Below are positions 1-64,000 of a DNA stretch of 64,000 nucleotides, piece after piece. Source of the DNA: Acidobacteriota bacterium. Lineage in GTDB: Bacteria > Acidobacteriota > Terriglobia > UBA7540. The notes below the pieces were generated by a model, which had not been told where the DNA came from, did no database searches, and saw nothing but the letters and a program-made list of their open reading frames with translations. The stretch is taken from contig JAKCCV010000009.1 in assembly GCA_021838785.1 (NCBI GenBank), forward strand, positions 62,001 to 126,000, read 5' to 3'. Positions within the stretch are counted from its first letter, which is position 1, and each line of letters opens with the position of its first letter. Made by a program: the position numbers and the translations under genes.

Positions 1-171
1 GGTGACCGCAGCCCCCTCAATCGAGGACAGCAGAACCCGCCGAAGCGCGTTGCCGATGGTCGTGCCGAAACCGCGCTCGAACGGTTGAGCGACAAATTGG
101 CCGTACTTATCGGTCAAGGTTTCGGTGTTAGGTGCCAGACGTTTGGGTTTTTGAAAGCCCTTCCACAGCAT
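1..171 (-). CDS. rpoA: RNA polymerase alpha subunit, N-terminal fragment (cut by window edge)
   Basis: The 57 visible codons begin [11 protein letters not shown] and run through [17 protein letters not shown], the conserved first helix of the alpha N-terminal domain that drives alpha dimerisation and nucleates RNA polymerase assembly. The ATG (169-171) is preceded by GGAGG at 8 nt. The rest of the gene lies beyond base 1. It is the last visible gene of the superoperon, directly after rpsD, which is the usual order in alpha operons. It is too short for the open reading frame to stand out, but identity is clear from the motif and position. Confidence 0.97.
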
Positions 172-185
172 CGTGTTCTACCTCC

Positions 186-210
186 CGAAGGCCCGATCGG
201 GGGGCCTTCG
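186..210 (-). other. Intercistronic hairpin between rpsD and rpoA
   Basis: A perfect 9-bp inverted repeat (186-194 with 202-210, 7-nt loop) fills the short rpsD-rpoA gap and sits just upstream of the rpoA ribosome-binding site. No T-run follows, so it is unlikely to be a full terminator. It could tune rpoA translation or mRNA stability. S4 represses its own operon in some bacteria through leader RNA structure, but nothing here proves such a role. Confidence 0.45.
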
Positions 211-221
211 CAGTTTACCGA

Positions 222-851
222 TTATTTCGAATAAAGCTCCACAATCATTTGTTCTTGAATGGGGAAGCCGATGTCTTCCCGTTTGGGAAGCGAAAGCACC
301 TGGGCTTTGAGCGCGGCGCGGTCAAAGTTAAGCCAGGGGGGAACGCCGCGGTTGCCGGCCAAGTCCAGGGCCCGCAGAATCGTCGCGTTCTCGCGGCTGC
401 CTTCCCGAACCATAATCTCCTCACCCACGGAAACTTGGAAGGAAGGAATGCTGACCTTCTTCCCGTTCACGGCGACGTGGCCATGGCGGACCAACTGCCG
501 CGCCTCGGCACGAGAGGTGGCCCAGCCGAGCCGATAGACAACGTTGTCCAGCCGCCGCTCCAGCATCAGCAGCAGGTTCTCACCGGTCACTCCCTTCATC
601 CGGCTGGCTTTTTCAAAATAATTCCGAAACTGATCCTCCAGGATCTGATAGAGCCGACGAACCTTTTGCTTTTCGCGCAGTTGCACTCCATAGCCGACGG
701 GCTTCGGCCGCCGAGATTTCCCATGCTGGCCGGGAGGGAAGTTACGCTTTTCAATGGCGCATTTATCCGTCAAGCACCGCTGCCCCTTCAGGAACAGCTT
801 CTGACCTTCCCGACGGCACAGCCGACAAACTGCTTCTCGATACCTTGCCAA
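222..851 (-). CDS. rpsD: 30S ribosomal protein S4
   Basis: S4 is a primary 16S rRNA binder that starts assembly of the 30S body. The 209-residue protein has the full family length, with an N-terminal half followed by the S4 RNA-binding domain (about residues 97-160, [16 protein letters not shown]). Four N-terminal cysteines (positions 9, 12, 26, 31) mark the zinc-binding C+ form. The start is a TTG (849-851) giving MARYREAVC, supported by GGAGG 5 nt upstream; no better ATG exists. It lies between rpsK and rpoA in the alpha-operon order. Confidence 0.97.
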
Positions 852-968
852 ACGATCCTCCCCGCACTCAGTCTAAAATTGAGGAAGCGAGAGCGCTCAT
901 GCTCGTTGACCACCCTGCTCTCCCACTCCGTTTCTTGTCATCAGATGACCCTTTGAGAACCCTCAACC

Positions 969-1376
969 TCACACGCGGCGTCGCTTGGGTGGGCGGCAAC
1001 CATTGTGGGGAATGGGGGTCACATCCTTGATGCTGCGCACTTCCAGGCCCGCCGACGCCAACGCGCGAATGGCGGATTCGCGTCCAGCCCCCGGGCCTTT
1101 GACGCGCACCTCTACTGAGCGCATGCCGTGGTCGCGCGCCAGGCTGGCCGCCCGCGCCGATGCCTGCTGAGCCGCAAACGGTGTTCCCTTCCGCGAACCC
1201 TTAAAGCCCAGCGAGCCGGCGCTTGTCCAGCAGACAATGCGGCCTTCCGGATCGGTAATGCTCACCATCGTGTTATTAAACGTTGCGCGAATATGAACGG
1301 TCCCGTGCGGAATAACGCGCCGCTCTTTCTTCTTGAATGTCTTCTTTTTGCCTGGTTTGGCTGTTCCCTTCGCCAT
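969..1376 (-). CDS. rpsK: 30S ribosomal protein S11
   Basis: S11 lies on the platform of the small subunit near the mRNA exit and the E-site. The 135 residues cover the family fully: a basic N-terminal tail, the body with [12 protein letters not shown], and the C-terminal signature [20 protein letters not shown], which contacts rRNA. The ATG start is unambiguous. It is placed between rpsM and rpsD, with about 117 nt before rpsD, one of the larger gaps in the operon. Confidence 0.98.
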
Positions 1377-1428
1377 ATCCCTCCGTCATGGGCGCGACCG
1401 TCGTGGGGTCGCTTCACTTTTTGTTCCG

Positions 1429-1815
1429 TTAGGTTTTCGCCGTGGCTCGCTTCTTATTGGCAATGGTTCCTTTGCGAGGTCCCTTCCGAGTTCGGGCGTT
1501 GGTGTGGGTGCGCTGGCCTCTCACGGGGAGGTTACGCCGATGCCGCATCCCTCGATAGGAGCCAATTTCAATCAGACGCCGGACGTTGAGCCCAATCTCC
1601 TTGCGTAAATCTCCTTCCACCCCGCCTTCTTCCTCGATAATCCGGCGGATGTGATTGATCTCCTCATCCGTCAAGTCTTGCACCTTTTTGTTCGGGTCCA
1701 CGCCGGCGCGCGCCAGGATCGAAAGCGACCTGGCCCGACCGATACCGTAAATGTACGTTAAGCCAATTTCGGCACGCTTCTTGATGGGTAAGTCCACGCC
1801 GGCTATTCTCGCCAT
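1429..1815 (-). CDS. rpsM: 30S ribosomal protein S13
   Basis: S13 sits in the head of the small subunit, contacts the P-site tRNA and forms bridges to the large subunit. The 128-residue protein starts [20 protein letters not shown] and has the helix-two-turns-helix region, then the basic tail with [19 protein letters not shown] that reaches the decoding area. The start is an ATG behind a GGAGG-type site. The gene follows rpmJ and precedes rpsK. Confidence 0.98.
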
Positions 1816-1897
1816 GCTTCCACCTCCTGACCGCCGCAGCCTGCGCCAGAACTCTGTTATCGGTTCGGCAGGCCGGCGTTCCGCTGAGCTTTTCCGT

Positions 1898-2011
1898 CTA
1901 TCCTTGCCGCTGCTTGTGTTTCGGGTTCTCGCAAATCACCCGCACCACACCCGCCCGGCGGACAATCTTGCACTTGGCGCAAATCTTTCGTACTGAGGAG
2001 CGTACTTTCAT
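1898..2011 (-). CDS. rpmJ: 50S ribosomal protein L36
   Basis: This 37-codon gene is too small to stand out as an open reading frame but reads [20 protein letters not shown] and continues to a TAG at 1898-1900. Cysteines 11, 14 and 27 with histidine 32 form the CCCH zinc site of the zinc-binding L36 type. L36 organises 23S rRNA helices in the large subunit. It lies between infA and rpsM, its conserved position. Longer overlapping reading frames here are shadows. Confidence 0.97.
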
Positions 2012-2072
2012 CCTTCTCCTTGCCGACGCGCAGGTGCCGCCCTTCGCGCCGCTGTTCCAATGTCGCTTCGCC

Positions 2073-2291
2073 CTACTTATATCGGTAAACGATCCGACCT
2101 CGCGTCAAATCGTAAGGCGAGAGCTCGACGGCCACTTTGTCTCCGGGAAGAATTCGAATGAAATTTTTCCGCATCTTGCCGGAAATATGAGCCAGCACTC
2201 GGTGCTTGTTTTCAAGTTCCACGCGAAACATAGCATTCGGGAGCGGCTCGATGACGGTCGCCATGACCTCAATTGCTTCTTCTTTAGCCAT
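2073..2291 (-). CDS. infA: Translation initiation factor IF-1
   Basis: IF-1 is a single OB-fold protein that occupies the A-site of the 30S subunit during initiation and stimulates IF-2 and IF-3. The 72-residue product, starting [19 protein letters not shown] with the core [18 protein letters not shown] and ending RGRIVYRYK, is the usual length and has all conserved strands. The ATG start is clear. It follows map and precedes rpmJ. Confidence 0.98.
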
Positions 2292-2319
2292 ACACCTACT
2301 TCACTGTAATCAGACCGCG

Positions 2320-3066
2320 TCAGATTCGGGTCAAAATTTCGGGCCCGTTCCGGGTTACGGCCACCACATCCTCGAAATGAGCGGAATAGGAGCCGTCCAC
2401 GGTCAACGCGGTCCAATGATCGTCCGCCACGCGCATAGCATAATCGCCGGCGTTGACCATCGCCTCAATCGCCACCACCATGCCTTCTTTCAAAGCCGGT
2501 CCGTGACCCGGACGACCAAAATTCGGCACTTGCGGTTCCTCGTGGAGCTGGCGGCCAATGCCGTGCCCGCACAAATCCCTCACCACCGAAAACCCATGAC
2601 GCTCCACGTGACGCTGAATGGCCGCGGAAAGGTCTCCCACTCGATGGCCCAACCGCGCCTCTTCAATGGCCAGCGCGACCGATTCCTTCGTAACCTGGAG
2701 CAGCTTCTTCAGCGACTCAGAAATTTCACCGACGGGCACCGTCAGTGCAGCATCCGAGTAGTATCCGTCTATCACCACGCCAAGGTCGAGTCCAACAATA
2801 TCGCCTTCCCGCAACCGGCGATGGGAGGGAATGCCATGCACAATCTCGTCGTTCACCGAAGTGCACAGGCAGTTGGGATAACCCCGGTAGCCTTTGAAGG
2901 CCGGTTGCGCGCCGAACTCTTGAAGTCGCCGCTCCACAAACCGGTCCAGCTCCAGCGTGGTCACGCCGGGCCGCACGAGCTGCGCCGTCTCCGTCAAGAC
3001 CTGACGTGTCACCCGTCCGCTCTGCCGCATTTTTTCGATTTCCGCCGCTGATTTGCATACGATCAT
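2320..3066 (-). CDS. map: Methionine aminopeptidase type I
   Basis: This enzyme removes the initiator methionine from nascent proteins. The 248-residue protein has the pita-bread fold residues in order: the substrate histidine in NDEIVHGIP, the metal ligands in GDIVGLDLGVVIDGYYSDAA (two aspartates), the histidine in CGHGIGRQLHEEP, and the glutamates in AIEAMV and SAHFEDVV. There is no N-terminal SH3-binding extension, so it is the short bacterial type. Its ATG overlaps the adk stop as ATGA, so the two are translationally coupled. Confidence 0.97.
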   Translation of the reverse strand: MIVCKSAAEIEKMRQSGRVTRQVLTETAQLVRPGVTTLELDRFVERRLQEFGAQPAFKGYRGYPNCLCTSVNDEIVHGIPSHRRLREGDIVGLDLGVVIDGYYSDAALTVPVGEISESLKKLLQVTKESVALAIEEARLGHRVGDLSAAIQRHVERHGFSVVRDLCGHGIGRQLHEEPQVPNFGRPGHGPALKEGMVVAIEAMVNAGDYAMRVADDHWTALTVDGSYSAHFEDVVAVTRNGPEILTRI

Positions 3067-3716
3067 GCGTCTCTTAAAAACCGGACCAACTCCTGAGCAA
3101 TAGCTTCGGGGTCGCGGTTGCCGTCCACCGAGTGCAAAACCCCTCTCCTTTTATAATAGTCAATCAAAGGCGACGTGTCACGTTCGTAGGCCGCCAGCCG
3201 ATGGCGAATAGCCTCCTCGTTGTCATCGGCGCGCGCGATCAACCGAGCGCCATCGCGGTCGCAAACGGAGTTGCGGGCGGGCGGGTTCAACTCCAAATTG
3301 TATGTCGTTCCGCATACCGGGCAGGTCCGCCGACCCCTCAGCCGCTTCATTAAAAGCTCCGGCTTGACTTGTAGGTTCAAGACCTGCAACGGCTGGCCTC
3401 CTTGATCCAACAACCCGTCCAGAAAGCGGGCCTGAGCGACGGTTCGTGGAAAACCATCCAGAATGAATCCCTTTGCACAGTCGGCTTGGCCGATCCGGTC
3501 CGCTACGATGCGGCACATCACCTCGTCCGGCACCAGTTCGCCCGCTTCCATCTTCTCTTTCGCTGCCTGACCCAACGCCGAGCCGCTGGCGACAGCCTGG
3601 CGCAGTATTTCTCCGGTTGAAATATGCGGAATTCCGAATGCTTCCGCCACCTTGTGAGCTTGGGTTCCCTTGCCGGCTCCCGGCGCGCCCAAGAAAACCA
3701 AAGCGTGGGACTTCAT
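3063..3716 (-). CDS. adk: Adenylate kinase
   Basis: Adk interconverts ATP + AMP and 2 ADP in the cytoplasm. The start chosen is the ATG at 3714-3716, with GGGGGGA just upstream, giving a 217-residue product; a longer frame would run into secY. The P-loop GAPGAGKGTQ is near residue 10. The LID domain carries a zinc-finger-like set, CPVC then CDRD (three Cys and one Asp), typical of long bacterial forms, and DGFPRTVAQA is present. Its stop overlaps the map start by ATGA. It follows secY. Confidence 0.97.
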   Translation of the reverse strand: MKSHALVFLGAPGAGKGTQAHKVAEAFGIPHISTGEILRQAVASGSALGQAAKEKMEAGELVPDEVMCRIVADRIGQADCAKGFILDGFPRTVAQARFLDGLLDQGGQPLQVLNLQVKPELLMKRLRGRRTCPVCGTTYNLELNPPARNSVCDRDGARLIARADDNEEAIRHRLAAYERDTSPLIDYYKRRGVLHSVDGNRDPEAIAQELVRFLRDA

Positions 3717-3733
3717 AAGGTCCCCCCATCGGC

Positions 3734-5143
3734 TCAGGAGGCAGCACGACGTCCCCTCACGCGACCCTTCTTCAAAAAGCCTTCGTAGTGCCGCATGATC
3801 AGTTGAGCTTCCACCTGTTGGATCGTGTCCATCGCCACCCCCACGACAATCAGCAGGGAGGTGCCGCCAAAATAAAAGTTCAGGTTGAGGCCGTGGAGCA
3901 TCCATCCCGGCATGTGCGCATCAAACCACGCGCCTCCCAGCCACGTCGGCAGATCGTTCAGCCGCAGGCCGGCGATCATGGCATCGGGAATCCAGGCGAT
4001 GATGGCCAAATAAATTCCGCCTACCCAAGTGATTTTGGTCAAAATTTCGTCCACATAATCGGCCGTTCGCTTGCCCGGCCGAATGCCGGGGATAAACCCG
4101 CCTTGTTTGCGGATGTTATCCGCCACATCGTCCGGGTTGTAGATAATGGAAAGATAAAAGTGCGCGAAGAAGACGATGAGCAAAAGGTAGGTGAGCTCAT
4201 AAAGCGGCTCTCCAAATTGGAAAGCACTCCCAAACCAACCGAGCGCCTTGCCCATGACCCCGGTTTTCCCAAAGAACAGGCCAATGGTTTGTGGAAACGT
4301 CAGCAGCGACACGGCGAAAATGATGGGCATGACGCCGCCGCTATTCACCTTGAGCGGCAGATGCGTGGAAACGCCGCCCAAAACCTTGCGACCGACGACT
4401 CGCTTGGCGTACTGAATCGGGATGCGCCGCTCGCCGCGCTCCACCAAAACAATGAACGCCACAATCACCAGCATGAAGGCCAACAACACCAGAAAGAGCG
4501 GAAAGCTCCACACATGCGTGACAAACAGGTTCTGATAAATGTCGCCAATGGCGCTCGGCATTCGATCCACGATGCCCGCAAAGATCAACAACGAGGCGCC
4601 GTTCCCGATGCCCCGCGCCGTGATCTGCTCACCCAGCCACATCACGAACACTGCCCCGGTGGTGAGCGTGACCACGGTGGTGAAAATAAATCCCGGCCCC
4701 GGATGAATCACCAGCGGCATCTGCGCCGTGGTTTGTCGTTCCAGGGCAATGGCAATCCCCAATCCTTGGAAAATTCCCAACCCGACCGTCAGCCACCGCG
4801 TGTACTCCGTGATTTTCTTTTGTCCGAGCTCGCCTTCCTTCTGCAGTTTCTCGATCGTCGGTGAAACGACTCCGAGCAACTGCATGATGATGGACGCGGT
4901 AATGTACGGCATGATGCCCAGGGCGAACACGGTCAGCCGCCCCAGGCTGCCGCCGGAAAACATGGACAGCAAGCCAAACAGGGTTCCCCCCAGTTGGCTG
5001 AAGGCTTGGGCCAAAACCGCTGAGTTGATGCCGGGCGTGGGAACAAACGCTCCCAGGCGATACACCGCCAGGATCAGAAGAGTAAACGTGATCCGCCTCC
5101 GCAGGTCTGGAATCTCGGTGAGGCTTTTGAGATTCTCCATCAT
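3734..5143 (-). CDS. secY: Preprotein translocase subunit SecY
   Basis: SecY is the channel-forming integral membrane subunit of the Sec translocon. The 469-residue product has the ten transmembrane helices expected, beginning with TFTLLILAVYRLGAFVPTPG, and the conserved plug/cytoplasmic-loop segments such as ALGIMPYITASIIMQLL and PGIRPGKRTADYVDEIL. Two consecutive ATG codons open the gene and its start overlaps the stop of rplO by ATGA. The downstream order secY-adk-map-infA is the classical spc arrangement. Confidence 0.98.
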   Translation of the reverse strand: MMENLKSLTEIPDLRRRITFTLLILAVYRLGAFVPTPGINSAVLAQAFSQLGGTLFGLLSMFSGGSLGRLTVFALGIMPYITASIIMQLLGVVSPTIEKLQKEGELGQKKITEYTRWLTVGLGIFQGLGIAIALERQTTAQMPLVIHPGPGFIFTTVVTLTTGAVFVMWLGEQITARGIGNGASLLIFAGIVDRMPSAIGDIYQNLFVTHVWSFPLFLVLLAFMLVIVAFIVLVERGERRIPIQYAKRVVGRKVLGGVSTHLPLKVNSGGVMPIIFAVSLLTFPQTIGLFFGKTGVMGKALGWFGSAFQFGEPLYELTYLLLIVFFAHFYLSIIYNPDDVADNIRKQGGFIPGIRPGKRTADYVDEILTKITWVGGIYLAIIAWIPDAMIAGLRLNDLPTWLGGAWFDAHMPGWMLHGLNLNFYFGGTSLLIVVGVAMDTIQQVEAQLIMRHYEGFLKKGRVRGRRAAS

Positions 5144-5592
5144 GCGGGGATGACCTCAACTTTGCCGCCGGCTTTCCGGATCTTCTCGATGGCCGACCGG
5201 GAAAAGCGGTGAGCGTGAATTTCCAAAGGTTGCTGGAGTTCACCCTCCCCGAGAATTTTCAACCCATCATGGAGGCGACGGAGGATGCCGCGCTTTTGCA
5301 AAAGTTCCGGAGTAACTTTTTCGGTGGGATTGAACTGCGCGAGATCCGATAAGTTGAGAATGGCAAACCGCTTTTTGAAAATGTTGGTGAAGCCTCGCTT
5401 GGGCAGCCGGCGATGTAGCGGCATCTGGCCGCCTTCAAACCCCGGCCGCAGGCGCGATCCGGCCCTCGAACGCTGCCCCTTGGAGCCACGCGTGGCCGTC
5501 TTGCCGTGTCCTGAGCCCATGCCTTGCCCAATCCGCTTGGGCCTCTTGTGAGCCCCGCGCGGGGGACGAAGCGTTCCAATGTGCAGCGCCAT
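5140..5592 (-). CDS. rplO: 50S ribosomal protein L15
   Basis: L15 is a late-assembly large-subunit protein spanning several 23S domains. The 150 residues contain the glycine/arginine-rich extended N-terminus (GQGMGSGHGKTATRGSKGQ, RSRAG) and the globular C-terminal part ending GGKVEVIPA. The length matches the family. It overlaps the secY start by 4 nt and follows rpmD by 6 nt. Confidence 0.98.
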   Translation of the reverse strand: MALHIGTLRPPRGAHKRPKRIGQGMGSGHGKTATRGSKGQRSRAGSRLRPGFEGGQMPLHRRLPKRGFTNIFKKRFAILNLSDLAQFNPTEKVTPELLQKRGILRRLHDGLKILGEGELQQPLEIHAHRFSRSAIEKIRKAGGKVEVIPA

Positions 5593-5598
5593 GATGAG

Positions 5599-6069
5599 TT
5601 ACTCTTGATCCTTTGGATTATTTTCGACCCCGCTCATTCCGGGCGAATTATTCGAGGCCCCCTCGACGGCCGTCACCGCCGTCGAGGCTGCGGGTTTCTT
5701 TCTCTTCGGCGCGGTGGGAGATGCCGCCGTAGAGGAGTCGGTCGTCAGCCTTCGCGCCGCTTCCGACGCGGCAGCTTCGGCCGGCTTCACTGCTGGAGGC
5801 TCGGCCGGCGCCGTTTCGTCTTTGGGTTCGGAAAGAAGAATCACATACTCCGCGCTCGAAACCTTCGACGGGTTACCCTGGCGCTCCACCACCCGAACCA
5901 GATGCGGAATCTTCGCTACCAAGCCTCGAATCTGCGGCGTGTCAGGGCGCTCGACCACTTGGTGCAGGCGTCGCAACCCGAGACTGCGAACCATTTCCTT
6001 CTGCCGGCGCGGAAACCCTATGCCGCTCCGCACCCATTCAATGTAAAGGGATTTTTTCGTTTCCGCCAC
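5599..6069 (-). CDS. rpmD: 50S ribosomal protein L30 with long Ala/Pro-rich C-terminal tail
   Basis: L30 is normally about 60 residues. Here residues 1-64 match L30 (YIEWVRSGIGFPRRQKEM, then the RLHQVVERPDTPQIRGL core), but the frame continues for about 90 more residues rich in Ala, Pro, Glu, Ser and Thr with a basic patch (PKRKKPAAS). The start is GTG (6067-6069) behind GAGGGCGGG. The tail is in frame with no stop and ends only 6 nt before rplO, so it is part of the gene. It is predicted to be disordered and its role is unknown. Confidence 0.93.
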   Translation of the reverse strand: MAETKKSLYIEWVRSGIGFPRRQKEMVRSLGLRRLHQVVERPDTPQIRGLVAKIPHLVRVVERQGNPSKVSSAEYVILLSEPKDETAPAEPPAVKPAEAAASEAARRLTTDSSTAASPTAPKRKKPAASTAVTAVEGASNNSPGMSGVENNPKDQE

Positions 6070-6083
6070 GATCCCGCCCTCGA

Positions 6084-6581
6084 CTAAATTTCCTCCGTTG
6101 CCTTGCCGCGCCGTGCCGCCACTTCCGCCGCATCGCGCAAGCTAAGGAGCGCCGCCATCGTCGCCTTCACCACGTTGTGGGGGTTGGTGGTCCCCAGCGA
6201 TTTAGTCAGGACATTCTGGATGCCCGCCATTTCAACGACGGCTCGCACCGTGCCTCCCGCAATCACTCCTGTTCCCTCCGGGGCCGGCTTGAGCAGCACC
6301 TTCCCAGAACCAAAATGGCCAACCACCATGTGGGGAATCGTTGGACCGCTGAGATGAACTTTCTTCAGGGATTTTTTGGCCGCTTCAATGCCTTTCCGAA
6401 TCGCCATCGGCACTTCACGCGCTTTCCCTGTTCCGTAACCCACGTAGCCGGCCCCGTCCCCGACCACCACCAAGGCGGAGAAGCTGAGGTTTTTACCTCC
6501 CTTCACCACCTTCGTGACGCGATTGATAGAAACGACCTGATCCTTCAACTGGAGCGAATTGGGGTCCACACCCACGCCCAA
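6084..6581 (-). CDS. rpsE: 30S ribosomal protein S5
   Basis: S5 helps maintain translational accuracy at the mRNA entry channel. The 165-residue protein has the N-terminal double-stranded RNA-binding domain ([19 protein letters not shown]) and the C-terminal domain with [19 protein letters not shown]. The start is TTG at 6579-6581, six nucleotides after GGAGG; an in-frame GTG two codons later is the alternative. It lies between rplR and rpmD as in other spc operons. Confidence 0.97.
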
Positions 6582-6603
6582 AGGAAACCTCCCTCCGAAC
6601 CAA

Positions 6604-6966
6604 TCAAAACTTCAAACCCCCGGCGCGCGCTTCCTCCGCCAGAGCTTTGACCCGACCGTGGTAGGCGTAACCTCCCCGGTCGAACACCACTTTTTCGATG
6701 CCTGCCGCCCGGGCCCGGGCCGCCAAAATTTTTCCAATTTCGCGGGCCGCCGCCAAGTTGCCCCCTGACTTGAGCACCGGGCGAATCTCCTTGTCGAGCG
6801 AGGAAGCGGAAACCAGAGTGTGCCCTCGCTCATCATCCACAATCTGCGCATAGATGTGTTGCAGCGATCGAAACACGTTCAATCGCGGCGCATTCCCGCA
6901 GCCTCGCGGGCGCACACGCCGATGAATTTTCTGCCGACGCAGATTTTTGGAGGTTCGCTCAATCAT
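6604..6966 (-). CDS. rplR: 50S ribosomal protein L18
   Basis: L18 binds 5S rRNA and, with L5, attaches it to the large subunit. I place the start at the ATG 6964-6966 ([19 protein letters not shown]), nine bases after GGGAG; a TTG five codons upstream is possible but has no comparable site. The product is 120 residues, the usual L18 length. The conserved RPRLNVFRS-type segment appears as [20 protein letters not shown], and the C-terminus [19 protein letters not shown] is typical. Confidence 0.97.
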
Positions 6967-6995
6967 GGTTCGCGCTCCCAAGCGCGTGGGACGGC

Positions 6996-7550
6996 TTAGG
7001 CCTTCGCCGCTCCTCCGGCCGCCGCTGCCGCTTTGCCCACCTTCTTCTTAAGTCGTTCACCAGTATAGCGGATGCCCTTGTTCTTATAAGGATCGGGCGG
7101 ACGCAGGCCGCGAATCTTGGCCGCCACCGCCCCCACAAGCTGTTTGTCCGCGCCGCTCACCACCAGGTGAGTCTGCTTCTCCACGCTAATCGAAATCCCG
7201 TCGGGGATCGAAAACTCAATTGGATGTGAGTAGCCCAACGTCAACATCAAGGTCTTTCCCTTAAGCTCCGCGCGATAGCCGATGCCGACAATATCCAGGT
7301 GCTTTTCGAAGCCCTTCGTCACCCCCTCGACCGCGCTGGCCAGCAGGCTGCGAGTCAGGCCGTGCAGGGCGCTCAACTCCTCCCCTTGCCGCGTGGTCAC
7401 CAAGTGGCCATCCTTCCTCTCCACCTGAATGCCAGAGGGTACCGGAACCTGAAGCCGCCCCTTGGGCCCTTCGACGCGCACCGAGGATCCGGCCATCTCC
7501 ACCTTAACCCCGGTCGGCACTTCAATCGGCTTTCCGCCAATTCTCGACAT
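6996..7550 (-). CDS. rplF: 50S ribosomal protein L6
   Basis: L6 lies near the factor-binding site beside the sarcin-ricin loop. The 184-residue product starts [18 protein letters not shown] and has the two repeated L6 domains, with the second ending in the signature [16 protein letters not shown] short Ala/Gly-rich tail ([13 protein letters not shown]) follows. The ATG start is clear. The order rpsH-rplF-rplR is conserved. Confidence 0.98.
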
Positions 7551-7562
7551 ACAAGGACTTCC

Positions 7563-7964
7563 CTACTCAATGTTGCAAAGAATCTCCCCGCCTACTCTCG
7601 CCCGCCGTGCGGCCTTGCCCGTCATCACTCCCCGGGGCGTGGTCAAGATGTTGATGCCGAGCCCGCCCAGGACGCGAGGTATCTCCCGTGCCCCCACATA
7701 AACGCGCCGGCCGGGGGTCGAAACCCTTTCCAGACGGGTGATAACACTTTGGCTATTGGCATCGTACCGCAGGAAGATTCTCAATATTTTCTTTTTGCCT
7801 TCTTCGGCAACCTTGAAGTTGCTGATATAGCCTTCTTCCTTCAGGATTCGGGCCACTTCCACCCTGAGCTTGGAAGACGGCATCTCAACCCGTTGCAGGC
7901 GGGCGCGCAGCCCATTCCGCATTCGCGTTAACATATCGGCAACCGGATCACTGACCGCTGACAT
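7563..7964 (-). CDS. rpsH: 30S ribosomal protein S8
   Basis: S8 binds the central domain of 16S rRNA and represses the spc operon in Escherichia coli. The start chosen is the ATG at 7962-7964 (MSAVSDPVADMLTRMRNGL), just after AGGAG; a TTG four codons further upstream is less likely. The 133 residues end with the signature GVMTGKAARRARVGGEILC. Length and order (after rpsZ, before rplF) are standard. Confidence 0.97.
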   Translation of the reverse strand: MSAVSDPVADMLTRMRNGLRARLQRVEMPSSKLRVEVARILKEEGYISNFKVAEEGKKKILRIFLRYDANSQSVITRLERVSTPGRRVYVGAREIPRVLGGLGINILTTPRGVMTGKAARRARVGGEILCNIE

Positions 7965-8018
7965 ATCACTCCTCAAAACCAGACTGAACGAGTTTCGCTG
8001 CCTCTCGCCGACGCTCCT

Positions 8019-8204
8019 CTACCAACTTGATTTGATGACTCCGGGGATGTCTCCCCGCAGCGCCAGTTGGCGGAAGCAAAGTCGGCACATCTGAAACTTG
8101 CGGAGATAGCCGCGAGGCCGTCCACAGATTTTGCACCGATTCCGATGCCGGATCTTGAACTTGGGTTTGCGAACCAACTTGGCCATCTGGGAAGTTCGAG
8201 CCAC
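8019..8204 (-). CDS. rpsZ: 30S ribosomal protein S14, zinc-binding type Z
   Basis: The product is exactly 61 residues if translation starts at the GTG 8202-8204, which follows a strong AGGAGG; longer frames extend into rplE and are rejected. It aligns end to end with the short zinc-type S14, with CKIC near the N-terminus (residues 24-27) and CRLC further on as the four zinc ligands, ending [12 protein letters not shown]14 completes the 30S head. It sits 4 nt after rplE. Confidence 0.96.
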
Positions 8205-8208
8205 CGCT

Positions 8209-8805
8209 TTAACCTCCTGAACCTTCACTCGGCTTGGCCGCTGCCGCCATGCGGCGCTGACCGTCCACGCGGAAAGGCATGCCCAGATGCCGCAACAGCG
8301 CCAGCCCCTCGGCGTTTGTCCGCGCATCCGTGACAATGGTAACGTTCATGCCTTTCAGCTTTTCCACTTTCGAGTAATCTACTTCCGGGAACACCAACTG
8401 GTCGTGCAGCCCCAGGGTATAGCTGCCCCGCCCGTCGAAGGCGCGCCCCGACAAGCCCCGAAAGTCGCGCACGCGCGGCAGGGCCACGTTGACCAAACGA
8501 TCGAAAAACTCGTACATGCGGTCTCCCCGCAACGTGACCATCGCGCCAATGGGCATGTTTTTGCGCAATTTGAAGTTGGCGATGGATTTGCGCGCTCGCG
8601 TAATCACGGGCTTTTGCCCGGTAATCTGCGCCAGCTCCCGCGTGGCCGCGTCCAAAAGCTTGGCGTTCTGGATGGCCTCCCCCAGCCCCATATTCACCAC
8701 AATCTTGCGGAGCCGAGGCACCGCCATCGGATTCCGGTAACCAAATTCTTTTTGAAGCGCCGGAACCACTTCTTTTTGAAACCGCTCTTTCAGCCTTGGT
8801 GTCAT
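8209..8805 (-). CDS. rplE: 50S ribosomal protein L5
   Basis: L5 binds 5S rRNA and touches the P-site tRNA. The start is placed at ATG 8803-8805 ([20 protein letters not shown]); a TTG two codons upstream is possible and neither has a strong ribosome site. Conserved segments include [18 protein letters not shown]-like [18 protein letters not shown] and [20 protein letters not shown]. After the usual L5 end (HLGMPFR) there is a short extension of about 16 residues ending PSEGSGG. Confidence 0.96.
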
Positions 8806-8842
8806 ACCCAATAGTAGATTTCTCGGCTCACGCCCGCTCTCA

Positions 8843-9178
8843 TTAAACGTCCAAAATCTTCCCGCACTTGGAACACTGCCGAACCTTGGTTCCTTTTTCG
8901 CCGCCCGCCTTGCGCTGGTGACGCACCCGCGTGGGGCCGCATTCGCTGCAAATCAGGGCCACGTTGGAGACGTCAATCGGCCCTTCCTTATCCAAAATCC
9001 CGCCTCGAATCTGCTTGGCCGGATTGGGCCGCGTGTGCCGCTTAAGGATGTTGACATGTTCCACATAAACCACCCGTCGCCGCCGATCCACTTCGAGCAC
9101 GCGCCCGGTGCGGCCCCGATCGCGTCCCGCGATGACCTGCACCTGATCGTTTTTGCGAATGTCGAGACTCCGACCCAT
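8843..9178 (-). CDS. rplX: 50S ribosomal protein L24
   Basis: L24 is one of the two assembly initiators of the large subunit. The 111-residue protein has the KOW motif near its start ([20 protein letters not shown]) and a C-terminal segment with two Cys pairs (CSEC and CSKC) arranged as a zinc ribbon, seen in a subset of bacterial L24. The ATG overlaps the last base of the rplN stop (TAATG), so the pair is translationally coupled. Confidence 0.98.
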
Positions 9179-9546
9179 TAAAGAACCTCTGGCGCCAGCG
9201 AGACAATCTTGAGAAACTTCTTTTCGCGCAACTCTCGGGCCACGGGCCCAAACACGCGCGTTCCCACCGGCTCGCCAGCATCGTTAATCAGCACCGCCGC
9301 GTTTTCGTCAAAACGGATGTAGCTGCCGTCGCGCCGCCGTTGTTCTTTCCTCATCCGAACGATGACGGCTTTGACCACTTTCCCCTTGGGCACGGCGCTT
9401 TCCGGCGTGGCCTCCTTGACCGACGCGGTAATCACATCTCCCAACCCCGCCTGCAAACCCACGTCTCCTCCCAGCGGCAGGATGCAGGAAAGCTTGCGCG
9501 CCCCGGAATTATCGGCGACCTGCAAGATGGTCCGCATTCCAATCAT
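9178..9546 (-). CDS. rplN: 50S ribosomal protein L14
   Basis: L14 forms intersubunit bridges and part of the RsfS-binding surface. The 122-residue product has the family length and the conserved stretches [17 protein letters not shown] and [15 protein letters not shown]. The ATG at 9544-9546 overlaps the stop of rpsQ by ATGA. It precedes rplX with a one-base overlap. Confidence 0.98.
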
Positions 9547-9824
9547 GCGATTCCCTCCGCCACCGGCGCCGTCGAGCTGGTCTTCGACACCACCTCCACC
9601 ACTCGCCAGCGCTTCCGACGGCTCAATGGCCGAGTCTCTTCAATCCAGACCCAGTCGCCCGGCCGGCACTCGCTCTTTTCATCGTGAGCCAGAAATTTCT
9701 TTGACCGACGCACGACCTTCTTGTAGAGGGGGTCCAAAAACTGGCGCTCAACGGTCACCACGACCGTTTTCTGCATTTTGTTGCTGGTCACCTGACCGAT
9801 TTTCTTTTGCCTGCGTTTTTGCAT
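9543..9824 (-). CDS. rpsQ: 30S ribosomal protein S17
   Basis: S17 is an OB-fold protein that folds the 5' domain of 16S rRNA. The 93-residue form starting at ATG 9822-9824 ([20 protein letters not shown]) matches the family; the open frame extends much further upstream but that part overlaps rpmC and has no similarity. The conserved HPLYKK-type segment reads [21 protein letters not shown] short Ser/Thr/Ala tail ends the protein. Its ribosome site is weak, and it ends in an ATGA overlap with rplN. Confidence 0.96.
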
Positions 9825-9856
9825 CGTGGTTTGCTCTTGGAGCCTCACCCCTCGTC

Positions 9857-10105
9857 TTAGGACGACGGGGCCTGCCGCGCCGACCGAGCCCGCTCCCGCG
9901 CAACCGTCTTGACGCGCGCTATCCCTTTCTTTAATTCTCGCATGACCGCCAGGACGTCCGTTTGGCCACCTGCATACTGGAACCGCAGCCGCAACAGCCG
10001 TTCTGAAAAGTCGCGGCCGGCCACCGCCAGTTCTTCCTCGGTCCATTCCCGCATCTTTTCTGCCGGCCACTTCCACTTCTTGTCTTTGTCGAGTTTGACC
10101 GCCAT
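9857..10105 (-). CDS. rpmC: 50S ribosomal protein L29
   Basis: L29 is a small helical protein beside the polypeptide exit tunnel that helps bind trigger factor and SRP. The 82 residues include the core [20 protein letters not shown] and the second helix [20 protein letters not shown]. The N-terminus is about 12 residues longer than common L29 and is Lys/Trp-rich. The ATG start is 3 nt after the rplP stop. Confidence 0.96.
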
Positions 10106-10108
10106 ACC

Positions 10109-10537
10109 CTAAACTCCGCTTCCTGCCGTTGCCCGGGCAACGAATTTGGTCGGAAGGGGCAACTTGTGACTGGCCAAGGCAAACGCCTGGCGTGCTTCAG
10201 CTTCCGTCACGCCCTCCAGCTCAAACAAAATGCGTCCCGGTTTCACCACCGCCACCCAAAACTCCGGCGCTCCCTTGCCCTTTCCCATGCGCGTTTCCGC
10301 CGGTTTTTTGGTGACCGGCTTGTCCGGGAAGATGCGAATAAAGGGAGGCTTTCCGCCTCGCTTGATGGAGCGCGTGATGGCAATGCGGCAGGCTTCAATT
10401 TGCCGATCGGTAATCCAGCCCGGCTTGATCGCCTTCAGGCCAAAATCCCCGAAGGCCAGCGTCGAGCCGCGCCACGCCATCCCGCGCATCCGTCCGCGCT
10501 GTTGTTTGCGAAACTTCACCTTGCTCGGCATCAACAT
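10109..10537 (-). CDS. rplP: 50S ribosomal protein L16
   Basis: L16 contacts the A-site tRNA elbow and organises the peptidyl-transferase region. The 142-residue product starts [20 protein letters not shown] and contains the conserved [19 protein letters not shown] loop. The ATG at 10535-10537 is used; a second ATG two codons later is an alternative. It lies between rpsC and rpmC as expected. Confidence 0.98.
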
Positions 10538-10547
10538 AAGATGGGCC

Positions 10548-11216
10548 TCATGGCTGGCTGGCTGCCGGCGTTTCCGGCTTCCGCTTCTCCTGCAAAATTT
10601 CGCCGTTATAAATCCAGCACTTCACGCCGATCATCCCGTAGGTCGTCATCGCTTCGGCAAGACCGAAATCAATATCCGCCCGCAAGGTGTGCAGCGGGAG
10701 TCGGCCTTGCAGATACCATTCCGAGCGCGCAATTTCCGCCCCGTTGAGCCGTCCTCCCACCCTCACCTTGATGCCCTTGCATCCAAATCGCAGCGCCGAG
10801 TCCACAGCCTTGCGCATGGCGCGGCGAAACGCCACCCGCTTTTCCAATTGCAGGGCGATGGATTCCGCCACCAGTTGCGCATTCAACTCGGGCCGATGGA
10901 CCTCTTGAATGTTGATGGGCAGCACCTCGCGTCCGGTCTTTTTCTGAATCTCCTGGCGCAGTCGGTCAATCTCCGCGCCCTTGCGCCCAATGATGATGCC
11001 CGGCCGCGCCGTGTAAATCGCAATCTTGAGCTTGTTGCCCGGCCGCTCAATTTCCACCGAGGCCACGCCCGCACTCTTCAACTGCTCCTTGAGTTGCCGC
11101 TTGAGCTTCAGATCCTCGTGCAGCAGCTCGGCATAACCCTTTTTCGCAAACCAGCGCGATTTCCAGGTCTTGTTGTAGCCTAAGCGAAAACCGTACGGAT
11201 GAACCTTCTGTCCCAA
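10548..11216 (-). CDS. rpsC: 30S ribosomal protein S3
   Basis: S3 lies at the mRNA entry and contributes to the ribosomal helicase. The start is a TTG (11214-11216), six bases after AGGAGG, giving the family N-terminus [14 protein letters not shown]; a longer GTG-started frame overlaps rplV and lacks homology upstream. The 222-residue protein has the KH domain ([19 protein letters not shown]) and the C-terminal domain ([20 protein letters not shown]). It is the clearest case here of a non-ATG start in a highly expressed gene. Confidence 0.97.
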
Positions 11217-11254
11217 TGCTTGCCTCCTCGACCCAACTCCAGAAAACCCGGGCT

Positions 11255-11599
11255 TCACTTCTCCGGTGAACTCACCACCACCGTGATGTGGCTGGTGCGT
11301 CGCTGATAACGATACGCTCGGCCTTGGGGCGCGGGCCGTATGCGTTTGGCCCGCGGACCTTCGTTGACGTAGGCTCGCTTCACCACCAGTTCCTCCACAT
11401 CCACCGTCTCGGACTTCTGCTCGGCGTTGGCAATGGCGGCGTGCAGCACTTTCATGACTTCTTCGGTCACGCGCTTTTTGGTGAACCGCAAAGTATTCAT
11501 GGCATCGCCCACCCGCTGGCCGCGGATCAAATCCACCACCAGCCGGGCCTTCTGTGGTGACACTCGAAGGTATTTTGCCGTCGCCCTTGCTTCCGCCAT
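11255..11599 (-). CDS. rplV: 50S ribosomal protein L22
   Basis: L22 lines the polypeptide exit tunnel with a long beta-hairpin. The 114 residues match the family: [19 protein letters not shown] at the start and [20 protein letters not shown] in the tunnel loop region. The ATG is clear. It sits 24 nt upstream of the rpsC start in the conserved rpsS-rplV-rpsC order. Confidence 0.98.
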
Positions 11600-11623
11600 A
11601 GTTTTTCGGTTCCGTCCTCCGCT

Positions 11624-11977
11624 TTAGCTCGCCGAACCCGCTGCTGGGGCCGCCGGCTTCGGTGCCGTTGCGCCGGCCGCCGGCGGGGGCGCGGCAGCAG
11701 CAGCCCGTTCCGCCGCCACCTTCACGCTGTGTCCCTTAAAGGTTCGCGTGGGGGAGAATTCTCCCAGCTTGTGCCCCACCATGTTCTCCGTGACATAGAC
11801 GGGAATGAACTTCTTCCCATTGTGGACGGCAATGGTATGGCCTACCATTTCCGGCACGATGGTGGAGCGTCGTGACCACGTCTTGACCACTTTCTTTTCA
11901 AAACGTCGGTTGAGCAGCTCGATTTTTTTCATCAAGTGCTCATCCACAAACGGTCCTTTCTTGAGCGATCGCCCCAA
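11624..11977 (-). CDS. rpsS: 30S ribosomal protein S19 with Ala/Pro-rich tail
   Basis: S19 is in the 30S head and contacts the 50S through a bridge with S13. The start is TTG 11975-11977 (family N-terminus [19 protein letters not shown]), six bases after AAGGAGG. The canonical protein ends after about 92 residues ([16 protein letters not shown]); the frame then adds about 25 Ala/Pro-rich residues. Total length is 117. The tail resembles in composition the larger tail on L30 in the same operon. Confidence 0.96.
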
Positions 11978-11988
11978 CGCCTTCCTCC

Positions 11989-12816
11989 TTATTTCTTCTC
12001 TCGCCCCTTGACAATAAACCGATCCGTCCGCTTGTTGTGCCGTGTCTTGTAGCCTCGCGTCGGCTGCCCCCACGGCGTTACCGGATGGCGTCCACCGGAG
12101 GTTTTGCCTTCGCCGCCGCCGTGCGGATGATCCACCGGGTTCATGGAGACGCCTCGGTTAGTGGGGCGAATGCCCAGCCAACGCTTTCGTCCCGCTTTGC
12201 CGATCGAGATATTTTCGTGATCCACATTGCCAATTTGGCCAATCGTCGCCATGCAGTCCACATGCAACTGTCGCACTTCGCCCGACGGCAATCGCAGTTG
12301 GGCGTAATCTCCCTCTTTGGCCAGCAACTGCGCGCTCCCACCTGCGCCTCGCACCAGTTGCCCTCCCTTGCCCGGTCGCAACTCCAGGTTGTGCACCAAC
12401 GTGCCCACGGGAATGTTTTTTAAGGGCAGCGCATTGCCCGTCATAATGTCGGCCTCGGGGCCTGAAATCACGGAGTCCCCCACCTTAAGCCCCTGCGGAT
12501 AGAGAATGTATCGCTTCTCCCCGTCCGCGTAACTGAGCAAGGAGATGAAGGCCGAGCGGTTAGGGTCATACTCAATCGTCTCAACGCGCGCCGGAATGCC
12601 GGTTTTATCCCGGCGAAAATCAATCACCCGATAGCGCCGCTTATGCCCGCCGCCCCGATGCCAGATGGTAATCTCACCGCGGTTGTTGCGACCCGAAATG
12701 CGCCTTTTCGGCTCGAGCAGCGGCTTATGCGGCTTGGAGGTGGTCAGCTCTTCAAACGTCAGCGACGTTTGAAAGCGCCGCGTTTCCGTGTAGGGGCGGT
12801 AGGTTTTGATCGCCAT
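11989..12816 (-). CDS. rplB: 50S ribosomal protein L2
   Basis: L2 is needed for subunit association and peptidyl-transferase activity. The 275-residue protein has the N-terminal OB-like domain and the SH3-like C-terminal domain, with the signature [20 protein letters not shown] that contains the conserved histidine near the active centre. The ATG start gives [14 protein letters not shown]. Length and gene order are standard. Confidence 0.99.
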
Positions 12817-12835
12817 AGGCTGCTTCTTTCGGCTC

Positions 12836-13141
12836 TTAGGCCGTTTCCACGTATTCGGGCAGTTTGGTCCCCGCCTTCACCTTCACGTAAGCTTTCTTCC
12901 AATCGGGCCGTTTGCCGGACCGTGTCCCTCGTCTTCGAACCTTGCCCGGAAAGTTCGCCGTATGCACGGATTCAATCTTGCCTTGAAGGTCTTTGAAGGC
13001 CTCTTCCACGGCTTCTCGGATTTCCACCTTGGTGGCGTGCGGGTCCACGCGAAAGCACAGCGTGCGTGCGCGCTCCTTCACGTCCACGCTCTTTTCCGTC
13101 ACGATGGGCTGCCGCAAAATCTGGTAGGGATTTCTTTTCAT
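12836..13141 (-). CDS. rplW: 50S ribosomal protein L23
   Basis: L23 sits at the tunnel exit and is the docking site for trigger factor and SRP. I use the ATG at 13139-13141 ([18 protein letters not shown]), preceded by AGGAG; the open frame extends 13 codons further but into rplD. The 101 residues include the [20 protein letters not shown] core. The start overlaps the rplD stop by ATGA. Confidence 0.97.
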
Positions 13142-13761
13142 CGCAGCGACTCCTGCAACCGGAGGAGCGCCGGCTCGCAAATCAACAGCCGGTCATGGCT
13201 CAGCACATCGTAGGCATGGAGTTCGTGGTGCCGCGCCAAATCGCAGCCTTCAAGATTGCGCGAGGAGAGCTCCAGGTTGCGATCGGCTCGGTCGTGGACA
13301 ATCAAGACCTTTCGGCCTACCTCCAGCTTCTTCAGCGCTGTGGCGAAAACCTTCGTCTTGGGTTCCTCCACCTTCCATGCGTCCACCACAATCAGCTTAT
13401 TCTCCTGGTACTTGGCCGCCAGCGCCGACCGCAGCGCCCCCGCCAAAACCTTCTTCGGCAGGCGAATGGTGTAATCGCGCGGTTTAGGGCCGTGGGCAAT
13501 CGAGCCGTGCCGCCACAGGGAGCTGCGAATGCTGCCAACTCGCGCTCGCCCGGTTCCTTTTTGCCGCCATGGCTTCTTTCCGCCGCCCGAAACCTCGCCG
13601 CGCGTCTTCGTCGAGTGCGTGCCCGCCCGCCGACTCGCAAGATAGGCTCGAGTGGCCTCCCACAGAAGGCTTGGGTTGGGCTTCGCCGCAAACACTTCAT
13701 CGGCCAGTTCCAAGTCCTTCACCTTCTGACCTTCAAGATTTTTCACTTCAATGGTCGCCAT
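13138..13761 (-). CDS. rplD: 50S ribosomal protein L4
   Basis: L4 reaches into the exit tunnel and in enterobacteria also represses the S10 operon. The 207-residue product contains the long basic loop (KTRGEVSGGGKKPWRQKGTG, RARVGS) that contacts the tunnel and a C-terminal Rossmann-like part with KVLIVHDRADRNLELSSRN. ATG start. It overlaps rplW by 4 nt. Confidence 0.98.
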   Translation of the reverse strand: MATIEVKNLEGQKVKDLELADEVFAAKPNPSLLWEATRAYLASRRAGTHSTKTRGEVSGGGKKPWRQKGTGRARVGSIRSSLWRHGSIAHGPKPRDYTIRLPKKVLAGALRSALAAKYQENKLIVVDAWKVEEPKTKVFATALKKLEVGRKVLIVHDRADRNLELSSRNLEGCDLARHHELHAYDVLSHDRLLICEPALLRLQESLR

Positions 13762-13794
13762 AGCCGTTACCGCGTTTCGCTTTCCTTGCGCCGT

Positions 13795-14454
13795 CTAAGC
13801 GGGGCGCGCCGCCGCCTTGTGCGGTGCGCGCGCCTTGCGCACAATGACGTAGCCACCCTTGGGCCCGGGAACCGCGCCTTCCACCAGCAAAGCGTTCTCC
13901 TCCGGCAGTACTTGAACCACGCGCAGGTTGCGCACGGTCACCCGATCCGTACCCATGTGCCCGGCGGCCCGCATGCCCTTCAGCACTCGCGATGGAAACG
14001 CCGACGCGCCAATGGATCCGGGAGCGCGATGAAACATAGAACCGTGCGACGCTCCGCCCCCGCCAAAATGGTGCCGCTTGTGAAACCCCGCGAACCCGCG
14101 CCCCTTGGAGGTGCCAATCACGTCCACCCGCTCTTCGGCCTTGAAAATGTCCGCCAACACTTTGTCCCCGAGGTTCACTTCGGCGCCGCTGTCCGTCAGC
14201 CGAACTTCGCGCAGAAACCTAACCGGATTGGCTGCCGCCTTCTTGAAGTGTCCTTCCGCAGCCTTGCTCAGTCGCCTCGGCCCGGGAAGCTCCACCAAGC
14301 CGAGTTGCACCGCTTCATAGCCGTCCCGCTGCGCCGTCTTTCTCTGAATCACGATACAGGGGCCAGCCTTCAGGACCGTCACGGGAACCACGTCCCCGTT
14401 CTCGCGGAAGACCTGCGTCATCCCGACTTTTTTGCCCAAAATTGCGCTCACCAT
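13795..14454 (-). CDS. rplC: 50S ribosomal protein L3
   Basis: L3 is an early-assembly protein whose extension reaches the peptidyl-transferase centre. The 219-residue protein starts [20 protein letters not shown] and has the central loop [20 protein letters not shown] followed by [11 protein letters not shown] and the GHMG element. A basic Ala/Arg-rich tail closes it. It follows rpsJ, the first gene of the S10 block. Confidence 0.98.
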
Positions 14455-14508
14455 CTAAACCGCTCCGCCCGTCTTAGCAGCGTTTTCCAAGCGCCGCGCA
14501 CAGAGGCC

Positions 14509-14838
14509 TTACTTCGTATGCTCTTTGCCGAAAGCCTTGATTTCAATATCCACGCCCGCCGGCAAATCCAGCTTGGTCAGGGCGTCAATCGTCTGTGCGT
14601 TCGGCTCCAGAATATCCACCAGCCGCTTGTGGGTCCGGATCTCAAACTGTTCGCGCGACTTCTTATCCGTGTGCGGGGACCGAAGCACGCAATACTTGTT
14701 GACGACGGTCGGCAACGGCACCGGACCCGCCACCTCGGCCCCCGTCCGCCGCGCCGTGGAGACAATCTCCGCCGCGGATTGGTCCAGCACACGGTGATCG
14801 TAGCCCTTCAGCCGAATTCGGATTTTCTGATGCAGCAT
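14509..14838 (-). CDS. rpsJ: 30S ribosomal protein S10 (NusE)
   Basis: S10 is part of the 30S head and also acts as NusE in rRNA antitermination, which fits the boxA-like site seen upstream of the 23S gene in this window. The start used is ATG 14836-14838 ([20 protein letters not shown]), 10 nt after the tuf stop. The 109 residues include [20 protein letters not shown] and the [10 protein letters not shown] strand. It is slightly longer at the C-terminus than the usual 102-105 residues. Confidence 0.98.
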
Positions 14839-14848
14839 CAATCCCCAC

Positions 14849-16039
<1,191 letters not shown>

Positions 16040-16098
16040 ATCTCCTCGCTCGATAGGGGAGCTGCAGCTTGCCCGGTCCCCGAATGAGAACTGCTCGC

Positions 16099-18255
16099 TT
16101 ACTTAGCCACAGGCTTTCCTTGAACCCTGGCCACCACCTCCGCCTCAACCTCCGAGGGCGTCGGCTCGTAGCGCAGGAAGTGCATCGTGTAACTCGCCCG
16201 ACCCTGAGTGCGCGATCGCAGGTCGGTCGCGTAGCCGAACATCTCCGCCAGCGGCACCGTGGCGCGGAGAATCTGCGTCGAGCCACGCTTCTCCATGCCC
16301 TCAATCCGCCCTCGGCGCGCGCTCAAATCGCCCAAAACGTCTCCCATATATTCTTCCGGAACCACTACTTCAACCTTCATCACCGGCTCGAGCAGCACGG
16401 GCTTCCCCTTGGCCGCCGCTTCCTTAAAGCCTATCGAGGCCGCGATTTTGAACGCTATTTCGGAGGAGTCCACTTCGTGGTAGGACCCATCCATCAGCGC
16501 GACCCGAATCCCCGTCATCTCGTAGCCGGCCAACACGCCGCCTTCCATCGCCTCGCGCACCCCGGCAAAAACCGCCGGAATGTATTCTCGAGGCACCACG
16601 CCGCCCACAATTTCATCGAGAAACAGCAGATTCAAATCGGGGTCGAATTTGTTGGTTGATTTCTTTTTGGTTAGATCAGCGATCAAGGCGGGGTCCGGAT
16701 GCGGGAGGGGGTCTAGGCGCAAGAACACGTGGCCATACTGCCCTCGCCCGCCCGTCTGACGAATATATTTGCCTTCGGCTTCGGCGGCGTGGCGGATGGT
16801 TTCCCGATAGGCGACTTGCGGCCGGCCGACGGTCGCGCCCACATTGAACTCGCGCATCATGCGATCCACAAGAATTTCCAGGTGCAGCTCTCCCATGCCG
16901 GAGATGAGGGTCTGCCCTGTATCCGGGTCCGTATGCACCTTGAAGGTCGGGTCTTCCTGGGTCAGCTTTTCGAGCGCCGTGGACAGCTTTTCCTGGTCAG
17001 CCTTGGTCTTGGGCTCGATGGCCACCGAAATCACCGGCGCCGGAAAATCCATCGCCTCGTACACGACCGGTGAGGATTCCAGGCAGACCGTGTCGCCGGT
17101 GGCAACACTCTTCAACCCCACAGCGGCGGCGATGTCGCCGGCAAAAACCTCGTTAATTTCCTCCCGCTTGTTGGCGTGCATTTTCAAAAGCCGGCCGATC
17201 CGCTCGCGCCGGTCGCGCCGCGGGTTGTAAACCGTATCGCCGCTTTTCAGCGTGCCGGAGTAAACGCGGAGGAAAGCGAGTTGGCCCACAAAGGGATCCG
17301 TCATGATCTTGAAAATGAGGGCGGAGAACGGCTCGTCATCGGCGGCCCTTCGCACCACTTTCTCCTCTTCGTTTTTCGGATTGACGCCTTCGATGGGCGG
17401 GATATCCACGGGGGAAGGAAGATAATCAACCACCGCATCTAGGAGCGGCTGCACTCCCTTGTTCTTGAACGCCGCCCCGCACACAACTGGAACGACCTGG
17501 AGCGCGATCGTTGCGCGGCGCAGGCTTGCTCGCAGCTCCTCCGCCGACACCTCTTCGCCATGCACGTACTTGTGCATTATTTGATCGTCCACTTCCGCCA
17601 GCGCTTCGATCACTTGGTCGCGCTGATGCCGGCTCGTCTCCGCCAGCTCGGGAGGAATTTCCTGGACAACGTAATCCGCGCCCAAGGTCTCATCTTTCCA
17701 AACAATGGCTTTCTGTTCCAAAACATCCACGACCCCTTGGAATGAGTCCTCCGCGCCGATCGGCCACTCGACCACCACAGGGTTCGCCCGCAGCTTGGAG
17801 CGAAGCTGGCGGATGCACTCGGCGTAGTCCGCGCCGGCCCGGTCCATTTTGTTAACGAACACGATTCGCGGGACGCGGTACTTGTCCGCCTGCCGCCAGA
17901 CGGCTTCCGTCTGGGGTTCTACTCCTTCGACAGCCCCTAAAATAGCAATCGCTCCGTCCAGTACCCGGAGCGATCTTTCGACTTCTGCCGTAAAATCCAC
18001 GTGACCCGGCGTATCAATAATATTGATTCGGATGTCTTTCCAGAAACAGGTCGTGGCCGCCGAGGTAATCGTGATGCCTCGCTCCTGCTCCTGCTCCATC
18101 CAATCCATGACGGCCGTGCCTTCGTGGACCTCACCCATCTTGTGCGTGATGCCCGTGTAATAGAGAATCCGCTCCGTGGTGGTCGTCTTCCCGGCATCAA
18201 TGTGAGCCATGATGCCGATGTTCCGGGTTTTCTCGATAGATACTTGTCGCGGCAT
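16099..18255 (-). CDS. fusA: Elongation factor G
   Basis: EF-G catalyses GTP-dependent translocation. The 718-residue product has G1 [15 protein letters not shown] near residue 17, [13 protein letters not shown]3 [13 protein letters not shown]4 [10 protein letters not shown], the EF-G-specific insert and domains II-V, including domain IV with [20 protein letters not shown]. Both length and motifs are full. It lies between rpsG and tuf as in other str operons. Confidence 0.99.
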
Positions 18256-18413
18256 AACGCCTTATCAAACAATCCTTGCCCCGACCCCACTCCACGCAGG
18301 GCTTCTTTGGGGTGCCGATTGATCCTCATGAGCCGCCGCACGCGGCTCGCAAGACGGATCGCGCTCCGGGGTGGAGCATTTCCCGCCTTGCCATGTTTCC
18401 CGGTTGGCCGGGA

Positions 18414-18884
18414 TTACCAGCGGTAATGGGCAAAAGCCTTGTTGGCTTCCGCCATGCGGTGCGTGTCGTCCCGCTTTTTTACGGCGCCGCCGCGATTATT
18501 CGCGGCGTCCAAAATCTCTGCGGCAAGCTTTTCCACCAGCGACTTCTCGCCCCGCTCGCGAGCATAGCCGATGAGCCATCGCAGGCTCAGCGACGTCTGG
18601 CGGTTTCGATTCACTTCCACAGGAACCTGATAGTTAGCTCCGCCGACGCGACGCGTCTTCACCTCAAGCGTCGGCTTGACATTATCCACGGCCTTCTTAA
18701 AGATCTTCAGTGGATCATCGTTCGCCCGCTGCTGGATGACCTCGAAGGCTGAGTACACCGCACTCTGCGCTTTGGACCTCTTGCCTCGGTGCATGACGCA
18801 ATTGATCAACTTCTGCACCAATGGGCTCGAGTAAACAGGGTCAGGATTGGCTTCCCGACGTTCAACGTAACCCTTTCTTGGCAT
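18414..18884 (-). CDS. rpsG: 30S ribosomal protein S7
   Basis: S7 nucleates folding of the 16S rRNA head domain and, in E. coli, represses the str operon. The 156 residues start [20 protein letters not shown] and show the helical core [19 protein letters not shown] and the beta-arm [18 protein letters not shown]. The ATG start is clear. The gap to fusA (158 nt) is the longest inside the operon and could hold regulation that I cannot assign. Confidence 0.98.
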
Positions 18885-18932
18885 CCTTGCCCCTTCGTGC
18901 GATCTCGGCGTCAGGCGCGAGCCGGCCCTGCC

Positions 18933-19310
18933 TCACGACGCCTTGGGTCGCTTGGCTCCGTACTTAGATCGGCCTTGTCGCCGGTCCGTCACGCCCGCCG
19001 AATCGAGCGTCCCTCGAATAATATGATAACGCACCCCGGGCAGGTCTTTCACCCGCCCGCCTCGAATTAAAACAATGGAGTGCTCTTGAAGATTGTGCCC
19101 CACACCCGGAATATAAGTCGTCACTTCAAACCCGTTGGTGAGCCGCACCCGCGCCACTTTGCGCAACGCCGAATTGGGTTTTTTGGGCGTCTGCGTATAA
19201 ACGCGAGTGCACACGCCTCGCTTCTGCGGCGAGCCTTCCAGCGCCGGGCTGGAAGTCTTGAAGCGTTGCTTCCGTCGTCCTTGGCGCACCAGTTGGTTAA
19301 AAGTCGGCAT
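18933..19310 (-). CDS. rpsL: 30S ribosomal protein S12
   Basis: S12 is at the decoding centre. The 125-residue protein contains the two loops that carry streptomycin-resistance positions: [17 protein letters not shown] and [20 protein letters not shown], both with the wild-type lysines. It is the first gene of the superoperon; a good promoter candidate lies about 90 nt upstream and the next gene upstream is divergent. Confidence 0.99.
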
Positions 19311-19398
19311 TCTCGCCTTTCGTCCTCTCCATGTCTCCGTCGCCGCTCACAGGTCCGCATCCCACAGCGACAGACCGCATGTTGAATCGAACCTTTCA

Positions 19399-19428
19399 AA
19401 AATACCAAACATTCTCAAAGCCTGTCAA
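19399..19428 (-). promoter_or_regulatory. Sigma-70-type promoter candidate for the str-S10-spc-alpha operon
   Basis: On the minus strand a perfect -35 TTGACA (19423-19428) is separated by 18 nt from TATTTT (19399-19404). The rpsL start lies about 90 nt downstream. The match, position and the absence of another gene upstream on this strand make it the likely promoter for the whole ribosomal-protein block. It is a sequence match only. Confidence 0.7.
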
Positions 19429-19458
19429 GCGGTGCTTTCACGTGGCGCGCAAGTTCGG

Positions 19459-19487
19459 TTGACCCATCGGGGTACCAATGGCATCAT
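19459..19487 (+). promoter_or_regulatory. Promoter candidate for the VWFA-related gene
   Basis: TTGACC (19459-19464), a 17-nt spacer and CATCAT (19482-19487) lie about 45 nt upstream of the ATG at 19530. The -35 matches 5 of 6 and the -10 matches 4 of 6 consensus bases. It is divergent from the rpsL promoter, about 30 nt away. Confidence 0.45.
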
Positions 19488-19529
19488 AGGGTAAGGATAA
19501 GGAATGGTTAGGGCAACCGAGGAGGCGCT

Positions 19530-20657
19530 ATGAGGGCAAAACGCATCCGGCTGACAATCGTGGGGCTGGCCATTACCGCGGGCCTGGTGACGATGGCGTG
19601 GGTCGGTCGGGCCAAAGCTCAAAGCGGGGGGCAAGCCGCCGGACCGGGCTCGCAATCGGGCGAGACGGTCTATGCCCCCAAGAAAACGCCTCCTTCACAG
19701 CCCATTCCGACGCCTGGCAACGTAACGCAACCCATCCAGCCGACCCAACCGCAAAAAATCAACCCGAAGAAGGTCTTCACGCTTTCGACCAGTACCAATC
19801 TGGTGAACGTCAACGTGCTGGTGACGGATAACAACGGCGATCCCATTCCTGGGCTGCAAAAAGACAATTTTCGCATTTACGATGACGGCGTTCCGCAAAC
19901 CGTTACCAATTTCTCGACGGCCGCCGCGCCCATGACGGTGTGTTTGCTGGTAGAGTTTAGCAACAAGTGGTGGGGCTACCTTTACTTGGCGCTTGAAGAC
20001 GCTTACCAATTCCTGGATTTCATGCGGCCGCAGGACTGGGTAGCCGTGGTCTCCTTTGGCATGCGCCCGCACATCATTCAGGATTTCACCCATAATCGCT
20101 ACGCGGTCAAAGCAGCCCTTGATAGCCTCCGCATTCCAGGCTTCAGCGAAACCAACCTCTATGACGCTCTCAACTTTACGCTGGGGCGGATGGAAAATAT
20201 CCAAGGCCGAAAAGGGATCATCGTTATTTGCACGGGGTTTGATACCTTCAGCAAGATTACTTATGGCGAAATGCTCAAAATTATCCGGGCCTCCAACACC
20301 CCCATTTATCCCATCAGCATCCTTTCCTGGGTAACGGTCCGATACGGCAGCAACATTGACAGCCTGCAAGCGCGCAACGCCCTCACGACGTTTGCCAAGT
20401 ATTCCGGCGGCGAGGCTTTTTTCCCGCGTTTCTCCGGTCAGTTGCCAGGCATCTATCGGCAAATTGCCAGCCAACTTCGGCAGGAGTATAGCCTTGGCTT
20501 TATTCCCACCAACCCCTCGGCCAAGGGCAAATATCATAAGCTCAAGGTGGAACTGGTGGCCCCCGACGGCAGCCCACTGAAGATCGTAAATCAGAAAGGC
20601 AAAGTGGTGAAATACCGCATCCTGGCGCGAGAGGGCTATTACGCTCAGAAATCCTAA
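19530..20657 (+). CDS. Secreted VWFA-related domain protein (acidobacterial type)
   Basis: The 375-residue product has a signal peptide (residues 1-31, cleavage near AKAQ), a Pro/Gln-rich linker to about residue 80, a short beta domain (NVLVTDNNGDPIPGLQKDNF, with PVTD-like features) and a von Willebrand factor A-like domain from about 135 to 290. This layout is that of the VWFA-related family that is expanded in Acidobacteriota. The metal-binding MIDAS DxSxS motif reads VEFSNK (142-146), so Asp is replaced by Glu and the last Ser by Lys; metal-dependent ligand binding may be lost. The start follows GGAGG. Function is not known, probably envelope-linked protein interaction. Confidence 0.85.
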   Translation: MRAKRIRLTIVGLAITAGLVTMAWVGRAKAQSGGQAAGPGSQSGETVYAPKKTPPSQPIPTPGNVTQPIQPTQPQKINPKKVFTLSTSTNLVNVNVLVTDNNGDPIPGLQKDNFRIYDDGVPQTVTNFSTAAAPMTVCLLVEFSNKWWGYLYLALEDAYQFLDFMRPQDWVAVVSFGMRPHIIQDFTHNRYAVKAALDSLRIPGFSETNLYDALNFTLGRMENIQGRKGIIVICTGFDTFSKITYGEMLKIIRASNTPIYPISILSWVTVRYGSNIDSLQARNALTTFAKYSGGEAFFPRFSGQLPGIYRQIASQLRQEYSLGFIPTNPSAKGKYHKLKVELVAPDGSPLKIVNQKGKVVKYRILAREGYYAQKS

Positions 20658-20743
20658 TCGGCAAGAACCACACGTGGGGCGGGGAGTACAGCGTGGGCCA
20701 GCGTGGCGCTGCACGTAGCGGTCGCTCTTCCTGACAACCGGTA

Positions 20744-22297
<1,554 letters not shown>

Positions 22298-22444
22298 GAT
22301 AATTCCTCCAGTTGCTTGACGCTCTCTCGGAACTCGGCAAACTCCGGCACTGGCGCAGCCGAATTCAACATCCCCGGCTGCCGCATGAGCCACGCACTGA
22401 ATCGTCAGGCAGAAAACGACCGCGAACAGCCTGCCGGCACGGGG

Positions 22445-22999
22445 CTATTCCGCTTTGACAGCGGTGAATTTCACTCGGCCTTGCTCGATGGCCACGGTGA
22501 ACTGCACCTTTTGGCAGCCGAGGGTTTGCTTGAGCTGAGCGGTCTTCTCCCGGACAAACCGCTCGAAGGCGGCGGGATCCAGTTGATCGGTGCTTTCGCC
22601 AACTTGACGCTTGGCTTCCACCAAGGCGCGCAGAAGTTCGGTCACTTTCTCTCGCTCCCGCTCCGGGTCGGAGCAGATCACTCGGGCTGGAGCTTCCGGC
22701 GGCCGCACGGTTGATGCGTGGCGTCGCGGTAGAACCTCACGGCCCTCTTCTTTATCCCGCAATTTTTTCCGCCAAAGTTCGCTGTGCACGGCGTACTTTT
22801 GCACTAATTGATTGAAACGGAAACGCTGCGCAAAATTGAGCTGTCCGGCATCACTCGAAAACTTCTTAATCGTCTGTTCGACCCGGTAAAGGGTATCCTG
22901 GGGCGGGCGAGGCATGCCGCCGCTAAAATAAGATTCGTACTCGATCTTCAGACGGCGAAGATTATCTTCGAGCTTGGTCAACTCTTCATCAGTCGTCAC
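22445..22999 (-). CDS. Conserved hypothetical protein, possibly MXAN_5187 C-terminal-domain-like
   Basis: The 184-residue cytosolic protein has no signal peptide or membrane segment. Residues 1-35 form a charged helix (DEELTKLEDNLRRLKIEYES), then PRPPQDT, a second helical region with QLNFAQRFRFNQLVQKYAVH, a Pro-rich linker and a C-terminal helical/beta part. The arrangement recalls the domain named after myxobacterial MXAN_5187, also common in acidobacteria, but this is from memory. The start is GTG 22997-22999 after GCGAGG. It precedes purH by about 147 nt on the same strand. Function unknown. Confidence 0.6.
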   Translation of the reverse strand: MTTDEELTKLEDNLRRLKIEYESYFSGGMPRPPQDTLYRVEQTIKKFSSDAGQLNFAQRFRFNQLVQKYAVHSELWRKKLRDKEEGREVLPRRHASTVRPPEAPARVICSDPEREREKVTELLRALVEAKRQVGESTDQLDPAAFERFVREKTAQLKQTLGCQKVQFTVAIEQGRVKFTAVKAE

Positions 23000-23112
23000 G
23001 GAAAGACCTCGCTGGAGGGTACAAGCCGAATTATAGCTCGGTTGAGGGGCTGACGGTCAAACCAAGAGCGGCTGGCAAAGGTTCCCAACACTCGGCGGCC
23101 GCCCCGTGGCGC

Positions 23113-23838
23113 TTAGATATATCCGTCAAACTCATCAGTACGGAGGTCCTGCGCCGGAACGCCGGCCGCCTTCAACTCCCGCGCCAGCCCGTCAACAAAA
23201 CCGGGAGGACCGGCAAGATAAAATTCCGGGTTCTCCGAATTTGGAATTTGCTCACGGACCTTCGCCCCACTAAGGCGCCCCGCCGGCCCGCTCCAAGTTC
23301 GGGCTGATTTCTCAGGTTGAGTCATTATTGGAACAAAACGAAAGTTCGCGTGGGCTTTGGCCAATGCACTGAGTTCGTCGAGGAACGCCGCGTCCTCGGG
23401 TCGGCGATTCGAGTAAAAAAGAAACAGCGGGCGCGAAACGCCATGGTGAAGCGCCTCAAGAATAATGCTGCGAAACGGCGTGACGCCAATTCCACCTGCC
23501 AAGAAAACGGCCGGCCGCGATGAGGTCGGGGACAACGTAAAGTCCCCGTAAGGTCCAGCAAGCTTCACCTCAGCGCCGGGCGTGAGGCGGCCCAGGACCT
23601 GCTTAAATGCCGTAGAACGCATGCGCGTGGCCACCATCAAATCATCTTCGTAGGGAGCGCTGGCCAGGGTGAACGAGCGGCTGTTGCCTTCCGCGTCCGT
23701 CTCCGGCGGGTCAACCAGCGTGAGATTCGCAAACTGGCCGCCTTGATAAGTAAAGCCGGGTGGTTTTTCAAAATAGAAACCCAGCGTCGAATAGGCAAGC
23801 TCACGCTGGTCTTTGAGTCGAACCCGATGCGTCGGCAT
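23113..23838 (-). CDS. Ferredoxin-NADP reductase-like FAD/NAD-binding oxidoreductase
   Basis: The 241-residue product (ATG 23836-23838 after GAGGA) has the FAD-binding beta-barrel with RSFTLASAP (FAD motif RxYS/T-type) followed by the NAD-binding domain with FLAGGIGVTPFRSIILEA and the C-terminal PEFYLAGPPGFVDGLARELK and TDEFDGY. It lacks a ferredoxin [2Fe-2S] domain and a haem domain, so it must pass electrons to or from a separate partner. It is the gene after eda on the same strand, separated by a hairpin. The physiological partner is not evident. Confidence 0.88.
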   Translation of the reverse strand: MPTHRVRLKDQRELAYSTLGFYFEKPPGFTYQGGQFANLTLVDPPETDAEGNSRSFTLASAPYEDDLMVATRMRSTAFKQVLGRLTPGAEVKLAGPYGDFTLSPTSSRPAVFLAGGIGVTPFRSIILEALHHGVSRPLFLFYSNRRPEDAAFLDELSALAKAHANFRFVPIMTQPEKSARTWSGPAGRLSGAKVREQIPNSENPEFYLAGPPGFVDGLARELKAAGVPAQDLRTDEFDGYI

Positions 23839-23862
23839 GTGAACTTCCTCGTATTGCACTCG

Positions 23863-23880
23863 GCCGGGCAAAAGCCCGGC
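23863..23880 (-). other. Intercistronic hairpin between eda and the flavin reductase gene
   Basis: A perfect 7-bp GC-rich inverted repeat with a four-base loop (23863-23869 with 74-80) lies right after the eda stop codon. There is no T-run, so it is more likely an mRNA stability or attenuation element than a strong terminator. Confidence 0.4.
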
Positions 23881-23887
23881 GAAAGAT

Positions 23888-24550
23888 TTACCGGCCCGTC
23901 TCGCGCGCCAAGCGGACCGCCTCTAAATAGCAGCGAGCACTCTCGGTAATGACATCGAGCCGGCCCTCGCGCAACGCCGCGGAACTTACCAACTCCCCGC
24001 CCACGGCAACGGCCGCGGCCCCGGCTTTGATGTACTCGGGAGTTGTCTTCAGGTCCACGCCGCCGGTAGGGACGAATTCGATGTGAGGAAACGGGCTGCG
24101 GAGAGCCTTGAGGTATCTGGGCCCGCCGACGGGTTCGCAGGGAAAGATCTTGACCATGTCGGCGCCGGACTGCCAGGCGAGGACGATCTCGGTGGGAGTG
24201 AGCGCGCCCGGAATGACAACCTTGCCGTAGCGACGGGCCATTTCGATGACGGTTGGATTGACCGACGGCGTGACGATGAACTCCGCGCCCGAAAGCAGCG
24301 CGGCGCGACAACTCTCGGGATCAAGAACCGTTCCGCCGCCGATGAGGACCTTGTCGCCCATTTGCCCCGCCACGCGCTCCAGAACGCGCAAGGCGTTCGG
24401 GACCGTCATGGTGATTTCGACCACGTTCAATCCCCCGGCGACGATGGCTTCGACCGCGCGAGGGGCGTCTTCAGTTGAGGAAACCCGCACGATGGAGACC
24501 ACGCCCAACTGACGAATCAAGTCCAAGGCTTTCTGTTTTGACCACGGCAT
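23888..24550 (-). CDS. eda: 2-dehydro-3-deoxyphosphogluconate (KDPG) aldolase
   Basis: Eda cleaves KDPG to pyruvate and glyceraldehyde 3-phosphate. The 220-residue protein is a class I aldolase TIM barrel with the catalytic glutamate in VVEITMTVPNAL, the glycine-rich IGGGTVLD, and the Schiff-base lysine in ADMVKIFPCEPVGG (about residue 134). The phosphate-binding VPTGGV is present. It is preceded by kdgK, which makes its substrate, with a gap of 70 nt, so the two form an operon for galacturonate/alginate-type 2-keto-3-deoxygluconate breakdown. Confidence 0.95.
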   Translation of the reverse strand: MPWSKQKALDLIRQLGVVSIVRVSSTEDAPRAVEAIVAGGLNVVEITMTVPNALRVLERVAGQMGDKVLIGGGTVLDPESCRAALLSGAEFIVTPSVNPTVIEMARRYGKVVIPGALTPTEIVLAWQSGADMVKIFPCEPVGGPRYLKALRSPFPHIEFVPTGGVDLKTTPEYIKAGAAAVAVGGELVSSAALREGRLDVITESARCYLEAVRLARETGR

Positions 24551-24620
24551 GGTTCAACCTCATGAAGTGCGAAGCAGGATTTTCCCCCGCCACTCGCGCA
24601 GACGCCAGCCGCGCCACGGC

Positions 24621-25649
24621 TTAGCGCGCCACGCGCAGGCTCGCGCCCTTCAGCAATCCCTCGACCTCCGCGAGCGTCGCCCAATTGAAGTCTCCGGGGA
24701 TGGAATGCTTGAGGGCGCTGAAGGCGTTGCCGTACCGCACGCCGGCCTCCCAGGAATTTTTGGCGAGGCGGCCGTAGATGAAACCGGCGCTGAAGGAGTC
24801 GCCGCCGCCAATGCGGTCCACAATCTCCAGGTCGTACTTGGTGTCTTCAAAAAACTTGCCGTCCGCGTAGGCGATGGCCGTCCAAGTGTTGCGCCAGACG
24901 AGCGGATTTTCGCGCAGCGTGATGGCCACGGCTTTGAAGCGAAATTTTTCCGAAAGGCGGCGGGCCACGTCCTTGTAACTCTCGCTCGAAACCTGAGTGA
25001 AACCACTGGCGTCGGTCTTGCCCTCGGCGCGAATTTTGAAAACGACGCTGGTGTCCTCTTCGGTGGTGATGAGCACGTCCACCCACTGCATCATCGGCTC
25101 CTGAATCGCCTGGGCCTTTTCGGGCGACCAGAGCTTGCCGCGATAGTTGAGATCATAACTGGTGGTCAGGCCCGATTGCTTGGCGGCGCGAAGGGCTTCC
25201 TCGGTCACCGCGGCGGCGGAATCGCTGAGCGCGGGGGTGATGCCGCTGGTGTGGAACCAACGCGCGCCCTGGAAAACCTTCTTCCAATCCACCTCGCCGG
25301 GACGAATAGCGCTGATGGCGGTGTTTCCGCGGTCGTAAAGGACGGAACTGGCTCGGGGGGCGGCGCCGAATTCGACAAAATAAACGCCCACGCGACCGTC
25401 GTCCGACCAAACGATGCCGGAAGTGTCCACGCCGGCCTGGCGGGCACGGTTTTGGACCAGACGCGCCAGCGCGTTTTTGGGAAGGCGCGAAACCCATGAC
25501 CCTTGAAGTCCCAACCGCGTTACACCCACCGCCACGTTTAATTCGCCTCCACCGACCTGCACGTCGAGCGAGGTCGCCTGCTCCAGCCGCTGGAAATGCG
25601 GTGGCGCCAAGCGCACCATCGCCTCGCCAAACGTCACCACGTCCGCCAT
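24621..25649 (-). CDS. kdgK: 2-keto-3-deoxygluconate kinase (PfkB family)
   Basis: This kinase phosphorylates KDG to KDPG, the substrate of the adjacent eda product. The start is ATG 25647-25649 (MADVVTFGEAMVRLAPP), 7 nt after GGAGGG. The 342-residue protein has the PfkB N-terminal GGGELNVAVGVTRLG motif and the C-terminal IVDRIGGGDSFSAGFIYG with the catalytic aspartate. A central region with YDLNYRGKLWSP is typical of sugar-acid kinases of this branch. Some insertions (KIRAEGKTDASGF) make it longer than E. coli KdgK. The specificity is inferred from context. Confidence 0.9.
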   Translation of the reverse strand: MADVVTFGEAMVRLAPPHFQRLEQATSLDVQVGGGELNVAVGVTRLGLQGSWVSRLPKNALARLVQNRARQAGVDTSGIVWSDDGRVGVYFVEFGAAPRASSVLYDRGNTAISAIRPGEVDWKKVFQGARWFHTSGITPALSDSAAAVTEEALRAAKQSGLTTSYDLNYRGKLWSPEKAQAIQEPMMQWVDVLITTEEDTSVVFKIRAEGKTDASGFTQVSSESYKDVARRLSEKFRFKAVAITLRENPLVWRNTWTAIAYADGKFFEDTKYDLEIVDRIGGGDSFSAGFIYGRLAKNSWEAGVRYGNAFSALKHSIPGDFNWATLAEVEGLLKGASLRVAR

Positions 25650-25795
25650 TTGCTTACCCTCCACTCAAACTTGCGTCGCTCTTTTGCAGAAACCAATTAT
25701 GTTATGGCTTTTTGCCAAAAAAATCAGCCTCTTTTCTCACCCGGTATGCAAAACGCACCGCGCTGCCGAAGGCACGACCGGCGTATGATGAAGAG

Positions 25796-26731
25796 ATGCT
25801 GAAATGGTTGGTCATCGGCGTGGGAGACATCACGACCAAGCGCGTGCTGCCGGCAATTCTGGCCGAGGAGCGCAGCGAACTGGTCTGTATTGTGACGCGC
25901 GATCGGGCGAAGGCCGCGCCCTACGGCGTGCCCGCCTACGCTCGGCTTGAAGAGGCGCTTGAGAAATCAAAAGCCGAAGCAGTGTACGTGGCCACGCCGG
26001 TGTTCCTCCATGCGCCGCAGACCATCGCGTCGCTCGGGTCCGAACGCCACGTCCTCTGCGAGAAGCCGATGGCGATGAACTACGCTGAAGCGCAGGCGAT
26101 GGTCGAGGCGTCGCGCGCCGCGGGCCGCAGATTGGGCGTGGCCTATTACCGTCGCTTCTATCCCAAGATTCTTCGCGCGCACGAATTGCTGGCCGAGGGC
26201 GCGATTGGCCAGCCGCTGCTCGCCTGGGCCACATGCCATTCCTGGTTGCCGCCGAATCTCGACGCTCGCGCGTGGCTGACCGATCCTGCGCGCGCCGGTG
26301 GCGGGCCGCTCTATGACGTGGCCTCGCATCGCATTGACGTTCTCAATTATTTGTTCGGCAAGCCGCGACGGGTGGCGGCTCAGCTTTCGAACGATGTACA
26401 CAAGCTGGCCGTGGAAGATTCGGCGACGCTGATGATCGAGTACGAAACGAAAGTTCGCGCCGTCGTGGACGTCCGCTGGAACACCCGCGTCGGTGACGAT
26501 GAGTTCCGCATTCTCGGCACCGAGGGAGAGATAGAAATGAGCCCGCTGAACGCGCCAACTCTGGTTTGGCCGGGCGGGCAGGAAGCGTTGCCCGTCGCCC
26601 GGAACGTCCACGCGCCCTTAATCAAGAATTTTGTTGACGCCGTTCTCGATGGGGCGCCGCTTGCCTCGAGCGGCGAAACGGCGCTGGCGACGGATTGGGT
26701 GACGGCGCAAGCTGTGGCAAACGGCTGGTGA
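25796..26731 (+). CDS. Gfo/Idh/MocA-family NAD(P)-dependent oxidoreductase
   Basis: The 311-residue protein starts at ATG 25796 (MLKWLVIGVGDITTKRVLPA). It has an N-terminal Rossmann domain, the conserved cofactor motif VLCEKPMAMN (EKP), and a C-terminal alpha/beta domain with GGGPLYDVASHRIDVLNYLF carrying the family's catalytic Asp/His region. Members oxidise or reduce sugars and sugar acids. It is divergent from kdgK (146-nt shared upstream region) and next to a polygalacturonase, so a uronate or related sugar is a plausible substrate, but this cannot be read from sequence. Confidence 0.9.
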   Translation: MLKWLVIGVGDITTKRVLPAILAEERSELVCIVTRDRAKAAPYGVPAYARLEEALEKSKAEAVYVATPVFLHAPQTIASLGSERHVLCEKPMAMNYAEAQAMVEASRAAGRRLGVAYYRRFYPKILRAHELLAEGAIGQPLLAWATCHSWLPPNLDARAWLTDPARAGGGPLYDVASHRIDVLNYLFGKPRRVAAQLSNDVHKLAVEDSATLMIEYETKVRAVVDVRWNTRVGDDEFRILGTEGEIEMSPLNAPTLVWPGGQEALPVARNVHAPLIKNFVDAVLDGAPLASSGETALATDWVTAQAVANGW

Positions 26732-26785
26732 AAGACGTCGGAAGGTCAAAGTGCGAGGGACAACGGTCCAAGACCGTGTGGCGAT

Positions 26786-28384
26786 TTATTTTTCCGACAG
26801 CACCGCCGGGCTCGCGCCCTCCGTGAACTCAATCGGCTTGGCCGCTCGGTCGAGATGGTTGCCACGGAGAATTATCCCAGAAGTCGTTTTTCCCCTGGCC
26901 TCAATAAAAACCGAAGTCCCGGTCGCCGCCTGACAGCCGCGAGCGAATACATCTTGGGTGTCTGCAAGCTCGATGACGGGCGTGCCCACGTGAGGATGGT
27001 CGCAGCGGAAGCCATCAAGCTCAAGGTCGTGGACCAGCTTGGTGGAAAGCGAGGGACCCTTCGCGGTCTCAATCTGAACGCCGTAGAAACCGAGGTGACG
27101 CGCGTTTTGGCAGAAAAAACCTTTGTCCGCCTCGATTTCAATATTGCTGAACGTCACCTCCTGAATCGGCATTTCAGCTAGCCCCAAGACTTCACCCGCC
27201 ACGCGCGCGCCGCGCGCGGTGATGTTGGACATATGGAAGTCGCGGAAGCGCGGCGTGCCCGCGTTGATTGGTTCCTTCTGATTCAAGCCGCCCGCGTGGC
27301 CGTAATACATGGTGAAGTAAAAAGCCTCCGGAACGTCCTGCATCACAATGTTGCTGGCCGTGACGCCCTCCACGATGCCGCCGCGGCCCCGCTTGGTCTT
27401 GATGCGAATGCCGCGGTCGGTTCCCTGAAAGACGCAATTCGAGATGGCAACGTTGCGGACATCGCCGGACATTTCGCTGCCAATCGAAACACCGCCGTGG
27501 CCGTGCCGCGTGGTGAGATTGGTGATGGTAATGTTCTCGCACGGCTTTCCCACCTGGCGGCCAATGGCGTTCTTGCCCGCTTTGATGGCGATGCAATCGT
27601 CGCCGACGTCAATGTGGCAATCGGAAATGTGAACGTTGCGCGAGGACTCGGGATCAATGCCGTCCGTGTTGGGGGATGGAACGGGATTGAGAATGGTCAC
27701 GCCCTGAATGGTCACATACTCGCAGAAAAGAGGATGGATGGTCCAGGCGGGAGAATGGGTCAGCGTCAGCCCTTCGATCAACACATTGCGGCAACCGACC
27801 AGCCGAATGAGCCGCGGGCGCCCAAATTTGATTTTGGCGATTTCCTCGCGCTTTTGCTCTTCGGTGAGCGGCGGAATCGGAAAGCCCCGACGATGGTGCG
27901 CCAGCCAGAGTCGCACCCACCAAGCGCGGCCTTGGCCGTCAATCACTCCGCGGCCGGTCAGGCTGACGTTGGTCAGATTTTCACCGTAAATCAGCGAAGA
28001 GATTTGCCGAGTGCCGTCCGGCCAAGGGCTGGGATAAACCGGATAATCCTTGGGATCCTGACTGCCCAGAATCGTCGCGCCGGCATCGAGGTGAAGGTTG
28101 ATGTTGTTTTCCAGGCGAACGGCGCCCGTCAGGTATTTACCGGCCGGAAACCAAACCGTTCCGCCGCCGGCGGAAGCGCAAGCGGCAATCGCGGCGTGGA
28201 TGGCTTGCGTATCCATCTGTTGGCCATCGCCGCGCGCGGCGTAGTCGCGGACATTCCACACGCCGGCGTGCCGAGTCGAGGCAGATTCCAAACTCCGAGC
28301 CCCGGCTTGAGATGGCGCGGCTGCCATCAAACCCGCCGCCGCGGAACCTAGCAGAAAGTCGCGCCTTAATGTTTTGGTCGTCAT
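26786..28384 (-). CDS. Exported polygalacturonase-like glycoside hydrolase, GH28
   Basis: GH28 enzymes hydrolyse galacturonan or rhamnogalacturonan. The start is ATG 28382-28384 after GGAGG, giving an N-terminus TLRRDFLLGSAAAGLMAA, a twin-arginine (Tat) signal. The 532-residue protein is a right-handed beta-helix and carries the four GH28 motifs: NTDG (about 239-242), GDDCIAIK with the two catalytic aspartates (261-268), GHG (295-297) and RIK (327-329). It lies beside the KDG kinase/KDPG aldolase genes, which would process galacturonate-derived products. The exact polysaccharide is unknown. Confidence 0.94.
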   Translation of the reverse strand: MTTKTLRRDFLLGSAAAGLMAAAPSQAGARSLESASTRHAGVWNVRDYAARGDGQQMDTQAIHAAIAACASAGGGTVWFPAGKYLTGAVRLENNINLHLDAGATILGSQDPKDYPVYPSPWPDGTRQISSLIYGENLTNVSLTGRGVIDGQGRAWWVRLWLAHHRRGFPIPPLTEEQKREEIAKIKFGRPRLIRLVGCRNVLIEGLTLTHSPAWTIHPLFCEYVTIQGVTILNPVPSPNTDGIDPESSRNVHISDCHIDVGDDCIAIKAGKNAIGRQVGKPCENITITNLTTRHGHGGVSIGSEMSGDVRNVAISNCVFQGTDRGIRIKTKRGRGGIVEGVTASNIVMQDVPEAFYFTMYYGHAGGLNQKEPINAGTPRFRDFHMSNITARGARVAGEVLGLAEMPIQEVTFSNIEIEADKGFFCQNARHLGFYGVQIETAKGPSLSTKLVHDLELDGFRCDHPHVGTPVIELADTQDVFARGCQAATGTSVFIEARGKTTSGIILRGNHLDRAAKPIEFTEGASPAVLSEK

Positions 28385-28481
28385 CCGCCCACCTCCGCCT
28401 GCGGCGGGGTCAAACGGCACTGCCCCCTCGCCTTGAGGTTTCTAAAGGCCAGTGCAAGCTAAGCAAATCGTCTGGAGCCCG

Positions 28482-28901
28482 TCAAGCCGGAGGCGCAGTG
28501 CATTCGCAGCGAAAACCATTGGCTTGGCCTTGGTGCGTGGGGTGACGGTATCCGGTCCATTCCTTCCAGCCGACATTCAACTCCTTAGCGAAAAACCCTC
28601 GCTCTGCCAACTGCAGAGCCGCCTTCGCGGAGAGCTGTCAGTCGTGGCCCCAGCAGTAAGTGACGATTTCCTTGTCTTTCGGCAAACTGGGAATTAGTTG
28701 CTCCAGCTCTTCTATCGGCGCGCACCAAGCGCCCGGGATGTGCCCGTTCGTAAATGCCTCACGGCCTCGGATATCCAACAGTACAAAGTCGTACTTGTGA
28801 TCCTCAACCGCATGTAAAACATCGTTGCGCTGCTTTTGAGCGTGGAGTTTAGCCAAAAAGTAGTCGCGATTAGCGCGAATTTGGTCCGGGGTGAACGACA
28901 T
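28482..28901 (-). pseudogene. Rhodanese-domain protein interrupted by an in-frame UGA
   Basis: Translation from ATG 28899-28901 (strong GGAGGAG upstream) gives 87 residues with FVLLDIRGREAFTNGHIPGA and the active-site segment VTYCWGHD, then a TGA at 28638-28640. The same frame continues downstream with clear rhodanese sequence, LSAKAALQLAERGFFAKEL followed by GWKEWTGYRHP, to a TGA at 28482-28484. Homologues, as I recall them, have Cys-His at the place of the TGA-CAG codons. So either this is a recent nonsense mutation, or UGA is decoded (see findings). The catalytic Cys itself is intact, but the short product lacks the last third of the domain. Confidence 0.75.
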
Positions 28902-29214
28902 AACAAGCTCCTCCAAAGAATTAGGATTGTGAATCCGCTTCAGACCCTGCCAAAATTCAGGATAGGACGCTCGCGAAAAGCTGTCAATCCAACGAGGGCG
29001 GCGGCACTGTCAATGATTCGTGTTGAAAATGTCGTTTTCAGCCGATAGACCCAGGTTTGTAAGGCCTTCGAGGAGATTTGTAGCAAAGCTCGGCTTCGTC
29101 TGCTCTCCGCAGCCAATCACCGGTGAGCCGGTCACGTCCAAGCGCTGGATCGTATCGCGGAGGGCCCCGCACGTTTCAAAAAGCAAATTTAGCTTTCCGG
29201 CCCGGTTCGTAGGG
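28902..29214. other. Intergenic region between GH54 gene and rhodanese gene
   Basis: About 310 bases separate the GH54 stop from the rhodanese start on the same strand. I see the rhodanese ribosome site at its left end, but no terminator with a T-run, no good promoter match and no conserved small frame. Base composition is less GC-rich than the flanking genes. Confidence 0.5.
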
Positions 29215-30249
29215 TTATGGCTTAAGCTGGCCGGCGTAGCCGGCGGCCACGATGTTGCGCTGCACTGCTTTCATGGCCTTTGAGCTGGGCATTCCCCTGG
29301 TCATTACGCCCTCAAAGAAGTAGCCCTTGGCCCAATTGCTGTTATCACCGCCGATGCCGAGGATGATCGCTCCTTCCTGTCGCATAGGCTGATAGCCCTT
29401 GGGTAGAGGGATCATACCGGTGCTGGTCAGGTTTCCAGACTGAGCGTTGCCTTCGTAAATAGCGTACGTGTGCTGACCGTCGTTGGCACCCATATCGGTA
29501 ACAAAGGCGGTGCCGAGGGGAACCTTGAGGTGACCGTAGATGCCGTTCTCCATGTCGAGCCCTGCCTCGGGACGGCAGGGGTTGCCGTGGCACATGATGT
29601 TGATGGCGTCCATGTGGCCCGCTTTGTTGTCGCGATTGTTCGTCTCTGCGTTGCCGAAGTCAAAGCAGCACTTTTCGTTGAGATTAAGGGCGGAGGTAAC
29701 CATATACACGCCCTCGGGCTGACCGTTGACCGCTGTGCCCACAGCGGTGTCGTTGCGATAGCCCATGCCAGGTGAGATGGCGACGCCATAGACCTTGTGT
29801 CCGGCGACGGTTACGGGGAGAGCGTTGGCTACGGCGGGGATGTCGTAGCCATTGGGGCCAGGCCCGCGCGCTGCGCCGCCGGGAGGTGCGGGTGTAAGGT
29901 CGTTATGGTTGGGGGACTGGTCGTAAATTTTGGTAATGGTGCAGGTTGTGTGGGCGCAAAAGGCGTTCTGCTTGGCGGCGTTGGCGTAGCCGTCAGGAAG
30001 AAGACCTATGTTGATAGAAATCTTATCTGACCGCCGCGTGACCTCGTAAAGCGGGCCCTTGTATGCGCTGTACAGGGCGCGGGTGGTACTGTAGGCAGCA
30101 ACACAAGGAGTCTTGGACGCAAAGAGGTCACACGGACGAGGTCTGACCGTTTGCGCTGAAGCGACTCCGACCGTGGTGATCGCGACAGCGAAAAGAATAA
30201 CTGTGGGCGGCAGGAATTTTCCGAACAACGAGTGTGATTTGGGGTGCAT
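29215..30249 (-). CDS. Secreted alpha-L-arabinofuranosidase, GH54 catalytic domain
   Basis: The 344-residue product (ATG 30247-30249) has a signal peptide ending near VGVASAQ and then the whole ArabFuran catalytic domain: CDLFASKTPCVAAYSTTRAL, the vicinal cysteines CC at 194-195, the predicted nucleophile in FGNAE (E202), an acid/base candidate aspartate in GANDGQ (D257) and EGAIILGIGGDNSN. These match fungal AbfB enzymes. The C-terminal CBM42 arabinose-binding domain of fungal enzymes is missing; the protein ends right after the catalytic domain. It likely removes arabinose side chains from pectin or arabinoxylan. In-frame GTG/ATG starts upstream are less likely. Confidence 0.92.
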   Translation of the reverse strand: MHPKSHSLFGKFLPPTVILFAVAITTVGVASAQTVRPRPCDLFASKTPCVAAYSTTRALYSAYKGPLYEVTRRSDKISINIGLLPDGYANAAKQNAFCAHTTCTITKIYDQSPNHNDLTPAPPGGAARGPGPNGYDIPAVANALPVTVAGHKVYGVAISPGMGYRNDTAVGTAVNGQPEGVYMVTSALNLNEKCCFDFGNAETNNRDNKAGHMDAINIMCHGNPCRPEAGLDMENGIYGHLKVPLGTAFVTDMGANDGQHTYAIYEGNAQSGNLTSTGMIPLPKGYQPMRQEGAIILGIGGDNSNWAKGYFFEGVMTRGMPSSKAMKAVQRNIVAAGYAGQLKP

Positions 30250-30637
30250 GGCTAGTGGGTTCCTATGCTTTATTGGGATCGCTTTCCTGCTTAAGCGTTT
30301 ATTATTGATAGACATGAGCGACAAGGCAAGATGTATTTCCGGGTGCGCGACGTGAAAGTGAGGTAGGGCCACTTTCTTTTCTTGGGGCCTTGTGCCCGGC
30401 GTATGTTATACGCGAGGAAGAAGGGGGGTCCCCTTTCATCTCCCCATCCCTTTTCGAATTAGAACAACGACGTGAAGTGATCGCGGCGGAAATCAGCCAG
30501 CTCGGGGATTGACGACCGGGGAGCGTGACCCCAACCTGGGGCCGCTAGGGCAATCTCATAACATGCCCCATGTTTGCGCCGCCCTTCACCGGCTTGCTAT
30601 GCTAAACGAGCCGTTTGCGGCCCGGAGACGCCCTCGC
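30250..30637. promoter_or_regulatory. Divergent intergenic region with inverted-repeat operator candidate
   Basis: This 388-base region separates the GH54 gene (minus) from mscS (plus). It holds a perfect 6-bp inverted repeat, GCGTAT and ATACGC with a 3-base spacer, at 30399-30413, typical in size for a repressor operator. I see no clear -35/-10 pair. The repeat is about 150 bases upstream of the GH54 start. Confidence 0.35.
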
Positions 30638-31732
30638 ATGTTGAACCATTTAACCCACCTCTTGCATTTTCGCCCAGTCCTTTTCGACCTTGTGGCCATC
30701 GCCTTGATGGCCATCGCCAGCCTGCTGGTGGGTCTTGCGTTTAACCGTATTTTTCACCATTGGGTCAACAAACTCCGTGGTGGGTGGGGAGAACTATTTT
30801 TTGCCCTGCTTCAGTCACTGACCATACCTTTGTTTTTGCTCGCCGGGCTCTCGGTGGCATTCAGTTTGGTCCATTTGCCTCCGCGCTGGCACCACATTGA
30901 GTCCAAGGTCGTGGTGGCACTGATTATCGTTGTGCTGTTTTATTTCCCGGCCAAGGTGGTCTTGCTCTTCCTTCGACGGCTACAGTTCAAGGAGCCGGGA
31001 CTGGCACGGGTTGCGGCGCCAATGGCTTTCATCATCAAGGCGCTGTTTGCCCTGCTGGGCGTCATTTTGATCCTCCAAAACCTCGGAATTCAACTAACGG
31101 CGGTGTGGACCACGCTCGGCATTGGCAGCGTGGCGGTCGCGCTGGCGCTGCAGGATACGTTGACCAATTTCTTCGCGGGCTTTTATATTCTGGCCGACCG
31201 TCCCATCAACCTTGGAGATTACATTAAGCTGGATTCGGGTCAGGAAGGCTACGTGATGCACATCGGCTGGCGCTCGACGCGCATTCGAACTTTATCGAAC
31301 AATATTGTCGTGCTTCCGAATTCGACACTGGCGAAGGCCGTGGTGACCAATTATTCGATTCCCGACCCCAGCATGAGCTTGACGATCCCCGTCGGCGTCG
31401 CTTACGGCACCGATCCGCACCGCGTCGAAAAGGTCTTGGTGGAAGTGGCTGAACAAGCCGTGCAAGACGGAGTTCCAGGATTGCTGGCCAACCCCAAGCC
31501 CTACGTTCGTTTGATTCCGGGCTTTGGTGATTCTTCCCTGAATTTCAGCCTCAACGTTCAAGTGGGCAAATTCACGGATCAGTATTTTGTCCAGCACGAG
31601 CTCCGCAAACGAATCATCGAAAAGTTTCAAAAGGAAGGCCTCGATTTTCCGTTCCCGACGCGCACCTTAACTCTCGACAAATCGGTTCTCGCCTTGCTCG
31701 AAGGGGCGGCTCGCCATTTCCCGTCGGACTAG
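30638..31732 (+). CDS. mscS: Small-conductance mechanosensitive channel, MscS family
   Basis: MscS channels release solutes during hypo-osmotic shock. The 364-residue protein (ATG 30638, GGAG upstream; further ATG codons upstream are possible) has several hydrophobic segments, then the pore helix and family signature LGIGSVAVALALQDTLTNFF followed by AGFYILADRPINLGDYIKL. The beta domain contains RSTRIRTLSNNIVVLPNS and is followed by the alpha/beta C-terminal domain. There are four predicted membrane helices (about 15-35, 50-75, 90-110, 125-150), more than E. coli MscS. Confidence 0.94.
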   Translation: MLNHLTHLLHFRPVLFDLVAIALMAIASLLVGLAFNRIFHHWVNKLRGGWGELFFALLQSLTIPLFLLAGLSVAFSLVHLPPRWHHIESKVVVALIIVVLFYFPAKVVLLFLRRLQFKEPGLARVAAPMAFIIKALFALLGVILILQNLGIQLTAVWTTLGIGSVAVALALQDTLTNFFAGFYILADRPINLGDYIKLDSGQEGYVMHIGWRSTRIRTLSNNIVVLPNSTLAKAVVTNYSIPDPSMSLTIPVGVAYGTDPHRVEKVLVEVAEQAVQDGVPGLLANPKPYVRLIPGFGDSSLNFSLNVQVGKFTDQYFVQHELRKRIIEKFQKEGLDFPFPTRTLTLDKSVLALLEGAARHFPSD

Positions 31733-32065
31733 CCTGTTCGATGGATGTTTGGGCCCGCGCCCATCCCTTTGAAATGCGGATCGCCATGAAGAGCTCGTGG
31801 CTGCTCCTCCTTGGGGTCTGCCTGGCCGAAGCGACTGTGCTAGACTAAAAGCATCGGGGTAGTGATGTTGGGACGCCAACCCCCGACAGGCAGTCGGAGG
31901 GGCAAGAGTTGCCGAGGCTGTTGGCATCCGCAACTCAAGCGCCGCTGATGGCCGGCCTGGGCGGTGAAGCGACAAGGGCGTCGTTTAATCGCCCTCGGTT
32001 GCCGCGCCGTCGAGGGGAGATCGAAGTTCGGAGAAACTACATCCAGTGCAGCTCAAGGAGGAGTT
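31733..32065 (+). other. mscS-sodA intergenic region with structured sodA leader
   Basis: In this 333-base stretch, three perfect inverted repeats follow one another within 70 bases: 31867-31871 with 76-80, 31883-31887 with 93-97, and 31906-31912 with 31930-31936. The sodA ribosome site (AAGGAGGAG) is at the end. This dense folding potential suggests a structured 5' untranslated region. It does not match any riboswitch consensus that I know. Confidence 0.4.
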
Positions 32066-32677
32066 ATGCCGTTTTCGCTTCCAGCTTTACCCTACGCTTC
32101 CGATGCGCTCGAACCTTACATTGACAAACTCACGATGGAAATTCACCACGGCAAGCATCATGGCGGATACGTCAATAATCTGAACAAGGCGCTCGAGTCA
32201 GCGCCTGCGTTGGCCGGAAAGAGCTTGGAAGAGCTGCTGGCCAATCAGTGCGCCATTGTTCCGGAAAACATTCGCACGGCGGTGCGCAACAATGGTGGCG
32301 GCCACGCCAACCATTCACTCTTTTGGACGCTCATGGGGCCCCATAAAGGCGGACAGCCCACGGGCAAATTAGCCGAGGCCATTAAGAGCACCTTCACCAA
32401 CTTCGACACCTTCAAGGAGAAATTCACGGCCGCTGCCACGGGACGCTTCGGCTCGGGATGGGCTTGGCTGGTGCTGGTGGGCGGCAAGCTGGAGATTTAT
32501 TCGACGCCCAACCAGGACAGCCCTCTGATGGAAGGGAAATATCCCGTCCTCGGACTCGATGTGTGGGAGCACGCCTATTATCTGAAGTATCAGAATAGAC
32601 GGCCCGATTATATTGCGGCTTGGTGGAACGTCGTGGATTGGAACGCCGCTGACCGGCAGTTCAGCCAAGCGAAGTGA
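32066..32677 (+). CDS. sodA: Superoxide dismutase, Mn-type
   Basis: The enzyme dismutates superoxide in the cytoplasm. The start is ATG 32066 after AAGGAGGAG; a 34-codon longer frame is rejected. The 203-residue protein has the four metal ligands: His in [11 protein letters not shown], His in NHSLFW, and Asp and His in [25 protein letters not shown] (Gly) and STPNQDSPL (Gln) are typical of Mn-specific rather than Fe-specific enzymes. No signal peptide is present. Confidence 0.95.
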
Positions 32678-32805
32678 TTCGCTCCAGCGGCAGCGCGAAC
32701 ACGGCAAGGATGACGGCACGTTGCACGGTGCAAGTCGCCCTGAGCCGTGCCTCCTGAAAAGCATCACCATCGTCCGGGAGGATTCTCATAGGTTGCGCGT
32801 CCCCG

Positions 32806-33963
32806 TCACCAAGGTTTAATCACACGCTTGAGGAGGCTGCGGCGTTTCTTTTTGTGTGGTGTGACGGAACTTGAGGGAGCCGGTGAGGGGTTCTTTGGGG
32901 CTCCAGGGTCGGAAGCTGCCCCGCTGCGCAAGGCGGTTGAGCTCACGGGTTGAGCCGCCACCGTGTTGCTCGAACCCGTGGGCGATGGGGTTTGGGCCAG
33001 GACAATAGATTCTGCTGTCGAGCCCAAGATGACCGGGCCATGCCGCGTGGCGCTGAGGTTGGGGGAACTCTCCACCACGCCGGCCAATCTACTGAGCCAT
33101 CCTCGATGGGTAACATCCACCGCGTCAGCGCGCGCACGGGCCATCTCAGCCTTGGTGGGTTGAGGAATCGGCTCGTGCAGTTCAGCCAATCGCTCCTTGG
33201 CGCGCGGCACTAGTGGGCTGAGCGGATAGAGCGTCAGGATACGGTCGTAATAGGGAACAGCCGCCTTCGGCTTTTTCATCCGGTCGAAAGTTCGTGCCAA
33301 GTCCCAACACGCCACGTCGGCTTTGCTGAAGTTGGGATAGCGGGTGACAATCTCCCGAAGACGCGACAAGGCAGCGGGGTTGATGTTGTGGTCGTAATAG
33401 AATGAAGCCGTTTCAAAATCACCTTCCGCGATAACTTCCTGAACCTCCCGTAAACGCGCTTGCGCCCTGGGTAGCAGAGGACTCCTGGGATACTTCTCAA
33501 GGAATCTTTTGAACTCGAGCTCCGCCAGCTTGGCATCGGTCAGGTCGCGGTCCGGCTTGTTCATCATCCGGAAATATGACATGGCGGCCCGGTACTGGGC
33601 CATCGGCGCCTCCGGAGCGTCGGGAAAGAACGTGATGAAATCGGAGTACTCAGCCTGCGCCTGGGTATAGCCGCTGATGCCGCCCTGCCGATAGTAAGAA
33701 TCGGCGATCGCGAGTTTGGCCTTGGCCAAATATTCACTGTCAGGGTAAGTATTGAGAAGCGTCTGGAGGGTTAAACGGCCGACGGTGTACTGCCCATGGC
33801 GAATCTCGGCCATGGACTTTTCATAAAGAATCCGGTCGGGCTGCTCGTTAGGATTGGGGGGCAAATTAAGGTTGGCGTTGCGCTCAAGCAGCACACAACT
33901 GGAAAGGAAAAACACCCCCGCCACGCTGACTGCCACTCGAAGGCAGCGTTGGCTCCTGCGCAT
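32806..33963 (-). CDS. bamD: Outer membrane assembly lipoprotein BamD-like
   Basis: BamD is the essential TPR lipoprotein of the outer-membrane beta-barrel assembly machine. The 385-residue product has a lipoprotein signal ending in the lipobox LSSC (cysteine at 23) and about five TPR repeats (residues 45-260), with the BamD-type phrases LLNTYPDSEYLAKAKLAIAD and ILTLYPLSPLVPRAKERLAE. After residue 280 comes a disordered Ser/Thr/Pro-rich tail of about 100 residues ending in a basic patch (PHKKKRRSLLKR), which is longer than usual. It follows the Rpe-like gene on the same strand. Confidence 0.9.
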   Translation of the reverse strand: MRRSQRCLRVAVSVAGVFFLSSCVLLERNANLNLPPNPNEQPDRILYEKSMAEIRHGQYTVGRLTLQTLLNTYPDSEYLAKAKLAIADSYYRQGGISGYTQAQAEYSDFITFFPDAPEAPMAQYRAAMSYFRMMNKPDRDLTDAKLAELEFKRFLEKYPRSPLLPRAQARLREVQEVIAEGDFETASFYYDHNINPAALSRLREIVTRYPNFSKADVACWDLARTFDRMKKPKAAVPYYDRILTLYPLSPLVPRAKERLAELHEPIPQPTKAEMARARADAVDVTHRGWLSRLAGVVESSPNLSATRHGPVILGSTAESIVLAQTPSPTGSSNTVAAQPVSSTALRSGAASDPGAPKNPSPAPSSSVTPHKKKRRSLLKRVIKPW

Positions 33964-33998
33964 GATGCGAATCGTTTGCCTCAGAATAGCCCCTACTC

Positions 33999-34733
33999 CT
34001 AGGTCGTCCTTGAAGAACCAGCGACCGGATGCTCGGCAACGTGGCTCGTCGTCATCCCCCCGGCGCTTTCGCCTTGAGCGCGCCGCACTCGCCGCATCAT
34101 CTCTTCAAGCACCGACTCTGGATCATGATTATTAAAGATGGCGGATCCAACCACCAGGATGTCCGCGCCCGCGTTGACCAGCGGATCCAACTCCGCCGGC
34201 CCAATCCCGCCCGCCGCGACGATTTCAAGGGGCAGTCCGCGGCGCACTGCTTCTTTGCGGGCGCTCGAAACCCTATCGGCCATACCCTCAATAAATTTCT
34301 CTTCGCCAAGCCCTGCGTCAGCCGTCAAAATGACCAGATAATCAGCGCAAGGCAACAATGGGCCCACGGCCTCGATCGAAGTCCCCGGGTTGAGGGCCAA
34401 GCCAGCCTTGCACCCGGTCGCTCGAACCTGGCGCAGCGCGCGGTGCGCATCCGGAGTCGCTTCGGCATGAATGGCCAGGCGATCCGCCCCCACCTTGGCC
34501 ATATCTTCCACAAACCGCTCTGGACGCTCCACCAATAGTTCGATGCTCAAATGCAACGGCCAGGCTTTCCGCAAACTTTCAATCACCGGCTGACCCACGC
34601 TCACGTCCGGCACGAAATGCCCGTCCATAACCTGAACATGCAGCATGGAGCAGCCGGCGGCCTCGGCCAGGCTTAAAGCCTCGCCCAGCCGCGCAAAGTC
34701 TGCGGAAAGAACGGACATCGCAATCGCAGCCAT
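33999..34733 (-). CDS. Ribulose-phosphate 3-epimerase family protein lacking catalytic residues
   Basis: The 244-residue protein is a full-length Rpe-family TIM barrel (SVLSADFARLGEALSLAEA, VMDGHFVPDVSVGQPV, GLALNPGTSIE, GSAIFNNHDPESV). However, the residues that bind the metal and do acid/base catalysis are mostly changed: the His is kept (H32), but the aspartate two residues later is Gln34, the DVHLM histidine is Glu65, and the aspartate of the VDGG motif is Ala174. The NPGFGGQ phosphate/flap segment is also lost (DAGLGEEK). True epimerase activity is therefore doubtful. A disordered tail follows residue 220. It lies upstream of bamD. Confidence 0.88.
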   Translation of the reverse strand: MAAIAMSVLSADFARLGEALSLAEAAGCSMLHVQVMDGHFVPDVSVGQPVIESLRKAWPLHLSIELLVERPERFVEDMAKVGADRLAIHAEATPDAHRALRQVRATGCKAGLALNPGTSIEAVGPLLPCADYLVILTADAGLGEEKFIEGMADRVSSARKEAVRRGLPLEIVAAGGIGPAELDPLVNAGADILVVGSAIFNNHDPESVLEEMMRRVRRAQGESAGGMTTSHVAEHPVAGSSRTT

Positions 34734-34849
34734 GCCATGGACCGCGCAGGTCGTTCGAGCAGCCTGCGCTTTTTAGACTAGCACACCCACTTCGCTGGAA
34801 ACAAACCGCATGGCCGGGGCGGTTTGGGTTCACCCGGACAAATTCAGGG

Positions 34850-35551
34850 TTAATCAATCCGTTCCACCTCCGCCCGCAGCGATTCCGGTTTGAGTACCCA
34901 AACCTTGCGGCCGTCCAGCCTCAAAATCCCTTCCGCTTGCAGGCGGCTCAAATTTCTTGAGACCAGCTCGCGCACGGTTCCAATTTGGGCCGCCAATTCT
35001 TGCTGGCTGACCGGGAGCGTGAATGCGATTTTCCCCGCGTGGTTTTCCCCTTGCTCCGCCATCCGCGCCAGCAGAGCTGCCAGCCGCTGCCGTACCGTGG
35101 TAAAAGAAAGTTCTTCAATGATGTTTACCAACAGCCGCAATCTTAATCCGATGACGCGCAGAATCTTCAGCGTGACTTGAGGGTGGTTCACGCAAAGCCG
35201 ATGGAAGTCCGGCTTGCTGATGAACAACAACTTGGAATCTTCCACCGCGACGGCCGAGGCAGGATAATTTCCGCCGTCAAAGACCGGCAGCTCAGCCACC
35301 GAACTTCCCGCCCGCTCGAACGTCAACACCTGCTCCCGCCCGGAGGCCGAAAGCTTAAAAATCTTGACCGCTCCAGATTCCACCACGAAAAGACCGTCGC
35401 ACGGTTCGCCCTCGGCGAAAACCGTCTGACCGGCAGCGTAGGTCCGAGGTCGCGCGCTTTCCGAAAGGATTGCCAATTCGCTTTCCGAGAGGTCCGCGAA
35501 AAGAGGAACCTTTTTCAGCACGGCCAGGCACCCGCGCGTCTTACGCTCCAT
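34850..35551 (-). CDS. Crp/Fnr-family transcription regulator
   Basis: The 233-residue protein starts at ATG 35549-35551 (MERKTRGCLAVLKKVPLF); the open frame extends further but without similarity. It has an N-terminal cyclic-nucleotide-binding domain (VFAEGEPCDGLFVVESGAVK) and a C-terminal winged helix with PVSQQELAAQIGTVRELVSRNLSRL. The FNR-type four-cysteine [4Fe-4S] set is absent, and the cAMP-contacting RSALE motif is replaced by GGNYPASAVAV, so the effector is unknown. It lies in a minus-strand run between the SDR and the Rpe-like gene. Confidence 0.93.
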   Translation of the reverse strand: MERKTRGCLAVLKKVPLFADLSESELAILSESARPRTYAAGQTVFAEGEPCDGLFVVESGAVKIFKLSASGREQVLTFERAGSSVAELPVFDGGNYPASAVAVEDSKLLFISKPDFHRLCVNHPQVTLKILRVIGLRLRLLVNIIEELSFTTVRQRLAALLARMAEQGENHAGKIAFTLPVSQQELAAQIGTVRELVSRNLSRLQAEGILRLDGRKVWVLKPESLRAEVERID

Positions 35552-35756
35552 ATGCTCTATTCTACTCTCAACGGCGGCGCAAACCATGCCCTGAAGTCGG
35601 CGAGGGAGCAAGGACTTTTCGCACCGGCTATGATGGCGCGAATGGGATCCTGCGCCTGCACCGGAGATGAATCGCGCCTTGGCATATTCGAGGGCGCAGC
35701 CGTTCGCCCAGCTCCGCCGCACAATCGCCGGCGCCGTCGGTTGGAGCGCGACGGAG

Positions 35757-36491
35757 CTAGAGTTCTCCGCTTGAAGGAAGGATGATAATTTCCTCAACCG
35801 TGGCTCGGGGTGGCTGGAGGATTGCGCTCAGCACCACGCCGGCCACGTCCGCCGGCTGGAGCGCCTTGGAACGGGGGGGATTTTTCCCAAAAGCACCCAT
35901 CATGGCCGTATCCGTCACGCCCGGCAAAATCGCCGTCACGCGGATGCCTTGCGGACGAAGCTCCTTCCGTAACACACGCGTCAGCCCTAGCGCGCCAAAC
36001 TTCGATGCTGTGTAGGCAGAGCATTGGGGGAAGGCACGCGCGGCGGAAATAGAAAGAATGTTGACGATGTGGGGCGCCCTGGCTCGCACCAGCAGCGGCA
36101 GCGCCTGCTGCGTCATCAGGAACAGTGCCGTGAGATTCGTTTGGAGGTTGTTTTCCCACTCCTTCAGCGAGGTTGCAACAAAAGGCTTATAGGTGAAAAC
36201 GCCGGCATTGTTGACCAGAATATCGAGTCGGTTGTGACGGCGAACGTGGCTGAAAATTCGCCGCACTCCTGCCGGTTTCCGCACGTCGGCGACGACCAAT
36301 TGGGTGGCCCCGGCAAGGCTTTCCCTCGCTCGCTCCAGCGCCTTGCGGTCGCGCCCCACCAGAACGAGCGTGGCTCCTTCACGGGCCAGGGCCTGCGCAA
36401 TAGCCAGGCCAATCCCGCGGCTTCCACCCGTCACCAGAGCCACTCTGCCGTCGAGCTTTTTGCCCTCGAGATAAGAACCCGAAGTTGTCAT
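35757..36491 (-). CDS. Short-chain dehydrogenase/reductase
   Basis: The 244-residue protein is a classical SDR: TGGSRGIGLAIAQAL near residue 21 for NAD(P) binding, NNAG (residues 90-94), the catalytic serine in ILSIS and YTASK as the active-site Tyr/Lys pair. Arginines after the first glycine motif (VGRDRKAL) favour NADP(H). The substrate is not predictable. It precedes the Crp gene by about 200 nt on the same strand and follows the beta-barrel gene. Confidence 0.93.
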   Translation of the reverse strand: MTTSGSYLEGKKLDGRVALVTGGSRGIGLAIAQALAREGATLVLVGRDRKALERARESLAGATQLVVADVRKPAGVRRIFSHVRRHNRLDILVNNAGVFTYKPFVATSLKEWENNLQTNLTALFLMTQQALPLLVRARAPHIVNILSISAARAFPQCSAYTASKFGALGLTRVLRKELRPQGIRVTAILPGVTDTAMMGAFGKNPPRSKALQPADVAGVVLSAILQPPRATVEEIIILPSSGEL

Positions 36492-36607
36492 GCCGAATGA
36501 ATCTTTCCCCGATGTGCTTGGAAATCAATGCCGAGATATGTCGCTTGGTTCAAGATGACACGAAGGAGCCAGTCTGACAGACGGCAACAGTCCTTCTCAG
36601 CATTTAT

Positions 36608-38395
36608 TTAGAACTGAACGGAGAACCCGCCCCGCAAAGTTCGGTAGGCGGGGGTCAGCAAGATCGGCTTGGCGCTCATGCCGTTCAAAGGGACCGACCC
36701 TTGATCCAGGGCGTTGCGAAACTCGGCAAGAGCTTCAATGTGAGCAGGAAGGAAAGCCATGGTCGGCAGCGGTTGTCGAATCTCGACGCCCAGATAAGGT
36801 TCCATATCCGCTTGGGCCATCCCGTAGGGATCCACCAGGGTCACCGTTCCTGCCGTCAGCCAGGTATAAGACGTCACAATTTCTGTTTTGGAAAGCGGCA
36901 AGCGGGTGGTTATCCTGCCGGAAATTGCTTGCGCGCGTTCGGGGGCGAGGCGGCTGGCAATCTGGGAGGGATTGCCAAAGGGGTGTGCCAGCAAGGACGC
37001 TCTAGAATGCTTTGGGGCAAGCGCATCGCCCAAGGAATACATGACGGCGATGCTCTCATTGGCTCCGAGGCGCCGCTCGTACTCCACGCGAAGGCCGCTC
37101 GAACGGTAGTTGCCGGCATTCAAAACCACTCCCTCGCCCGAAGTATTCGGAAGATAGTTCCCCGCCATCCCCACCCAATCGCTCGGACCACCCGAGGCCC
37201 AGAGGGCGGCATTGTGAAAGAAATCCGAATACGCTGCGAGTTGAATGCGTGACTTGGTGCCCCACCGATGCTCGATCGCCGCTTCCGCGTGCTGGACGTT
37301 TTCCATGCGCACGCGGTTATTGTGGATGGTAATGCGCGGAAAGGCGCCCAGTGTATTGAGTCGCCCTACGAAGGTCTTGTTCGTCTGCGCCGGCGCTCCC
37401 ACCCCAAAAGTTATGCGCGTTGATGGAGTAAACCGGTAGGCGAAGGCAAGCCGAGGTTGCACCATGCCCACATCGCTCACGGAATTCAAGTAGTCCGCTT
37501 CAAACCCCGTTGTCATCGTCAAGTTTTGGGAGAGATGACTGGTTCGCGAATAAGTCACCACCATGCCTTGCGCGCTCGCCAGGCCGCCGTGGTCGGCAGG
37601 CAGGACAATGGCCATCCCCTGATCCAAATTCAATTGGTGAACCGCGATGGAAATCTCCTGCGGGTCGCCCGAAATCATATTGCGCCGAAGCGCCGCCGCA
37701 AAAGATGACGCTATGGTGCCACTCGAGCCCAAAGAACCCACCACCAAAAGGTCGCTGTTCTGACTGAGGGGCCGAAGATAAGCCAGGACGCTGCCCACGC
37801 CGGGGTCCTCGGAGAGTTCATCTTGACGGGCACTCCCCGGCAGGACGCCAATAAAATGCTGGCTCGGCGTGGACGGGAGGTTGGGCTTTTTTAACGAAGC
37901 CTGCTCGGCTTGCTGAAACCGGAGAACAGGGCGGGTGGAGGCTGAGGTGCGCAGGATCCATTTCCAATCTTCGCCCCAGGTTAGCAAATGGGAACGATGC
38001 TTGATAGGCTGGAAATTGGAAAGCAACCCGCCCAAAACAAAATCTTGGTCGGCGGTTCTGTTGGCGGACACCTGCACACGGTTCCGCATCGCCGGTAAGT
38101 ACGTTGGGGAAATCACCTGCAGCGAGTACCAGCCTGGGGCTAAATGTCGAATCGAGAAGCGGCCGTAAGCGTCCGTGGTAACGCGTTCCACGGCGGTTTG
38201 GGTCGCATTGAACAATCCTTGTTCAGGCCCCGTAAGCACGACTGTTGCGCCCATGAGCGGATTGCCGTGCTGATCCCGCACCACGCCGGCAAGCCGACCG
38301 TAGCCCGCACCGTTTGCTAGGCCCGAAGCGGCGACGACGAAGGATACGATCAGCCCGGCTCGCGCTGCGCGCATAAGTCTTGATGAGAATTTCAT
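36608..38395 (-). CDS. Outer-membrane beta-barrel protein with carboxypeptidase-regulatory-like domain
   Basis: The 595-residue product has a signal peptide (to about residue 30, ASGLANGAG), then a carboxypeptidase-regulatory-like Ig fold (RLAGVVRDQHGNPLMGATVV, TDAYGRFSIRHLAPGWYSLQ) and a long region of amphipathic strands ending in the aromatic terminus RTLRGGFSVQF, characteristic of outer-membrane barrels. No TonB-dependent plug domain or TonB box is evident, so it differs from the abundant Oar-like receptors. Its ATG follows the GWxTD gene stop with no gap (TAAATG), so the two are translationally coupled. Confidence 0.8.
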   Translation of the reverse strand: MKFSSRLMRAARAGLIVSFVVAASGLANGAGYGRLAGVVRDQHGNPLMGATVVLTGPEQGLFNATQTAVERVTTDAYGRFSIRHLAPGWYSLQVISPTYLPAMRNRVQVSANRTADQDFVLGGLLSNFQPIKHRSHLLTWGEDWKWILRTSASTRPVLRFQQAEQASLKKPNLPSTPSQHFIGVLPGSARQDELSEDPGVGSVLAYLRPLSQNSDLLVVGSLGSSGTIASSFAAALRRNMISGDPQEISIAVHQLNLDQGMAIVLPADHGGLASAQGMVVTYSRTSHLSQNLTMTTGFEADYLNSVSDVGMVQPRLAFAYRFTPSTRITFGVGAPAQTNKTFVGRLNTLGAFPRITIHNNRVRMENVQHAEAAIEHRWGTKSRIQLAAYSDFFHNAALWASGGPSDWVGMAGNYLPNTSGEGVVLNAGNYRSSGLRVEYERRLGANESIAVMYSLGDALAPKHSRASLLAHPFGNPSQIASRLAPERAQAISGRITTRLPLSKTEIVTSYTWLTAGTVTLVDPYGMAQADMEPYLGVEIRQPLPTMAFLPAHIEALAEFRNALDQGSVPLNGMSAKPILLTPAYRTLRGGFSVQF

Positions 38396-40162
38396 TTAGC
38401 CCTGCCCGTGACCGTTGTTGGCCTCAGCCTGACGGGGATTGGAAACCCCCACCCTCTCCGGTTCTACACGGAAGCTGGCGGATTGAACATCACTTTGCTT
38501 CTTGATATGGTCTCTCACCTTAATCTGCAACGTGTAATTGCCCGGGGTGAGCAGCCGCACGGGCAACAACTTCTTGATGGTCACCTGCTCGGAAGCGTCC
38601 TTGTAGGTAGCGGCATTTTCGGTCTGGTTGAGCACCGCTTTCCCGTCTTTGAGAATTTCGTATTGAATACTGGCATCCGGCCGGTGCGTTTTCGGACTGA
38701 TGCCGAGGTTATAAAGTTGCATGTAAATCCCCAACATTTGGTCCGGTGTAAAAGTGTCGTCCACGCTGGGCCGCACCTTGGTGCCGCCGATGACAAACGG
38801 TCCGGCGCCGACTTCGTTGGTGGGAAGCGGCTCAATTTGGCTGGCCAGGATGAGCGAGCTATTGGAAAGCGTGGAATCGTTGTATTGCGGCACGTCAATG
38901 CCGATCTGCGTTGAGCCCATATGTCCGTTCGAATCGTCCTTGATGACCAGACTCACCTTGTAATGGCCGGGACGCAAGGGGACTATTCTTTGATAAACCT
39001 CTTTCTGATTGACGTAGCTGGTGAAGTCATGCTGGGGAACGTTCGCCGTAATGCCCTGTTCAAAGGTATCCACCACTCGTCCCCCGATGGAGGTAATGCG
39101 GCCGTAAACATCCAGCACCGCATGCATGACCCCGTCTTTATTCTGGAACTCGATGTCGCGATTCAGCATTTGGACGGTGATGGGAACCAGTACTATGTCG
39201 TTGGTAATCTTAATGTAATCCACGCGAACTTTGAAGGGGAGCTGTTGCGGCGAGAGCAAGGAGGTCACAACCGCCTGGAGGTCCTTGAACTTAATCTGGG
39301 GAGGCTGGAAGATTTTCGCATACAGGTCGAGGCGGTTAAACTCGTCCATGCTGGAAGGCATCATCGTCGAAGTCACCATGGCACCCTGGCCGCTGCCCGA
39401 CCCGCTGAGCTGGCTGGGGTTTAAGACCTCGGTCGGATTCCAGATGGGTCCGATGGAAACGCCACCTTGGCAGCCGGTCAGATCGCCCGGCGTTTCAGCC
39501 ATCGCGTCCTTCTCGCACGGGTTCATGGTGAGTTGGTATTCGCCCGTGAGCGTGGGATCTACAAACTCCAACTTCACATTTTCCCCGATACCCGGAATGT
39601 AATGATAGTACCAATCCTCGAAAGGATACGTTTCCATGGTGGTGGAATCGGGCCCGCTGTAGGGTAGTGTGCCCGGCGAAGGCGTGTAAGTGCCGCCACT
39701 CGGATGGGAGGAGATTTCATCGGGAGGGCCGTACATGATGTAAATGCGCCCGCGATCGGTTTTCCAGCCCGGAATCCCGGAGCTGAAATGTTCATTCGCA
39801 TAGGCGACCCGCCGGTAGAACTCCTCTTTATATTCGTTGTAGGCGCTGCCCGGATTGGGATTGCGGCGCTCCCAGAACGACTCGATAAACTGCTCGCGTT
39901 CGGCGTCCGTGGTCAATTTGAGGAAGGCGGCCCGCTCCTGCGGCGTGATAATGTAGCCCACGGGCCCGTTGAGCCAGCGCCGGTAAGGGCTCTGCAACTC
40001 TTTCTCAAGTGCTTTTTGGCGCTTTTTCTGCTCTTGAGCCGGGCTCAACCGGCGGTGGAGCAGAGGAATAGAAACTGGCGCCGCCAGCAGGGTCAGCGAA
40101 ATGGCGCACCCCGCCAGCGTCCCCAACAAAAGCCGGACGCTGCGTGTAGCATCACATGGCAT
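38396..40162 (-). CDS. GWxTD-domain protein
   Basis: The 588-residue protein starts at ATG 40160-40162 and has an N-terminal hydrophobic segment (LLGTLAGCAISLTLLAAPVS) as a signal or anchor. The diagnostic GWxTD stretch reads PGWKTDRGRIYIMYGPPDEI (about residues 135-155), preceded by ESFWERRNPNPGSAYNEYKE. The C-terminal half is predicted beta-rich (Ig-like) with LLTPGNYTLQIKVRD. Function of GWxTD proteins is unknown; they are frequent in Acidobacteriota and Bacteroidota. It is transcribed with the barrel gene, from a promoter candidate at 40216-40244. Confidence 0.88.
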   Translation of the reverse strand: MPCDATRSVRLLLGTLAGCAISLTLLAAPVSIPLLHRRLSPAQEQKKRQKALEKELQSPYRRWLNGPVGYIITPQERAAFLKLTTDAEREQFIESFWERRNPNPGSAYNEYKEEFYRRVAYANEHFSSGIPGWKTDRGRIYIMYGPPDEISSHPSGGTYTPSPGTLPYSGPDSTTMETYPFEDWYYHYIPGIGENVKLEFVDPTLTGEYQLTMNPCEKDAMAETPGDLTGCQGGVSIGPIWNPTEVLNPSQLSGSGSGQGAMVTSTMMPSSMDEFNRLDLYAKIFQPPQIKFKDLQAVVTSLLSPQQLPFKVRVDYIKITNDIVLVPITVQMLNRDIEFQNKDGVMHAVLDVYGRITSIGGRVVDTFEQGITANVPQHDFTSYVNQKEVYQRIVPLRPGHYKVSLVIKDDSNGHMGSTQIGIDVPQYNDSTLSNSSLILASQIEPLPTNEVGAGPFVIGGTKVRPSVDDTFTPDQMLGIYMQLYNLGISPKTHRPDASIQYEILKDGKAVLNQTENAATYKDASEQVTIKKLLPVRLLTPGNYTLQIKVRDHIKKQSDVQSASFRVEPERVGVSNPRQAEANNGHGQG

Positions 40163-40662
40163 GGTCGAAAAACCCTTCAAACCCGACCCGCGCTAACGCA
40201 AATCCCACACAGCCCATCGTATTTTCTTAAAAGCCGAAAGTCAAGGTTGCCCTGCAAGAAATCTTTTGCCCAACGTCCCTCCCCGCCGAACTTGAGATGC
40301 GCAAATCTCAATTGAGGATGGCTTAGCGAATCGCAGATCGAGCGCGGACGGCTCCTTCGCCTAGCCGGCCGGGATAGCCTCAACCACAAGGCTCTGCAAA
40401 TGCGGCTTGCAAAGACCGCGCGAGCAGCTAAAATGAAACCTAGAGGGCCGCAAGGCCGTCTCTACTAAGGAGGGCCAAGGAAGGGACACCCCACGCGGAA
40501 GAGTCTTCTCCTCCGTTTTGCACTGAGAATAAAACCGGGGAACTCAGCGGCTCCAGGCATCGTATTATTCAAAGGAAAGCATCGAGCAACAGCGCGGCGG
40601 TGAGCGAGCCTTGAGGCTCGGCGCGGCGGACGCGCGGAGAGCGATATCGGAGAGCTATTGAG
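40163..40662. other. Divergent intergenic region between GWxTD operon and MacA operon
   Basis: This 500-base stretch contains the minus-strand promoter candidate for the GWxTD gene near its left end. The right part holds a GGCC-GCAA-GGCC tetraloop hairpin at about 40446-40457 and purine-rich sequence before the macA start. I find no convincing plus-strand promoter and no protein-coding sequence. Confidence 0.5.
40216..40244 (-). promoter_or_regulatory. Sigma-70-type promoter candidate for the GWxTD/beta-barrel operon
   Basis: On the minus strand TTGACT (40239-40244) and TACGAT (40216-40221) are separated by the ideal 17 nt. The GWxTD start codon is 54 nt downstream of the -10. The match is good in both boxes (5 of 6 in each). 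Confidence 0.6.
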
Positions 40663-42198
40663 ATGGCGCAAAGCACAGAGCTTAAGATTGGCGAGGCCCT
40701 ACCCCAAGAGCTTGAGGCCAACCATGCCTCCGCCCCGCTGGCCTATCGCGGTCAAGGGACGCAGCCGAAGCGTTCCCGAAAGAAAGTTCTCATTGCGGTT
40801 GGGGCTCTGGCGCTCGTGGGTCTGGCCGTGGGGGGGATTTTGTGGAGCCAGCGTGGCGTGGTCACCGTTGAGGCAAGCCAAGTGGGGCGCCAAAATCTCT
40901 CCGCCATTGTCACCGCTTCCGGCCAGATCATGCCGCCGCCCGGCATGTTCGCCCAAGTGAATGCAAATTCCATGGGCAAAGTGACGGAAATTTTGGTGCA
41001 CGAAGGAGAGTTTGTCAAAAAGGGGCAGTTGCTGATGAAGACGGAGGATATTCAGCAGGCCGCCGACGTGACCGCGCAAAAGGCGGCTCTGCTGACCGCT
41101 CGCGCCGACCTCTCAGCCGCCCAGGCGGCGGTGGATTCTTCGGCCGCCGCTTTGAAAACGACCGAAGCCAACCTCGCGCAAGCCCAGGCCAAATTCAGTC
41201 AGGCCGAGGCCGATTTCAAGCGCAATCAGGAGCTTTATAAGGATCAGTTGATCGCGCGCCAAGCCTTCGACCAAAGCCTGAGTGACTTTGAAGTGGCTAA
41301 AGCCAACGTCCAATCGGCCAAGGCGCAAGTCGCGCAGCAAAGGGCGCTGTTACAGCAAGCCATCTTCAATCAAAATATGCGGCGCGCCAGCGTGATGCAA
41401 AACCAAGCAGCTCTGGTTAGTGCCGAGGACGTTTACAACCAGACCATTTATCGTTCTCCTTTCGAGGGCATCATTACTTCTTTGCCGGTCCATGTGGGAG
41501 AGAACGTGGTGCCGGGGATTCAGAACGCGGTCGGGAGCGTCCTTTTCCAGATCTCGGATTTGTCCGTCGTCACGGCGCAGGTGGACGTGGATGAATCCGA
41601 CATCCTCAGCATCAAGATGGGCCAGCCGGCTACGGTCACCATTGATGCGATCCCGAACAAAACCTTCCAAGGCCACGTCACCCAGATTGGCATGAATGCC
41701 ATTGCTCAGAGCAGCGGAACGAGCGCGGCAGGGACGTCCGACACCAATCAGGAGGCGAAGGATTTCCAGGTCGTCGTGACCCTCGACCATCCGCCGGCCG
41801 GGATGCGGCCCGGCCTCTCCGCGACGGCTCGCATCACCACCGCGACCGTGAAGAATGCCGTGGCCATCCCCATTCAGGCTCTTACCATGCGCGAACGGCG
41901 CGAATTGCAACCGGCTTCTTCGCAGGCGAAGGCTTTGGCTGCGGCGCCGCTCACGGCCGCCGAGCAGAAGAAAGAGGACCAAGATATCCAGGGGGTGTTT
42001 GTGATTCGCAATGGACGCGCCGTTTTCAGGCCCGTGAAGACCGGCATCATGGGAACAATGAACGTTCAGGTATTGAGTGGACTTCGCCCAGGCGAAGAGA
42101 TAGTTACCGGCAGTTATGAAGTCCTGCGCACGCTCAAAAACCATGCCAAGGTGAAGATCAACAACAAGGCGCTGCTGGGTCCGAACGGCCCCATGTAA
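40663..42198 (+). CDS. MacA-type periplasmic adaptor (HlyD/RND membrane-fusion protein)
   Basis: The 511-residue protein has a cytoplasmic stretch, one membrane helix (about 42-62, KVLIAVGALALVGLAVGGIL), then the lipoyl/barrel-sandwich hybrid domain (NSMGKVTEILVHEGEFVKKG), a long coiled-coil hairpin rich in Ala/Gln (about 125-245), the second lipoyl half (RSPFEGIITSLPVHVGENVV) and a beta-barrel with AQVDVDESDILSIKMGQPAT. It would link an inner-membrane ABC pump to an outer-membrane channel. It is the first gene of a four-gene operon with the ATPase and two permeases. An insert around ERRELQPASSQAKALAAAPL is less conserved. Confidence 0.93.
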   Translation: MAQSTELKIGEALPQELEANHASAPLAYRGQGTQPKRSRKKVLIAVGALALVGLAVGGILWSQRGVVTVEASQVGRQNLSAIVTASGQIMPPPGMFAQVNANSMGKVTEILVHEGEFVKKGQLLMKTEDIQQAADVTAQKAALLTARADLSAAQAAVDSSAAALKTTEANLAQAQAKFSQAEADFKRNQELYKDQLIARQAFDQSLSDFEVAKANVQSAKAQVAQQRALLQQAIFNQNMRRASVMQNQAALVSAEDVYNQTIYRSPFEGIITSLPVHVGENVVPGIQNAVGSVLFQISDLSVVTAQVDVDESDILSIKMGQPATVTIDAIPNKTFQGHVTQIGMNAIAQSSGTSAAGTSDTNQEAKDFQVVVTLDHPPAGMRPGLSATARITTATVKNAVAIPIQALTMRERRELQPASSQAKALAAAPLTAAEQKKEDQDIQGVFVIRNGRAVFRPVKTGIMGTMNVQVLSGLRPGEEIVTGSYEVLRTLKNHAKVKINNKALLGPNGPM

Positions 42199-42262
42199 CC
42201 TCGGGCCGAGCCTCCCGCGCCTCCGAGCGAACCGGTGATGAGCCAGGCCGACTGAAGCCCCG

Positions 42263-43000
42263 ATGCAATCTCAAATTGAAACCGCGTACACCCCGGAATG
42301 GGAGTCCCCTCCCGACGATATCGTCATTCGCGCGCGCGATCTTTGGAAAACCTATGAGATGGGCGCGGTGCAGGTTCATGCCTTGTGCGGGGTGAGCTTC
42401 GATATCAAGCGAGGAGAGTACGTTGCCATCATGGGGCCTTCGGGCTCCGGCAAGTCCACGCTGATGAACCTTATTGGCTGCTTGGACACCCCCACTCGCG
42501 GCCGGTACTGGCTGAATGGAAAGCTCGTGAGCGAACTGACGGATGATGAGCTCGCTTACATTCGCAATAAGGAGATCGGCTTCGTCTTCCAAACGTTCAA
42601 CCTCCTGCCACGCGCCAGCGCGTTGCATAACGTGGAGTTGCCGTTGATTTATAACGGCACGCCCGCCGCGGAACGGGCGGAACGGGCGCGCGAAGCCTTG
42701 CGGATGGTGGAGCTCGCCGACCGCATGGATCACAAGCCGAATGAGCTATCGGGAGGCCAGCGCCAGCGGGTGGCCGTTGCGCGAGCGCTCGTCAATCATC
42801 CTTGCATTCTCTTGGCGGACGAGCCCACGGGAAACCTCGACACGGCCACCGGAGTTGAAATCATGAATCTCTTCGACCGCCTTCATCACTCCGGCAATAC
42901 GATTGTGCTCGTTACCCATGAGCATGACATCGCGGCGCGCGCCCACCGCATCATTCACATCCGCGATGGACGCATTGACCGGGACGAGGCCACCCGGTGA
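42263..43000 (+). CDS. ABC transporter ATPase, MacB/LolD type
   Basis: The 245-residue protein has Walker [11 protein letters not shown]-loop [20 protein letters not shown], the signature [15 protein letters not shown], Walker [13 protein letters not shown] and H-loop VTHEHD. The order and the [19 protein letters not shown] phrase are typical of the MacB/LolD/FtsE branch. It is a separate polypeptide, not fused to a permease as in E. coli MacB. It follows macA by 64 nt and precedes two permease genes. Confidence 0.95.
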
Positions 43001-43047
43001 TGACGAAGGGCGAGCGGCACAATGCCGCCTAACGAGGTAACGGTCCC

Positions 43048-44346
43048 GTGGAAGTCCTCAACTCAGCGCAAGCTCTACCGCAACCCCGCCGAGCCTCGAC
43101 GGCCGAGTATTTGAATGCTTGGGTCACGGCTCGAGAAGCCTTTTGGTTGGCCCTCGAAACCCTTCGCGCGCATCGGCTTCGCTCGTTCTTGACGTTGTTG
43201 GGTGTGGTGATCGCCACCACCACGCTCATTGTGGTCATGTCCGTAATCAACGGCATGAACCTTTACATCGCGAACCATGTGGCGAATCTGGGGGCCAACA
43301 CTTTTGTCCTGAGCCAGTTCAAATGGGCGCAGGGCGAGCAAGCGTGGCTCAAGGCTCGGCGACGCAATCGGCCGATTCGCATTTCGGATTACGAATTCCT
43401 GAAGAGAAACTTGACTGGCTATAAAGTCCTGGGCGCCACCGCCAGCATGGAAACAGGGACGGTCATCCGTTACGGAGGTCAAATCCTCTATGATGTCTCC
43501 GTCACCGGTGTCACCCCCAGCATGGAGGATATCGGCGAAGATCAGCCCGAAAGCGGCCGCTACATCTCGGCCTCCGATTACCAACATGCCTCCCTGGTTT
43601 GCTTCATCGGCCAGGATATCGTGAGTCATTTTTTCCCCACCCTCGACCCGCTTGGCCGGGAAATTCTGGTGAATGGGACGCCCTTTCGCGTTGTGGGCGT
43701 GGCCAAAACAATCGGCACCGTCTTCGGGCAAAGTGAGGATAACTTTGTTCAGATTCCTCTCACCACCTTCCGTAGAATCTTTATGGCCCGGCCATCCATT
43801 GACGTCAGCATCCAGGCCTGGAGCGCCGCCCAAATGCCGCCGCTCGAAGATGAGGTCCGAACCCTGATGCGCGTCCGTCGGCACATCCCTTACCAGCAGT
43901 CCGACACCTTTGGCATCAATGCCTCGGACACCATCATGACGCTTTGGAAGCAGCTCACGGGCTCCATCTTCGCCGTCACCATTGCCATCGTGGCCGTGTT
44001 CATGGTGGTTGGCGGTATCGTCATCATGAACATCATGCTGGCGACGGTGACCGAGCGAACCCATGAAATCGGCATTCGCAAATCTCTGGGCGCGCGGCGA
44101 CGCGATATTTTGACCCAGTTCGTCATCGAATCTATGGTCATGGCGGCCTCGGGCGGCGCCCTGGGCGTGCTCCTCTCGCTGCTGATTAGCCGGTTGGTGA
44201 ATCTGGTCTTCACGTCCTCCGTGCCGGTGAGTGCCATTGTGGTCGGTGTCGGGTTGTCGGCTGCGGTGGGCCTTTTCTTTGGCATCTATCCTGCCCGCAA
44301 GGCCGCGCAGCTCGACCCCATCGAAGCCCTTCGCATGGAGATGTGA
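43048..44346 (+). CDS. MacB-type ABC permease, first of two
   Basis: The 432-residue protein (GTG start) has one N-terminal membrane helix (SFLTLLGVVIATTTLIVVMS), a large MacB_PCD periplasmic domain (about 85-300) and a C-terminal FtsX domain with three helices, starting VVGGIVIMNIMLATVTERTH and including EIGIRKSLGARRRDILTQF. The N-terminal extension of about 40 residues is longer than in the second permease. The stop is 2 nt before the second permease start. Confidence 0.92.
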   Translation: MEVLNSAQALPQPRRASTAEYLNAWVTAREAFWLALETLRAHRLRSFLTLLGVVIATTTLIVVMSVINGMNLYIANHVANLGANTFVLSQFKWAQGEQAWLKARRRNRPIRISDYEFLKRNLTGYKVLGATASMETGTVIRYGGQILYDVSVTGVTPSMEDIGEDQPESGRYISASDYQHASLVCFIGQDIVSHFFPTLDPLGREILVNGTPFRVVGVAKTIGTVFGQSEDNFVQIPLTTFRRIFMARPSIDVSIQAWSAAQMPPLEDEVRTLMRVRRHIPYQQSDTFGINASDTIMTLWKQLTGSIFAVTIAIVAVFMVVGGIVIMNIMLATVTERTHEIGIRKSLGARRRDILTQFVIESMVMAASGGALGVLLSLLISRLVNLVFTSSVPVSAIVVGVGLSAAVGLFFGIYPARKAAQLDPIEALRMEM

Positions 44347-44348
44347 TC

Positions 44349-45596
44349 ATGGACCAAGAGCAGCGCCATATTGGCGAAAATCTGAGCCTGGCGTTCGATA
44401 CCCTCCGAAGCCACAAATTCCGCTCTTTGCTCACGGTGCTGGGGGTGCTGATCGGCACGACCACCGTGATCGGCGTGGCCTCCATCATTGCCGGTCTCGA
44501 CCATCGGCTGGCTTCCGCCGTCAAGGATTTTGGCGGGCGCAGTATTTATGTCTATAAATTCAGCCCCGGCATTCATCTTGGCCGGCTGACGCGCGAGCAG
44601 CGCATGCGCAAACCGCTGAAGTACGCGGACGCCATGGCCATCGCCCAACAATGCCCCGACGTCGAAAAAGTAGCGGTCGAGATCTTTCAATGGGGCCCGG
44701 GACCCAATGCCAAGTACAAAGGTCAAGAAATGTACGGCGTCAATTTTAGCGGCGTCACGCCGGACGATTTTCAGGTCACGAACGCTGACCTGGCCGAAGG
44801 CCGCTTCTTCACCGAGGCTGAAAACGACCACCGCCGCAACGTCGCCGTCATCGGGGCCGATGTCGTAACCATGTTTTTTCAGAATCAGGATCCTATCGGC
44901 AAAGACCTGGTAGTGGATGGGAACGTCTTCAAAATCGTGGGCGCGCTCAAAAAGCGCAAGACGTTCCTTGGCAACAACGGAGCGGACTCCGCGGTGACCA
45001 TCCCTTATTGGACTTACCGCAAAATCTATCCCGCGGCCAAAGAGAACGCCATCGTCGCCACGGCGTATCCAGGTAGAATCGCTCAGGCTGAAGACGAGAT
45101 TACGGAGGTGCTCCGTCGCCTGCGCCACGACAAGCCCGGGGCTCGGAATAGCTTCGGCATGGCGACGGCCGATAGCATCATCCGCCAATTCCATCAAATT
45201 ACGGGCACGGTCGCGCTGGTGATGGTGGTGTTGTCTTCTATCGGACTGCTGGTGGGGGGCATTGGGGTGATGAACATCATGTTGGTGTCGGTCACCGAGC
45301 GAACCCGCGAGATTGGCGTCCGCAAAGCCATTGGCGCGCGGCGTTCTGACATCACCTGGCAGTTCCTGCTGGAGGCCATGACGCTCACCGGATTAGGCGG
45401 ACTGCTGGGCATCCTGACCGGTTACTTGATCAGCTTTCTCATCCGCACCTTGGTGCCCGCGCTGCCCTCCACCGTTCCGCTCTGGTCGGTGCTGGCTGGC
45501 TTTGTGGTTTCCATCAGCGTCGGCCTGTTCTTTGGAATGTGGCCCGCCATGAAGGCCTCCCGACTTGATCCGGTCGTCGCGCTCCGCTACGAATAG
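44349..45596 (+). CDS. MacB-type ABC permease, second of two
   Basis: The 415-residue product starts at ATG 44349 (MDQEQRHIGENLSLAFDTLR), 8 nt after GGAG inside the previous gene end. The layout is the same as its neighbour: first helix SLLTVLGVLIGTTTVIGVAS, periplasmic domain, then the FtsX domain with LLVGGIGVMNIMLVSVTERT and REIGVRKAIGARRSDITWQF. The two permeases differ through most of the periplasmic domain, so they probably form a heterodimer on one ATPase dimer. Substrate unknown. Confidence 0.92.
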   Translation: MDQEQRHIGENLSLAFDTLRSHKFRSLLTVLGVLIGTTTVIGVASIIAGLDHRLASAVKDFGGRSIYVYKFSPGIHLGRLTREQRMRKPLKYADAMAIAQQCPDVEKVAVEIFQWGPGPNAKYKGQEMYGVNFSGVTPDDFQVTNADLAEGRFFTEAENDHRRNVAVIGADVVTMFFQNQDPIGKDLVVDGNVFKIVGALKKRKTFLGNNGADSAVTIPYWTYRKIYPAAKENAIVATAYPGRIAQAEDEITEVLRRLRHDKPGARNSFGMATADSIIRQFHQITGTVALVMVVLSSIGLLVGGIGVMNIMLVSVTERTREIGVRKAIGARRSDITWQFLLEAMTLTGLGGLLGILTGYLISFLIRTLVPALPSTVPLWSVLAGFVVSISVGLFFGMWPAMKASRLDPVVALRYE

Positions 45597-45813
45597 AAAT
45601 GCGGGGCGACATAAAGTGTGACGGCAGGAAAGGGAGCTGCCCCAGTCCCGAGGCTTCCCTGGCCTTGCCAGGGTAAGCGACCGTGGCGCCGGAGGAGCCT
45701 GCCGAAGAGTTCTTGACCTTCATCAGCAATTTGATTACTCTCTTGTGCGCACGGCCCCCGGCACGCCGGCGGTCCGCTCGGCAAAGTTTAAAAAGGGGTC
45801 CCCGGCGGATTCG

Positions 45814-45842
45814 TTGACATTCAGAAAGGGGTGTTGTAGCTT
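45814..45842 (+). promoter_or_regulatory. Promoter candidate upstream of the RsbW-like gene
   Basis: A perfect TTGACA (45814-45819) and TAGCTT (45837-45842) are 17 nt apart, just 16 nt before the ATG at 45859. The -35 is perfect and the -10 is weak (3 of 6). The 5' leader would be very short. Confidence 0.4.
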
Positions 45843-45858
45843 CTGACGCTGGAAAGCA

Positions 45859-46362
45859 ATGGGTCCTCAACCGCGGATGGGTCCAACAGCCAGTGTGATC
45901 GAGTTGACCCTCGAAAGCTCGCTCAAGCACATGGAGATGGTTGAGGAGATTGCCCGACGGGTCTCGAAGACAGCCGGGTTCGGCAGCGAGGAGGAATTCC
46001 AAATTGAGCTGGCCGTCCACGAGACGGTCATCAATGCCATTGCCCACGGCAACCACGAAGACCCTGAGAAGACGGTGTGGTTGCAGTTCAAAATCTTGGA
46101 CGACCGGCTGGAAATCCATGTCCGCGACCAGGGCAAGGGATTCGATCTGTCCAAGGTCCCCGATCCCTTGGCGGAAGAAAATCTGCTCAACATCTCCGGC
46201 CGGGGAATGTTTTTGATCCGGCAGTTCATGGACGAAATGCGAGTGATTAGCAACTGCGGCGCGGGCACTGAGGTTATAATGACGAAGAGGCGCAAGCCCC
46301 AAGCTGAGCCTCATCAAGGAGGAAAAGACCGTGAGTCTGAAGGCCACCGTAAGACAAGTTAA
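45859..46362 (+). CDS. RsbW-like anti-sigma factor serine kinase (HATPase_c_2)
   Basis: The 167-residue protein is a GHKL ATPase of the RsbW/SpoIIAB group: N box HETVINAIAHGN (about 52-63), G1 box RDQGKGFD and G2 box GRGMFLIRQF. These proteins bind a sigma factor and phosphorylate a STAS antagonist on a serine. The next gene encodes such an antagonist and overlaps it by 32 nt. The C-terminus has a charged extension beyond the domain (KRRKPQAEPHQGGKDRE). A FliA-type sigma factor gene is convergent just downstream. Confidence 0.93.
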   Translation: MGPQPRMGPTASVIELTLESSLKHMEMVEEIARRVSKTAGFGSEEEFQIELAVHETVINAIAHGNHEDPEKTVWLQFKILDDRLEIHVRDQGKGFDLSKVPDPLAEENLLNISGRGMFLIRQFMDEMRVISNCGAGTEVIMTKRRKPQAEPHQGGKDRESEGHRKTS

Positions 46363-46681
46363 TTCTGTGACCGTCGTGGATATGAGCGGCCGGATAACCC
46401 TCGGAGAAGGGTGCAGTCAAATGCGGGAGTTGATTCGCGGGGAGCTCGCCAAGGGCAACCGCAATCTCCTGCTGAACCTCGGCGATGTGACCTACATTGA
46501 CAGCTCAGGGATTGGCGAGCTGGTGAGCGCGTTCACCGCGGTCTCCAATCAGGGCGGATCCCTGAAGCTCCTGAACCTTACCAAAAAGGTTCACGACCTC
46601 CTTCAGATTACGAAGCTCTATACGGTCTTCGACGTCCATGATGACGAGGCCAAAGCGATCGCCAGCTTCCATAAGGACTGA
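46331..46681 (+). CDS. STAS-domain anti-anti-sigma factor
   Basis: The 116-residue protein is a single STAS domain of the SpoIIAA/RsbV type, with the phosphorylatable serine in VTYIDSSGIGELVSAF (about residue 57). When unphosphorylated it would bind the RsbW-like kinase and free its sigma factor. The GTG start (46331) follows AAGGAGG at good spacing and overlaps the kinase gene end, so stoichiometry is coupled. No receiver domain or phosphatase is in the window. Confidence 0.95.
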   Translation: MSLKATVRQVNSVTVVDMSGRITLGEGCSQMRELIRGELAKGNRNLLLNLGDVTYIDSSGIGELVSAFTAVSNQGGSLKLLNLTKKVHDLLQITKLYTVFDVHDDEAKAIASFHKD

Positions 46682-46736
46682 GGCGAATCGAGCCGGGCGC
46701 GCTAAGCGAGGCCGGCGTTGGATGGAAGGGCGAGGG

Positions 46737-47639
46737 TCAGGCGACCGCACGTTCTGAAGGCAGCGGCGAGCGCGAGGAGGCTGTGGATGCTCGGCGGGGG
46801 GCACGCAGCGGCGCGGACTGCATCACGGCGCATCCAGATTCTAACCCGGCCACCCAAGGGCGCAACGGAGACTGGGGATTGCCATCGCCGCTCAGCCTTC
46901 GGCAGCGGAGTTGCTGCTTGAGTCGCCGCCGGAGCGAGGCTAGAGCCACGGTGTGCATCTGCGATACGCGAGATTCGCAAACCCCGAATCGCATTCCTAC
47001 TTCCTTCATCTTCAGGCCCTTGAAGTAATACAAGTGCAAAAGCCGTTGTTGGCGCGGAGCCAGGCGGGCCATCGCCTGGCCCAGCAACTGCTTCATTTCG
47101 GACTGCCGACACAGCTCAAAGGGATTTTGCTCGTCGCCGACGGCAGGCTCTTCCACAGACGCAATGCCCGGCTGAGCAGATTCGGCTTCGAGGCTTTTCA
47201 GCATGAGGCCCTGAAGGTCGCTCACCAGATCGTGAAAACCCTTTTCAGAGACGCCAAGCTCTCGCGCGAGTTCGAGCGAAGAAGGAGTACGCCCTAACCG
47301 ACCGCACAACTGCTGCCGGGCTTCCTCGAGCCGGCGACCCCGTTGCCGCAGCGTCCTCGGCCCCCAATCCTGCTCGCGCAAGCTGTCGAGGATGGCGCCC
47401 CGGATGCGATAGCTTGCGTAGGATCTAAGGCCGACTTTTCGCCTCGGGTCAAACTTTCCCAGCGCCTCAATCAATCCCAAAATCCCGCTGTTGATGAGAT
47501 CTTCCAGTTGGACGTGGTGCGGAAGGCGCGCGTGGATTCTCTGCGCAATCAGGCGGACGTAGGGAAGCTGCTCGAGAACCATCCGGTTCCGCTCTGCCAA
47601 AGCCGCCTGCGTTGTGATGCCTTGTCGATTCGGGACCAC
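46737..47639 (-). CDS. FliA/WhiG-type RNA polymerase sigma factor
   Basis: I place the start at GTG 47637-47639, which follows GGGAGGGG; a GTG 19 codons upstream gives a longer form. The 300-residue protein has sigma region 2 (LPYVRLIAQRIHARLPHHVQ, EDLINSGILGLIEALGKFDP, SYASYRIRGAILDSLREQDW), region 3 with RTPSSLELARELGVS and region 4 with LAPRQQRLLHLYYFKGLKMK and SRVSQMHTVALASLRRRL. This pattern is group 3 (sigma-28-like). A 50-residue Ser/Pro/Arg-rich tail is unusual. It is convergent with the RsbW/STAS pair, the likely regulators. No flagellar genes are nearby. Confidence 0.92.
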   Translation of the reverse strand: MVPNRQGITTQAALAERNRMVLEQLPYVRLIAQRIHARLPHHVQLEDLINSGILGLIEALGKFDPRRKVGLRSYASYRIRGAILDSLREQDWGPRTLRQRGRRLEEARQQLCGRLGRTPSSLELARELGVSEKGFHDLVSDLQGLMLKSLEAESAQPGIASVEEPAVGDEQNPFELCRQSEMKQLLGQAMARLAPRQQRLLHLYYFKGLKMKEVGMRFGVCESRVSQMHTVALASLRRRLKQQLRCRRLSGDGNPQSPLRPWVAGLESGCAVMQSAPLRAPRRASTASSRSPLPSERAVA

Positions 47640-47933
47640 GCCCCCCTCCCTGTAAACCTCGTCGCGGCGATGAATGCCCATCCGGGTGGAACCCACGTCC
47701 GGGCGCGCTCACCCTCTCCCTAAAGGTTTCTAACGTTTGAAGATTAGGAGCCGATTAGATGTTGGTTAAATGTTGCTAATAATCTAAAAGGTACCCGGAT
47801 GGGCAGGCGCGCGACGATAACGGTCCTTTTGTTATCAACAAAGAGCAGGAGCCGACCTGAGGATGGGACAAGTGTAACGGCGCTCGATTCGGGAAAATTG
47901 ACCACGGATTCGGGCGTGGGTTTGCCGGCCAGA

Positions 47934-48689
47934 TTAATAACTTTTATCGTCGTGCGGTGCCCGCCCCTTCGGCGAGCGAGGAAGCCGAAGTTCCAAACAC
48001 CACCCGTGCGGCGGTGATTTTGTCATCTTGGCTGAACCGCGCAAGGCGCGCACCATTTGTTGCACCGCGTTCCATGCGGCTTCCGTTGTCTCGAGTGCAG
48101 CAGGCTTGGGATGGTTCGGCAGGGATTGGATAGCGCGGGGCGGCGAATCTCCGCAGAGAGCGAGAATCAACGCCTCGCCGGAAGGTCGAAGGCTGATCTG
48201 GGTCGTGCTCCCGACGGGGCTCCGTTTCAGGAGCAGGGACAGGCATTTTTGTGTGATGGCCTCAAGTTCTCCCGGAGGAGCTTGAACCCGTTCCGTTTCG
48301 TCAAGGTCTGCGATGATGGTAATGTTTCTGGACCTCGCCAGCGGCTGGCAATTGGTGAGCGCGCGGCCCACCGCTTCCGCCCAACTCGGATCCTCGGACC
48401 CAGGCTCCCGCTCCAGGGAATCGAGGATCTGTTTCATTTGGTTCACCGTCTCCGACAAACGTTCCGTCTGCGCCAGAGCCTCGCGCAGGGTTTTCCGGCA
48501 CTCACGCAGGCGGAGCTCTTCCAAAAGGCTCAATTCCAATAGACCCCGGAGTGCGGTGATGGGCTGCGTCAAGCGATGCAACAAGCGGTCGAGCGTTGAG
48601 ATGGCCTCTTCGGAGACGACAAGGGTGTGAGCGGCTGCGGTGGGCTGAACGTCGAGCTGCGGAGCCGTGCCCGAAGAACGCGATTTCAC
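47934..48689 (-). CDS. Histidine-kinase-like protein with decayed ATPase domain
   Basis: The 251-residue protein starts at GTG 48687-48689, overlapping the response-regulator stop (GTGA), with GAGGAGG upstream. It has no membrane segment or sensor domain. Residues 30-75 look like a dimerisation helix pair with an H-box-like HRLTQPITALRG (H39 or so). The C-terminal half is in the place of an HATPase domain, but the N box (expected Asn) reads EAITQKCLSLLLKRSPVG and no DxGxG G1 box is seen. It may act as a phosphotransfer or scaffold partner rather than an active kinase. Confidence 0.7.
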   Translation of the reverse strand: MKSRSSGTAPQLDVQPTAAAHTLVVSEEAISTLDRLLHRLTQPITALRGLLELSLLEELRLRECRKTLREALAQTERLSETVNQMKQILDSLEREPGSEDPSWAEAVGRALTNCQPLARSRNITIIADLDETERVQAPPGELEAITQKCLSLLLKRSPVGSTTQISLRPSGEALILALCGDSPPRAIQSLPNHPKPAALETTEAAWNAVQQMVRALRGSAKMTKSPPHGWCLELRLPRSPKGRAPHDDKSY

Positions 48690-49369
48690 GGTTCCTCCTC
48701 AGCGGTCCGAAGACGGTAACCCGTCCCGCGCACCGTCTCAATCAGCTTCGGCTCAAAGCCCACATCCACTTTCCGCCGCAAATAATTGATATAGACATCC
48801 ACAATATTGGTCATCGTATCGAAGGAAAAATCCCAGACGTGCTCGATAATCATGGCGCGGGTGACGGCTCGGCCCGCGTTGCGCATTAAGTATTCGAGCA
48901 GCGCAAATTCTTTTGGGGTGAGTTGGAGGGTTTTCCCGGCGCGGCGCACGGCGCGCTCCACTCGGTCCAGTTCAAGGTCGGCAACTTGGAGTTTCAACTC
49001 GGGAGGGCGATGTCCCCGTCGCAACAACGCCCGGACGCGCGCCGCCAGCTCACGATAGGCGAACGGTTTCGTCAGGTAGTCGTCGGCGCCGAGGTCAAGG
49101 CCGCGGACTCTGTCCTCCACGCGGTTGCGTCCTGTCAGGATGAGCACGGGCAGACTCATTTTGCGGCCCCGCAGTCGCCTGAGCAGTTCCCAACCGTCCA
49201 TCTCCGGAAGCATCAGGTCCAGCACCATGAGGTCATAATCCACCGATTCGGCGAGCGACAACGCTTCCCCGCCGCTCCCCGTGACGTCCACCGCATAGTG
49301 CTCCGCTTCCAGCCCCTTTTTCAGGAAGCTGGCCACGGCTCGATCATCTTCCACAACCAAGATTCTCAA
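48686..49369 (-). CDS. OmpR/PhoB-family response regulator
   Basis: The 227-residue protein is taken to start at TTG 49367-49369 (MRILVVEDD-type N-terminus), with AAGGT upstream; the open frame extends 74 codons further without similarity. The receiver domain has the acidic pair in VVEDDR, the phospho-aspartate in DLMVLDLMLPEMDGWELL, Thr in LILTG and Lys in DDYLTKPFAYRELAARV. The winged-helix DNA-binding domain has LQLTPKEFALLEYLMRNAG and VDVYINYLRRKVD and ends ETVRGTGYRL. It is coupled to the downstream kinase-like gene. Confidence 0.94.
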   Translation of the reverse strand: MRILVVEDDRAVASFLKKGLEAEHYAVDVTGSGGEALSLAESVDYDLMVLDLMLPEMDGWELLRRLRGRKMSLPVLILTGRNRVEDRVRGLDLGADDYLTKPFAYRELAARVRALLRRGHRPPELKLQVADLELDRVERAVRRAGKTLQLTPKEFALLEYLMRNAGRAVTRAMIIEHVWDFSFDTMTNIVDVYINYLRRKVDVGFEPKLIETVRGTGYRLRTAEEEP

Positions 49370-49616
49370 GGTTACCTTCGAGTCGGATGCTGAAAACTTT
49401 TCAGCCCATGCAGGAACGAAAAGCGGCGTCCGGAGTCCTGACGCGGGGCAAGCGCGACCGGCTCCTCGCCATGCTCCGCATGAAGGCGTTCCAAGGCTTT
49501 TCCCGCATCCTAAATTCATGTTTCGGCGCTCGGCCAGCAAAAGTTGAGTGTCTTGTCGCGCCGAAGCTCGGCCCTTCTTGAAAATCCTCATCCCTCATGC
49601 CGTCCAAGGCTCCTGC

Positions 49617-51395
49617 TCACTTCGTGAGGGTAAGGAAAGCCACGCCGTAGCCGTTGAGCGTGATGGCCATGCGCGGCGCGGGCGTGAGGGTTACGGGCGT
49701 CGGGCCGGTCGTGGGATTGGTTGAGGCGTCAAGCGTGAGGAGCGTGGCGGAGCTGAAACTGCCCCAGGCCGATACGTCCACCACCACCGTGCGCGGATCA
49801 CCGGGTCCGTTATTGTCCGTCGGCGCGTGAACGGCGTGATTGGCAATCATCACGACGACCGTCCCGTCGTTGCGCACTGTGGCCAACGTCTCCACGCTGG
49901 AGGCTTCGGTGGCCGTGAGGTCCAAGATTTGCGATCCCGGCGGCGTGGGAAAATACCGTTCCAGCCAATAGTCCACCCAGTAGCTCAGGTACGTTTGATC
50001 GTTCGTGCCGTCCACCTCGCCAAACTGAGCGTCGGCATTGAAGTCCCAATGGTAGAGCGCCTGCACCCCCGCCAGCGACAACTGCGAGAAAACGTAAGGC
50101 CGGTACGCGGCAAAAAAAGCGCTCGTGCCGCGCGGGTCCAGCACGAAGGGCGTGCCATTACAGGCGCTAATGCCTCCTCCTTTGTCGTAATCGGCGTTGA
50201 CGTTGTTTTCCGTCACCCACACGGGCACGTTCGCTAACGTCGGGTTGGTGGCCAGCTCCGATTCAATGTACTTCACGTCATGCACAAAACCCGGAATGGT
50301 GCTGAAAATCTGCTGGTCCGTATCCTGCTGATTGCACGAGGAATAGAAGTGCGTCGCCACGGCGTTCACCGGAGCGTTGACCTGCGAGACGAACGTGGGC
50401 AAATAATCCTCCGGCTGCGAACCGAAATCGGCCAGCTCCACGGCGACCAATTTGATGTTCGGATCCACCGCCAGCATTGCCGGCACCACCTGATTGTAAA
50501 GTTCGACGTACTGAGTTGCGGTGAGGCCATTGATGTTCGGCTCGTTGAATATTCCCCACCATTCAATCGGGTAGGGACTGGACGACTGGTAATGTTGACC
50601 GTTCACATCGAACCCACCGGCGTTGTAGTAACGAACCAGGTTGGCGCAATACTGGGCGAAGGCGGAAAAATTTTGCGGCAGCAGATGGCCGCTCGAGTCA
50701 TCCATCCAGGCGGGCGCCACGGCGATTTGGAATTCCGGACTGTGGTCGGCCACGCTCAAAATCGGGTTGACCATGCCATCCAACCGAGTGAAGTCCCAGG
50801 TATTGGGGCCGGTCATCGGAACGTCTTTCTCCACCGCCTGAATGCGAATGTGTTGGGAATGAAGCGCATCGAGCGTGGAGGTGGCCTGCGGGTTGTCAAT
50901 AAAAAACTGGTCGGACCACGAGGCCGGTTGGAAAGACGTGGCCATAAAATCATTTAACACGCCGTTGTTCCCCGCCGAGCGGTTGACAGAGGTTCCGACC
51001 GTCGCCAGGATGGCGACCGTCACCGAGAGGTCGGCGGTCGCAGTCCGTTGCCCGTCAGAGGCGATGACCGTCACCGAGGCGCTGCCGGCGGCGGCCGACT
51101 GGGAGACGAACGCGATTTGCCCTGAGCTTCCCGCTCCGGGCGAGGTGATTTGCGCCGCGAGCCCGGCGGGTAGCCCGGTGACGGTCAACAGGACGCTATT
51201 CGAATCGCCGCTCGGCCGGCCGATGCTCACATTCACCGTGGCGGGCTCGCCATCCTGGAGCACCGTGAGCGAGGAGGATGAAAGTGAAAGCGTCAGCGGC
51301 GTGGAGGCGGAGGCCGCTCCGCCGCCGCAGGAGGTGGCGAGGGCGACGAAACCCCCGAGCAGTGTGAGAAGCAGCGCGACCTGTGGGACTTTCAT
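49617..51395 (-). CDS. Lipoprotein with Ig-like domain and clan GH-A glycosidase domain
   Basis: The 592-residue protein has a lipoprotein signal (lipobox LATSC, Cys at 23), an N-terminal Ig-like/BACON-type beta domain (about 32-130) and a (beta/alpha)8 barrel. The barrel has the clan GH-A acid/base signature EWWGIFNEPNINGLT (about residue 285) and a nucleophile candidate in VPVWVTENNVNADYD (about 395). A beta-sandwich (500-592) ends the protein, a layout like GH39, GH30 or GH5 relatives. The exact family is uncertain. It could be cell-surface degradation of plant or microbial polysaccharide. Confidence 0.75.
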   Translation of the reverse strand: MKVPQVALLLTLLGGFVALATSCGGGAASASTPLTLSLSSSSLTVLQDGEPATVNVSIGRPSGDSNSVLLTVTGLPAGLAAQITSPGAGSSGQIAFVSQSAAAGSASVTVIASDGQRTATADLSVTVAILATVGTSVNRSAGNNGVLNDFMATSFQPASWSDQFFIDNPQATSTLDALHSQHIRIQAVEKDVPMTGPNTWDFTRLDGMVNPILSVADHSPEFQIAVAPAWMDDSSGHLLPQNFSAFAQYCANLVRYYNAGGFDVNGQHYQSSSPYPIEWWGIFNEPNINGLTATQYVELYNQVVPAMLAVDPNIKLVAVELADFGSQPEDYLPTFVSQVNAPVNAVATHFYSSCNQQDTDQQIFSTIPGFVHDVKYIESELATNPTLANVPVWVTENNVNADYDKGGGISACNGTPFVLDPRGTSAFFAAYRPYVFSQLSLAGVQALYHWDFNADAQFGEVDGTNDQTYLSYWVDYWLERYFPTPPGSQILDLTATEASSVETLATVRNDGTVVVMIANHAVHAPTDNNGPGDPRTVVVDVSAWGSFSSATLLTLDASTNPTTGPTPVTLTPAPRMAITLNGYGVAFLTLTK

Positions 51396-51419
51396 ACCAG
51401 TTCATCTCCAATTCAAGGG

Positions 51420-52598
51420 TTAGAAATCGAGCGCCTGATCCAGATCGGCAATCAAATCTTCCGCGGCCTCGATACCGACCGAAAGCCGCACCAGACCGTC
51501 CGTGATGCCGATGGCCAGGCGGTCGTCGCGTGGCACGGCGCGGTGGCTGGTGGAAGCAGAATGGACGATGAGCGAGCGCGTGTCGCCGAGGCTGGCGGCG
51601 CGGGCGAAGATTTGAACGCGGTCCATCACCTTCGCGCCGGCTTCGTAGCCGCCCTTCACTTCAAAGCTCATCATGGCGCCAAAAGCTTTCATTTGCCGCT
51701 TCGCCAGCTCGTGGCCGGGATGTTGCGGCAGGCCGGGGTAATTGACCCGCTCGACCTTGGGGTGCCGCGACAGAAACTCCGCAACCTTCTGCGCGTTGGC
51801 GCAATGCGCCGGCATGCGCAAATGAAGCGTGCGGATGCCGCGCAAAATGAGCCAGGCGTTAAAAGGGCTGAGCACCCCGCCGAAATCGCGGTGGACTTCA
51901 TGCAGCAGAAGCGAAATATATTCCTTGGAGCCGACGATGGCCCCGCCCATCGCATCGCCGTGCCCGCAGAGATATTTGGTCGCCGAATGCACGACCGTCG
52001 TCACGCCGAGCCTGAGCGGTTGCTGAAGCGCTGGCGAGGCAAAGGTGTTGTCCATCACGGTGGGGATGCCGCGCGATCGGCCAAGTTGGGCCAGCGCCCG
52101 GATATCCAGCACGTCGAGCACGGGGTTGGTGGGCGTTTCAAAGTAAATCAAGCGGGTGTTCGGCTGGATAGCCTTCTCAAACTCCTCCGTCCGCGACGAG
52201 CCCACAAAAGTGACGGTGGTTCCCAGTCGCCGTAAAGTTCGATCGAGAAAATGATAGGTTGCTCCGTAAAGCGAGCGGGCAGCCACCACGTGATCCCCTG
52301 CCCGGACGTATCCGAGAATGGCCGTTGAGATTGCCGCCATGCCCGAAGCGGTGACGAGCGCCGCCTCGCTACCCTCCAGCGCGGCAATTTTTTCTTCCAG
52401 CGCACGCAGGGTCGGATTGCCGTAGCGCGTGTACATGTAACCCGGCTTCTGTTCGCCGTAAAGGGCGGCCATTTCTTCCGAGTTGGCGGAGGCAAAGGTC
52501 GTGGATTGGTAGATTGGCGTGTCCAAAGCTCCCGTCGCCGCGCAAGGTGATTCTCCGGCATGCACAGCCAACGTTTCAAATTGATAATTCTTTTGCAT
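51420..52598 (-). CDS. Trans-sulfuration PLP enzyme (cystathionine gamma-synthase/lyase or methionine gamma-lyase type)
   Basis: The 392-residue protein is a Cys/Met-metabolism PLP enzyme: YTRYGNPTLRALEEKIAALE, SGMAAIS, the PLP-binding MDNTFASPALQQPL and the Schiff-base lysine in VVHSATKYLCGHGD (about residue 206). The region SLYGATYHFL lacks the active-site cysteine of methionine gamma-lyases (SLYGCT in Pseudomonas), so cystathionine gamma-synthase/lyase or O-acetylhomoserine sulfhydrylase activity is more likely. It is 24 nt upstream of the glycosidase gene on the same strand. ATG start. Confidence 0.9.
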   Translation of the reverse strand: MQKNYQFETLAVHAGESPCAATGALDTPIYQSTTFASANSEEMAALYGEQKPGYMYTRYGNPTLRALEEKIAALEGSEAALVTASGMAAISTAILGYVRAGDHVVAARSLYGATYHFLDRTLRRLGTTVTFVGSSRTEEFEKAIQPNTRLIYFETPTNPVLDVLDIRALAQLGRSRGIPTVMDNTFASPALQQPLRLGVTTVVHSATKYLCGHGDAMGGAIVGSKEYISLLLHEVHRDFGGVLSPFNAWLILRGIRTLHLRMPAHCANAQKVAEFLSRHPKVERVNYPGLPQHPGHELAKRQMKAFGAMMSFEVKGGYEAGAKVMDRVQIFARAASLGDTRSLIVHSASTSHRAVPRDDRLAIGITDGLVRLSVGIEAAEDLIADLDQALDF

Positions 52599-52775
52599 CC
52601 GTCACCTCAGAACGAAGAGTTTTGCATCTTCGCTAGCGTAGCGCGTCCTTGGGCTTTAGCGGAAGGGGGTTCGTTCTGCCGTAAGCTCGGTGGTGAATCC
52701 CCCAGCAAAAAATCATCCTGGGGCTACAGCTTGGGCGCCCGCGATGTTACGATGAGGTGAAGAAGATCGTTCGAC

Positions 52776-53885
52776 ATGACAGCGAAATTCAACCCCAACT
52801 TGGTTGGCATGGACCGGCAAGAACTCGAACAGCTTGCCTTGAGGCACGGCCAGCCGGTCTATCGCGGGCGACAAATTTATGCGGCGCTCTACGCCCGAGG
52901 CGTAAGGCGTCTTGACGAAATCACCGAACTTCCCCGCAGCTTCCGCGAAGTTCTGGCCGAGCGTCACCCCTTGACTTATCCCCAGGTGAAGGGGCGTATT
53001 GCCTCCCGCGATGGATCGGTGCGCTATCTTCTGGAGCTTCAAGACGGCGCCGCCATCGAAACCGTCTTTATGCCGGAGAAGCATCGCGCCACGCTGTGCC
53101 TTTCAAGCCAAGTCGGCTGCGCCGTGGATTGCCGGTTCTGCTTCACGGCTCTCTTGGGACTCCAACGCAATCTGACGGCGGGGGAAATCGTCGGCCAGGC
53201 ACTTGGGGTCATCGCCCACGAGCGTCTGCGGCAGGAGTTTCGGTTGAATATTGTGTTGATGGGCATGGGCGAACCTTTGCTGAATTTGACGCAGGTCATG
53301 AAGGCGGTGCGACTCCTTGCCGACCCCGAAGGCATGGGGATTTCCCTTCGTCGCATCACCGTTTCGACGGCCGGCATTGCGCCGAAGATTCTTGAGTTTG
53401 GACGTCAGCCGGTGCGGCCGAAGCTCGCTATTTCGTTAAACGCCTCCACGGACGAGCAGCGGACGGCGCTCATGCCCATCAATCGAAAGTACCCGCTGCG
53501 CCAATTGCTGGCGGCTTGCCGAGCTTACCCGCTCCGGCCGCGCGAACGCCTGACGTTTGAATACGTCCTGATGGAAGGCCTGAACGATTCGGATGACGAC
53601 GCAGCTCGGGTGGGAGAGCTGCTGGCGGGTCTGCGAGCCAAGGTCAACCTAATTCCTTACAACGGCGGCCCGGGGCTGGCTTATCGGCCGCCGAGCCTAT
53701 CCAGGGTTCTTGCCTTCCAGCAAATTTTGACAAAGCGAAACATTCCCGCCTTCATCCGTATTTCCCGCGGCCAGGATATCATGGCCGCGTGCGGGCAATT
53801 GAGTCTGGCTCGCGCCGACCAGGAATCCGAGCGGGACTCCGGGGCCACCTTTCCGGGTCGCGCTTCTCTGGCCGAATCCCAATAA
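52776..53885 (+). CDS. rlmN: 23S rRNA / tRNA (adenine-2-C)-methyltransferase RlmN
   Basis: RlmN is a radical-SAM enzyme that methylates A2503 of 23S rRNA and A37 of tRNA. The 369-residue product has the CxxxCxxC cluster motif [14 protein letters not shown] (Cys about 116, 120, 123), the preceding TLCLSSQVG, the SAM-site GMGEPLLN, and the C-terminal catalytic cysteine in [10 protein letters not shown] (about 338). The Cfr hallmark is not distinguishable. About 30 residues follow the final Cys; their codons overlap the 3' end of pgeF on the other strand by 107 bp. Confidence 0.96.
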
Positions 53886-54768
53886 CCGCCATCATCCGCC
53901 CGGCCCGCTCGCCATCCCTTCGATAGGAGAAAAATAAATCCTCGCGGCAGGCGGTGCAAAACTCCGCCACGTGGATGCGCGAGGGTTTGACCCCCACGCC
54001 TTCAAGCTGATCGCGAGCCGCCGCGACCAGGTCCAGATGCGCCGAGCGCGGCGGCGAATGCCCCGGAGGGTATTGCGACAGCCATGCACCCCCGGCGGGC
54101 GACCGTTCCGCCGATGGGTAGGAAAAAAATCTTTTGCCGTGGAGAAACTGCCCGGAAAAGGCGTCCACCAGTTCCTCGCCCACTTCATAACAGCACGCTC
54201 GGATGGAAGGGCCAATTGCCGCAATCAAATCTTCGGGGCTGCATCCGAAGGTTCGCTCAAATTCGCCCACCGCCTTCTCTATAAGCCGAGCGAGGGTGCC
54301 GCGCCAGCCGGCGTGAAGGGCCGCCACCACTTGACGACGAACATCCGCCAGCAGAATCGGCATACAATCTGCCGACCTCACGCCGAGCAGAATGCCCGGC
54401 TCATCGGTCAACAACGCGTCGCCGGAAGGTTCACTCTTTTGCGAAGCACCCGACGCTGCGCCGCAGGGCGTGTAGAGCACGCCGGAGCCGTTTGCGTTGC
54501 GGACGACTTGCCAGATGTTGGCCGAATGGATTTGCCGTAGTGAGGCCGAAAGAAAATCCGCGGCCTTGAGAGCGCGCAGGAAGCGACGGCGATGGCGGTC
54601 GTCTCGCGCCGTGCCTTGGCCGAGCGTAAAATTCAGCCCCCGGCGCCGCGCTGAGTGTTCCCGGCGCGTGCTGAAGGCGTGGACGATGGATGCTTCTCGG
54701 GCGAAGGCTTCACACTCGAGCCACTCCAATCCTCCGCGCCGAACAATTTGGAAATCTTCTTGCGCCAA
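53779..54768 (-). CDS. pgeF: Polyphenol oxidase / purine nucleoside phosphorylase family protein (YfiH)
   Basis: The 329-residue protein is of the YfiH/LACC1 family. Zinc-ligand motifs are HSANI (about 80), SADCMPIL (about 133) and ALHAGWRG (about 150), with [16 protein letters not shown]. Members act as purine nucleoside phosphorylase/adenosine deaminase and PgeF corrects cell-wall peptide errors. The start is TTG 54766-54768 with only a weak ribosome site; an upstream stop limits alternatives. About 31 Arg/Pro-rich residues after the last domain strand (MMAVIGI) lie antisense to rlmN. Confidence 0.9.
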
Positions 54769-54858
54769 TCTCTCAATCTATCACAGGATAGCTTCGGCCA
54801 ATTTGGCCGTCGGCCAATTGACTTCATGCAAGTCGCCGTTTAACCTAAATTCAAGCGT

Positions 54859-55683
54859 ATGGATATTTACGAAGAAATCGCGCGGCTTCGCAAGCAAGGC
54901 CGAAAGGCGGCGCTCGCAACCATCATTCAGGTGCAAGGGTCCATCCCCAGTTACGAGACCTCAAAATTGCTGGTTCGCGAGGACGGCTCGATGGTCGGCA
55001 CGGTGGGCGGCGGGTGCGTGGAGGCGGAAGTTTGGGCGGTGGCGCAGGGCGTGATGCGGGAGGAAAAGCCGCGCCGACTTCACTTCAACCTGAACGCCCA
55101 GCCGGAATACGACAACGGCTTGGTCTGCGGCGGCTCGCTGGATATTTTTATCGAGCCGATTCTGGCGATTCCCACCCTCTACCTTTTTGGTGGCGGGCAC
55201 ATTTCTCTTGCCGTTGAGCAGGTTGCGCGGCTGGCGGGTTTTGATTCAGTGGTCATAGACGACCGTCCGGCGTTTGCCAACCGCGAGCGTTTTCCGCACG
55301 CCGTGGCCACGTGGGCCGGCCCCTGGGATGAGATTTTTCCTCAACTCAGCTTAAATGATTTTGCCTACATTTTGATTGCCACTCGGGGGCACAAGGCGGA
55401 TTTGACATGCCTTCGTTGGGCGCTGACCAGCCCGGCGCGGTTCATCGGCATGGTAGGGAGCCGGCGCAAGCTCATCGAATTCACCAAAATTCTGGCGGGC
55501 GAAGGCGTGCCTTCCAGCCAATTGGAACGGATTCATTCTCCCGTGGGGCTGGATATCGGCGCGTTGACACCGGAGGAGATTGCCGTGGCGACGGTCGCGG
55601 AAATGATCGCCGTGCGGCGCCACGCCAACCGCTCGGCTTCCTCGCTGGCCTACAAACCCAAAGCTGCTCACTTCACCCCATGA
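54859..55683 (+). CDS. XdhC/CoxI-family maturation protein
   Basis: XdhC inserts the sulfurated molybdenum cofactor into molybdenum hydroxylases. The 274-residue protein has the XdhC/CoxI domain (residues 1-100) with TIIQVQGSIPSYETSKLLV and the LVCGGSLDIFIEP cysteine, then a Rossmann domain with YLFGGGHISLAVEQVARLAG and FIGMVGSRRK. It overlaps mocA by ATGA. The enzymes it serves (xanthine dehydrogenase or CO dehydrogenase type) are not in the window. Confidence 0.93.
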   Translation: MDIYEEIARLRKQGRKAALATIIQVQGSIPSYETSKLLVREDGSMVGTVGGGCVEAEVWAVAQGVMREEKPRRLHFNLNAQPEYDNGLVCGGSLDIFIEPILAIPTLYLFGGGHISLAVEQVARLAGFDSVVIDDRPAFANRERFPHAVATWAGPWDEIFPQLSLNDFAYILIATRGHKADLTCLRWALTSPARFIGMVGSRRKLIEFTKILAGEGVPSSQLERIHSPVGLDIGALTPEEIAVATVAEMIAVRRHANRSASSLAYKPKAAHFTP

Positions 55684-56285
55684 AATCGTCCTCCGGGATC
55701 GCCGGCTTGGTGCTGGCCGCTGGCGCTTCGCGTCGCATGGGGACGGATAAAGCGCTGCTTCGATTCCGTGGCCGCACCTTCTTGGAAGCGATTCTGGCTA
55801 CGCTGGAGGAGGCCGGTGTAGAGCGGCGCGCCGTGGTTCTGGGCCATCATGCGGAACAGATTCAGGCGGCGACGAATCTTGCGAACGTTCAGGTGGTCGT
55901 CAATCCTCATTATGCGCTCGGCCAAACCTCTTCATTGCAAGCCGGCTTGCGGGCGCTCGAGGAGCCGGGCCTTGAGGCTGTGGTGCTTGGTTTGGTGGAT
56001 CATCCCGCCGTGTCCGCGAGCACGGTACGTCAGCTTATGACGGTATATAGGAATTTGCGGCCCGCCGTCGCGGTTCCCATCTACCGTGGACAACGAGGCC
56101 ATCCGGTGGTTCTGGACCGAGCGTTGTTCCATCCTCTGATGGCGCTCTCGGCCGAGGAGGGCGCCAACACCGTGATTCGCCAATTTGGCGACCGAACCCA
56201 ACCGGTGGTCGTGGATGACCCTGGGGTGACGCTCGATATTGACGATCCGGAAGCCCTGGCTCGTTGGGAGGCGGCTAAGGGGTGA
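55680..56285 (+). CDS. mocA: Molybdenum cofactor cytidylyltransferase (MocA) / MobA-like nucleotidyltransferase
   Basis: The 201-residue protein starts at ATG 55680, overlapping the xdhC stop. It has the nucleotide-binding LVLAAGASRRMGTDKALLRF, VVVNPHYALGQTSSLQAGL and GLVDHPAVSASTVRQL of the MocA family, which adds CMP to molybdopterin for molybdenum hydroxylases. The pairing with xdhC supports MocA over MobA. Its last 11 nt overlap the end of the convergent NifU-like gene. Confidence 0.9.
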   Translation: MKSSSGIAGLVLAAGASRRMGTDKALLRFRGRTFLEAILATLEEAGVERRAVVLGHHAEQIQAATNLANVQVVVNPHYALGQTSSLQAGLRALEEPGLEAVVLGLVDHPAVSASTVRQLMTVYRNLRPAVAVPIYRGQRGHPVVLDRALFHPLMALSAEEGANTVIRQFGDRTQPVVVDDPGVTLDIDDPEALARWEAAKG

Positions 56286-56634
56286 TTTTCTCGACCAAAC
56301 GGCGGAAGCATTCCGCCGCCAGGGTGGCCGCGTGACGTGATGCCACCGGCAAGCCGCCTAAATCGGCCGCAATGGCTTCGGCGGAGAGCGCAGGAAGCTC
56401 CTGAACGTTTTTCCCTGTGAGCCAGTCTGCCAACCAAGAGCCGCACGCCATGGCCGGAACGCATCCTTGGGCTTTGAAGGTTGCCTGCGTGATGCGACCG
56501 TCTTTGATTTCGACCCAAAGCTTGAGCGTGTCCCCGCATACCGGATTGACGCTTTCAATCACGGCTGCGGGATGCTCTATCTCCCCGACGTGCCGCGGGT
56601 GATGAAAGTGATCGAGCATTTTGTCGGAGTACAT
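56275..56634 (-). CDS. NifU/IscU-like protein with one ligand cysteine missing
   Basis: The 119-residue protein (ATG 56632-56634; longer frames lack similarity) is a single IscU-type domain: MYSDKMLDHFHHPRHVGEI, then NPVCGDTLKLWVE with Cys33 and Asp35 and GCVPAMACGSWL with Cys58. The third cluster cysteine (normally in an H-C motif near residue 102) is replaced: RHAATLAAE. Cys64 stands where IscU has a serine. It is convergent with mocA and just upstream of xdhC. Possibly a scaffold or maturation factor for molybdenum-enzyme clusters, which is inference. Confidence 0.82.
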   Translation of the reverse strand: MYSDKMLDHFHHPRHVGEIEHPAAVIESVNPVCGDTLKLWVEIKDGRITQATFKAQGCVPAMACGSWLADWLTGKNVQELPALSAEAIAADLGGLPVASRHAATLAAECFRRLVEKITP

Positions 56635-56683
56635 ACAAGCCCGCAGAAGAATGCCATCGGCCGGTCTGCTGACGTCAGTCACC

Positions 56684-57763
56684 TCAGCCGGAGTGGCGAA
56701 AATGAACAATCTCGCCGTCGCGCACGAGATAGTCTTTACCCTCCAGGCGCAAGGTGCCGCGATGGCGCGCCTCGGCCAGGCTGCCGGCAGCGATGAGGTC
56801 GTCATAGCGCACGACTTCGGCTCGAATAAAGCCCTTCTGAATGTCGGAATGGATTTCCCCCGCCGCCTCCAGCGCCGTCTGCCCCTCGCGCAGCGTCCAG
56901 GCGCGGCACTCATCCTCGCCCACAGTGAAGAAGGAAATCATGCCGAGAAGCCGGTAGCTCGCTCGAATCAAGCGGGTGACGGCGGACTCTTTCAGTCCGT
57001 AGCTGGCCAAAAACTCCACGGCCTCTTCATCCTTCAACTCAGCCAGTTCGGCTTCCACCTTGCCGCAGATGGCCGTGACGGCGGTTCGATTGCGCTCCCG
57101 CAGGCCGGCCTGACGCGCAAAGTCTTCCGCCGCCTCTGTGCGTCCTGCGTCCGTCTCCGCCAGGTTCAGAACGTAGAGCATCGGCTTGAGCGAAAAGAAC
57201 GTGAAGCCGCGCAGCAAACGCTCATCTTCCTCGGAGAACTCGAGTTCGCGCAGCGGTTGCTGCTGCTCGAGAGCGTGGCGAGCCTTCTCAAGCGCGGCGC
57301 GCTCCTTTTCGAGCATGGGATTCTTCTGCTTCTTCAAATCTTTGTCGAGCCGTTCCAGGCGCTTTTCAATGACTGCCAAATCGGAGAGCATCAGCTCCAA
57401 CTCTACGTTTTCGATGTCTCGACGCGGATCCTCCGCGCCAGCTTCGTGCGGCACGGCTGGATCGTGAAAGGCCCGCACCACGTGCGCCAGCGCGTCCACT
57501 TCGCGCAGCGCGGCGGCCTGTGAGCCGGAGCGCGCGAGCGCAATCACGCTCCCCGGGGTATCTACGTACTCGATGCTGGCATAGACGGTTTTAAGCGGGT
57601 GAAACATTTCCGCCAAGCGGTCCAAGCGCGTGTCCGGAACCTGCGCCACGCCAACACGCATTTCGGCTCGGCCAGAGGAGAGATCCGCCGGCAGGCGTGT
57701 GACAATCTCAAAGAGCGTTGTTTTTCCGGCTTGCCGGAGACCCACAATCCCCATCTTTAGCAA
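56684..57763 (-). CDS. Divergent YchF/OLA1-type GTPase/ATPase
   Basis: The 359-residue protein is placed at TTG 57761-57763 (MLKMGIVGLRQAGKTTLF) after GAGGG; an ATG three codons later is the alternative. It has a P-loop, a shortened switch region (SSGRAEMRVGVAQVPD where YchF has NYPFCTIEPN), REVDALAHVVRAFHD, a coiled-coil insertion (about 125-185) and the TGS-like C-terminal domain with FTVGEDECRAWTLREGQTAL and GKDYLVRDGEIVHFR. The NKxE-type motif appears as NLAE. It lacks the usual YchF G1 PNVGKS, so it is a paralogue with unknown role in translation. Confidence 0.85.
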   Translation of the reverse strand: MLKMGIVGLRQAGKTTLFEIVTRLPADLSSGRAEMRVGVAQVPDTRLDRLAEMFHPLKTVYASIEYVDTPGSVIALARSGSQAAALREVDALAHVVRAFHDPAVPHEAGAEDPRRDIENVELELMLSDLAVIEKRLERLDKDLKKQKNPMLEKERAALEKARHALEQQQPLRELEFSEEDERLLRGFTFFSLKPMLYVLNLAETDAGRTEAAEDFARQAGLRERNRTAVTAICGKVEAELAELKDEEAVEFLASYGLKESAVTRLIRASYRLLGMISFFTVGEDECRAWTLREGQTALEAAGEIHSDIQKGFIRAEVVRYDDLIAAGSLAEARHRGTLRLEGKDYLVRDGEIVHFRHSG

Positions 57764-57988
57764 GGTTGCCCTCGAAATGCCTTTGGAATGGAGCCGCCAC
57801 GCGACGCGCGAGCTTTCGACGCGCGATGAACCCGCCGGGCCATCCTGAATTCTAACCAAAACCGTAGTTTACCGCCATCCTCACGGCCTGGTTCAGCCGG
57901 AAATGGAGTGCTGCGGTTTTTGATAAGCTAGATTTTCCGCCTTTGGGGCGGGCGTGGTGAAAAATTTATACCGATGAAAAAATTTTGC

Positions 57989-58017
57989 TTGCATTTGGTT
58001 TGCGGACCTTCTAAGAT
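57989..58017 (+). promoter_or_regulatory. rRNA promoter candidate
   Basis: TTGCAT (57989-57994), 17-nt spacer and TAAGAT (58012-58017) lie in the AT-richest part of the leader. Both boxes are only partial matches (3 and 4 of 6). The transcript would have a leader of about 570 nt before the 23S. Confidence 0.4.
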
Positions 58018-58350
58018 AACTAATTGCCGCGAGACTGCTGGCTGACGTGAGTAGGGGAAGCGGAGAGAAGTCAACAGCGGCAGGAGGTCAATACGAACAA
58101 GGCTTTCGGATAAAGGGTTGAGGCAAGTGGGTCTCCGCAAGTCACTTTCCCGCCTGTTTCAATCCTCCCGTCAAGAAGCAGCAAAAAGAGTTCGGCCGGC
58201 GAGCCAGGAAAAGCGTTGCCCGGTGGAAGGCGCGTGGTCGAACGCGGGTTCTTGATTGGGCTTTCGGGAACGAAGGTCCAATCCAGCATCCGAAGGCTGC
58301 GGGCGCGAGCCCAAAGCCAAGGCTGGGAGTGAGGCCGGAAACGACTTGGG

Positions 58351-58380
58351 ATTTCAAATCTCAGATTTGAAATTTCAAAG
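58351..58380 (+). repeat. AT-rich palindromic repeat, leader copy
   Basis: A perfect 9-bp inverted repeat, ATTTCAAAT and ATTTGAAAT around CTCAG, is followed by TTCAAAG. The last 18 bases (58363-58380) are identical to 58900-58917 inside the 23S rRNA gene. Confidence 0.7.
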
Positions 58381-58401
58381 AGAGGTTTTCGGCACTCGGC
58401 G

Positions 58402-58413
58402 ATCTTTGACAAC
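58402..58413 (+). promoter_or_regulatory. boxA-like rRNA antitermination site
   Basis: ATCTTTGACAAC resembles the bacterial boxA (consensus about TGCTCTTTGACA-type) that recruits NusB/S10 to rRNA transcripts. It lies about 185 nt before the 23S start, on the transcribed strand. Confidence 0.5.
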
Positions 58414-58580
58414 TGATTGTGCGGCGTCTATTTGTGCTCACTCTGTCCGGCGGATATCCGGACGGAGATAGCGAAGGCGAATCTGTTCAGAAGAGCAGTG
58501 ACAAGTGACCTGTGGCAAGTGGCGAGCCAGAAGAACTGCTCGTCACGGACCCCTGGCCCCTCAGCACTGTTCTTAAGTGT

Positions 58581-58596
58581 GTTGAGCAGATTTTAT
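58581..58596 (+). other. 23S processing stem, 5' arm
   Basis: GTTGAGCAGA (58581-58590) is exactly complementary to TCTGCTCAAC (61691-61700) on the other side of the 23S gene, with mostly paired AT sequence between this and the mature ends. It forms the RNase III-type stem that releases the 23S precursor. Confidence 0.8.
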
Positions 58597-61684
<3,088 letters not shown>

Positions 61685-61700
61685 ATAATTTCTGCTCAAC
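61685..61700 (+). other. 23S processing stem, 3' arm
   Basis: Contains TCTGCTCAAC (61691-61700), complementary to GTTGAGCAGA upstream of the 23S. It directly follows the mature 3' end. Confidence 0.8.
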
Positions 61701-61778
61701 CTACATGGCTGAAGTCAGGAGCCAGGAGTCAGAATGAGGAACTCTCGGATCCTGCAGTCGCCTTCGATTTGAGCTGTT

Positions 61779-61799
61779 GCGCCGGTCTATGACCGGCGC
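61779..61799 (+). other. Perfect hairpin in the 23S-5S spacer
   Basis: GCGCCGGTC and GACCGGCGC form a 9-bp stem with a 3-base loop. No T-run follows, so a processing signal is more likely than a terminator. The 232-base spacer holds no tRNA gene; a short direct repeat of the type GTCAGGAGCCAGGAGTCAG is at about 61715-61733. Confidence 0.55.
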
Positions 61800-61916
61800 A
61801 GGACGCCGCATAAATCAGAAAAATTCTTGTAGCACACGGGCCGCTTCTCGCCGTTGCGGAGGTGCCATCCGGAAATGCCGCAAGGCTGAACTGCGAGCCG
61901 TGCGCTCCAACAAGTT

Positions 61917-62034
<118 letters not shown>

Positions 62035-62049
62035 TTAATTCTGTGACAT

Positions 62050-62088
62050 GAGGCCCGATTGTCGTATGATAATCGGGCCTCTTTTCGT
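62050..62088 (+). terminator. Intrinsic terminator of the 23S-5S unit
   Basis: A perfect 11-bp stem (62050-62060 with 62071-62081), a 10-base loop and TTTTCGTT downstream form a classical rho-independent terminator 15 nt after the 5S. Confidence 0.9.
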
Positions 62089-62131
62089 TAGGGAGGAGTG
62101 GTTCCTACCGGCCGGAGGCTCGTGTCAGTTG

Positions 62132-62383
62132 ATGGACGTCCGATTGCACCCACCCGCGCGCAAGCGCATGACGGAAAGGGGAACGACTGAGGCTGAGGTC
62201 ATCTCCACCGTCGAATCGGGAGAACGCTTCCCCGCCAAATTCGGAAGAAAAGGCTTTCGACGCAACTTTGTTTTTTGGCAAGACTGGCTGGGCCGCCGCT
62301 ACGCGACGAAACAGGTGGAGGCCTACGCTGTCGAGGAAGAAAACGGATGGCTTGTGGTCACCGTTCTGGTAAAATACTTCTGA
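62132..62383 (+). CDS. DUF4258-type small protein
   Basis: The 83-residue protein (ATG 62132, GGAGG about 13 nt upstream) has the pattern of DUF4258: basic helices (PARKRMTERGTTEAEVISTV), ESGERFPAKFGRKGFRRNF and two strands KQVEAYAVEE and WLVVTVLVKYF. Such proteins have a compact RelE-like fold and are often found next to small DUF2283 proteins, as here (18-nt gap). Toxin-like activity is conceivable, but not shown. Confidence 0.75.
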   Translation: MDVRLHPPARKRMTERGTTEAEVISTVESGERFPAKFGRKGFRRNFVFWQDWLGRRYATKQVEAYAVEEENGWLVVTVLVKYF

Positions 62384-62401
62384 GCGAGAGGACATTGAGA
62401 C

Positions 62402-62638
62402 ATGAAGCTGACCTATGATCCCCGATACAACGTGGCCTACTTTCGCCTGCACGAAAAAACCGCCCAGGTTGAAACCCTCCGCCTAAGCGACGAGCTCAAC
62501 GTGGACATCACCGCAGATGGCACCGTGTATGGAATCGAGCTTCTGAATGCAAATCTGCAACTGCGATCGGAGGACCGGGGGAATCTCGTCATCGTCAATG
62601 AAGCCCTCGGCCAAACACGCGAAATTCCGCTAGGCTAA
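62402..62638 (+). CDS. DUF2283-type small protein
   Basis: The 78-residue protein starts MKLTYDPRYNVAYFRLHE and has the DUF2283 core with LSDELNVDITADGTVYGIEL near the middle. These acidic proteins are frequently the downstream partner of DUF4258 genes. The gene ends 10 bases before a 5S-like fragment. Together with the upstream gene it forms a two-gene cassette. Confidence 0.8.
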   Translation: MKLTYDPRYNVAYFRLHEKTAQVETLRLSDELNVDITADGTVYGIELLNANLQLRSEDRGNLVIVNEALGQTREIPLG

Positions 62639-62648
62639 CGGACAGCTT

Positions 62649-62689
62649 GGGCCGATGGTACCGCGCGGGAGAGTAGGTCGTCGCCGGGA
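62649..62689 (+). pseudogene. Deleted 3' fragment of a second 5S rRNA gene
   Basis: These 41 bases align with the last 53 bases of the intact 5S (61982-62034) with three mismatches and one 12-base gap that removes the helix IV hairpin. The shared blocks are ATGGTAC, GGGAGAGT and CGTCGCCGGGA. The 5' half is absent, so it cannot be functional. Its own terminator follows at 62703. Confidence 0.85.
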
Positions 62690-62702
62690 ATAGCTTACGC
62701 AA

Positions 62703-62740
62703 AAAACGGGCTCGCAATTCGCGAGCCCGTTTTGCTTTTA
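62703..62740 (+). terminator. Intrinsic terminator after the 5S fragment
   Basis: A 13-bp perfect stem (62703-62715 with 62721-62733) with a 5-base loop is flanked by an A-run and T-run, so it can act in both directions. It stops transcription from the DUF4258/DUF2283 pair. The remaining 281 bases to mogA show no recognised feature. Confidence 0.88.
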
Positions 62741-63021
62741 TGGTATGGTTCGGTTAAAGGAAATGATGTGTGGGAACCCGGATTGACCTGCCCCCATCCT
62801 TTGGTTCAATCATCATATAAGTTCCTGGGTTGAAATCAACTCCTTGGTTGGTAGGGCGAGGGGCGAGACGCCCGTCGCGCCTGCCGCTCATTCCTCCGCT
62901 ATTCACGCTTCCTCACGCAATATCGCCTGGCGCCCCTTTGACTTCGTGAAGCCGGGGCAGCCTTTTGTGTAGCTGCACACTGCGACCGACAACGAACGAA
63001 ACCCCAGGGTTCGGGAAGCGT

Positions 63022-63525
63022 TCAGCCGCTATTGGGATGTGCGGTTCTTCCCTGAATTAAATCCACCGCGTGAGGCAGGAGATCGGCAATGCTTCCAAGT
63101 GACTCCACCGCGGCGCTCGGATGGCCCGGCAAGTTGACAATGAAGGTCCTGCGGCGCCATCCCACGACACTGCGCGAAAGCGCGGCGCGCCGCGTTTTCC
63201 GAACACCTTCAGCGCGCATAAGTTCAGCCAAACCGGGGACTTCCCTGTCCAGCACGGCGCGTGTGGCCTCGGGCGTGCAGTCTCGCGGTCCCAGGCCCGT
63301 GCCGCCGGTGGTAAAGATCGCGTCGCAATCCTCGGCGTCACACCACGTCTTCAGCCTGCGCTGAATAGCCTCCGCGTCATCCGGCAGAACCTCCAGGCCG
63401 AGCACCGTCCAGCCAAGGCTCGTAAGGAAGTCGCGCACAGCAGGGCCGGAGCGATCTTCCCTTTGGCCGCGGGCGGAAGCATCACTCAAAACCAGGACTC
63501 GGGCTCGCAAAGGGGTTGGCACCAT
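63022..63525 (-). CDS. mogA: Molybdopterin adenylyltransferase (MogA/MoaB family)
   Basis: The 167-residue protein has the MoCF domain: VLVLSDASARGQREDRSGPA, IFTTGGTGLGPRDCTPEAT and the C-terminal FIVNLPGHPSAAVESL. It activates molybdopterin by adenylation before molybdenum insertion, in line with xdhC and mocA about 7 kb upstream. It starts 29 nt after the DUF4388 regulator gene on the same strand, so the two may be co-transcribed. Confidence 0.93.
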   Translation of the reverse strand: MVPTPLRARVLVLSDASARGQREDRSGPAVRDFLTSLGWTVLGLEVLPDDAEAIQRRLKTWCDAEDCDAIFTTGGTGLGPRDCTPEATRAVLDREVPGLAELMRAEGVRKTRRAALSRSVVGWRRRTFIVNLPGHPSAAVESLGSIADLLPHAVDLIQGRTAHPNSG

Positions 63526-63554
63526 CAGCCTTGCGAAGGGGATAGCGTCAAACG

Positions 63555-64000
63555 TTAGTTGCCGGCGTCACGGTTGGCCTCGTCGAGCAATCGCAACCCC
63601 TCCATCATGAGGCCTTGCGTGGATTGGGTGGTGGTTTGTTCGGTCGTCGTCCGCGTGAAATCCACTTCCCACTCGCCATCCGTCCATCGCAGCACCTTGT
63701 AAACGGCCTGGTCACCCACGTCGTCTCCGTAAACGGCATGGACCACTTGACCCTCCCGAAAATACATCGTGCAGACCTCGCCGTTCGAGCGCAGAATGAG
63801 GGCGCAAGTCTTGCGCCCTTGTTCGAGGGACTGCATCCAATCCAGCAGGTTCAGTTCACTCAAGCGTCCGGAAATCGCCCCGCCGCGAGCGCCCATCGTC
63901 TCCATCTTCTGCTGAATCAGCCGCGCCGTGATTCGCCGCGCCTGCTTCGCCAGCTCGCGGACAAAAAACGGCTTCACGAAGTAGTCTTCCACCCCTTCAA
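63555..64000 (-). CDS. Response regulator with DUF4388 domain, 5' part outside window
   Basis: The visible part (148 codons) begins in the end of a receiver domain, GVEDYFVKPFFVRELAKQ, where VKP is the conserved lysine-proline. It is followed by a DUF4388 domain (GRLSELNLLDWMQSLEQGRK, VVHAVYGDDVGDQAVYKVL), common in acidobacterial and myxobacterial regulators and sometimes linked to gliding/aggregation control. The Asp-phosphorylation part is beyond base 64000. No DNA-binding domain is present after DUF4388; a Thr-rich stretch ends the protein. Confidence 0.85.
   Translation of the reverse strand, partial: EGVEDYFVKPFFVRELAKQARRITARLIQQKMETMGARGGAISGRLSELNLLDWMQSLEQGRKTCALILRSNGEVCTMYFREGQVVHAVYGDDVGDQAVYKVLRWTDGEWEVDFTRTTTEQTTTQSTQGLMMEGLRLLDEANRDAGN

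Follow-up and report, generated by a model that had tools for sequence, protein, structure and literature searches.

The window analysed here, a stretch of 64,000 nt from an Acidobacteriota bacterium (Terriglobia; UBA7540; GCA_021838785.1, JAKCCV010000009.1, positions 62,001-126,000), carries on its minus strand a rhodanese gene (28482..28901) with an in-frame TGA. From the ATG at 28901 the frame runs through this TGA at codon 88 (28640-28638) to the final TGA at 28484-28482 and, if TGA is translated as U, encodes 139 amino acids followed by the stop. The assignment as a selenoprotein-rhodanese coding sequence is predicted from this translation, a match to PF00581 and homologues that carry the UGA as well. 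The UGA codon is located five residues past the catalytic Cys83 (YCW; codon at 28653..28655, minus strand), which is invariant and aligns with the active-site cysteine of rhodaneses including BH2092, so that the motif reads CWGHDU within a loop YCWGHDU. PF00581 matched residues 29-116 with 56.2 bits (gathering score 22.2), and thus the rhodanese domain spans the UGA. The preliminary description of the locus had recognized a rhodanese-like frame on both sides of the TGA, five residues after the active-site cysteine, and was right in this as well as in the coordinates. In the mechanical list of open reading frames the rhodanese was cut at the UGA to 92 amino acids ending in CWGHD, and annotation pipelines halting at UGA would call a truncated rhodanese.

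According to the alignments, the active-site loop is two residues longer than that of CxAGxRS homologues, and the protein lacks the canonical six-residue sulfurtransferase loop CxxGxRS. A C-terminal CxC motif (Cys132 and Cys134; 28500..28508, minus strand) occurs in 16/16 aligned members and also in a homologue of the Cys form, L088 (GFSCEC). The AlphaFold model of the protein is of moderate quality (pLDDT 71). Upstream of the gene, a Shine-Dalgarno-like GGAGGAG (28908..28914, minus strand) can be read 6 nt from the ATG, and a candidate sigma-70-like promoter, TTGACA-17-TATCCT (28959..28987, minus strand), agrees with the consensus, on which alone it was called, at 10 of 12 positions. The flanking genes encode an alpha-L-arabinofuranosidase and a GH28 protein, plant polysaccharide hydrolases unrelated to the rhodanese, and a comparison of the gene neighborhoods of the homologues revealed no conserved neighbors except within the genus.

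Distribution and conservation of the UGA codon

A family search identified four close homologues, all of which have a single TGA at the corresponding position. Scanning the contigs of 84,980 species for two short peptide patterns yielded 15 loci, all of them in Acidobacteriota, and divergent members outside the phylum could be missed by patterns of this kind. Thirteen of these loci were readable and all 13 had the TGA; one was masked by N, and one was frameshifted yet still displayed CWSHD-TGA. A Cys orthologue, spelled YCW[GS]HDC, was looked for in the same 84,980 species and none was found. In the codon alignment the UGA (28638..28640, minus strand) was kept in 16/16 intact homologues, which stem from two Acidobacteriota classes and share about 50-96% identity, the divergent members L067 and L068 belonging to another class; more distant homologues have cysteine at this position. 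In wider surveys, the rhodanese gene was present in 3/396 genomes at the level of the phylum, and matches were obtained in 16/399 genomes at the level of the class, indicating a patchy distribution. The 16 class matches include two Cys-type rhodaneses outside the UGA family (G549 and G707, E about 1e-19) and one genome, G466, in which the Sec region is masked. Almost all homologues of the UGA form derive from metagenome-assembled genomes, and a search of viral contigs did not identify any relative of the window rhodanese. Two gene copies, L064 and L080, are frameshifted but still hold the UGA, and L080 has also retained the hairpin described below; these are either decaying genes, which would make the rhodanese expendable in part of the lineages, or the result of errors in the assemblies.

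The rhodanese part downstream of the UGA, with a pN/pS of 0.21, is under purifying selection. A recent point mutation had been taken as the simplest explanation in the preliminary description, and a nonsense mutation or sequencing error truncating an ordinary rhodanese would agree with a lone UGA in an otherwise intact frame and with the frameshifted copies elsewhere; its probability is nevertheless negligible and it was rejected, as the UGA is conserved across genera and classes in independent assemblies, all readable intact homologues have both UGA and hairpin, selection continues past the UGA, and neither the scan nor the wider surveys provided an orthologue with a Cys codon.

The hairpin downstream of the UGA

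Starting 18 nt past the UGA, the mRNA can form a putative bacterial SECIS hairpin (28601..28619, minus strand) of the sequence GCUCUGC-AGUUG-GCAGAG(C), in which a perfect stem of 7 bp carries a 5-nt apical loop, AGUUG (28608..28612, minus strand), with G and then U from its second position; the distance from the UGA to the loop is 25 nt. The minimum free energy (MFE) of the hairpin is -11.2 kcal/mol, corresponding to a z of -3.4 against shuffled sequences. The published bSECIS model (PMC13188914) requires a loop of 3-9 nt, a stem of 4-16 bp, a spacing of 16-37 nt and an MFE of at most -7.5, and in addition G in the first two loop positions. The window hairpin lies within every one of these limits (loop 5, stem 7, AGUUG, spacing 25, MFE -11.2). 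Stem, loop and both distances had been given correctly before, and the earlier suggestion that the hairpin fits the loose geometry of bacterial SECIS elements is borne out by the published values.

To determine the constraint on the hairpin, the codon alignment of 16 UGA rhodaneses was used. Codons +7 to +12 past the UGA were nearly invariant, with GCT, CTG and CAG in 16/16, TTG and GCA in 14/16 each and GAG in 15/16 sequences, while conserved residues outside the hairpin were encoded by mixed codons (permutation p<1e-5 for the codon excess in the hairpin). Correspondingly, pS was 0.20 in the hairpin versus 0.76 across the rest of the downstream part. In the loop, AGTT was invariant in all 16 sequences and the last base was G in 14 and A in two, L057 and L061. 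Apart from this last base, the few changes seen mostly keep a pair, as with A-U to G-U (L061, L062) and C-G to U-G (L080). As the stem hardly varies, its covariation carries too little information, and the argument for a SECIS element rests on the freezing of synonymous sites. In L058 the hairpin has lost an outer pair; at -6.2 kcal/mol it is weakened and does not reach the -7.5 required by the model. An Rfam search of the rhodanese region gave no match to a SECIS family and one chance match.

It is highly improbable that the hairpin instead acts as an intrinsic terminator or arose by chance within the coding sequence: a terminator-like site was indeed flagged by a scan at 28619-28601, followed by GAGGGTTTTT, but the U-rich tail is not conserved (e.g., L053, AAAGGGTACC) whereas the synonymous sites of stem and loop are frozen, and homologues of the Cys form do not keep this hairpin sequence. 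The terminator reading was therefore rejected on conservation.

Selenocysteine machinery and reading of the UGA

The preliminary description had noted that no sel genes were in view; this is correct for the window, but the genome as a whole does encode them. This genome is 98% complete and contains selB (352 bits, above cut-off), selA (570 bits), selD (374 bits), itself interrupted by one in-frame TGA, and a tRNA-Sec (74.9 bits), the latter confirmed by ARAGORN as SeC with the anticodon TCA. The search for these four genes and the alignment of homologues had both been proposed earlier as checks; selenocysteine was left unrefuted by the former, and the latter revealed UGA rather than Cys in sister species, together with a conserved hairpin. 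Above-cut-off selB occurs in 32/39 genomes of the GTDB family of the window genome, and its presence alone is thus weak evidence, although its absence would have been fatal. Among the rhodanese carriers with a completeness of at least 90%, 9/9 have an above-cut-off selB; none was found in the carriers G024, G325 and G663, genomes of just 57-75% completeness.

Two further observations were made in this genome. Near its start, selD (L018, G000:C36:63703-64629) has the in-frame TGA in the context AAG-TGA-AAK, with a downstream hairpin whose loop contains GG, and SelD is therefore itself a predicted selenoprotein. A second match to the tRNA-Sec model (L011, G000:C23:15905-15992) scored 48 bits against a gathering score of 47 bits and is probably another long-arm tRNA.

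A C directly after UGA generally makes for a leaky stop, and this C is present in 16/16 sequences. The UGA might accordingly be a genuine stop, with the downstream part made separately or under regulation, e.g., by programmed readthrough with another tRNA. We consider this very unlikely, and the leaky-stop reading was rejected on conservation. The sequence past the UGA supplies the remainder of the rhodanese domain and can be aligned residue-for-residue with continuous Cys homologues, the hairpin has SECIS-like geometry and the full Sec machinery is present. Readthrough by another tRNA is also at odds with the aligned residue, which is Cys and not Trp, Arg or Gln: distant homologues have Cys at this position in BH2092 (YCWGPAC), in stand-alone Acidobacteriota proteins (YCDGPGC), in ArsR-type fusions (YCRGPYC) and in a Chimaeribacter plasmid rhodanese (YCAGPHC), which argues for selenocysteine rather than a recoded Trp as residue 88.

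With UGA and hairpin in every readable relative and the four Sec-insertion genes in the genome, the UGA at codon 88 is very probably read as selenocysteine, and the gene, as judged from sequence, would encode a single-domain rhodanese selenoprotein. SelB with Sec-tRNA(Sec) would bind the hairpin just past the UGA, and Sec would be inserted at position 88, resulting in a CxxxxU motif inside the enlarged active-site loop YCWGHDU. This would add a selenoprotein subfamily to a large, mostly uncultured soil phylum. In addition, the unusually clean predicted SECIS, with its synonymous sites frozen across classes, may serve as a test of hairpin reading by SelB outside the phylum of E. coli.

Proposed role and relation to known rhodaneses

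Rhodaneses form a persulfide intermediate on the catalytic cysteine. In the selenocysteine-containing protein, Cys83 may take up persulfide or an oxidised sulfur species, and Sec88 would then attack, releasing sulfide or a reduced product and leaving a Cys83-Sec88 selenenylsulfide, which the C-terminal CxC or a thioredoxin/thiol system could subsequently reduce. Based on the chemistry of the motifs, we tentatively suggest that the protein may function as a persulfide reductase or redox sulfurtransferase, and not as a rhodanese of simple sulfur transfer. A more specific proposal, a selenium-dependent persulfide/perselenide enzyme in which the Sec88-Cys83 pair and a CxC relay reduce persulfides or carry selenium to SelD, appears rather doubtful; if delivery to SelD were true, the making of a possible selenium-delivery protein would itself depend on selenium. 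The CxxxxU loop and the CxC tail represent a testable redox center.

A 2026 inventory lists 119 prokaryotic selenoprotein families, among them five rhodanese forms (UxxS, UxxG, CxU, UxxG and UxxxxU). CxxxxU is absent from these 119 families, the nearest forms being CxU and the UxxxxU of TsoB. A full-text literature search on selenoprotein rhodaneses of Acidobacteria did not return a description of this rhodanese, and the ExtH rhodanese is not termed a selenoprotein in the available part of its source (PMC5877670). No model cut-off of NCBIfam release 20.0 (June 2026) was reached by the window rhodanese, and none of the 14 members scanned passed; for all 14 the top model was NF041203, with a best E of 1.8e-15, close to the score of the window rhodanese itself. 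This model, rhodanese_LYCAU (form 3, CxU), resembles the window rhodanese in that the catalytic Cys is retained and Sec is placed within the active-site loop. However, the window rhodanese scored 51.8 bits, far under the cut-off of 115, and its Sec is at Cys+5, whereas that of the NF041203 form is at Cys+2, as in YCTU of L037 and L033. The known CxU form also occurs among Acidobacteriota relatives, as L037, L033 and L045 have YCT-TGA-PNEATSA, and L047 has Cys (YCSC).

For TsoB (NF045694, a rhodanese/DsbD fusion with UxxxxU; PMC13188914), the spacing suggests that the second Sec occupies the Sec position of the window rhodanese. The two differ in that TsoB has two Sec in a fused model of 572 positions, whereas the window rhodanese has a single Sec in 139 amino acids, Cys as the first residue of the motif and no DsbD-like part, scoring 20.9 bits against a cut-off of 805. 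The protein could also be a selenoprotein that is a distant member of form 1 (UxxS, Geobacter WP_010941598.1), as the UQLS of the window rhodanese fits the letters UxxS and form 1 may therefore share the Sec position, which would then not be new. This is a comparison by motif only, form 1 being known to us by its motif letters, and all members found here are Acidobacteriota proteins sharing the CxC tail; we regard membership in form 1 as unlikely, though to be taken seriously.

The closest solved relative of the window rhodanese is BH2092 from Bacillus halodurans (PDB 3o3w, 3nhv), both by sequence (E 4.6e-17) and by fold, as the best Foldseek match. It is likewise a stand-alone protein with the enlarged loop YCWGPAC, but has Cys in place of Sec and shares about 30% identity. 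The plasmid-borne rhodanese of Chimaeribacter arupi (WP_101854711.1, L088 1-993) resembles the window rhodanese in its CxxxxC loop and in its tail, GFSCEC compared to GFRCEC, and differs by a Cys codon (TGT), the lack of such a hairpin and an identity of 35%. At the level of motifs, this suggests that the CxC tail goes with the CxxxxC/U loop and that the two function together, also beyond Acidobacteriota.
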